DNA from: Candidatus Thorarchaeota archaeon
GTDB taxonomy: Archaea > Asgardarchaeota > Thorarchaeia > Thorarchaeales > Thorarchaeaceae
DNA: 32,614 nt
Assembly (NCBI GenBank): GCA_029858305.1
Contig: JAOUFI010000022.1
Location: 1-32,614, forward strand
Direction: 5' to 3'
Under the pieces are notes generated by a model that searched no databases, had not been told where the DNA came from, and was given only the letters and a program-made list of their open reading frames with translations. A program made the position numbers and the translations under genes. Of this stretch, positions 1 through 32,614 are shown one piece after another (within the stretch, counting starts at the first letter, position 1; the number at the start of each line of letters is the position of its first letter).

Positions 1-544
1 CTCCGCCCCCTATCCCAATAATTAGGACATCATCACCCGGTTTAATCTTGGCCTTGGTGATCATCAGTCTCCAAGCAGTCATCAGAGTTAGAGGGATTGA
101 TGCTGCATCAACCAAGTCAATTCTAGCAGTTTCAGGAATAGGTATCACATTTTGTGGATTTAATGCAATATAATCAGCGTAACCGCCTCGAGCGTGCTCA
201 CCAATAATCCCATATGAAGTACAGAGAGACTCTTCTCCACGAATACAGAATTCACATTCTCCACAATAGATACCAGGGTCTACGAGGATCTTCTGCCCAA
301 CTTCAAGGGTGCCCCTTACATCACTGCCAAGTTCCACAATCTCCCCACTGATGTCACTACCTAAAATATGAGGCATTTCGAGGTTTAGACCTGGAATACC
401 AGACCGTACAAAAAGATCGAGGTGATTCAGAGCTACCCCTTTTACTTTTACCAAGACTTGACCGGAATGAATCTTTGGAATTTCAAAATCCTCATACGAG
501 AGAACATCAGGAGGACCATGCTTGTGGAATACCGTAGCCTTCAT
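1..544 (-). CDS. MDR-family alcohol dehydrogenase / quinone oxidoreductase-like protein (C-terminus beyond window)
   Basis: N-terminal part of a medium-chain dehydrogenase/reductase running off the left edge. It opens MKATVFHKHG, typical of this superfamily. The lobe-2 structural zinc loop is present, with four cysteines in the pattern CGECEFCIRGEESLC. The readable part ends in the Rossmann glycine motif IGIGGG. The positions that normally hold the catalytic zinc ligands read LNHLD and LGSD rather than a Cys and GHE, so this looks like the branch that keeps only the structural zinc and reduces quinone- or enone-type substrates with NAD(P)H. The start could equally be the ATG one codon upstream (547). 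A TATA-like GTTTTATG at 584-591 on the minus strand could drive it. The substrate cannot be told from the sequence. Confidence 0.85.
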   Translation of the reverse strand, partial: MKATVFHKHGPPDVLSYEDFEIPKIHSGQVLVKVKGVALNHLDLFVRSGIPGLNLEMPHILGSDISGEIVELGSDVRGTLEVGQKILVDPGIYCGECEFCIRGEESLCTSYGIIGEHARGGYADYIALNPQNVIPIPETARIDLVDAASIPLTLMTAWRLMITKAKIKPGDDVLIIGIGGG

Positions 545-549
545 CATAA

Positions 550-619
550 TCACTTGTTAACATAGACTTTGAGCAAATTCGGACATAAAACCTCGTTTTC
601 GGGATGGACTCACAAGTGA
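550..619. repeat. Widely spaced 8-base inverted repeat flanking a promoter
   Basis: TCACTTGT at 550-557 and ACAAGTGA at 612-619 are exact reverse complements separated by 54 bases. They bracket the putative TATA box of the dehydrogenase at 1-544, in the divergent region shared with the parvulin gene. This could be a pair of operator half-sites or chance; the loop is too long for a stable hairpin. Confidence 0.25.
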
Positions 620-679
620 ACAACTTTAAGACCCTCAATTTTCTGGAATTCCTGCATACACCCAAATACAGGTGATTCA

Positions 680-970
680 ATGTCTAAAGCTAAAGCAGGA
701 AAAGTCCGAGCAAGTCATATACTCGTCGAAAAGCATAGTCAAGCCCAAGCACTCATTGGTAGAATATCTTCTGGAGAGGATTTCGCAAAAATCGCTAAAG
801 ATTACAGTACATGTCCCTCAAAGAAGAAAGGTGGCGACCTAGGTTGGTTCACAAAGGGGCAGATGGTCCCAGAATTCGAGAGAGCAGCCTTTGGTCTCAG
901 CATTGGAGCAATGACAGTTGATCCTGTGAAAACAAAATTCGGGTATCATATCATTAAACGAACTGGATGA
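680..970 (+). CDS. Parvulin-type peptidyl-prolyl cis-trans isomerase
   Basis: A stand-alone 96-residue parvulin (PpiC/rotamase) domain, the form found in some archaea, acting in the cytosol as a folding helper since no signal peptide or membrane segment is present. Family landmarks are visible: VRASHILVE (about 9-17) with the first active-site His, the DYSTCPSKKKGGDLGWF block (about 41-57), the MVPEFERAAF helix (62-71) and the closing FGYHIIKR with the second His. The length matches a single catalytic domain. A strong GGTGA ribosome binding site lies 4 bases before the ATG. The gene is monocistronic and divergent from the dehydrogenase. Highly basic N-terminal and loop residues resemble those in thaumarchaeal parvulins, for which membrane or nucleic-acid contact has been proposed. 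Confidence 0.95.
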   Translation: MSKAKAGKVRASHILVEKHSQAQALIGRISSGEDFAKIAKDYSTCPSKKKGGDLGWFTKGQMVPEFERAAFGLSIGAMTVDPVKTKFGYHIIKRTG

Positions 971-994
971 GTGGTAGTAAAAGATAGCTATACC

Positions 995-1387
995 TCATTT
1001 CCTATCTTTGCTTCGTGTCTCATTCTCTTCTATCCGAGCATTTACTATCTTGTTCACAAGTGCAGAAGGGAGTGGCTGTTCAAACGAGAAATGAATAGTT
1101 GACTTGGCTGTGTCATATGATTTTAATTCCTCCCTGAATTTATTCATGACAGAGAGACTCATTACATATAGACTGATGTGATTCTTCCAAGCAGCATAGG
1201 CTACAAGCATTCTTCCATTGTGTCTGAAGGTTGGAATCTGGTAGCTAATAATCTCGTCTGCTTCAGGTACTATCTTTTTGATATCCCTTCGAAGATTCTC
1301 CAAGGCATCCCTTGCATCCTCAGGAATGCTTGCTAGGTAACTCTCTACACTTGTTGGCGCTATTCTCTTCAACCTAGCTTCTTTCAT
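995..1387 (-). CDS. DUF1801 (YdhG-like) domain protein
   Basis: A 130-residue protein matching the DUF1801/YdhG fold. Recognisable features are the opening SVESYLASIPEDARDALENLR helix, the PEADEIISYQIPTFRHNGRMLVAYAAWKNHISLY core (about 41-74), and the later STIHFSFEQPLP segment followed by a C-terminal helix. Members of this family adopt a frataxin-like alpha/beta fold; the Bacillus protein YdhG has been linked to iron delivery, but no iron ligands can be proven here. The C-terminus is rich in charged residues (EENETRSKDRK). It is a single gene transcribed away from the aldolase/phosphatase promoter region. A kink-turn RNA candidate lies directly upstream on the same strand (1398-1450) and may sit in its leader or be a separate transcript. 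Confidence 0.8.
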   Translation of the reverse strand: MKEARLKRIAPTSVESYLASIPEDARDALENLRRDIKKIVPEADEIISYQIPTFRHNGRMLVAYAAWKNHISLYVMSLSVMNKFREELKSYDTAKSTIHFSFEQPLPSALVNKIVNARIEENETRSKDRK

Positions 1388-1397
1388 GGTGATGGAT

Positions 1398-1450
1398 ACA
1401 GGTCAGTCATGAGTTATGCATTTCGCTCAGAACTCATCATCTCTGTATAC
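1398..1450 (-). ncRNA. C/D box-like kink-turn RNA candidate
   Basis: On the minus strand, box C ATGATGA (1442-1436) and box D CTGA (1408-1405) are flanked by an exact 6-base stem, ATACAG (1450-1445) pairing with CTGTAT (1403-1398). Two bases on the C side and one on the D side separate stem and boxes, close to the kink-turn geometry bound by L7Ae. Only 27 bases lie between the boxes. A second CTGA follows box C by 3 bases, too close to leave a guide, and the interior can itself pair (GAGTT with AACTC), so a normal double guide is not obvious. A TATA-like TACATTAG (1493-1486) would start transcription near 1465. It could be a short single-guide sRNA, or a protein-binding leader of the DUF1801 gene. 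Confidence 0.4.
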
Positions 1451-1519
1451 TGAAAGGACTCTGCCCGAACGGCATAGCATCTTCTAATGTACTCTTCTGA
1501 GAGTATTATTGAGAACCGA

Positions 1520-2668
1520 TTATTCTACTGAACTCTCTTTTTTCTTTGCCTTGCCCTTTGGTACTAATTCCTCAGTGACAAATCTATTCTCGCAGCGCGT
1601 GAGAACCTTTGGCAATGTTGTGTACTCCATCTGATCATCACTTAGCCTGTGAGGCTGGAAGGGTCCATGTCTACGCAGATAGTCGGCCATCTCCATTCCG
1701 CGCTGGCGACTAATATCAAATGCAACATCGTCAAAGAGATCAACGGGTCCAACAAGCATACCATCGGAAACTTGGAAACCAAGTGCAATAACTCTTGGAG
1801 GACCATCAAATCTTGTACATCGAGAGTCTTTCAATCCAACAGGAAGAAGTGGGCCAGTATGAGAACCTCTCATCCACCCAGAAACCAAATGCGGAAGTGT
1901 GAATGCTTCAAGTACTTCTCCCATTGCCGGTAGACCAGAATGTGCTCTCACAATTGCAACAGGGTCGTCTTTTCCGACATACTTACCGGCAACTGCATGT
2001 AGTTTGTCCGTGCTGACAGATGCTGCAATCATTCCATCATTTCGATAGATTTTCTTGATTGTGTATCGTCCAGTACTTCCAAGAAGTGCAAGAATGTCGT
2101 ACATTTCCTCCGGAGCCTTCATCTCAATGAAACAAGGGATATCTTTCATAATATCTTGAATTACGAACTTGAAGCCATCATGAAGGTTGGGATCAATGAC
2201 GAGCCCAGCTGTATTGAACGGGTCTGCAAATATCTTGAATAGTGGTAAATTATACGCACCAGGTTCAGTCTTGTCAGCCATGAAGACAGCAATGGGTTCC
2301 GATTTGCGTTCCTCAAATGTCATCTCTGCGGAACCAGGACCCATACCCTTCACATTCCCACTGAATGTATCAGCTAGTATGTCCTGCCCTGCTGCATAGA
2401 TTTTTTTCTTGCGGGCAAGCTCAGTGCCCTTGATGAAAGTGTCCCAAGCAAGCTTGTGGACTTCTGCATTTCCCTCTCCTTTATTGTGAGTCATAATCAG
2501 TTCTAGGTCATCGCCTGCATTAGAAACATGAAAATCATTGATGATCTTCTTTTCAACTCCCTCTTTCAGCGATTTCCGAGCCAGTTCGATCAGGAAATCA
2601 GGGACTATAACATGACCAGCTAATGACCCAATATCTGCTTTGATCACGCTAATGGTGGTCTCAACCAT
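1520..2668 (-). CDS. fbp: Fructose-1,6-bisphosphate aldolase/phosphatase (class V FBPase)
   Basis: The bifunctional archaeal gluconeogenic enzyme that condenses dihydroxyacetone phosphate and glyceraldehyde-3-phosphate and then removes the 1-phosphate to give fructose-6-phosphate. At 382 residues it has the usual length. Metal ligands near the N-terminus (D12 and H19 in KADIGSLAGH) are present, as is the block KYVGKDDP with Y230 and K233, which correspond to the catalytic Tyr229 and Schiff-base Lys232 of the Sulfolobus tokodaii enzyme. The ATG at 2668 is preferred over an in-frame TTG at 2674: it matches the family N-terminus, has GGAG 10 bases upstream, and lies about 29 bases from the TATA centre at 2697. 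The adjacent gene on the same strand is a class I aldolase, with a T-run terminator between them, so the two are probably separately transcribed. Confidence 0.96.
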   Translation of the reverse strand: MVETTISVIKADIGSLAGHVIVPDFLIELARKSLKEGVEKKIINDFHVSNAGDDLELIMTHNKGEGNAEVHKLAWDTFIKGTELARKKKIYAAGQDILADTFSGNVKGMGPGSAEMTFEERKSEPIAVFMADKTEPGAYNLPLFKIFADPFNTAGLVIDPNLHDGFKFVIQDIMKDIPCFIEMKAPEEMYDILALLGSTGRYTIKKIYRNDGMIAASVSTDKLHAVAGKYVGKDDPVAIVRAHSGLPAMGEVLEAFTLPHLVSGWMRGSHTGPLLPVGLKDSRCTRFDGPPRVIALGFQVSDGMLVGPVDLFDDVAFDISRQRGMEMADYLRRHGPFQPHRLSDDQMEYTTLPKVLTRCENRFVTEELVPKGKAKKKESSVE

Positions 2669-2692
2669 TTGCAATTTGCTCCTTCATTACCC

Positions 2693-2700
2693 ATGTATAT
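2693..2700 (-). promoter_or_regulatory. TATA box of the aldolase/phosphatase gene
   Basis: ATATACAT on the minus strand preceded by an A-rich element. Its centre is about 29 bases before the ATG at 2668, so the leader would be only a few bases long or absent. Confidence 0.5.
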
Positions 2701-2712
2701 TTTTTTGTAGAA

Positions 2713-2728
2713 ACTCTGAAAAAAGAGT
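2713..2728 (-). terminator. T-run terminator after the class I aldolase gene
   Basis: On the minus strand a run of six T (2724-2719) sits in the loop of a short inverted repeat, ACTCT with AGAGT. It lies about 90 bases after the stop codon of the aldolase and just before the TATA box of the next gene. Archaeal RNA polymerase terminates at such T-runs, so this is the best candidate boundary between the two genes. Confidence 0.4.
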
Positions 2729-2812
2729 AGTTCCTACGAGACCTTCGACTATTCTTTATGCATATAATAGTTCTCATTCAGGGCGATGACACACAAATTA
2801 GCAGAAACTACA

Positions 2813-3700
2813 TTATAGATTCTTCATCATGTCTTTCAGACGTTTGGTCATGGCAAGAGCGTCATTCCACTCTCTCTGCCAAAGATTCCTGCCAAAAATG
2901 AGCCCAGTCGCACCCTGCTCAAGACATACCTTTGCTCGATGTACAACATCATCATCGCTCATTTTTCCGCCGCCAGAAAACAAGACCATTGTCTTTCCCG
3001 CTGACTTCACGACTTTCTTTACCATCTCTTCATAGCTTAACTCAAGTTTGTCATAAGGACTGGGCTGCTGTGCCCTTGTTTTCGAGTCGTCGACTGGAAC
3101 ATTGAGTTTAACAATATCAGCACCCAATTCATCAGCTACTCTCGCTGCATAGTCAATGGCATATAGTGAGTCCCTGCCACCCTTCTTATCTACAGCCTCT
3201 CCTCGAGGATATGCCCAAACAATAATTGGCATTCCATATCGTTCTGCATCAACCTTGACCTGCCTGAACTGGTTCAGATCAGCGACCTGACTCGGGCTCC
3301 CGATATAAAGAGTATATCCGATTGCATCGGCCCCGATCCGAACTGCATCCTCGACTGATCCTGTCATAGGGGATATTGGATCACCAGCTCCCGGGATGCG
3401 GGTCTTACCATTAATCTTCAGGACAATCGGCACTCTTCCTGCATACTTGGGTGCATACTTCTCAGCCAAACCAAGATGCAGAGCAATACCGGAATATCCA
3501 CCCTCCAGGGCTAGTTTAAACTGGAACTCTGGATTCGCTGAAGGAGGATTGGCGAAGAAGTCAACCGGGCCATGTTCAATGCCTTGATCAATCGGTAGAA
3601 TGAGTAGATGACCGTTGCCAGGGCCGTGCTCATACATCATCCTATGAAGTCTAACACGTTTTCCCAAGCTCAAATGGTGTAGTTCATCGATATTGGTCAT
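2813..3700 (-). CDS. fba: Fructose-bisphosphate aldolase, archaeal class I (DhnA/FbaB type)
   Basis: A 295-residue TIM-barrel aldolase forming a Schiff base, cleaving or making fructose-1,6-bisphosphate. Landmarks are LLILPIDQGIEHG (32-44) with the conserved Asp39, WAYPRG (162-167) matching the Trp and Tyr of the Thermoproteus tenax active site, ADIVKLN (194-200) with K198 as the likely Schiff-base lysine, and the phosphate-binding FSGGGK (241-246). A GAGGT ribosome binding site stands 8 bases before the ATG. Having this enzyme beside the bifunctional aldolase/phosphatase suggests a division of labour, with this one serving the glycolytic or reversible reaction. The related ADH synthase/DhnA paralogues for aromatic amino-acid synthesis are an alternative, but the length and WAYPRG motif favour a sugar aldolase. 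Confidence 0.9.
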   Translation of the reverse strand: MTNIDELHHLSLGKRVRLHRMMYEHGPGNGHLLILPIDQGIEHGPVDFFANPPSANPEFQFKLALEGGYSGIALHLGLAEKYAPKYAGRVPIVLKINGKTRIPGAGDPISPMTGSVEDAVRIGADAIGYTLYIGSPSQVADLNQFRQVKVDAERYGMPIIVWAYPRGEAVDKKGGRDSLYAIDYAARVADELGADIVKLNVPVDDSKTRAQQPSPYDKLELSYEEMVKKVVKSAGKTMVLFSGGGKMSDDDVVHRAKVCLEQGATGLIFGRNLWQREWNDALAMTKRLKDMMKNL

Positions 3701-3826
3701 AATACCTTACCTCAGAATTTCAGCCTTTTAGATACTACCTTTCTCCTATATGCTTAGCTAGAGCGACCATTCGCTGGATACAAAAGGGAATTCTGACTCT
3801 GTAAGAACATATTCAGAGGTGAATCA

Positions 3827-4660
3827 ATGACAAAAGCTAAAGTCTCAGCAAGGAAACCAGTCACAGAGGACAGAAAGCAGTATCATCTGGAAGTAAAAGA
3901 GGGTGATGTTGCAAAGACCGTCCTACTTCCAGGGGACCCTCAACGGGTTGAGCGCATAAGTTCTCTATGGGACTCGTTTAGAGAAGTGGCTACACATCGC
4001 CAGTTTGTCACTCATACAGGCAAATATAGAGGTGCAGACATCTCTGCATGCTCAACGGGCATAGGAGGACCGGGGATGGCAATTGTAGTTGAAGAGCTTG
4101 CTAATGTCAAGGTCGATTCCTTCATCCGTGTTGGTTCATGTGCCACTTTAAAGAAGGAAATTGAGATTGGTGATCTCATCATCTCCACAGCAGCTGTCCG
4201 TCTTGATGGAACAAGTAAGCAGTATGTACGGATGGAATATCCAGCTTCGTCTTCACATGAAACTATCCTCGCACTCATTGAGGCTGCTGAGAACTTGGGA
4301 TTCACCTACCATCTAGGAATATCAGCTTCTACTGATTCATTCTATCTGGGTCAATCACGACCAGGATATGGTGGATTCTTTCAGAGCTTTAGTACTACTC
4401 TTATCGAAGACCTTCAAAGAGCTAATGTGACAAATTTTGAGATGGAGGCAGCTACCCTATTCACTCTCGGTAACATCTATGGTTTCAGGACAGGTGCAGT
4501 ATGCGCAGTCTATGCCAATAGGGTACGCGATGAGTTCGAAGTCAAAGGGGAGATGGATGTCATCAGATGTGGTAATGAGGCGGTGAAGATTCTAGCAGAG
4601 ATTGATGCAGAAAAGAAGTCTGCAGGTAGAAATCACTGGAATCGCAAGTTAAGGCTCTAG
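3827..4660 (+). CDS. udp: Uridine phosphorylase
   Basis: A 277-residue member of the PNP/UDP phosphorylase family, cleaving uridine with phosphate to uracil and ribose-1-phosphate. Visible motifs are LPGDPQRVERI (34-44) and RVGSCATL (101-108) for phosphate binding, STGIGGPG (76-83), the pyrimidine-selecting SFYLGQSR (171-178) whose Gln and Arg correspond to Gln166 and Arg168 of E. coli Udp, and FEMEAATLF (204-212) for ribose contacts. The Gln-x-Arg pair argues for uridine rather than purine substrates. A near-perfect GAGGTGA ribosome binding site precedes the ATG by 5 bases. The first 17 residues are a basic extension not needed for the fold. It is divergent from the aldolase and convergent with ABCE1, ending 9 bases from it. 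Confidence 0.93.
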   Translation: MTKAKVSARKPVTEDRKQYHLEVKEGDVAKTVLLPGDPQRVERISSLWDSFREVATHRQFVTHTGKYRGADISACSTGIGGPGMAIVVEELANVKVDSFIRVGSCATLKKEIEIGDLIISTAAVRLDGTSKQYVRMEYPASSSHETILALIEAAENLGFTYHLGISASTDSFYLGQSRPGYGGFFQSFSTTLIEDLQRANVTNFEMEAATLFTLGNIYGFRTGAVCAVYANRVRDEFEVKGEMDVIRCGNEAVKILAEIDAEKKSAGRNHWNRKLRL

Positions 4661-4669
4661 GTTAAGAGG

Positions 4670-6490
4670 TCAGCTTCCCTTTCCAACATAGTAATAGTCG
4701 CCAGAAGCCTTCTGCTGGGAGTCCAACTGGGATCCATCCTTGTTGACCCGGGGGCGACCAGTCTGGGGGTCTCGACGAAATGTCACACCCATCTGTTTCA
4801 GGAAGTTGTTCATACCAGTACGTAGAGTAGTGACTGACGAAGCTACGCCAGATTTTCCAGGAGTTCCATTGAACACAACCATACTATCACTAAGATAGTC
4901 GGCCATGAGAATGGAGTGTTCTACAACGAAGGCAGTCTTTAGGTTGTTACGAACCTGTCTTCGTATCGCTCGAGAGCTCGCAAGCCGCTGCTCAACATCC
5001 AAGAATGCAGAGGGTTCATCTAGAAGGTAGATATCAGCGTCGCGCGCAAGACAAGCCGCAATAGCAGCTCTCTGGAGCTCGCCACCGCTGAGCTGTTGAA
5101 TACTGTGATCAAGCAAGTTTTCAAGTTCAAGCTTCTTAATCACCCCGGTCTGGAAATCAGCTGAATCGATTGTATTTCCGCCAGCTTCACGAAGGTACAT
5201 TCTCAAGTTTCCATCAAAGTCGGCGGGGATATATTGCGGTTTGTAACTGATCTTGAGGTCAAGTCCTGTTACAGTCTTCTTTGGTGCCTCTCCTTGGTCT
5301 GGTACTAGCTCTCCTGCCAGCATACGGACAAATGTGGTCTTTCCAATACCATTAGGTCCAAGAATGCCAATGACCTGACCCTTCGATACACGACTACCTT
5401 TGACCTCAAGCGTGAAGTCTTCGAATTCCTTTCGCATGTTTCCATACTCGATCATAGTTTCAGTAGAAGTAAACTCAATGTCTTCTGTTGACATGCCCTT
5501 GAAGGAGATCGAGGTGTCTCTGAATCGCATATTCTCATCAGGAATAAAACCATCAAGGAACTGATTCACGCCCACACGTGTCCCATGAGGATGTGACACA
5601 ATTCCGTAGACTCCCGGAGTACCATAAAACAGACACACATTATCTGATACATAATCAAGAATTGATAGGTCATGTTCTACAACTACCACAGTCTTCCCAA
5701 GATCCGCCAAGTGGCGAATTGCTCTACCAACTCGCAGCCGCTCTCGAACGTCAAGATACGCAGTAGGCTCATCAAAGAAGTATATATCCCCCTCACGGAC
5801 AATGGCAGCAGTGACGGCTACCCGTTGTAATTCGCCACCACTGAGGAACTTGATAGGACGATCCCAAATCTCATCGAGGCTCATGTCGCCTCTAAGATCC
5901 TTCAGTCGCCCCGAGGAGTCAGACGATTCCAAAAGGTCACTAATGGGACGTTCAGCTATATCCTTAACCTTGGGCAGGTCTGTAATATTCTGTGGTTTGA
6001 GAATTGGAACAATAGAGCCAGCCATAATCTTCTCAAAGAACGGTTGAAGTTCAGACCCACGATATGCTCTGATGATCTCCTCCCAATCTGGGGGGGATTC
6101 CACTTGACCAAGGTTGGGTTGTAATTCTCCTGCAAGAATTCGCACTGCAGTTGTCTTTCCTACACCATTAGGACCAATCAAGCCAAGGACCATACCCTCC
6201 TTTGGAATGGGAAGCCGAAACAGTTTGAAGCCATTAATACTGTATCTATGACTTGTATCAGACTCAAGCTCCTCTGGAAGGTTGACTATGCTGATTACGT
6301 GATACGGACATTTCTTGACACAAATTGCCTCTCCAGAGCAGAGAGATTCTACGATGACTGGCGGCTTGTCTTGTCCATCGGGAAAGATGACAGTTTCGTC
6401 CCCTGTTCGCACACGAGGACAAAATCTCTGACATTCGTGAGTGCAGTCCTTAGGTCGGCACCGCTGTCTATCTAAAATAGCAATACGCAT
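4670..6490 (-). CDS. abce1: Ribosome-recycling ATPase ABCE1 (RLI)
   Basis: A 606-residue twin ABC ATPase with an N-terminal iron-sulfur domain, which splits terminated ribosomes after release factor action. Order: first cysteine cluster C11, C16, C20, C24; second cluster C51, E54, C57, C61; NBD1 with LIGPNGVGKTT, LSGGELQR and DEPTAYLD; the hinge region; NBD2 with LGPNGIGKTT, LSGGELQR and DEPSAFLD; then the conserved C-terminal TFRRDPQTGRPRVNKDGSQLD. Overall length and layout match the family. The odd point is the sixth of the eight cluster cysteines, replaced by Glu (CSGEAIC where CxxCxxC is expected). The ATG at 6490 is chosen over a GTG four codons upstream because the family begins MRIAILD. 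The H-loop of NBD2 reads VEHS rather than VEHD. Confidence 0.97.
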   Translation of the reverse strand: MRIAILDRQRCRPKDCTHECQRFCPRVRTGDETVIFPDGQDKPPVIVESLCSGEAICVKKCPYHVISIVNLPEELESDTSHRYSINGFKLFRLPIPKEGMVLGLIGPNGVGKTTAVRILAGELQPNLGQVESPPDWEEIIRAYRGSELQPFFEKIMAGSIVPILKPQNITDLPKVKDIAERPISDLLESSDSSGRLKDLRGDMSLDEIWDRPIKFLSGGELQRVAVTAAIVREGDIYFFDEPTAYLDVRERLRVGRAIRHLADLGKTVVVVEHDLSILDYVSDNVCLFYGTPGVYGIVSHPHGTRVGVNQFLDGFIPDENMRFRDTSISFKGMSTEDIEFTSTETMIEYGNMRKEFEDFTLEVKGSRVSKGQVIGILGPNGIGKTTFVRMLAGELVPDQGEAPKKTVTGLDLKISYKPQYIPADFDGNLRMYLREAGGNTIDSADFQTGVIKKLELENLLDHSIQQLSGGELQRAAIAACLARDADIYLLDEPSAFLDVEQRLASSRAIRRQVRNNLKTAFVVEHSILMADYLSDSMVVFNGTPGKSGVASSVTTLRTGMNNFLKQMGVTFRRDPQTGRPRVNKDGSQLDSQQKASGDYYYVGKGS

Positions 6491-6640
6491 CTGATGTATC
6501 ACACCTGCTGAAGAGCTGTTCGAAGAGGGTTATGGTCACTATTTAGCGCTTTGGCTCTGTGAACTCTTATTTGTATGAAAATTGTCTACTTGGAAAGCCT
6601 TTTGTGCAATCCCGCATTGATTATATTTGGATTGAATAAG

Positions 6641-6874
6641 ATGAACATACTAGATAGATTCTTCGACATGTTTGGAAGAAGACGTGCACTTAGGATGGGT
6701 GCTGTATCACCACCAGATGATCTCATTGCTTACCTCTACAAAGTACGCGCTGCAACCTACCTAAAGATTACAGGAAAGACTCTTCCAAACTATAGCATGC
6801 CAGCTGAGAGTGGTGCCGAAGATATGACTCGAAACCTATCACCCTCTCGTAGACTTGCTAGAAAGGGTCTCTAG
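6641..6874 (+). CDS. Small protein of unknown function
   Basis: A 77-residue reading frame, not recognised. It opens MNILDRFFDMFGRRRALRMG, a basic amphipathic stretch, followed by PPDDLIAYLYKVRAATYLKITGKTLP and a polar, basic tail ending RRLARKGL. No membrane segment, cysteine pair or known motif is visible. An in-frame start at 6575 would add 22 mostly hydrophobic residues, but ATG 6641 is the better start: a TATA-like TTATATTT at 6621-6628 lies just upstream. No clear ribosome binding site is seen. It is divergent from ABCE1 and precedes a C/D box sRNA on the same strand. Codon use looks like its neighbours, so it is probably a real lineage-specific gene. Confidence 0.5.
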   Translation: MNILDRFFDMFGRRRALRMGAVSPPDDLIAYLYKVRAATYLKITGKTLPNYSMPAESGAEDMTRNLSPSRRLARKGL

Positions 6875-6922
6875 AAAGATGGAGTCCTCGTGACCCAATA
6901 GATTCTGTGCAGCTCTGACTCT

Positions 6923-6938
6923 TTGAAAGCATATTTAG
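6923..6938 (+). promoter_or_regulatory. BRE/TATA promoter of the C/D box sRNA
   Basis: Purine-rich TTGAAAG (6923-6929) followed by ATATTTAG (6931-6938). The expected start, about 25 bases downstream of the TATA centre, falls near 6960, three bases before the terminal stem of the sRNA. This makes an independent small-RNA transcript likely. Confidence 0.55.
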
Positions 6939-6962
6939 CCTTGTACCGGTCAAACATCACTC

Positions 6963-7039
6963 ATCGGGATGATGATGAATGCAGGGATGGTGAGCGAACT
7001 CATCACCGCTATGACCCGTTAAACCGCAGTCTGACCGAT
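6963..7039 (+). ncRNA. C/D box sRNA, predicted guide for 16S rRNA 2'-O-methylation
   Basis: Box C ATGATGA (6969-6975) and box D CTGA (7031-7034) are closed by an exact 5-base stem, ATCGG (6963-6967) with CCGAT (7035-7039), leaving one base before box C as the kink-turn expects. Just upstream of box D, the guide GTTAAACCGCAGT (7018-7030) has 11 consecutive bases complementary to CUGCGGUUUAA, a conserved stretch of archaeal 16S rRNA (recalled, not searched). The fifth-base rule places methylation on the C equivalent to E. coli 16S position 952. A C'-like ATGACCC (7011-7017) lies 13 bases before box D; box D' is degenerate (GTGA at 6990 or CTCA at 6999), and a small hairpin sits in the middle. 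Fibrillarin, Nop5 and L7Ae would act on it. Confidence 0.72.
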
Positions 7040-7060
7040 ATTACAGTTCACGAATATAAT

Positions 7061-7066
7061 AAGGAG
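7061..7066 (+). promoter_or_regulatory. Ribosome binding site supporting a TTG start
   Basis: AAGGAG, 12 bases before the TTG at 7079 of the cysteine-cluster gene, and preceded by a TATA-like AATATAAT (about 7053-7060). The spacing is rather long, but no other in-frame start nearby keeps the first cysteines. Confidence 0.4.
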
Positions 7067-7078
7067 TAGTAGTAATAC

Positions 7079-7495
7079 TTGTCCCCATTTGTTTGTAACC
7101 ATGATGGTTCGTGTGAAGAGATTAGACTCTGTTGTACTGAAACAGAGATGACCCTATCTCGTGAGGATGCACAAAGAATTGAGTCATTAGGTTACAAAAA
7201 GGAAGATTTCCTAGTCAGAGTGATGGCAGGATTTTGTGAACTCAAAAACGTCGACGGACACTGTTACTTCTATGATCCTGAATCTAAAGTCTGCCGCATC
7301 TATGAGAATCGTCCGGAGGGGTGTAGGTACTACCCTATCATCTATGATGCTAGGAAGAGGAAGTGCATCCTTGACAAGGATTGTCCATCTGCGGTGACAG
7401 TCAGTCGCGAAGAAATCAGGAAGGTCTGCCATAGGGTGAGAAAGCTTGTAGAGACCCTTCGAGAGGAGGCTGCGCATGGTGAGAGCCCTTGCTGA
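7079..7495 (+). CDS. YkgJ-family cysteine-cluster protein (Fe/Zn-chelating domain)
   Basis: A 138-residue protein of the YkgJ/UPF0153 type, thought to bind zinc or an iron-sulfur centre through several conserved cysteines. The pattern is visible: FVCNHDGSCEEIRLCC at the N-terminus, FCELKNVDGHCYFYDPESKVCRIYENRPEGCRYYP in the middle (the C-x-I/V-Y-x-x-R-P-x-x-C-R-x-Y/F-P signature), and DCPSAVTVSREEIRKVC near the end. It begins with TTG. Its 3' end overlaps the next gene, a PHP phosphoesterase, by 20 bases, so the two are translationally linked and head an operon of four genes. Biochemical role unknown; proteins of this family are often close to RNA- or tRNA-related enzymes, which agrees only loosely with the RNase at the end of this operon. 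Confidence 0.85.
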   Translation: MSPFVCNHDGSCEEIRLCCTETEMTLSREDAQRIESLGYKKEDFLVRVMAGFCELKNVDGHCYFYDPESKVCRIYENRPEGCRYYPIIYDARKRKCILDKDCPSAVTVSREEIRKVCHRVRKLVETLREEAAHGESPC

Positions 7496-8333
7496 TCTAC
7501 ATATTCACTCTAACCACTCGGATGGAATCTACTCTCCAAAACAATTAGTAGATATGGCTATAGACTTGGGACTAGGAGGGATTGCTCTCACAGATCATGA
7601 TACCATTGGAGGTAATAGTGAGTTCTTAATTGAAGGCGATAAGAATGATTTAGCTTGCATCCCTGGCGTTGAGATTAGTACAGAATATCGTGGCTATGAG
7701 TTGCATCTCTTGGGCTATTATGTTCCTAGCGATAGGCCTGAACTACAGGATAGATTGACAGCCTTTAGAGACGAGAGAAACACGAGATTTCCAAAGATGG
7801 TGCAAAAACTAAGAGACCTAGGATTTGATGTAGCAGACTCAGAGGTCGAAGAGATTATGCGAACAGCAGCATCTCCTGGCAGGCCACACCTTGCAAGAAT
7901 TCTCGTTGAAATGGGTGTAGTGATGAATATTGACGAGGCTTTTGCTATGTATCTTGCAGAGGGAAAGCCTGCATACGTAAAACGAGCGCGGCCGGACATA
8001 ACAGAGGGCATCAGAATCTTGAGGGAGGTTGGAGCTGTTCCTGTGTTGGCACATCCTCTATACTACTCAGGAAGTGACCTCAGAAGCCTATTGATAGACC
8101 TTAAGGAGTCGGGTCTATTGGGAGTAGAAGTGGTCTACAATTATGAGAGAAACTCGATTCCTGAAGAAGATACAAAACAGGTAAAGAACGCCGCGAAAGG
8201 GCTTGGACTCATTGAGACCGGGGGTACTGATTTTCATGGAGACAATACACACAACGAACTTGGCAGTATGACTGTTTCCATTGAAGCTATTGCTCAACTT
8301 AGTAGAGCTGCAAGCCTCCTGCGGAACCTCTGA
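7476..8333 (+). CDS. PHP-domain phosphoesterase (TrpH/RNase AM-like)
   Basis: A 285-residue PHP-superfamily hydrolase using a trinuclear metal site. The motifs are clear: ADLHIHSNHSDG (6-17), ALTDHDT (37-43), PGVEIST (63-69), the ASPGRPHLAR segment, LAHPLYY and GGTDFHGD near the C-terminus. This arrangement matches the YciV/TrpH group, in which characterised members act on nucleoside 3',5'-bisphosphates or trim 5' ends of RNA. That makes pAp recycling or RNA end processing the best guess here. It starts at ATG inside the end of the cysteine-cluster gene. About 60 bases separate it from the amidohydrolase that follows. Soluble, cytoplasmic, no unusual insertion. Confidence 0.9.
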   Translation: MVRALADLHIHSNHSDGIYSPKQLVDMAIDLGLGGIALTDHDTIGGNSEFLIEGDKNDLACIPGVEISTEYRGYELHLLGYYVPSDRPELQDRLTAFRDERNTRFPKMVQKLRDLGFDVADSEVEEIMRTAASPGRPHLARILVEMGVVMNIDEAFAMYLAEGKPAYVKRARPDITEGIRILREVGAVPVLAHPLYYSGSDLRSLLIDLKESGLLGVEVVYNYERNSIPEEDTKQVKNAAKGLGLIETGGTDFHGDNTHNELGSMTVSIEAIAQLSRAASLLRNL

Positions 8334-8393
8334 ACCTAGAGATGATGCAGAAACCTTAATCGCTCCTATGAGTTGTAAGAAAGTGGGATCCTA

Positions 8394-9299
8394 TTGCGAG
8401 TTATTGATGCACACGCCCACACATGGACTAGAGATATCATCAGCAAAGAGGACATACATGCAAGACAGATTGCAGCAGAGAGAGCTGGTATTGAGGCTCA
8501 GCTCGACTCCCCCCTCCAAAGATTAACGACTGCAATGGATGCAGGTGGAGTCGAACGCGCAGTGATTCTGCCAATCGATAGTGGTATCTCACAGACCATG
8601 CCCCTGAGCCTTCAAGAGAAGACGGACTGGCATACGAATGAGATTGCTGATTCTCCAAACATCGTTTCATTTGTAGGTATTGATCCTAGAAGAGGAGAAA
8701 ATGGTCTTCGAGAACTGGAACGTGCTGTCACACTCAAAGGATGTAGGGGATTGAAGCTGTATCCTCCGAACGGGTTCTACCCTGACGATGATGCATTTTA
8801 TCCATATTATGAAAAGTGTGTTGACCTAGGGATTCCAATTGTTATCCACACAGGTTTCACTTCGAGATTCAAACATGTGAAATATGCGCAACCAGTCTAT
8901 GTAGACAAAGTGGCAGCAGACTTTCCAACATTGAAGATTGTGTTAGCACATGTTGGAGTCCCATGGGTACATGAGGCGTTAATGGTTGCTTCCAAGAATC
9001 CGAATGTTTCTGTTGACGTGTCGGGATGGCAATTCTTCGCATCCAAAGTGCCAATTAGAGTGTACCAGATGATTGCAGAGGCTAAGCTGAATCGAGTGTT
9101 TCCAAGTCGAATGCTCTTCGGAAGTGATTTTCCTCTTTTTGAATATGCAATGCCCTTGAAGAAATGGGTTGACTTCTTCACCAAGCTTCGAATTCCGGAG
9201 GAGATGATAGACCAAGGATATCCTCAAGTAACAAACGATGAGATACAGATTGTAATGTATGAAAATGCTAAGCGACTCTTCTTTGGTGATAAGACTTGA
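8394..9299 (+). CDS. Amidohydrolase family 2 (TIM-barrel metal-dependent hydrolase)
   Basis: A 301-residue member of the amidohydrolase_2 (COG2159-like) group, related to uracil-5-carboxylate and ACMSD-type decarboxylases and hydrolases. Signature elements are VIDAHAHTW (3-11), GLKLYPPNGFYP in the barrel, IVIHTGF with a metal-binding His, KIVLAHVGVPW with the next His, and FGSDFPLF with the catalytic Asp. The frame opens with TTG; this start keeps the HAH motif at the extreme N-terminus as usual for the family. The stop overlaps the TTG start of the Mut7-C gene by 4 bases (TTGA), showing translational coupling. The substrate cannot be inferred, and a link with the nucleic-acid enzymes beside it is only contextual. 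Confidence 0.88.
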   Translation: MRVIDAHAHTWTRDIISKEDIHARQIAAERAGIEAQLDSPLQRLTTAMDAGGVERAVILPIDSGISQTMPLSLQEKTDWHTNEIADSPNIVSFVGIDPRRGENGLRELERAVTLKGCRGLKLYPPNGFYPDDDAFYPYYEKCVDLGIPIVIHTGFTSRFKHVKYAQPVYVDKVAADFPTLKIVLAHVGVPWVHEALMVASKNPNVSVDVSGWQFFASKVPIRVYQMIAEAKLNRVFPSRMLFGSDFPLFEYAMPLKKWVDFFTKLRIPEEMIDQGYPQVTNDEIQIVMYENAKRLFFGDKT

Positions 9300-9787
9300 A
9301 GACATTCATTGTCGATGCTATGCTAGGCAAGCTGGCAACATGGCTCCGCCTCACTGGGCATGATACATTTTATTCTACAAAATTGCATGATGACGATATT
9401 ATACGTATTGCACTTGAACAGGAGAGAGTACTGCTCACATCGGATGCAATTCTCGCCAGTCGCGCAAAAGAAACTGGAGTAGAAGTGATGCTTGTGAGAG
9501 GGTCAGTAGACGAAGAGGTGGCGAGTGTCTTTTTACAGTATGGAATCAAGCCAGAGGCGGACCCAGCAAAATCTAGATGTACCAAATGCAATGGTGAACT
9601 GGTTCACATTACAAAGGATGAGAAGAAACAGATTGAAGAGTTAGTCCCAGAGAGGACCTATAATTATTACCAAGAGTTCTGGTTCTGTAAATATTGCAAG
9701 AGCGTCTTCTTCCATGGTGGACAGTGGATAAATATTGATGCCTACATGGAGCGGATAGCAGAACTCATGAACACACTTGATACTTGA
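9296..9787 (+). CDS. Mut7-C RNase domain protein (PIN-like fold plus zinc ribbon)
   Basis: A 163-residue Mut7-C (formerly DUF82) protein, an archaeal and bacterial stand-alone version of the C-terminal domain of C. elegans Mut-7. The N-terminal part has the PIN-like nuclease pattern FIVDAMLGKLATWLRLTGHDT (4-24), with D7 as first acidic residue, and LLTSDAILASRA (46-57) with the next Asp. The C-terminal half carries a zinc ribbon, CTKCNGEL and FWFCKYCKSVFFHGGQW. The family is predicted to cut RNA. It starts at TTG overlapping the upstream stop and closes the operon; one base separates it from the convergent OsmC gene. Confidence 0.92.
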   Translation: MKTFIVDAMLGKLATWLRLTGHDTFYSTKLHDDDIIRIALEQERVLLTSDAILASRAKETGVEVMLVRGSVDEEVASVFLQYGIKPEADPAKSRCTKCNGELVHITKDEKKQIEELVPERTYNYYQEFWFCKYCKSVFFHGGQWINIDAYMERIAELMNTLDT

Positions 9788-9788
9788 T

Positions 9789-10259
9789 CTATTCTTCTCG
9801 AATAGAAATGTCAAATTCAACAGGAATGCAATCCTTGATGGTCCTAGTCAGATGGCAGTACTCCTTCATTAATTCAATGCAACGTTTTCCTGTTTCGAGC
9901 TCATTCTCTCCAACAACGACCTCGCCAGAAATACTGATACCAGTTACAAGATATCCATTGCCATCGAAGATTGCTATAGCAGTTCCTCGAATCACGAGTG
10001 ATTTGAGATCCATCTCAAAGCGGCGCTGAAAATCAAGGAATGTGTTATTTAGGCAGCCTACCAACGAGGACACGAATAGTTCATCAGGACAGGTGCCATC
10101 ACCTCGTCCTCCAAAGGTTTCTGGAGTATCATAGATGATCTTGCGTCCTGAACTGTCTATGGCAGTACCTCCTGTACGACCATCCCACTCAGACATGGAA
10201 TGATACTCAGTCTTTTCAGGATATTTTGGCTTTACTCGCATATTCACGCGCCCGCCCAT
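9789..10259 (-). CDS. OsmC-family peroxiredoxin-like protein
   Basis: A 156-residue OsmC/Ohr-fold protein, which reduces organic hydroperoxides with a cysteine pair. The first catalytic Cys is in DELFVSSLVGCLNNTF (C69) and the second in CIELMKEYCHLTRTI (C135), the expected spacing for the family. The last strand reads DCIPVEFDISI. The second motif has His after Cys where many members have Pro, so the exact subfamily is open; YhfA-like OsmC proteins of unknown substrate are possible. An internal ATG at 10241 is an alternative start. A TATA-like GCTTAATC on the minus strand near 10280 would give an almost leaderless message from 10259. Divergent from the alcohol dehydrogenase. Confidence 0.88.
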   Translation of the reverse strand: MGGRVNMRVKPKYPEKTEYHSMSEWDGRTGGTAIDSSGRKIIYDTPETFGGRGDGTCPDELFVSSLVGCLNNTFLDFQRRFEMDLKSLVIRGTAIAIFDGNGYLVTGISISGEVVVGENELETGKRCIELMKEYCHLTRTIKDCIPVEFDISIREE

Positions 10260-10347
10260 AACATTAGTAAATTACGATTAAGCGTTACGGTTGCGATTGT
10301 CAGGAAGCCATTTAAACGGCTATTGAAACCTATCATGGGGATTGCTC

Positions 10348-11391
10348 ATGTCTCGACGGATGAAAGCAGCCATGTACTATGGCATTGGTGATGTGCGATA
10401 CGAGGAAACGGACATACCTGAAATTGGACGGGGTGAGCTCTTGGTGAGAGTCGGAAAAGCCCTTACCTGTGGTACCGATGTCAAGACATACAAGAGAGGA
10501 CATCCGATTCTGATCAAGCATATACCAGCACTCTTTGGTCACGAGTATGGGGGAGCAATTGAAGCAGTAGGAGAAGGTGTTCGACATTTCAAAGAGGGAA
10601 TGCGCGTTGTAGCAACAAACTCTGCACCTTGTGGTGAGTGCTTCTTCTGCAAGAGAGATATGCCCAATCTTTGCGCTGAACTCAAGGATAGCCTAGTTAA
10701 CGGAGCTTTTGCCGAGTATATCCGAGTTCCTGAGGCTGTGGTCCGATGGAATACGCACCAAATACCAGATTCACTCTCCTTCAGAGATGCCGCGCTTACT
10801 GAGCCACTAGCCTGTGTGGTTCATGGTATCGAAGAGTCGAACATTAAGCTAGGAGACACTGTAGTCATCATCGGAGCAGGACCAATAGGTCAAATGATGG
10901 TCATGCTAGCAAAGAAGCATGGCGCATCAACCGTTATTGCCACAGACCTTGCTGATCTTAGACGAGATATTGCTCTGAAAGCAGGTGCAGACATTGTCAT
11001 CAATCCATCAGAGGAAGACCCTGTAGAACGTGTTAGAGAAGAAACCTCCGGAAGAGGTGCAGACGTCGTCATTGAGGCGGTGGGGCTTCCAAAACTCTGG
11101 GAACAAGCAGTGAAGATGACCCGTGATGCAGGTACTACTGTGCTATTTGGCGGAGCTGCATCGGGAACGACATTCGAAGTAGACACTGTGAGATTCCACT
11201 ACGGTCAACTCACACTGAAGGGTGTGTTTCACCTCAAACCGAGGCATGTTGAGCAAGCACTCAAACTCATCATTGCCAAAGATGTGAATCCTGACTTGCT
11301 GATATCGCATGAAATGCCTCTAGAGAAGATAAATGAAGCCTTAGAAATGATGAGCGAAGGCAAGACAATGAAGGTTGCAATATCACCATAG
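10348..11391 (+). CDS. Zinc-dependent alcohol/sorbitol-type dehydrogenase (MDR family)
   Basis: A 347-residue medium-chain zinc dehydrogenase with a full set of ligands, unlike the partial one at the left edge. Catalytic zinc: C41 in LTCGTD, H65-E66 in FGHEYGG, E152 in LTEPLAC. Structural zinc: C95, C98, C101 and C109. The nucleotide fold shows GAGPIG (176-181) with D200 at the end of the second strand, which favours NAD over NADP. The overall pattern resembles threonine, sorbitol and other polyol dehydrogenases; substrate not assignable. ATG 10348 is preferred to a TTG two codons earlier, with GGGG 8 bases upstream. A TATA-like ATTTAAA at 10309-10315 fits a short leader. Confidence 0.92.
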   Translation: MSRRMKAAMYYGIGDVRYEETDIPEIGRGELLVRVGKALTCGTDVKTYKRGHPILIKHIPALFGHEYGGAIEAVGEGVRHFKEGMRVVATNSAPCGECFFCKRDMPNLCAELKDSLVNGAFAEYIRVPEAVVRWNTHQIPDSLSFRDAALTEPLACVVHGIEESNIKLGDTVVIIGAGPIGQMMVMLAKKHGASTVIATDLADLRRDIALKAGADIVINPSEEDPVERVREETSGRGADVVIEAVGLPKLWEQAVKMTRDAGTTVLFGGAASGTTFEVDTVRFHYGQLTLKGVFHLKPRHVEQALKLIIAKDVNPDLLISHEMPLEKINEALEMMSEGKTMKVAISP

Positions 11392-11410
11392 CCATAGACT
11401 GGTGGGCGCA

Positions 11411-11905
11411 TTGACAAAAAAGAACGATGACACCCTTCGAGGAAAGGCAGATGTCTTCAGAAATTATGCGATTGAGAGGAAACGGTCGATGAAGTTGCGA
11501 GACAATGAACGGGCTCTTCTCAAGATAATACAGGACCTCGATTCAAAATATGAAAACCTTGTTGTAACTGTAGAAGGAAATAGGGATGTTTCGGTTCTTC
11601 GCAACCTTGGTGTAAAAGCACCTATAATCAAAACACAGACTAAGCTTCCTAGGTACAGGATGATTGAACAGATTGTGGAAAGGGCAGGAAAGAGAGGAAA
11701 GGTTCTCATCCTAACAGACTACGATCAAGAGGGCAAAGAGATTTGTAACTATATAGAAAAAGAGCTTGAACTCGCAGGAGTCAAGACGCTCAAGGGCGTA
11801 CGTATTCGGATTCGTACGCTCATGGGTAATTGGAGATGTATCGAAGAGCTAGTTGCACTATTTAAGAGAAGAGACTCGCCAGAGAGCGAGTCTTCTGTGA
11901 CCTAG
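11411..11905 (+). CDS. Toprim-domain protein of the UPF0292 type
   Basis: A small single-domain Toprim protein with the two hallmark motifs, VVTVEGNRDVSVLRNLG (acidic Glu) and KVLILTDYDQEGKEIC (DxD), as in archaeal stand-alone Toprim proteins, RNase M5 and DnaG-type primases. It probably binds a divalent metal and acts on RNA or DNA ends. The start is uncertain: TTG 11411 has GGTGGG just upstream, GTG 11402 is possible, and an ATG at 11489 would also keep the motifs. The gene follows the dehydrogenase by about 20 bases and may be cotranscribed. Its last codons form a strong hairpin shared with the convergent ABC gene. Confidence 0.85.
   Translation: MTKKNDDTLRGKADVFRNYAIERKRSMKLRDNERALLKIIQDLDSKYENLVVTVEGNRDVSVLRNLGVKAPIIKTQTKLPRYRMIEQIVERAGKRGKVLILTDYDQEGKEICNYIEKELELAGVKTLKGVRIRIRTLMGNWRCIEELVALFKRRDSPESESSVT
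11872..11893. terminator. Hairpin at the junction of two convergent genes
   Basis: AGACTCGC (11872-11879) and GCGAGTCT (11886-11893) form a perfect 8-base stem with a 6-base loop. It covers the last codons of the Toprim gene, 15 bases before the stop codon of the convergent zinc-ribbon ATPase. It could end or stabilise transcripts from both sides; no T-run follows. Confidence 0.4.
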
Positions 11906-11908
11906 TTC

Positions 11909-12937
11909 TTACACTGATACTTGACTTCCACAGTTCGGGCAGATGAATTTGCCACCAGGAATCTCAGAACCGCAGACCCTGCACATCCTAGCCTTCTTTG
12001 CACGCATTTCATCTACCACATCAGCTGTTTGGGGCACAAGCATAAACCTGTTGTCAGTATATGTGAGTCTGAACTCCCGCGGATTTCCAGCCAGATCCAA
12101 GAGGTCAGTAGGCATTGGCAATCGATGTTTATCATCAAGACGGACAACTCTGGTCGTGTCAAGCATGTCAAGGTCGATACCAGCTTGATGAAATCCAGAT
12201 ATGACACCATCACGAAGCTCGACTGTCACATCAGCTTTCGATGCAACCTGTTGACTGTGGGTGACAATGAAGAAAGAGGTTCCAATGGTCTCATTCAATT
12301 CCTGGAATAGATCCAGAATGCGCTCTCCGGTTTCGGGATCAAGATCACCAGTAGGTTCATCGCAGAGAACAAGTCCTTTGCCTTCAGTATCAATCAGATT
12401 GACGAGAGCGCTTGCTATTGCAACCCTTGACTTCTCTCCACCGCTGAGAGTAGTTGCCTTATTCCGTTTGCGTTCTTCGAGCCCAACCATTTTTATAAGT
12501 CTATCAACTCGTTCCTTTCGAATTGCACGAGGTACGCCAGCAATCCTAGCAGCAAGTTCTACATTTTGCCATGCATTGAGATGAGGTAGCAGGTTGTTCA
12601 ATTGGAAGTGGAAACCAATGAAATTACGTCTTGCCTCTGTCAGAACTCGTTCACTTAGTTTGGTAATATCAGTCCTCAAGTTAGCCCAATACACCTTCCC
12701 CACTGTTGCCTTTGTTATTCCTCCAATAACATTGATTAGTGTCGTCTTCCCTGAACCAGAAGGACCGACTACAGCCATAATCTTACCTTCTAGAATCTGA
12801 AGTGATACACCACTGAGCGCCACGACTTCCAATTCCTGAGCCTTGTAGATCTTGTAGCACTCATTCACACTGACGACAACATCATCAGGCAAGTCACTGT
12901 AAAGGTCAAGTTCTTCTTCGATTTCGATTGTATTCAT
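11909..12937 (-). CDS. ABC transporter ATPase (LolD/MacB type) with C-terminal zinc ribbon
   Basis: A 342-residue ATPase of the class that powers FtsX-like permeases. Walker A is GPSGSGKTT (58-66), Q-loop around FHFQLNNLLPHL, signature LSGGEKSR (164-171), Walker B DEPTGDLD (193-200) and H-loop H227. The NBD ends near 245. A further 75 residues lead to a zinc ribbon, CRVCGSEIPGGKFICPNCGS (C319, C322, C333, C336), which is not part of the usual LolD/MacB ATPase. It is the last gene of the operon, 10 bases after the permease stop, with GAGGT before its ATG. The Zn ribbon may dock a regulator or the permease tail. Catalytic residues are intact, so it should be active. Confidence 0.93.
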   Translation of the reverse strand: MNTIEIEEELDLYSDLPDDVVVSVNECYKIYKAQELEVVALSGVSLQILEGKIMAVVGPSGSGKTTLINVIGGITKATVGKVYWANLRTDITKLSERVLTEARRNFIGFHFQLNNLLPHLNAWQNVELAARIAGVPRAIRKERVDRLIKMVGLEERKRNKATTLSGGEKSRVAIASALVNLIDTEGKGLVLCDEPTGDLDPETGERILDLFQELNETIGTSFFIVTHSQQVASKADVTVELRDGVISGFHQAGIDLDMLDTTRVVRLDDKHRLPMPTDLLDLAGNPREFRLTYTDNRFMLVPQTADVVDEMRAKKARMCRVCGSEIPGGKFICPNCGSQVSV

Positions 12938-12947
12938 AACGACTACC

Positions 12948-15863
12948 TCACATATTTCTTAATACATCAGCAGGATTTGTGTTGCCAGCTCTACGTGCAG
13001 GGTAATAACAAGCAATTATCATCACCAAACACTCTACTGCGACTGTAGCAATCATCAATAGGAGCGGATAAGTTAGCACCTTTGGGAGAATCGGCCAGAC
13101 AGAGGATATGCCAAAGGTAAGCACGGTCTGTGTATACCCAAATAGAAAACCGAGTCCGAGGCTGATAAGGACCGAGGCGAGAACACTACCTGCAAATTCG
13201 CCAAACACCAAACTGATAATCTGTCTTTTAGTTCCACCAATGGCTCTGAAAAGAGCGTATTCAGGTTCACGTTCAATAACTGCAGAGCCCAAGAATAATG
13301 CAATTGACGCTATGCCCATGGCGGCGCATAGAATGAAACTAATCATTGTTAGTCCCTCTAAGCCTGACACGAATAGTCCGGTAACGGAGTCAGGATCAAA
13401 CTCCATCGTACCAGTGATATAGACGTCTGTAAATAGCAGTGTGTCAAGGTATGCAGTCATTTCAGTTACATCATCAGGCGAGTTAGCGCCCACTAAGAAT
13501 GTTTCAGCTGCAATAAATCCAGTTTCAAAAGATAGGTCATCCAAATTGACCAAGGCAAATCCACCAAGTCCAGGCTGAAATCCAAAGAACGCACCATATG
13601 GGACACCTTCCAAATCCCGTGTAGAGGCCATTCCAAAACCAGGCGCACTCTGCATCATCCCAACCATATAGAACATCACATAGCTATGACCCGTTAATCC
13701 TGCAACATCTATGACAATAGGATCACCAACAGAAACGTTCCAAAGTGATGCATGGTATTCGCTGAGTATTATACCATGTTCTGTGTTCTCAAGAGCTGTT
13801 AGTATGACATCATAACTTGTATCGATAAAACTTGTAGATTTGAAATTCCCAATATCCCGATAGTCAGCTGCGCGAATGCCTTCTAGGTAGAAGCCTTCAT
13901 CATCAACATGTGATAGTGCTTCAATAACTGGAGTCGATCCAGTGACTCCAGAATACCCGGGAAGTGATCCTATCCAGTAGAAAGGTTGTTCAGTTGTTTC
14001 TATCCTTAGCGTTGAGCCTAACGCATAATTCGCCTCGTTTACCAGAGTGTCCTCAAAACTTGCAGTCTGAATCATCATCATTGTGGTTGTGGTAAGTGTG
14101 AGGGTAAGAATCACGAGGAGTGGTATGAATTGCCCTTTCCTTCTCCGAAGGCTTTGTGTTAGATATAGTCGCTTCTCACCCATAATTCGAGACACTCTCT
14201 CCGAAGCACCAGCAGTCACGAGTCGCATCGCTCGTGAACCCAAATATGCCGCTGCAAACAGTAGTAGCGTAGAAACGAGAATCTCGAAGATTGCGGTTTG
14301 ACCAGCCGGATTCAGTAGAACTGGCATCACAAGGAGCACAACAAGCACTCCACCTAGACCAACAGCATAGTAAGAGAAATGGACCTCTTCGGGTATCTCA
14401 TAAGTCAATCTTGTGGTAGGCTGTCCGATCTCAGCTACATCGATTCTTCTGGAAACATGGAAGAGGTAAGCGGCAGGGAGGAACATAGCAATGAGTATAG
14501 CTAGTATCACAGCCTGTGTAGGAATTGCGAGTTCATTCAGAAAGATTTGGTACTGAGAAATATCAAAGGCGAGGAGTCCGATTGAAGATCCCATTAGTGG
14601 CGCAGTTATAATGGTGATACAAATTCCTAGGAATAAACCTGACAAAGCAAGAATCATGGACTCCCACACGAATGCGCTAAATATCTGACCAAATGAAGCA
14701 CCCTTGGATCTTAATGCACTAATTTCACCCTTCTTCTGCGAAACTGATGTCTCAGAGGTGAAAATGGTCAGCATGAGGCTCATAACCATAACAGGAAGAG
14801 CCAGAAGTATCAAAACCTGACTGGCAATGTATGTATTGATGTGCGTTTGAAGATTTTCAATATTAAATAGGCCAATCACCGATAGGGTATCGTCGCTCTC
14901 CTCGATCATTGTTTTCAGGCCTTGCATATTGACTGCTGCCTCTGTTGGACCTGCTGCGATCAAACCATCAGCGGATCCTCGAATAAAGCCCACAGGTGAG
15001 AAGAAGCCATAATTTGTGATCATCTCTACGGATTCTTCACCAAGCTCTTCAGCAGAGATGAGAACTGAATCTCTTATCCCTAATACTCCCTCAAGGTTAC
15101 CCAATGGATCCCAGTTTCGCCTGTACAATTCAGGATAAGAAAGTCCAACTATTGAAGAACGAACAATATCGTAGATGCCTACGACGGTCAGGTTACGTAC
15201 TATCTGTCTGTGAAGAAGGAGAGGATCAAATGGGCGGGTCATGACCGGAGAATAATAGGTGCGAAGTACATCGATAGCGATCTCTGAGCCGACCTCAATG
15301 TCGATGGTATCGTTGCTAACGCTGCGTGCAGTGTCCGCAAAGCGCTGCGAGACAAGAATCTCTCCAGGACCCAAGGAGAGATTGCCTTCCCAAGCAATTT
15401 CCGTGGACCAGACTTCAAGGATTTCGGGGGTTACAACAATAACCCTTCCATCCTTGATTCCTTGCGCATAATTCATTCCAGTTGTGTAGTATGCTTCCCA
15501 CTCAGGCGTTATACCATCAACTCGTAGGATACCGACAGTACTTGGTGTAATATGTGCATACTCGGTGAAAAGACTTTCCAGAGCTAGTGCTTGTGCGTCA
15601 AAGAGTCGTGAATACACCTGACTACCTGCCCCGTTCTGTATGCTAAATTGGTAGGCATTTTGGTCGAAATAGTCCCTTATTGCTAGTCTTGTGCCGGTAT
15701 TGGTCCAAGAAAAGACAGTCGTAGGAAGGGCAATACTAATAGCTAGAATAAGGGCTATTCCCATATTCCGGGTTCGATTATTTTTCAAAGAGGAGAGAGC
15801 ATAGTTGATTGGCCAGAGGCGATTGCCTCTCAAGAGTTTGGATCCATTTTTCATCTTAGCCAT
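12948..15863 (-). CDS. FtsX-like ABC permease, downstream copy
   Basis: A 971-residue membrane protein with duplicated FtsX-like units. One N-terminal membrane helix (about 34-54, IALILAISIALPTTVFSW) is followed by a large outside domain up to roughly 340, then a block of helices including the QKKGEISALRSKGASFGQIF coupling segment, further helices near 490-590, a second outside domain (about 600-800), and a final three-helix FtsX domain ending NPADVLRNM. The last block carries the permease hallmark EYALFRAIGGTKRQI. About ten helices in all. It is a paralogue of the upstream gene (same layout, similar C-terminus). RBS GAGGTGAG precedes the ATG. Such permeases move lipids, lipoproteins or peptides, or transmit force to outside enzymes, rather than pump small ions. 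Confidence 0.93.
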   Translation of the reverse strand: MAKMKNGSKLLRGNRLWPINYALSSLKNNRTRNMGIALILAISIALPTTVFSWTNTGTRLAIRDYFDQNAYQFSIQNGAGSQVYSRLFDAQALALESLFTEYAHITPSTVGILRVDGITPEWEAYYTTGMNYAQGIKDGRVIVVTPEILEVWSTEIAWEGNLSLGPGEILVSQRFADTARSVSNDTIDIEVGSEIAIDVLRTYYSPVMTRPFDPLLLHRQIVRNLTVVGIYDIVRSSIVGLSYPELYRRNWDPLGNLEGVLGIRDSVLISAEELGEESVEMITNYGFFSPVGFIRGSADGLIAAGPTEAAVNMQGLKTMIEESDDTLSVIGLFNIENLQTHINTYIASQVLILLALPVMVMSLMLTIFTSETSVSQKKGEISALRSKGASFGQIFSAFVWESMILALSGLFLGICITIITAPLMGSSIGLLAFDISQYQIFLNELAIPTQAVILAILIAMFLPAAYLFHVSRRIDVAEIGQPTTRLTYEIPEEVHFSYYAVGLGGVLVVLLVMPVLLNPAGQTAIFEILVSTLLLFAAAYLGSRAMRLVTAGASERVSRIMGEKRLYLTQSLRRRKGQFIPLLVILTLTLTTTTMMMIQTASFEDTLVNEANYALGSTLRIETTEQPFYWIGSLPGYSGVTGSTPVIEALSHVDDEGFYLEGIRAADYRDIGNFKSTSFIDTSYDVILTALENTEHGIILSEYHASLWNVSVGDPIVIDVAGLTGHSYVMFYMVGMMQSAPGFGMASTRDLEGVPYGAFFGFQPGLGGFALVNLDDLSFETGFIAAETFLVGANSPDDVTEMTAYLDTLLFTDVYITGTMEFDPDSVTGLFVSGLEGLTMISFILCAAMGIASIALFLGSAVIEREPEYALFRAIGGTKRQIISLVFGEFAGSVLASVLISLGLGFLFGYTQTVLTFGISSVWPILPKVLTYPLLLMIATVAVECLVMIIACYYPARRAGNTNPADVLRNM

Positions 15864-15875
15864 TCATCTCACCTC

Positions 15876-18776
15876 TCACATATTTCTAAGCACAACAGCA
15901 GGCTCGGTTCTTGACGCTTCCCGAGCCGGCAAGAATGCCCCTATTACCATGGTCATTATCTCGATAAAAAGCACAATCGACAGAAATTGTATTGGAAATG
16001 AGATTGTGGCGACGAGGGTTCTTGAGAACGGACTCATGTTATTCAGTAGGATTCCCATGACATATCCAAAGACTGCACCAAGAAGTATGCTGAGCACAAG
16101 TGATGCAATCACAACACCTGTAAACTCAGAGAATACCATTGTAACAACTTGGCGTCTTGATCCCCCAATGGCACGAATTACAGCATACTCCTTCCTACGC
16201 TCCCGTACTACTGAACCAAGAGAAATTGATAGTGCAAAGATACTAAGGATAAGGGACATGACAAATCCAATAGAGAATAATCCTCCTACTGTGTTGAGGA
16301 AGAGTGCAGTATAGAGGGAGCGACTCTTCAGGTCGAACTCCTGAGGAGTATTGGGATAGACACCAGGGAGAAGACGAAGGTCTTCAATCAGGCTCGTGCG
16401 ATTGACATTGTCCTGAAGACTTGCAAGGAACAATTCTGTGGTTTGGCTATCAATCTCAGTTGCAACAAACTCCAAATTGGTGATAGCAAATCCAGCATCT
16501 GCAGCCTGATATCCAAATCCAGGACCGAGAGAGGAGGGAGGGATGTCTGTTACCGAAGCATACCCAAAACCGGGTGCACTGTAAACGACTCCAACAACGA
16601 TGAACTGAACAATCTGTGTCGCTCCCACACCACTCATCTCAAGATTAAGAGTGTCCCCTGCAGTCTTATTCCATACCCTTGCATGGTACTGACTGATGAT
16701 AATTCCATTGGGAACTGCTGCTAATGCTGTCAATATTTGAGTCGCGTCAATACCACTAAAACTGGACTGGTCAAACTTTCCTATGAATGCATATTGTTCA
16801 GGATAAAGTGCTTCTATCGTAAGTGTTTCAGAACCCAATTTTGCCCAAGTTCTCAGGACAGGCATCGCACGTTCAATTCCAGGATAAGCACCAATGGTAT
16901 CGTTGAATGAGAACTCTCTGAGAGTGCAGTCAACACGGAGATCTGCTCCAAGCGCATATTCTACCTCTCTATTCAAATCCACTCTAAGGCTCTCAGATTG
17001 GACAGCAAATGCAATAGTCGTTGACATGGTCAGTGCTAAGACAACCATCAGTGGGATAATGCGCCCCTTTCTCATCTTCAAGTAGCCAGCTGAAATGACA
17101 TTCTTCTGGCCCAATAGGAAGGACATTCTAGCAGAAACCTTTGCAAGACCAATTCGTGATACTCTGGATCCATTATATGCAATGAAGAACCATGCTGCTG
17201 TTCCAAGAGCGAGCTCCATCATAAAGAAGATTGGATTCTTTGGGAGGATGAACATCATTATGACTACTATAGCCAAGAGTAGCACGGAAGCTCCGACAGT
17301 GAATCCATGAGACTCAACCTGTTCATTCGGATCTTCGGTAGCTTCCATTAGTGAGAGTCCAATCTCTGTCTGTGCAGCCTTGCGAGCCAGATAGAGAATA
17401 AAGAGCATACTTGGTAAAACAGTAAGCCCGATAGCGCGTAATATCGTACTGGAAGTGAGTACTGTGTTGAAGATATAGTACGTGTATATTCCCCAGTCAA
17501 AGACCATGAAATTAATAGATGCAGGAATAAGTGGTGCGAATAGGATGCTGAAGATGACACCTATGAAGATTGCAAGTGATGATATTATCAGGGTTTCCCA
17601 GAGGAATATTGATGAAACTTGGGAATAACTGGCACCCTTTGACCGAATGATTCCTACCTCTACCGTCCTTGGTGCCATGAAGGTGTCTGCTGCAAAGACG
17701 GAGAAGAAGAGCGCGAGGAGTATGACAGGGAGGCCAAGAATGGAGAGGGATAATGTGGACACATAGGTATCAATGGACGTCTGCATTTCATCGATTGCAT
17801 CAGAACCGAGCCATGTGATGTGAAACCGTTCAGCAGTACGGTATATCATATTATACAGATTAGTGGCAACATTCTCAGGACCTGCAGCCGCAAGAGCTGA
17901 TGAGGACACACGTACGAGGGTAGATGGTGCAAAAAAGCCGTCTTCCGAAAGAGTGTCTGGGCTGATTGAGTTCTTCAGAACGAAGATACTATCTCGAAGC
18001 CCAAGGACAGGGTATCGTATATTTGTGATTGCCAAGTTTGCACGGTATTGTGAAGGCATTGCTTGCTCAACAATGGAGTTGCCCGTCTTGGGCTCAAAGA
18101 TTCCAACGATTGTCAAAGATGTAAGACTCACTCTGCCAAGCGTTCCAATCTGTGCTGGATTGGTCGTTCCTGTTCCTGTCAGAAGTTCAACATCAATCTG
18201 ATCGCCCAGTTGAAGTGAAACATTGAAGACATAATGAACATATGAGATAAACTGGGATGCTACAATAGTTTCACCTGGTTGAAGCTCGGATGAGCCTTGA
18301 TACCAGAACTCATTAGCTGTGACACTTAGGAATTCGTTATCGATAAAAACAACTCTGCAGTCTTTCAATCCATCACTATAGATGGTTCCTTCAATATCAT
18401 ACATCGTTGTATCCGGGAGCCCTGTCCCATTCACTAAACCAATTGTTGAATTTAGCCGATAAGTGCTCTCAACAAAGGGATCTTGCTGCATATAGCTTTC
18501 AGCCAGAGCTAAATCTGCGGGAAAACCACTTTCTGCGGATACATCAAACTGATAGGAGTGCTCACCGAGGTATTCGTAGATGCTGACATAAACACCAGTA
18601 TCAGCCCATACCATTGTTGAAGCAAAAAGACTGATGCCTAAACTGAGTGTCAATGCTAGACTGATTGCTCTAAAAGGATTGGCACGAATTGTACTGAGAG
18701 CGTACGATAGTCCATACCGGCTATTTCCCTTGGACTTTGATTTTCTAGATTTCCGTGCCGCAGCCAATCGTATCAC
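15876..18776 (-). CDS. FtsX-like ABC permease, upstream copy
   Basis: A 966-residue permease with the same plan as its neighbour: a basic N-terminal tail (KSRKSKSKGNSRYG), helix at about 36-57, an outside domain, a helix cluster with EVGIIRSKGASYSQVSSIF as cytoplasmic coupling helix, a second outside domain, and a terminal FtsX domain with EYAVIRAIGGSRRQVV and ending TEPAVVLRNM. The annotated GTG start overlaps the ribosome binding site; a TTG three codons in (18767) has GGAG at 8 bases and may be the true start. It lies 2 bases after the first ATPase, so the two are coupled. It most likely forms a heterodimer with the next permease, each fed by its own ATPase. Confidence 0.93.
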   Translation of the reverse strand: MIRLAAARKSRKSKSKGNSRYGLSYALSTIRANPFRAISLALTLSLGISLFASTMVWADTGVYVSIYEYLGEHSYQFDVSAESGFPADLALAESYMQQDPFVESTYRLNSTIGLVNGTGLPDTTMYDIEGTIYSDGLKDCRVVFIDNEFLSVTANEFWYQGSSELQPGETIVASQFISYVHYVFNVSLQLGDQIDVELLTGTGTTNPAQIGTLGRVSLTSLTIVGIFEPKTGNSIVEQAMPSQYRANLAITNIRYPVLGLRDSIFVLKNSISPDTLSEDGFFAPSTLVRVSSSALAAAGPENVATNLYNMIYRTAERFHITWLGSDAIDEMQTSIDTYVSTLSLSILGLPVILLALFFSVFAADTFMAPRTVEVGIIRSKGASYSQVSSIFLWETLIISSLAIFIGVIFSILFAPLIPASINFMVFDWGIYTYYIFNTVLTSSTILRAIGLTVLPSMLFILYLARKAAQTEIGLSLMEATEDPNEQVESHGFTVGASVLLLAIVVIMMFILPKNPIFFMMELALGTAAWFFIAYNGSRVSRIGLAKVSARMSFLLGQKNVISAGYLKMRKGRIIPLMVVLALTMSTTIAFAVQSESLRVDLNREVEYALGADLRVDCTLREFSFNDTIGAYPGIERAMPVLRTWAKLGSETLTIEALYPEQYAFIGKFDQSSFSGIDATQILTALAAVPNGIIISQYHARVWNKTAGDTLNLEMSGVGATQIVQFIVVGVVYSAPGFGYASVTDIPPSSLGPGFGYQAADAGFAITNLEFVATEIDSQTTELFLASLQDNVNRTSLIEDLRLLPGVYPNTPQEFDLKSRSLYTALFLNTVGGLFSIGFVMSLILSIFALSISLGSVVRERRKEYAVIRAIGGSRRQVVTMVFSEFTGVVIASLVLSILLGAVFGYVMGILLNNMSPFSRTLVATISFPIQFLSIVLFIEIMTMVIGAFLPAREASRTEPAVVLRNM

Positions 18777-18778
18777 TC

Positions 18779-19555
18779 CTAGTCAATTCGCGCTTTACTA
18801 GATGATTTCTTGTACACTTTCCTTGTTCCTACATCGACACCACTTGTCTTGAAGAAGTCACCAACAAGCTCATCGACAAGAACACCATCACGCAAGAGAA
18901 GGATTCTGTCTGCCATTCGAGCAGTTTCAGGATCGTGGGTTGCAGCAATGACCGCACGGTTTTGATTCTTAGCTAGTTCCCTCATCAATTGAATTATCTC
19001 GCCCCCTGTCTTATGGTCTAGATCACCTGTGGGCTCATCGCACAAGAGAACTGAGGGGTCATTGGCAAGAGCTCGGGCAAGTGCCACACGGGAACGCATT
19101 CCTCCAGACAGTTCGTGAGGCATGTGCTGGAAGCGATGACTGACTAAGACAGTTTCAAGGAGTTTCATAGCCCTCTCTCGACGTTCATCAGCAGGAATAT
19201 CATCAAGAAGCATTGGTACCTCTACATTCTCGAGAGCAGTGAATATGGGCAAGAGATGCTGATCTTGGAAGAGTACTCCAATCTTGTGACGGCGTACTTC
19301 AGACATGGCATCATCATTAAGCTTGGTGATATCCTGACCATCAACAAGAATTGTGCCAGAGGTCGGGGTGTCAAGACCTCCAATTAGGTTCAGGAGTGTT
19401 GTCTTTCCAGATCCGCTTGCACCTACAATGGCAACAAACTCACCGCGGTATACTGTGAGGTTTGTACCCTGCAACACTTTGATGACTCGGGAGCCATCTT
19501 GAAAGTCTCTCCGAACATCAATACATTCAACTGCGGCTTGCTTCTCGGTGGCCAA
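18779..19555 (-). CDS. ABC transporter ATPase (LolD/MacB type)
   Basis: A 258-residue ATPase, first gene of the operon. Walker A GASGSGKTT (45-53), Q-loop LFQDQHLLP (95-103), signature LSGGMRSR (149-156), Walker B with catalytic Glu DEPTGDLD (173-180), H-loop H207. The core ends around 230; the last 28 residues are a basic tail (VGTRKVYKKSSSKARID). It starts with TTG, supported by GGTGA at 6 bases. It is closest to the MacB/LolD/FtsE group. A TATA-like CTTAAAAC on the minus strand near 19590-19600 is the probable operon promoter, in the region shared with mobB. Confidence 0.94.
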   Translation of the reverse strand: MATEKQAAVECIDVRRDFQDGSRVIKVLQGTNLTVYRGEFVAIVGASGSGKTTLLNLIGGLDTPTSGTILVDGQDITKLNDDAMSEVRRHKIGVLFQDQHLLPIFTALENVEVPMLLDDIPADERRERAMKLLETVLVSHRFQHMPHELSGGMRSRVALARALANDPSVLLCDEPTGDLDHKTGGEIIQLMRELAKNQNRAVIAATHDPETARMADRILLLRDGVLVDELVGDFFKTSGVDVGTRKVYKKSSSKARID

Positions 19556-19688
19556 AATGATTCACCAATCTCTCGAGGAATTATTCCCCGTTTTAAGGGA
19601 ACTGCTTCGAGCACTTTGTTTGAGCTAAGAAGTCATTTGTTTAAGAACGAAACGGCCATAAGTTGCACAGACATCATGTGAAAACAAC

Positions 19689-20186
19689 ATGCGAGTCTTT
19701 GCCATTTCAGGATATTCGGGAACAGGAAAAACGTCACTCGTTGAGCAGGTCATTAAAGCTCTTAGTGAAGAGGGATACACTGTAGTCACTGCAAAGACTT
19801 CAATTCATGATGTAAAAGAAGTCGAAGGGACCGATACATGGAAACATATCAAAGCGGGTGCTAAGACTGCCGCTATTCTTGGACCTCACAGTGCCGTCAT
19901 TCGACACGCAGTCGGAAAGAGTCTTCAAGATATTTTTGCTGGCATTGACGCGGACTTTCTCATTATAGAAGGCATGAAGGAGAGCAAGATTCCAAAAATC
20001 TGGTGTATCGGAAACACTGATGTAGACAAAGGAAAAATCCCAGAGTCAACTAAAGCTGTGGTTGGTTGGGTACGAAGGGAAAAAGGGGTGGAGTTAGAAG
20101 TGCCATTCTTGAAGACTGATGATATTGGGAAGATTGTTTCGATCGTGAAACAAGAGGCGATAGAACTATCCCAAGATAAAGCCTAG
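19689..20186 (+). CDS. mobB: Molybdopterin-guanine dinucleotide biosynthesis protein MobB
   Basis: A 165-residue P-loop GTPase-like protein of the MobB family, an accessory in attaching GMP to molybdopterin for molybdenum or tungsten enzymes. Walker A is GYSGTGKTS (8-16); the TAKTSIHD segment, the DTWKHIKAGA block and DFLIIEGMKESKIPKI follow in family order. The middle motif reads SIHDV, where the usual family sequence has a His-His-Asp-like stretch. Length is normal for a stand-alone MobB. No other molybdenum cofactor gene is in the window. It is transcribed divergently from the ABC operon, with a TATA-like TGTTTAAG near 19640. Confidence 0.9.
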   Translation: MRVFAISGYSGTGKTSLVEQVIKALSEEGYTVVTAKTSIHDVKEVEGTDTWKHIKAGAKTAAILGPHSAVIRHAVGKSLQDIFAGIDADFLIIEGMKESKIPKIWCIGNTDVDKGKIPESTKAVVGWVRREKGVELEVPFLKTDDIGKIVSIVKQEAIELSQDKA

Positions 20187-20202
20187 CTACTTCAGGGGAT
20201 GG

Positions 20203-20273
20203 GACGGCTCAGATACCCCTAAGGTCGATCATTTGTTCACAATCTCGCAAATAAGGAGCTCATCACTGCCGCC
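20203..20273 (-). ncRNA. C/D box sRNA
   Basis: On the minus strand, box C GTGATGA (20266-20260) and box D CTGA (20212-20209) are joined by a 6-base stem, GGCGGC (20273-20268) with GCCGTC (20208-20203), one G-U pair included, and a single unpaired base before box C, as in a kink-turn. A C'-like ATGATCG (20232-20226) lies 13 bases before box D and a D'-like GTGA (20240-20237) four bases before C'. The D guide ACCTTAGGGGTAT would pair with AUACCCCUAAGGU. Eight bases of that resemble the CCUAAGGU motif of domain IV of 23S rRNA; archaeal copies as I remember them read CUUAAGGU, giving a G-U pair, so the target is tentative. A TATA box lies exactly 25 bases upstream. It is antisense to the gap between mobB and the glycosylase gene. 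Confidence 0.7.
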
Positions 20274-20293
20274 ATGATTACCAGAATTTCTAC

Positions 20294-20302
20294 ATGTATT
20301 AG
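20294..20302 (-). promoter_or_regulatory. TATA box of the C/D box sRNA
   Basis: CTAATACAT on the minus strand, centre 20298. The predicted transcription start, 25 bases on, is 20273, the first base of the sRNA terminal stem. Confidence 0.55.
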
Positions 20303-20409
20303 TGTTGCCATTCAGCAACTACTAAACTGAGGCAATAGAGCTTTCGAATGCACATTGACACTTGGTCAAAGGGCAATACTCTTCTTACTGAGATACTGAT
20401 TGCATCTCG

Positions 20410-21258
20410 ATGAAACATATCAGCGTGGAACGATTCAGTCTTGTCGATACTATTGAATGTGGACAGACATTCACTTGGATTAGAGAGAACGAGGGGTATG
20501 TCAATACTGATTTCGGTCAGGTGATATATGTAGAGCAACGAGAAAACACACTTTTCTACGAGACATCTAGGTCAGATTCTGTTCCATTAAAAGAGATGTT
20601 CCATCTTGATGACCCACTCGATGAGATTCAGAGAGAGATCTTGCGAGATGGTGTTATGCACGAGAGCATCGCCTTTGCACCCAATCTCAGGATAATTAAT
20701 GACTCGTTCTTTCCATGCCTCATTTCGTTCATCTGCTCAACGTGCAAGAACATCCCAGCAATCCATAGGATGATGAGTAATATCAGGAGGCGATATGGTC
20801 CAGAATATACTTTCAGAGGGAAGACCTTCTATGGATTTCCTATGGCAGAACATCTGGCTGAGGCAAGTATTAAGGATCTAGAGAGGTTAGAACTCGGGTA
20901 TAGAGCCAAGTATGTAAAACAGACTGCAGATTCAATTGTTAATGGTATTGTATCTGAAAACGAGCTCAGAAAAATGACATACTCAGAAGCACATCGGACA
21001 CTCAAATCGCTGCATGGAGTGGGTGACAAGGTTGCAGACTGTGTTTGTCTTTTTTCACTAGGCTTTCTAGAGGCCTTTCCCATTGATGTTTGGATTGAGA
21101 GAGTCATCCAAGAGCACTATGGCATCTTCACTAAGACTGGCAAGGCATATGCAAGAAAATCAGCAGCGGCAAGGGAGTACTTTGGCAGATACGGAGGATA
21201 TGCGCAAGAGTATCTCTATAATTATACAAGGTCTCAAGGACGATTCCGAGAGTGTTAG
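20410..21258 (+). CDS. ogg: 8-oxoguanine DNA glycosylase/lyase (OGG1 type)
   Basis: A 282-residue base-excision repair enzyme with the two-part layout of OGG1: an N-terminal OGG_N domain containing ECGQTFTW (16-23), then the HhH-GPD domain. The helix-hairpin-helix is LHGVGDKVADC, with K207 as the nucleophile matching human Lys249, and D226 in PIDVW matching Asp268. The GYRAKYV motif keeps the counterparts of human Tyr203 and Arg204. The block FICSTCKNIPAI aligns with human FICSSNNNIARI, but the residues equivalent to Asn149, Asn150 and Arg154 are Cys112, Lys113 and Ala117. These contact the cytosine opposite the lesion, so opposite-base discrimination is probably relaxed. Its stop overlaps the end of priL by 4 bases. 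Confidence 0.93.
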   Translation: MKHISVERFSLVDTIECGQTFTWIRENEGYVNTDFGQVIYVEQRENTLFYETSRSDSVPLKEMFHLDDPLDEIQREILRDGVMHESIAFAPNLRIINDSFFPCLISFICSTCKNIPAIHRMMSNIRRRYGPEYTFRGKTFYGFPMAEHLAEASIKDLERLELGYRAKYVKQTADSIVNGIVSENELRKMTYSEAHRTLKSLHGVGDKVADCVCLFSLGFLEAFPIDVWIERVIQEHYGIFTKTGKAYARKSAAAREYFGRYGGYAQEYLYNYTRSQGRFREC

Positions 21259-22397
21259 AACGTCTGTTTTTTCTCCTTTGATTTTGCGTACCAAGAATGA
21301 TTTGTGATGGGAGGTTCTCGAGAGAGCTCCCATACTCTTGTACTATAGAAAGCTAGAGGATTTAGAACGTATTCACACAGAGGATCATATACCAATCCAA
21401 GATATACAGGACAGAGATTGTTGGTCTGCAGTTTCTTGCACCCTGTCGGTGTGTAGCCTGGCGTATCAGATTTCATTGACCTCTTGGATGCAATATGGTC
21501 TACCTGATATACAATCTGACGATTATCGCTATCAGGGGAGTGGCCAAATACTTTATTGACTTCATCCTCAGTCATTCCTATTCTGAGGAGAAAAGCTGCA
21601 AGAGCAAAACGGGCGTCGTGAGATAAGTTCACTTGCCCACTCATAGAGTCATCGTACATCTTCTGAATGCACGGTGGAAATGCTGATGTGACCTGTCCAG
21701 TGATTTTCAAGGGTTCAAACTTACGAAGTTTACCCTTTATCTCCACCTCGACACGTTGAACAGCTTCAGCAAACCGTTGCGGTAGTTTTGGAATATCAAG
21801 GTGGCCAAACATGATAATCTGGCGAAATCTACCTGAAACTAAACGGTTGAGCTCACGTTTTCGTATTAGAACCCAGCCTTTGTCAACATATCTATTGATC
21901 AACTTCCATTCATCAGCATGAAAGTCTGGAGCGACCTCTAGAAAATTCTCGAACCGTATTCTAAATTCAAAGGATCGTAATGGGAGAGGTAATTGAACGC
22001 GATCATGGAGATTGCCCATTGACTGAACATTCCATCCCAAGGATTCAGTACACAATGTTTCAAGAAGTTCATTGTCTTCATCTGCAAGTAATCTATTCAC
22101 TGTCTTTGATTCAGCCTCAGCCTGCAGGGCTCTGAGGCGTGGATTGTTAATCTCCTCAACAATGAGACGTGCAGCGGAGTAGACAAGTACTTTCTTTTCA
22201 TCTCTCATGTCAGGATAGGTAATTTCAGACTGCGTGATTGCTGAGTATATTCGGTTTTCAGCTTCCTCAACAAGATAGTGATTCTCAGCTCTGTTTAAGA
22301 GATCTACAAGTGCCTTCAGATCTCGTGCAAGACGCAGTGACATCTGCCTTGCTTCCCTTGAGAATGGGTATTTGAGTAACTGATGATTTCTTGACAC
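21255..22397 (-). CDS. priL: DNA primase large subunit PriL
   Basis: A 380-residue regulatory subunit of the archaeal/eukaryotic primase, which binds the catalytic PriS and carries a 4Fe-4S cluster needed for primer initiation. The N-terminal helical domain opens KYPFSREARQ. The C-terminal iron-sulfur domain shows four cysteines: C243 in FPPCI, C320 in YTPTGCKKL, C329 in NNLCP and C341 in DPLCEYVLNPLAFY. Start is GTG 22397, with GAGGT 7 bases upstream, itself inside the last codons of the preceding zinc-ribbon gene. No priS lies in the window. It is convergent with the glycosylase gene. Confidence 0.95.
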   Translation of the reverse strand: MSRNHQLLKYPFSREARQMSLRLARDLKALVDLLNRAENHYLVEEAENRIYSAITQSEITYPDMRDEKKVLVYSAARLIVEEINNPRLRALQAEAESKTVNRLLADEDNELLETLCTESLGWNVQSMGNLHDRVQLPLPLRSFEFRIRFENFLEVAPDFHADEWKLINRYVDKGWVLIRKRELNRLVSGRFRQIIMFGHLDIPKLPQRFAEAVQRVEVEIKGKLRKFEPLKITGQVTSAFPPCIQKMYDDSMSGQVNLSHDARFALAAFLLRIGMTEDEVNKVFGHSPDSDNRQIVYQVDHIASKRSMKSDTPGYTPTGCKKLQTNNLCPVYLGLVYDPLCEYVLNPLAFYSTRVWELSREPPITNHSWYAKSKEKKQTF

Positions 22398-22402
22398 CTT
22401 TA

Positions 22403-22603
22403 CTACCTCTCAAAGGTTGGTCTATAATCATCTACACCTGTGTCATAGAACTTCTTTCCACAAATGGCACATTTGAACATCTCGATTCCTCTTGTCATAG
22501 CCCAAGGATTAATCACTCGCGTCACTCGAGTGCTGTTACAATTTGGACACCGCAATCCTTTCTCGTCAAACGCCCATGGGGATTTTCTTCGGTTCGATGA
22601 CAT
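22403..22603 (-). CDS. Small zinc-ribbon protein coupled to priL
   Basis: A 66-residue protein with two cysteine pairs, CPNC (19-22) and CAIC (45-48), separated by 22 residues and framing RVTRVINPWAMTRGIEMFK. This is a single zinc ribbon with a basic N-terminus (MSSNRRKSPW) and an acidic/aromatic tail (DTGVDDYRPTFER). It is not recognised beyond that. The stop codon is 5 bases before the start of priL, and the ribosome binding site of priL overlaps its last codons, so the pair must be cotranscribed and probably translationally coupled. A role near the replisome or in nucleic-acid binding is only inferred from position. Antisense frames here have no sensible start or homology. Confidence 0.75.
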   Translation of the reverse strand: MSSNRRKSPWAFDEKGLRCPNCNSTRVTRVINPWAMTRGIEMFKCAICGKKFYDTGVDDYRPTFER

Positions 22604-22635
22604 TATTCACACAGAGCCTTGAGTATTGAAGTGAG

Positions 22636-23292
22636 TTACTTCATCAATCCAACGACTAGACCACGTATATCATTAACGGCGATACCCTTTACATCCTTTA
22701 GACTGGCTGCTTCCATTAATCCTATGATATCATCTAACGAGTGTTTGCACATATGTGGATAGCGCAGTCTGGCTTGCTCATGAGACATTCCCTGTTCGGT
22801 CATCTTCCTGACGAACATCTCCTCGTTGCCGGAGATCCAGTCGTAGACAATATACTTCCCACCACTCCGCAATGTTCTGCTTGCCTGTTCCACGAGATTT
22901 TGAGGCGATGCCATCTCATGGAGCATAAACCCACAGAATGCAAGGTCTACGGAGCTATGAGGTATTGGTATCTCTACTTCATTAAAGTCTGTGACAGTTA
23001 GCTCGTAGGACACTGCAGAGGTGCGCTCATCAATGAAAATCTTGGCCTGATCAAGCATTTCCCGACTCTCATCGAGACCAATAAGTCGCGTAGCGGCAAA
23101 CTTGTTTGAGGCATCAACAAGAAAAAGACCAGGCCCGCAGCCAAAATCCACAATAACATCTCTCTTCTGAGTTCCTACTAACTCAACCAGATTTTTCCAA
23201 AATAGCATATCATACCTGCGGGAATAAGTTTCGACTATGTACTTTATCCGATCTCTGTCAGTCCAGTCAGCCTTACCAAGAGGATGAGCCAT
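22636..23292 (-). CDS. SAM-dependent methyltransferase (class I)
   Basis: A Rossmann-fold methyltransferase of the Methyltransf_11 kind. Motif I is VIVDFGCGPGLFLVD, the acidic residue ending strand 2 is in LIGLDESREML, the next strand gives VTDFNEVEIP, and motif IV-like DLAFCGFMLHEM precedes the SGGKYIVYDW post-motif. The C-terminus resembles the UbiE/COQ5-like small-molecule enzymes in general shape; the substrate is unknown. A longer frame from 23346 would overlap the upstream gene by 53 bases; ATG 23292, which follows the thioredoxin-fold gene stop directly, is preferred and begins MAHPLGKADW. Coupled with that gene. Confidence 0.85.
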   Translation of the reverse strand: MAHPLGKADWTDRDRIKYIVETYSRRYDMLFWKNLVELVGTQKRDVIVDFGCGPGLFLVDASNKFAATRLIGLDESREMLDQAKIFIDERTSAVSYELTVTDFNEVEIPIPHSSVDLAFCGFMLHEMASPQNLVEQASRTLRSGGKYIVYDWISGNEEMFVRKMTEQGMSHEQARLRYPHMCKHSLDDIIGLMEAASLKDVKGIAVNDIRGLVVGLMK

Positions 23293-23293
23293 C

Positions 23294-23833
23294 TTATTTT
23301 CGTCCCAATATGAAATCAGCTCTGAGGATAAGTCGTAGGAACTCATTAAGACTCTGGCGTTGTATTTCTGGGTCGCTATAGAGCTTCTTCAATTCTGCCT
23401 TTCTGTCTTCCACCGATTGAATAGTTCCCTCATTGATAAGCTTGTAAGCGGCGTTTGGTCGTTCGACCCATCGACAAAGCTCTTCGTAATCTTGGTTAAG
23501 AAATAGCAAAACTGGCGTCTTTCTTTTACCATTGACCTTGTAATGCTGATGAAACTCTACGTTCGCGTCAGCGTCAAGAATACGTAGTTGCAACTTGGTG
23601 GAAGTATCTACCATCTTTGCTAGAATTGGTAGATTCCCAGCTGTATCATTGCATCGTTCTGTTCCAATCACGAGAATCTTGATGTTATTCTGAATGCCTT
23701 TGAGTGTGTCTAGATCGGTTTCATTTAATTGAAGATCGTTGTACCTGGCCTTCATTAACTCGATATTTTCACGAGCGTTCTTCAGAAATTTTTCGTATGT
23801 TATAGCTTTATCCCACTCTGCATTCTCTGTCAT
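23294..23833 (-). CDS. Thioredoxin-fold protein with a modified active site
   Basis: A 179-residue protein resembling the Thioredoxin_9 group: an N-terminal helical part, strand KILVIGTERCNDTAGNLPILAKM (51-74), strand LQLRILDADAN, then GKRKTPVLLFLNQ with the cis-Pro (P107) of the thioredoxin fold. The active-site motif reads C61-N-D-T64, so the resolving cysteine is replaced by Thr and classical dithiol exchange is unlikely; monothiol or redox-sensing chemistry fits better. The ATG at 23833 is preferred to an upstream TTG at 23857, and a TATA-like TTTGATAT about 22 bases upstream suggests a leaderless message. It precedes and abuts the methyltransferase gene. Confidence 0.75.
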   Translation of the reverse strand: MTENAEWDKAITYEKFLKNARENIELMKARYNDLQLNETDLDTLKGIQNNIKILVIGTERCNDTAGNLPILAKMVDTSTKLQLRILDADANVEFHQHYKVNGKRKTPVLLFLNQDYEELCRWVERPNAAYKLINEGTIQSVEDRKAELKKLYSDPEIQRQSLNEFLRLILRADFILGRK

Positions 23834-23974
23834 GTATATCAACTCGATAGATATCAAAGAATTCTCTGAGCAAAACCAATTGTGCTCAAGGGTACTATTT
23901 CATACAAAATCGAATAAAAGGATTGTTCGAGGCAGAATTCACGATAGGGAAAAATAGTTTCGGGCATCTGTTCC

Positions 23975-23984
23975 GCTTTTATAG
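23975..23984 (+). promoter_or_regulatory. TATA box of a probably leaderless gene
   Basis: GCTTTTATAG, centred 26 bases before the ATG at 24006 with no ribosome binding site in between. The transcript of the DUF3795 gene should therefore begin at or next to its start codon. Confidence 0.5.
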
Positions 23985-24005
23985 ACTGAATAGAACATAT
24001 ACATC

Positions 24006-24350
24006 ATGACCGTCAACATGCAAGCATACTGTGGACTTGATTGCTCAGAGTGTCCAGCACGACTTGCCTATATCAATAATGATGACGAGCTACGGCAAGA
24101 AACAATCAAAAAGTGGAGCACACCAGAATTTCCGGTCACTTCAGATATTCTCGATTGTGAAGGATGTAAGTCTGATGGGCTTCACTTTGCATTCTGCTCC
24201 AAATGCAGTGTCCGTGGGTGCGCAGATAGTCGAGGTGTCGAAACCTGCGCACATTGTGATGATTATGGCTGTGATATACTAGAAGAATGGCTCTCTCATG
24301 TTGGAGAGAAGGGTAGAGAAACTCTAGAGAAGATCAGAGCCGCACTGTAG
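24006..24350 (+). CDS. DUF3795 cysteine-rich protein
   Basis: A 114-residue DUF3795 protein, opening MQAYCGLDCSECPARLAY, the hallmark of the family, followed by LDCEGCKSDGLHFAFCSKCSVRGCADSRGVETCAHCDDYGC. About twelve cysteines suggest two metal or iron-sulfur sites. Archaeal and bacterial members are common in anaerobes; function unknown. The C-terminal 25 residues form an amphipathic helix. It is followed after 23 bases by the DUF763 gene, with which it is probably cotranscribed. Confidence 0.88.
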   Translation: MTVNMQAYCGLDCSECPARLAYINNDDELRQETIKKWSTPEFPVTSDILDCEGCKSDGLHFAFCSKCSVRGCADSRGVETCAHCDDYGCDILEEWLSHVGEKGRETLEKIRAAL

Positions 24351-24373
24351 ATATTGTTCCAGGAGAAGACGAA

Positions 24374-25504
24374 TTGAAGAGAGCAGGTGTTGCTGGCCTC
24401 AAACTACACCCGGGCAAAGCGCCGCACTGGTTAGTGAAACGAATGATACCCATGGCCAGTGCTCTCTGCGAATTCATTGTGGACGAGTTTGGGACATCTG
24501 AACTTCTTCTGAGGTTGTCTGACCCGGTCTGGTTTCAAGCCCTCTCGAATGTTCTAGGCTATGATTGGGACAGTTCAGGTTCGACCACAGTGACATGTGG
24601 TGTATTGAGGTCTGCATTGAGCTTTGAAACTCATAACATGGTGGGTATTGGCGGTAAGGGTCTGGCATCAAAGAAGGTTCCGGAGCAACTTCGTGCTCTG
24701 GAGGACTATGGACTCGATGGCGCAGGTCTTGTTGAGATAAGTAAGGCGGTGGCAAAGGTTGACAATGCAGGGATTCAAGATGGATACCAGTTGTACCAGC
24801 ACCTTTTCTTTGTTGATAGCGAGGAAAACTGGACAGTTGTTCAGCAAGGATTAGACTATAATAACAATGATGCGCGCCGATACCATTGGACTGCAGAGGA
24901 AACTAAGAGCTACATTGACGAACCGCATACTGGTTTGATCTCAGGACAGATCAAGGATGTTGCGTTGGATATGACATCAAAGAACTCCAGTGCGTGCCGC
25001 AAAGTCAGCATCGATATTGTCAAGGAAGATCCTGCGAGGGTCAGGAGGTACTTTGAAAATATTAAATCATATGGCGAATCAACATTGATACAATGGCTTG
25101 GAGATGATGGTCAGGCAAGTACACTTCCGTCATACAAGGTAGTTCCTACGAAGATGAATTGGAACGCTGTCAGAGAGGCGTATGAAACTCAACCTGATGA
25201 CTATGAGGGTATCCTTTTCATGGATGGTTTTGGACCCGCAACTATTCGTGGTCTTTCTTTGATTTCAGAGATGATCTTTGGCACTCCGCCATCATGGTCA
25301 GATCCTGTACGTATGTGTTTTGCCTTTGGAGGAAAAGATGGTGTTCCATTTCCGGTTCCAAGGAAAGACTATGACAGAGCAATAGAGTTCATGGAGCAGG
25401 CGTTGAATGATGCAAAAATGGGGAGACGAGACAAAGTTCTCGGTCTCCAACGCTTGCGAAAGTTTGCACCACCCATACTTCGGAACGCAGAGATGGCAGT
25501 ATGA
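24374..25504 (+). CDS. DUF763 family protein
   Basis: A 376-residue member of DUF763 (COG1415). Recognisable conserved blocks in order: AGLKLHPGKAPHWLVKRM (7-24), SELLLRLSDPVWFQALSNVLGYDWDSSG, GIGGKGLASKKVPEQL, KVDNAGIQDGYQLYQHLFFVD, WTVVQQGLDYNNNDARRYHW, and FMDGFGPATIRGLSLISEMIFG near the C-terminus, which looks like a helix-hairpin-helix. The HhH and many conserved polar residues hint at nucleic-acid binding, but no activity is established as far as I know. Start is TTG with AGGAG at 8 bases. It follows the DUF3795 gene. Confidence 0.93.
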   Translation: MKRAGVAGLKLHPGKAPHWLVKRMIPMASALCEFIVDEFGTSELLLRLSDPVWFQALSNVLGYDWDSSGSTTVTCGVLRSALSFETHNMVGIGGKGLASKKVPEQLRALEDYGLDGAGLVEISKAVAKVDNAGIQDGYQLYQHLFFVDSEENWTVVQQGLDYNNNDARRYHWTAEETKSYIDEPHTGLISGQIKDVALDMTSKNSSACRKVSIDIVKEDPARVRRYFENIKSYGESTLIQWLGDDGQASTLPSYKVVPTKMNWNAVREAYETQPDDYEGILFMDGFGPATIRGLSLISEMIFGTPPSWSDPVRMCFAFGGKDGVPFPVPRKDYDRAIEFMEQALNDAKMGRRDKVLGLQRLRKFAPPILRNAEMAV

Positions 25505-25549
25505 ACAAACCAAAGGACTCAATTTATCGTGTGTATTATACGAACTGCT

Positions 25550-26380
25550 ATGATTGAAGTTGAACCATTCAATGAACACATAACCTGTATCAAAACTGCA
25601 ACTGAACAGGATGGCTCAGCTATAATGTTCGTCTACGCATTTCTTGTTGGAGATGCACTTTTCGATGTTGGTTGTGCCAATGCAATTGATGAGGTACGTG
25701 AGTTTGCAGATCGGAATGAAATCAATCATGTATATGTATCTCACTCCCATGAGGATCATGTGGGTTGTTTAAAGATCTTTGAGGGGAGAGCAACAATATA
25801 TGCTAACGAGCTCACCCAGAAGGTCTTGCGAGCCCCTCCTCAGTATGGTGAGTTCTTCAATTACGTTTGGGGACAACCGGAGGCTGTTTCAGACTTGAGT
25901 CCCATACCAAATAGATTCTCTATTGGAGACCTTGATTTTGAGGTAATACCTGTACCTGGACACACCATGGAAATGATTGGATTCTATGAACCAGAACGAA
26001 AATGGTTCTTCTCAGCAGATGCGGTTCCATTGCCATCAAAGAAGAAGATTGCAATGCCAGATGAGAATATCCCTCAGATGGTCGCTACAATGGAAAAGTT
26101 GGTAGCCATGGATATCGATATTCTCTTTGACTCTCACAGGGGACCAATTGAATCACCTCAGAAGCACATTCAGACAAGAATTGATTACATCAAAGAAATT
26201 CAACACAAGGCTTTGGAGTTACATCAATCGGGAAAATCGATTGAGGATATACAGCAGATTCTCGAATTAGAAGGTCCTTGGTACCTAGAACTGACGAAGA
26301 GCCGATTTGGTATTGATTTCTTCATCAAATCGGTCCTCTTTGACAAGATTGTAGTCGAACAGCCCCTAACAGATTCTTAA
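25550..26380 (+). CDS. Metallo-beta-lactamase-fold hydrolase
   Basis: A 276-residue MBL-fold protein with the metal-binding signature HSHEDH (65-70), VPGHTMEM (next His), FFSADAV (bridging Asp) and FDSHRG (last His). The core is followed by a C-terminal helical stretch (about 205-276) with SGKSIEDIQQILELEGPWYLELTKSRFG. The wide substrate range of the fold (thioesters, lactones, phosphoesters, sulfur compounds) prevents a specific call. A GTG at 25529 could add 7 residues, but the ATG at 25550 is preferred because the earlier start lies in a TATA-like stretch (GTATTATA). About 45 bases follow the DUF763 stop. Confidence 0.88.
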   Translation: MIEVEPFNEHITCIKTATEQDGSAIMFVYAFLVGDALFDVGCANAIDEVREFADRNEINHVYVSHSHEDHVGCLKIFEGRATIYANELTQKVLRAPPQYGEFFNYVWGQPEAVSDLSPIPNRFSIGDLDFEVIPVPGHTMEMIGFYEPERKWFFSADAVPLPSKKKIAMPDENIPQMVATMEKLVAMDIDILFDSHRGPIESPQKHIQTRIDYIKEIQHKALELHQSGKSIEDIQQILELEGPWYLELTKSRFGIDFFIKSVLFDKIVVEQPLTDS

Positions 26381-26405
26381 ATAGCACAAAAAGTGAATAG
26401 CATGT

Positions 26406-26723
26406 ATGTCTCTCTTAATCCCTCTAGTTATCGCAGGGATTGTTGCAGTCGTTCTTGTGATGATGATTCCGTCCCTTGTCACCCATACAATAGGGCAGCT
26501 TCTCTTGGGCAGACTGGATGACTATGAAGGTTGGTGCTACTACGGCAAGTTGCTTGAGAGAACGGGGCATCATCTTCAAGCCTACAATGCATATTTGAAA
26601 TCGATAGAAATCAATCCTGCTTATTCTGAAGCACATGAACGTCTTGATAATCTTATATTAAGAATGCAGAACTCCGGGGATTCAAAAGATTCCCTGTACC
26701 AACCGGACCTGGACTCAAATTGA
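26406..26723 (+). CDS. Membrane-anchored TPR protein
   Basis: A 105-residue protein with an N-terminal membrane helix (about 3-25, LLIPLVIAGIVAVVLVMMIP) and one to one-and-a-half TPR units, YEGWCYYGKLLERTGHHLQAYNAYLKS followed by IEINPAYSEAHERL. The tail is polar. TPRs make protein-protein contacts, here likely on the cytoplasmic side. It follows the MBL gene closely and is convergent with the large TPR gene, 3 bases from its stop. Partner unknown. Confidence 0.75.
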   Translation: MSLLIPLVIAGIVAVVLVMMIPSLVTHTIGQLLLGRLDDYEGWCYYGKLLERTGHHLQAYNAYLKSIEINPAYSEAHERLDNLILRMQNSGDSKDSLYQPDLDSN

Positions 26724-26726
26724 GGA

Positions 26727-27869
26727 TTAGCGCTTCTTTCTTCGGAACTCGTGACGGTCAGATAATCGACGGGTCAACTTCTCATCCTCTCGCTGAGCTT
26801 TTGCAACCTTCTTCAGCTTGCTGCAGTTAATCCGAGCTGCTCTTCCAAGAACTGTGACTCGCTCAGCCTCTCTATCATCGCCCCTTGCCTTGTAGAGTTT
26901 TCTTGCCTTCTCCCATGCTTCCTCAGCATTACAGTAATCATCCATTCGTGCGAAAGCGGTTGCTTTTGCATCAAAGATGTCAGGATCATCCTTAACGAGT
27001 CCAGTGAGGTCATTGAAAATTCTAATAGCTTCATTCCATTCTTCCTGCTCCATTAGGATGAAGCCTAGATTGCGCATTGCAGTTGGGTACTGTCTTTTTC
27101 GTATCAGTGCTCTACGCAGATGTGTGACAGCATCATCAAGCTTGCCATCCTTATACGCAACCATGCCCATGGTGTTCTCAACACTTGCATTTGTCGGATC
27201 TATCTCAGAGGCTTTCTTGAGGCACTTCATAGCAGACTTATGTTTTCCTGCACGAAGGTTAACATCGCCAAGAATGAGCCAAGCCTCTGCGTTCTCCGGC
27301 TCTAACTTTGTAGCAGTTTCTGCAGACTTTAGGGCATCGGAGTGTTGATCACTCATAGCTAAAGCTATCGCCCTTCGGATAAATGCTGGTACTAGGTCAT
27401 CTTTCAGTTCAAGTGCAGTCTTGTAGCTCTGGTCAGCGTGTTTGAAATCACCGAGCTCCAACTGCAGGTCACCAATCCGAAGCCAGATCCCCCATTCATT
27501 CTGTACAGACTCACTAAGTCTTCGATAACAGTCCAGCTCGTCTTCCGAACGTCCAAGTACTCTAAGAGCAACCGCCTTATCCCTTAGAATCTCAAAATCA
27601 TCAGGATTGAGTTTTTGTGCATTTTCGAAGGCTTTGAGAGCCTCATTAGCCTTTTCCGGTCCGATTGATAATAAGATACGACCCCGGTTGGAGTGTGCTG
27701 GTGTGAGATTTGGATTCAACCGAATTGCTTGATCTAAGCAGCGAAGTGCTTCCCCCCACTCTTGTTTTTGAGCATGTAGAACCCCTTTTGTATTCCAGGC
27801 AGATGCATCACCAGGACTGCTTTTTAGATGATTGTCTACAGCTCTGAGTGTTTCGTCAAGGTTTTCCAT
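26727..27869 (-). CDS. Tetratricopeptide-repeat protein
   Basis: A 380-residue soluble protein made almost wholly of TPRs, about nine in tandem, for example AWNTKGVLHAQKQEWGEALR, AHSNRGRILLSIGPEKANEA, IWLRIGDLQLELGDFKHADQ and AWLILGDVNLRAGKHKSAMK. The consensus positions (W/L, G, A, P) are well kept. The C-terminal 40 residues are very basic (RREDEKLTRRLSDRHEFRRKKR-like) and may bind nucleic acid or acidic partners. No signal peptide. ATG 27869 is preferred to GTG 27878. Role unknown; it is a scaffold or adaptor by family. Confidence 0.9.
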   Translation of the reverse strand: MENLDETLRAVDNHLKSSPGDASAWNTKGVLHAQKQEWGEALRCLDQAIRLNPNLTPAHSNRGRILLSIGPEKANEALKAFENAQKLNPDDFEILRDKAVALRVLGRSEDELDCYRRLSESVQNEWGIWLRIGDLQLELGDFKHADQSYKTALELKDDLVPAFIRRAIALAMSDQHSDALKSAETATKLEPENAEAWLILGDVNLRAGKHKSAMKCLKKASEIDPTNASVENTMGMVAYKDGKLDDAVTHLRRALIRKRQYPTAMRNLGFILMEQEEWNEAIRIFNDLTGLVKDDPDIFDAKATAFARMDDYCNAEEAWEKARKLYKARGDDREAERVTVLGRAARINCSKLKKVAKAQREDEKLTRRLSDRHEFRRKKR

Positions 27870-27937
27870 GGGAATCACGTTCTATGCTGTAAGTTGTACA
27901 CAAAAGGGTTGAGATGCCGCCTACGAAGAATACAAGT

Positions 27938-27946
27938 GCTTAATTG
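27938..27946 (+). promoter_or_regulatory. TATA box of the HAD gene
   Basis: GCTTAATTG, centred about 22 bases before the ATG at 27964. No ribosome binding site intervenes, so the gene is probably leaderless. Confidence 0.45.
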
Positions 27947-27963
27947 TCAAATCATTAGAGACC

Positions 27964-28698
27964 ATGAAACTCGGTAATATTCGTGCTATCATCTTCGATC
28001 TTGGAGGTACGCTCTACAAACCAGAATCAGATCTCTGTGGACTGACTAGAGAGTTCATGAACGATGTACGTGCTGTGGATCTTACAGAGCATTCAGACAC
28101 TCATATCATTAGAGCTCTTGTCGCACCGACCGACTGGTTATGGAATTATATGATCGAGAACAATGTACCTTCCAACTGGCAACCAACTACCGAGATATGG
28201 ATAGAGTACGACAGACTTCTACTATCATCTTTGGGTGTTGCTGAGAATCTCGATACGATAGCTGTTGCGTACCAGACTAAATGGGACAAGTTCTTTGAAG
28301 ATAGTCGACCAACCTTGCTCAGTGGTGTCAAGCCTGTACTTGAAACTCTACATGATCGAGGATTCAGACTTGGAATTGCCTCAAACAGATATACAGACCC
28401 TACGCGACTTTTGAAAGAGGACTCGATATTCCACCTGTTTGATGCAATTGAATACACGAACGTGCCTGGTTATGCCAAGCCGTCACCATACATGCTTTTG
28501 CGTGCAGCAGACAAATGCGGACTTAATCCAAGAAAGTGTGCATATGTTGGGAATATTGTGGACAATGACCTCATCGCAGCTCAACGAGCCGGTATGGTTC
28601 CAATCCTCCTGTCATGGTGTGATCCTGAAGAAGTCGAGAAGATCACTATTGACACTATTGTCATAGATAACATATCCGATCTCTTGGAAATTCTGTAA
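27964..28698 (+). CDS. HAD-superfamily hydrolase
   Basis: A 244-residue HAD hydrolase with an alpha-helical cap. Motif I is FDLGGTLY (11-18) with nucleophile D12; the usual second Asp two residues on is Gly14. Motif II is GIASNRYTDP, motif III GYAKPSPYMLLRAAD with the Lys, and motif IV YVGNIVDNDLIAAQRAGM. The missing second Asp is tolerated in some HAD subgroups but weakens a simple phosphatase assignment; dehalogenase-like or other use of the fold is possible. The cap region (about 20-100) is typical in size. Stand-alone gene with its own promoter. Confidence 0.88.
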   Translation: MKLGNIRAIIFDLGGTLYKPESDLCGLTREFMNDVRAVDLTEHSDTHIIRALVAPTDWLWNYMIENNVPSNWQPTTEIWIEYDRLLLSSLGVAENLDTIAVAYQTKWDKFFEDSRPTLLSGVKPVLETLHDRGFRLGIASNRYTDPTRLLKEDSIFHLFDAIEYTNVPGYAKPSPYMLLRAADKCGLNPRKCAYVGNIVDNDLIAAQRAGMVPILLSWCDPEEVEKITIDTIVIDNISDLLEIL

Positions 28699-28765
28699 CA
28701 ACCATTGGAGAGAGGAATACCTTCATTATGTCTAATATTTCTCTGAAAGGGCGGGTGAATGCTCC

Positions 28766-29521
28766 TTGAAACAAAGAATCTTCGCACTTCTATTGCTAAC
28801 TGTCGTCGCTATTTCGACTATATCGATATCAGTCGAAGCACAGACTAACACACTTGAGTGGGGTGTGAGTGTCGATGATGAGTTCACCTACGTGCTTCAG
28901 AGAGCCTACTTTGTAGATCCAGCATACATGGTAGTTGTTGAAGAAGACCTCCCCTATATCACATATCTACCAGTCGGCGAAAAAGCTACAATGAGAGCGG
29001 CTGAGTTTGACGCTATTCCGAGCCTAATCAACGAATCGTCACAAATGCCCTTAGCATATTGTGACCTCGTACGAGCAAATGACTCAGTTTCCATTGCGAC
29101 CAACCAGACTGGATTTATTGTTCCGATAGGTGACTGGAACTTCCTGACAGAGATTGCTAACATTACTGGACTTCACGGAGTGACCCTCATTGATACTGCT
29201 GATGAGTGGGGTACGGTGGGCACAGGCACGTTTCAAGCGGGAGATGGGAGTATAATCTCAATCTATATTGAAGTACGCTATGAGAAGGAAAATGGAACTT
29301 TGAACTATCTAAGACATAAGTATGCTACTCTGGGCACAGACTTGATAGATGTGGTTCTTGTAAACTGGCACGATGGTATGCCCACAGTGATTGGCGCAGA
29401 GATTCAACTATCAACGATACTCATTATTGTTATCGGCGGAGTAGTTGGAATTATCATTGCCTTTATAGTAATTCAGTGGTATAGGAGCAAGAAACCGATT
29501 GTACGGAAACTAGGAGAGTGA
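28766..29521 (+). CDS. Secreted/anchored protein of unknown function
   Basis: A 251-residue protein with an N-terminal signal peptide (KQRIFALLLLTVVAISTISISVEAQ, about 2-26), an outside domain of about 185 residues, and a C-terminal membrane helix (STILIIVIGGVVGIIIAFIVIQWY) followed by a short basic cytoplasmic tail (RSKKPIVRKLGE). The outside part shows no known motif but contains an NGTLNYLRHKYATLG stretch resembling the repeated secreted domains seen in other Asgard proteins. TTG start with GGTGA at 7 bases. Its stop overlaps an alternative start of the chagasin-like gene downstream. Confidence 0.7.
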   Translation: MKQRIFALLLLTVVAISTISISVEAQTNTLEWGVSVDDEFTYVLQRAYFVDPAYMVVVEEDLPYITYLPVGEKATMRAAEFDAIPSLINESSQMPLAYCDLVRANDSVSIATNQTGFIVPIGDWNFLTEIANITGLHGVTLIDTADEWGTVGTGTFQAGDGSIISIYIEVRYEKENGTLNYLRHKYATLGTDLIDVVLVNWHDGMPTVIGAEIQLSTILIIVIGGVVGIIIAFIVIQWYRSKKPIVRKLGE

Positions 29522-29526
29522 CATTG

Positions 29527-29874
29527 ATGAAACCTGATAAAGAAGATATTCCAAGGATACTGTGTGCTGGAGATGATAGTGTACTCACATTCTCTGTGGG
29601 AGACAAGTTCTACTATCAGTTCCACCGTCACGGGTCAGTTGGCGAGGATGCCCAATTCACGATTAGAGACCCCTCAGTCATATCTCATGAACGAACAGAA
29701 ACAGAGTATCTGCATCCAGAAAATTTGAAAAAGCCGGGATGGACCGGGGGAGACGCGGAGAAAGGAAGATGGTACTTTAAGGCACTCAAACCAGGAGAAA
29801 CCACAATTGTCATTGAAGAAGTATTCCGGTCTGAGATAGAGAGCAGATGTACAATCAATATTGTTGTTGAATGA
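29527..29874 (+). CDS. Chagasin-like (I42) immunoglobulin-fold protein
   Basis: A 115-residue beta-rich protein. The segment PGWTGGDAEKGRWYFKALKPGETTIVIEEVF (about 71-101 in the longest frame) resembles the chagasin/protease-inhibitor I42 pattern of a Gly-rich loop, then a strand ending FKALKPGxTTI and an acidic/basic closing strand. A cysteine-protease inhibitor is therefore possible, but the first inhibitor loop (NPTTGY) is not visible and the protein lacks a signal peptide. Starts at ATG 29527 with AGGAG about 10 bases upstream; GTG 29518 and TTG 29524 are alternatives. Coupled to the anchored-protein gene. Confidence 0.6.
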   Translation: MKPDKEDIPRILCAGDDSVLTFSVGDKFYYQFHRHGSVGEDAQFTIRDPSVISHERTETEYLHPENLKKPGWTGGDAEKGRWYFKALKPGETTIVIEEVFRSEIESRCTINIVVE

Positions 29875-29877
29875 TAG

Positions 29878-30621
29878 TTAACCCTTGAAACCCCACAAAA
29901 ATGTGTATCCAGCGGAGTAGGTGAGTTCCTCTCCCCTGTGATAGGCATCTCTCAATTCAATCAAACCACGATTGTAGTCATCATCAGATATCTTATGGAG
30001 CATGGAATAACCACGCTTGGAAACCGTAGTGAGATAATCCTCTCCAAGTCGCACTGGCCGAAATGTGTACACTTGGGGATCAACTCGATGAAATCCCGCG
30101 GAATGCATCGAACCTTCAAGCACATCAATGTCAGGGTAGCGAACTTGGTCCACTTTTATTGTTGCAGGGAAGAATCGTGATGTCATCCGACTCTCTATCT
30201 GTCTATGGGACTGTGTGACTATACAGAGCCTCCCGGGATCTCTCAGAACTCGAAATAACTCACTGATGGCTTTATCCAAGTCAGGAAGATGATGTACAAC
30301 CTCAGTCATGAATACAAACTCAAAGGATTCGTCAGAAAAGGGAAGAGCATCAGCTGGAGACTGAAGCAGAGGGAGCGAATGAGATTTCGCAATTGCCTCT
30401 TTCAGCATGCCAAGGGATAGATCAAGACCAACCACACATGAACCGGAGGCAGCTGCTAGGAGGAGAGTGTTGTTGCCAGTGCCACATCCAACATCCAAGA
30501 CTCTGGTTTCTTTTGATAACGATATCCCATTTAGAATCTGGTGAACCATCTCAGGGTCTCCCACACGTACCTTGTCATAGACTTGTGAAACTTGATCATA
30601 GTCGATGGTCTTATCATCCAT
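29878..30621 (-). CDS. SAM-dependent methyltransferase (class I)
   Basis: A 247-residue enzyme with an N-terminal YDQVSQVYDKVR helix, motif I VLDVGCGTGNNTLL, the acidic VVGLDLSLGML, motif with ADALPFSDESFEFVFMTEVVHHL, and the VLRDPGRLCIVTQSHRQ strand. This is the UbiE/Methyltransf_11 pattern. The C-terminal half (SRFFPATIKVDQVRY and further) is the substrate region and is not recognised. ATG start with AGGA just upstream. Convergent with the chagasin-like gene. A region of inverted repeats lies upstream. Confidence 0.87.
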   Translation of the reverse strand: MDDKTIDYDQVSQVYDKVRVGDPEMVHQILNGISLSKETRVLDVGCGTGNNTLLLAAASGSCVVGLDLSLGMLKEAIAKSHSLPLLQSPADALPFSDESFEFVFMTEVVHHLPDLDKAISELFRVLRDPGRLCIVTQSHRQIESRMTSRFFPATIKVDQVRYPDIDVLEGSMHSAGFHRVDPQVYTFRPVRLGEDYLTTVSKRGYSMLHKISDDDYNRGLIELRDAYHRGEELTYSAGYTFLWGFKG

Positions 30622-30674
30622 TTCCTGTCGATCTAGAGATAGTCTATTCTCGATAAAACTATTGAGAAACAGTT

Positions 30675-30735
30675 CTCTCTTTCAATCTATCAAAAGAGAG
30701 TGGCAAGAAAGTGACAGGGTCCTGAATGGACCCTG
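30675..30735. repeat. Two inverted repeats between a regulator and a methyltransferase gene
   Basis: CTCTCTTT (30675-30682) with AAAGAGAG (30693-30700), loop 10; and CAGGGTCC (30715-30722) with GGACCCTG (30728-30735), loop 5. Both have exact 8-base arms. They lie downstream of the HxlR-type regulator and upstream of the methyltransferase on the minus strand, so they could be operators of the methyltransferase promoter or RNA hairpins at the end of the regulator transcript. Confidence 0.5.
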
Positions 30736-30743
30736 ATCAAATC

Positions 30744-30749
30744 AAAAAA
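30744..30749 (-). terminator. T-run terminator of the HxlR-type regulator
   Basis: Six T in a row on the minus strand, starting 5 bases after the regulator's stop codon, followed by the 8-base hairpin at 30715-30735. This fits archaeal T-tract termination. Confidence 0.5.
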
Positions 30750-30754
30750 GATCC

Positions 30755-31135
30755 TTAGCAGGCAGATATGCTATCGTGGAAATTATTTTCCAGGGGAGCT
30801 CTTTCCGCCAGGTGGCGTATCTGGAGAAGGTGCCTGTAGAGCTGTTGACCTGCGTAAGTCAGGCTGTATTCTGCTTTCGGAGGAGAGTGTTCATGCACAG
30901 TCCCTTCGACAATACCAATCTGTGTGAGGTCTGAGAGACATTTTGAGATTGTGGAAACGCTTAGTTTCTTGCCACTACTCGAATCAATGCTGTTTCTCAG
31001 CTCATGTACATCGGTATTGTATGAACGCTCACCGAGCGCGATAATGAGAGGGACAGTACAGGGGCGCCCCAGATGAGAAAACATCTCAGTCAATGGGGAA
31101 GATATGTTTGATTCATTCGTTCTATTAACATTCAT
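30755..31135 (-). CDS. HxlR-type winged-helix regulator
   Basis: A winged helix-turn-helix protein of 126 residues. The pattern MFSHLGRPCTVPLIIALGERSYNTDVHELRNSI followed by KLSVSTISKCLSDLTQIGIVEGTVHEHSPPKAEYSLTYAGQQLYRHLLQIR is the HxlR/MarR-like layout, including the sensor-like cysteine (C in GRPC) near the N-terminus and the P-x-x-x-E-Y-x-L-T-x-x-G signature. It binds DNA as a dimer; the target is unknown, but the inverted repeats at 30675-30735 beside it are natural candidates. ATG 31135 is preferred to a TTG at 31144. A long AT-rich stretch upstream (31145-31200) holds TATA-like sequence. Confidence 0.82.
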   Translation of the reverse strand: MNVNRTNESNISSPLTEMFSHLGRPCTVPLIIALGERSYNTDVHELRNSIDSSSGKKLSVSTISKCLSDLTQIGIVEGTVHEHSPPKAEYSLTYAGQQLYRHLLQIRHLAERAPLENNFHDSISAC

Positions 31136-31329
31136 AATTAGCAATCGCCAACTTAGTATACAATTTTACAATGATTTTATTTAATACTTTACATTGCTTA
31201 TTTAGCAGTCTATGAGTTCTTTGTAGGTCATTTTGACAAACGCCTGTAAAAAAGTGAATGCAAACCGGGCTTCTAATAAATCAATATTATTCATAAGGCA
31301 CGATGACTAACGAGTTACGGTGAACTTGG

Positions 31330-31815
31330 GTGAGTAGGAAGTATGTGGATATCTCACGTGAGGAATTTGAAGAAGTCATGGCGCCATATAGGGCAAAGAC
31401 ATCCATCCGCTCAGTCGAGGGCGAGATAGTCTATCGCATACCACTGAAGAATGACCTATCCATCTGGGTATACTCCACAGTCAATCCTATGAGTGGTATG
31501 TCGCGAGAGCGGGGAGCTGATGCCATTAGAATGGTCCTGATGTATAAGAATAGTAAGGCAGTCATGAAGGAAACCAAAACACTTCGAACATCCAACTGGG
31601 CAAAGAATCTACAGGATAAAATCAAAGACATGACTGAGAAGACAACCGAGTATCTTTGTCCTTGGGGGCATCCACTCGTCAAGAGGACTGGGAAAGGTGG
31701 AAAGGGCTCATTCTATGGCTGTGCTAATTTTCCTGATTGCTCGTATACTTACAAGGGGGAGAAACGTCTCTCAGACATCTATGACCCTAAGAATATACCA
31801 CCTCGACAGGGATAG
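31330..31815 (+). CDS. Topoisomerase-type zinc-finger protein
   Basis: A 161-residue protein. Residues 1-105 form an unrecognised alpha/beta domain (VDISREEFEEVMAPYRAKTS, then GADAIRMVLMYKNSKAV and LRTSNWAKNLQDKIKDM) often found in bacteria joined to this finger. Residues 110-140 are the C-terminal finger of topoisomerase I, CPWGHPLVKRTGKGGKG followed by FYGCANFPDC; the second ligand of the usual CxxC pair is missing and H114 may replace it. Probably a DNA- or RNA-binding accessory protein. GTG start without a strong ribosome binding site; the upstream region holds TATA-like AATATTATTC (31282-31291). Confidence 0.78.
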   Translation: MSRKYVDISREEFEEVMAPYRAKTSIRSVEGEIVYRIPLKNDLSIWVYSTVNPMSGMSRERGADAIRMVLMYKNSKAVMKETKTLRTSNWAKNLQDKIKDMTEKTTEYLCPWGHPLVKRTGKGGKGSFYGCANFPDCSYTYKGEKRLSDIYDPKNIPPRQG

Positions 31816-31857
31816 TAATTGCTGAGTTCATGATCTATCTTCATTACAACTTAACGG

Positions 31858-32262
31858 TTATTTGAAAGAGTCACGAATTGGAGGTTCTAAGAGATAAATT
31901 AGGATTACAATCCTCAGCAGCATTGCCAGGAAATATGTCTGTAATTGCGTAATGTCTAGAAGCACGATAGAAACATTGAGTAGAAATCCAAAGAATGAAA
32001 TGAGAAATGAAAGCCACCATGCCCAGTACTGCTGTTTCCAGAGGCCGGCTCCCGCGATGACATGGCTGAGACCCACAAAAATGGTTCCTAATTGGAAGGA
32101 TCCAACAAGTGATATTTCTCCACCTGCTACTACGAAAGCGACTGTCCCACCTGTATACATGGCAAAAAGACCAACAACAACGTTGAGAACTGCGACTAGA
32201 TGTACTCCAGAAGGAATGACACTATATGACCGCATCTGAACTAGACCTGATGATTCTGACAT
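31858..32262 (-). CDS. Membrane protein with four transmembrane helices
   Basis: A 134-residue hydrophobic protein with four predicted helices: VHLVAVLNVVVGLFAMYTGG, GSFQLGTIFVGLSHVIAGAGLW, WAWWLSFLISFFGFLLNVSI and FLAMLLRIVILIYLLE. The start at ATG 32262 is preferred; the frame can extend to 32295. GAGGGAT is upstream. No homology is recognised; it resembles small DoxX-like or DUF2127-like membrane proteins in general shape. On the same strand as the partial membrane protein that follows in the window, and possibly cotranscribed with it. Confidence 0.75.
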   Translation of the reverse strand: MSESSGLVQMRSYSVIPSGVHLVAVLNVVVGLFAMYTGGTVAFVVAGGEISLVGSFQLGTIFVGLSHVIAGAGLWKQQYWAWWLSFLISFFGFLLNVSIVLLDITQLQTYFLAMLLRIVILIYLLEPPIRDSFK

Positions 32263-32288
32263 TGTATTAACATCCCTCGTGTTTCTAG

Positions 32289-32308
32289 AACACAATCAAC
32301 TGTTGTGT
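32289..32308. repeat. Short inverted repeat upstream of a membrane-protein gene
   Basis: ACACAA (32290-32295) and TTGTGT (32303-32308), loop of 7 bases. It lies about 28 bases before the ATG at 32262 of the minus-strand membrane protein and may be an operator or chance. Confidence 0.25.
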
Positions 32309-32394
32309 GACTATTCCTAATGAAGATGACGACCTGAACGAACTCTTAGACTCGCTCTATTGGGCTTGGAGGTCCAGAATTATGGCCTATCGAT

Positions 32395-32410
32395 TCAGAA
32401 CTTGTTCTGA
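32395..32410. repeat. 16-base perfect palindrome
   Basis: TCAGAAC (32395-32401) and GTTCTGA (32404-32410) with a TT spacer, one base after the stop codon of the partial membrane-protein gene. Its compact symmetry is typical of a dimer-binding operator for the downstream minus-strand gene at 31858-32262; a short hairpin at the 3' end of the upstream gene is the alternative. Confidence 0.4.
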
Positions 32411-32411
32411 C

Positions 32412-32614
32412 TCATGTTTCGTTAGCGGTCGACTCCACCTCGATAGAACCAGATAGAGCATCAGGATAGCCTCGCCGGCTCTCCATAAAACGCAGCATGA
32501 GAACGAACAGCCAGACCAATGCTGCGATGATTATCGCGGACAAGTCATTTTGAGTTTTATAGAGATATGTGAAAGCGATGAACAGTGACTGGTGAGCAAA
32601 CATTGCGACTAGAA
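32412..32614 (-). CDS. Membrane protein, N-terminus beyond window
   Basis: The frame is open to the right edge, so the gene continues outside. The visible 67 residues include at least one complete helix (SAIIIAALVWLFVLMLRF) and part of another (FAHQSLFIAFTYLY), followed by a polar tail ending SIEVESTANET. No family is recognisable from this much. An ATG at 32603 exists but need not be the start because the coding frame extends past it. Confidence 0.6.
   Translation of the reverse strand, partial: LVAMFAHQSLFIAFTYLYKTQNDLSAIIIAALVWLFVLMLRFMESRRGYPDALSGSIEVESTANET

Follow-up and report, generated by a model that had tools for sequence, protein, structure and literature searches.

A conserved probable box C/D guide RNA gene of Thorarchaeota with predicted 2'-O-methylation targets in 16S rRNA

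The stretch of DNA analysed here, referred to as the window, comprises 32,614 nucleotides of a Candidatus Thorarchaeota contig. Within it, an element of 77 nt, counted stem to stem, is flanked by a small conserved ORF and by a gene for a CxxCxxCC-domain protein, whose product matches PF03692 (E 4.2e-12). The small ORF itself lies beside an ABCE1-like gene, a position conserved in many relatives, and the 77-aa part of it that begins at the second ATG matches no Pfam family. The element had been predicted to be a C/D box sRNA, and box C, box D and a 5-bp closing stem are all present in kink-turn (k-turn) order at the places where the original prediction had put them (Table 1), with covariation in the stem. 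When both strands of the window were scanned for a box C followed 30–70 nt later by a box D, with at least four of five stem pairs, two sites were returned, this element and one other, which is itself a conserved C/D candidate. That second candidate is overlapped by a match in 20 of the 47 genomes of the class, its own included, and 9 of the 12 loci compared share the D guide GACCTTAGGGGTAT.

Table 1. Features of the candidate guide RNA locus and of its surroundings in the window.
Feature	Position	Strand	Remarks
ABCE1-like gene	4670–6502	minus	
Small conserved ORF	6575–6874	+	99 aa
TATA-like element ATATTTA	6931–6937	+	about 30 nt upstream of the closing stem; from the sequence; A/T hexamer in 22/32 copies
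Box C/D sRNA gene, stem to stem	6963–7039	+	covariance model R1, 92.5 bits; 33/47 class genomes
Closing (k-turn) stem, 5' strand ATCGG	6963–6967	+	changes on both sides in 4/5 pairs, 32 copies
Box C ATGATGA	6969–6975	+	invariant in alignment A1; 22/22 relatives found by similarity
C–D' interval with D' guide	6976–6989	+	6981–6989, GCAGGGATG, pairs with own 16S 1350–1358; predicted target C1354 (E. coli 1382)
Box D' GTGA	6990–6993	+	alignment A1
D'–C' stem-loop	6994–7009	+	GCG 6994–6996 with CGC 7007–7009; 93.8% of cells paired
Box C' GCTATGA	7008–7014	+	GTGATGA in 17/32 copies
C'–D interval with D guide	7015–7030	+	7018–7029 pairs with own 16S 916–927; predicted target C919 (E. coli 952)
Box D CTGA	7031–7034	+	invariant in alignment A1
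Closing stem, 3' strand CCGAT	7035–7039	+	covaries
CxxCxxCC-domain gene	7079–7495		PF03692
Second C/D sRNA candidate	20273–20203	minus	stem GGCGGC/GCCGTC, box C GTGATGA, D' GTGA, C' AATGATC, box D CTGA

A DNA search of 59 genomes recovered 22 relatives of the element (E ≤ 7.7e-8), and the matches were mostly confined to the element, which is conserved as a block with diverged flanks. All 22 of these relatives, which were found by DNA similarity alone, retain both boxes C and D as well as the core of the D guide. Our alignment A1 contains 32 distinct copies: the one in the window, the 22 just named and a further 9, returned by a pattern search that required both boxes and the D guide core; because some copies came from a pattern demanding them, the invariance of the boxes and of the guide in A1 is partly built in. 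Applied across genome contigs, the same pattern matched 67 stretches, of which 31 have archaeal and 36 bacterial titles. The covariation of the closing stem, in which both sides have changed in four of the five pairs, was reached by none of 500 shuffles on four of five measures and by 4 of 500 on the fifth. When the closing stem and the D'–C' stem are taken together, 89.8% of the cells are paired, compared with a shuffled mean of 80.6%, and 0 of 500 shuffles came as high. Since the block is conserved between diverged flanks and its closing stem covaries, the element is not a chance motif. A covariance model built from A1, R1, finds one copy each in 33 of the 47 class genomes and no match in the remaining 14, and among 227 genomes of the phylum it gives 33 matches at 63.8 bits or more, the next one standing at 26.5 bits; nearly all of these copies were already in A1, so that the counts measure spread and not independent discovery. 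The R1 matches below 30 bits filled 44 rows, of which 18 were inspected by eye; one genome among them (G229) has a clean C/D element, and the rest were unconvincing. No Rfam family matches the element at gathering scores; the best weak match, Giardia GlsR16 (E 0.054; 20.3 bits compared with a gathering score of 100), was taken as chance. Folding of the whole RNA was no better than that of shuffles, 103 of 200 of which fold as well.

The D guide forms 12 pairs with the 16S rRNA of its own genome, 10 of them consecutive Watson-Crick pairs, with a wobble at each end. The original prediction had claimed pairing over 11 consecutive bases of a conserved archaeal 16S stretch; the site and the pairing stand, and it is the target sequence and the helix that differ, since the organism's 16S, which reads CUUGCGGUUUAAUU from position 915, has CUUGCGGUUUAA, so that guide position 2 makes a G-U pair. 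That prediction was to be given up if the 16S of the same organism were without CUGCGGUUUAA. Taken literally it is without it, but the difference is of one base only and turns a G-C pair into G-U. At this very 16S base, 27 of the 32 copies have an A in the guide and thus a Watson-Crick pair, the other 5, that of the window included, having G. The base opposite D guide position 5 is C919, which the alignment of the own-genome 16S places at E. coli 952, as had been predicted for the methylated C, and the pair there is Watson-Crick. With its 10 consecutive pairs the guide passes the rule of nine consecutive Watson-Crick pairs, position +5 included, as it is set out in passages of Dennis et al. 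(2015; PMC4644070). In all 32 rows of A1 the pairing with the target runs from guide position 2 to position 10 or beyond, a count partly built in by the pattern-found copies. A further contact, of the adjacent ACCCGTT with AACGGGU a few bases upstream in 16S, had been suggested as well; this does not survive, as the own 16S has ACAAGGGGU at that place, and, besides, the guide bases in question vary among relatives and both contacts are impossible in one antiparallel duplex.

How much weight the match in the window can bear by itself is a matter of numbers. A score as good as that of the window's D guide was found somewhere in 16S plus 23S for 260 of 5000 shuffles and for 11 of the 377 CTGA sites of the window, its own site included; for the family consensus D guide, the score was equalled by 24 of 5000 shuffles. 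A second script gave 20 of 300 shuffles for the window and 1 of 300 for the consensus. The window's own guide–16S match alone is weak evidence, and it is conservation that carries the case.

The original prediction did not include the D' guide, nor the 16S site that it probably targets. This guide forms nine pairs with own 16S (CGUCCCUGC), one of them a wobble, and places C1354 opposite its position 5 in a Watson-Crick pair. Its core is kept in 28 of the 32 copies, and in relatives the duplex extends to as many as 12 pairs with two wobbles, the copies of one genus (g4) having nine consecutive Watson-Crick pairs. In the window the duplex has seven consecutive Watson-Crick pairs, which is below the nine-pair rule given in passages of Dennis et al. 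(PMC4644070). The score of the window's D' guide was equalled by 365 of 5000 shuffles and by 44 of the 275 GTGA sites of the window; that of the consensus D' guide, by 9 of 5000. In 8 of the 32 rows one base is missing and box D' lies one base nearer, and the target would therefore move by one C. In four Thorarchaeota copies (L093, L036, L047 and L054; 4/32) the D' guide has been replaced and the rest of the element kept. A search for new targets of these four returned several weak matches in 16S and 23S, none convincing; no 23S was found for L036, and of the 16S of L054 only the 3' end was found.

The internal part of the element departs from the original description on two points. Box C' had been called degenerate, and yet it reads GTGATGA in 17 of the 32 copies. 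A long hairpin within the guide region, GAUG/CAUC, had also been noted, and it shows no covariation, its score being reached by 196 of 500 shuffles and its proportion of paired cells by 350 of 500. What does covary is a stem of 3 bp, GCG/CGC, within the 14-nt D'–C' interval: 11 cells are changed on both sides, and 0 of 500 shuffles came as high on either measure. The outer pair of this stem is GC in 12 copies, AU in 10, GU in 8 and something else in 2. Because the 3' strand of the stem runs into the start of C', the D'–C' module would be without a bulge; the alternative register that leaves a 3-nt bulge, slid by –3, pairs 15.2% of cells compared with 93.8%, and was rejected. The archaeal C/D sRNAs described in passages of PMC7994747 have a k-loop here, instead of which the present element would have this bulge-less 3-bp stem between D' and C'.

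Taking together the boxes, the covarying stem, two guides that are each complementary to the 16S of this organism, the conservation and the presence of a fibrillarin gene in its genome (one match, E 2.4e-90), we propose, with a probability that we would put at about 0.88, that 6963–7039 is a Thorarchaeota gene for a box C/D guide RNA. The predicted effect of this RNA is 2'-O-methylation of 16S rRNA, at C919 through its D guide and, probably, at C1354 through its D' guide. In the scenario that we consider, the TATA-like element some 30 nt upstream would drive transcription, and the RNA would fold into a C/D k-turn to be bound by L7Ae. The L7Ae-bound RNA would then recruit Nop5 and fibrillarin, and the resulting RNP would methylate the rRNA nucleotide that faces guide position 5, counted from box D or D'.

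The two predicted sites lie about 435 nt apart in the 16S sequence. We take E. coli 952 to be in helix 30 and 1382 to be in the linker into helix 28, that is, in neighbouring elements of the head and neck. With the sites neighbours in the secondary structure, one RNP might also hold both strands during folding. Let us assume, then, that the C/D RNP binds 16S mainly as a folding chaperone, with both guides pairing and one or both sites left unmethylated. Two targets that are far from each other in sequence and neighbours in the secondary structure would suit such a role, and passages of PMC4644070 describe a proposal of this kind for sR15 and sR17 of Nanoarchaeum equitans, which are reported to target strands of helix 30 and helix 28 of 16S and to assist in their folding. 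By secondary structure, these would be the same parts of 16S as the present D and D' targets. According to the same passages, each of the two RNAs binds both strands of one helix, whereas here one RNA would take a strand of helix 30 and the helix 28 side. Against a mainly chaperoning function stands the Watson-Crick pair of the +5 base at both sites, and we think it very unlikely that this is the main role of the RNP.

The surroundings of the element bear on how it is expressed and on what else it might be. At the place of the TATA box that had been predicted at the right distance there is a TATA-like sequence, and a hexamer of A/T only, found 26–33 nt upstream of the stem and thus at a nearly fixed distance, accompanies 22 of the 32 copies and is missing in 10; according to a review, 20% of the archaeal C/D genes studied have a TATA-like motif. 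No run of five or more T occurs within 110 nt downstream in any of 33 sequences (0/33), so that cotranscription with the CxxCxxCC gene is plausible and the RNA may arise by processing of a longer transcript. Conservation between the same genes in related genomes, named beforehand as a check, was found: the element is followed by the CxxCxxCC gene, in the same orientation, in 30 of the 32 copies, the other two being L093, which is without it, and L054, of which 53 nt of downstream sequence are available.

Such linkage would also be expected if the element belonged to the 5' leader of the CxxCxxCC gene and acted in cis, as a k-turn that L7Ae binds to control translation of this gene, with an incidental match to 16S, and passages of PMC5539422 and PMC6298567 report leader control by L7Ae for the L7Ae mRNA. 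We consider this very unlikely, and it is disfavoured by a double dissociation. The genome G027 has the element and no CxxCxxCC homologue in 4.4 kb downstream, where a convergent ORF is found instead, and the genome G008, of the same genus, has the gene, 88% identical, without the element, R1 finding no match up to E 10 on its 19.9-kb stretch. The tie to the controlled gene that a leader k-turn would be expected to show thus fails in these two genomes, the linkage holding otherwise in 30 of 32 copies. Conservation also extends to the guides next to the boxes, for which a leader k-turn would have no need, and the comparable elements of another Asgard family, f28, to which we turn below, are without these neighbours in the stretches examined (4/4). 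As to a chance arrangement of boxes combined with a chance 16S match, the window's guide–16S match alone does fall within the range of shuffles, but block conservation with diverged flanks, stem covariation and occurrence in 33 of 47 class genomes leave it negligible.

Four of the five genomes of family f28 carry a C/D-like element with box C, box D and the same D guide (L201–L204, from G225, G226, G228 and G229; L071, from a Sigynarchaeum, has the G226 sequence), and a reversed-pattern control for this D guide search found 0 of 227 genomes. Their D guide core, AAACCGCAG or AACCGCAGG, stands before box D as in the Thorarchaeota, and therefore the same C would be the predicted target. In G229, for which the one full f28 16S was found, the 16S reads CCUGCGG, with C opposite guide position 2, where the guide has G. 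The D' guide differs from that of the Thorarchaeota element, being GGCGTTG, complementary to CAACGCC about 15–19 nt downstream in 16S. The G229 element also has a compact layout unlike that of the Thorarchaeota copies, with D' CTGA, a 6-nt gap and C' ATGATGA. We liken these elements to the Thorarchaeota one by the D guide, which is not a claim of homology; R1 gives them only 17.6–26.5 bits.

If the guide is used, its loss might perhaps free the target to change. The D target could be read in 10 of the 33 genomes with the element and in 8 of the 14 without an R1 match, these being genomes of family f1. The 10 with the element have UUGCGGUUUAA without exception. Among the 8 R1-negative genomes, the UUUAA beside the D target is changed in three, to UUCAA in G008 and G026 and to CUCAA in G030 (L114, L111 and L109, respectively), and the target is unchanged in the other five. 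This difference, 0 of 10 compared with 3 of 8, gives a one-sided Fisher p of 0.069 with relatedness ignored. The pairing energy of the consensus guide is –14.8 kcal/mol with the G008 target and –11.9 kcal/mol with that of G030, compared with –18.8 kcal/mol for the usual target; in G027, which has the element, the D target is unchanged. We read this apparent co-loss of guide and target as a hint, not proof.

Several relatives have short inserts in 16S, mostly of 28–30 nt, hairpin-forming and at several conserved sites (L107 of G018, L114 of G008, L117 of G016, L112 of G031, L113 of G015, L115 of G022 and L109 of G030); in G018, G008 and G016 one of them sits inside the D' target, after the position that corresponds to 1358 in the own 16S. 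These inserts may be mini-introns. In the genome of the window, about 69 kb separate the 16S gene (L001), which is archaeal, from the 23S gene (L128) on one contig, C205, and the two are thus unlinked.

With the archaeal C/D sRNAs of Dennis et al. (2015), as passages of PMC4644070 present them, the element shares the boxes C, D', C' and D, the closing k-turn stem, the two guides, the +5 rule and targets in 16S. It differs from them in its between-box guide intervals of 14 and 16 nt, which exceed the 10–12 nt that are usual, not strictly defining, for archaeal guides, and in the 14-nt D'–C' interval with its covarying 3-bp stem; despite the 16-nt interval, the paired part of the D guide is 10–12 nt long. 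Its overall length compares with an archaeal range of about 50–70 nt in passages of PMC7994747. A literature search found no paper on Asgard C/D sRNAs, with a search phrase that may miss "C/D" written with a slash and with subscription journals mostly uncovered. There are no Asgard guide sequences in passages of PMC9932318 and PMC8481954, Asgard archaea are not treated in passages of a survey of C/D sRNAs from seven species, and the words Asgard, Thorarchaeota and Lokiarchae are absent from the text of the review. The element is a new yet ordinary addition to the known C/D class, and the original prediction was right on its identity and on its main target.

A bolder scenario may be worth stating, doubtful as we hold it to be. 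The element might be a guide RNA of ancient Asgard origin by which helices 30 and 28 of 16S are joined within a single RNP, its bulge-less 3-bp C'/D' stem replacing the k-loop as a step towards the looser layout of eukaryotic snoRNAs, and its loss freeing the 16S target to mutate. If true, this would give a natural series of guide–target co-loss inside one archaeal family. Irrespective of such details, the element family amounts to a concrete prediction of a methylation site in the 16S rRNA of archaea closely related to eukaryotes. The kept D guide, the D' guide swapped in some lineages and the apparent natural losses are material for comparison. The finding agrees with what is known of these guides, namely a rapid turnover in which one arm is retained, and leaves the view of C/D RNA function unchanged.
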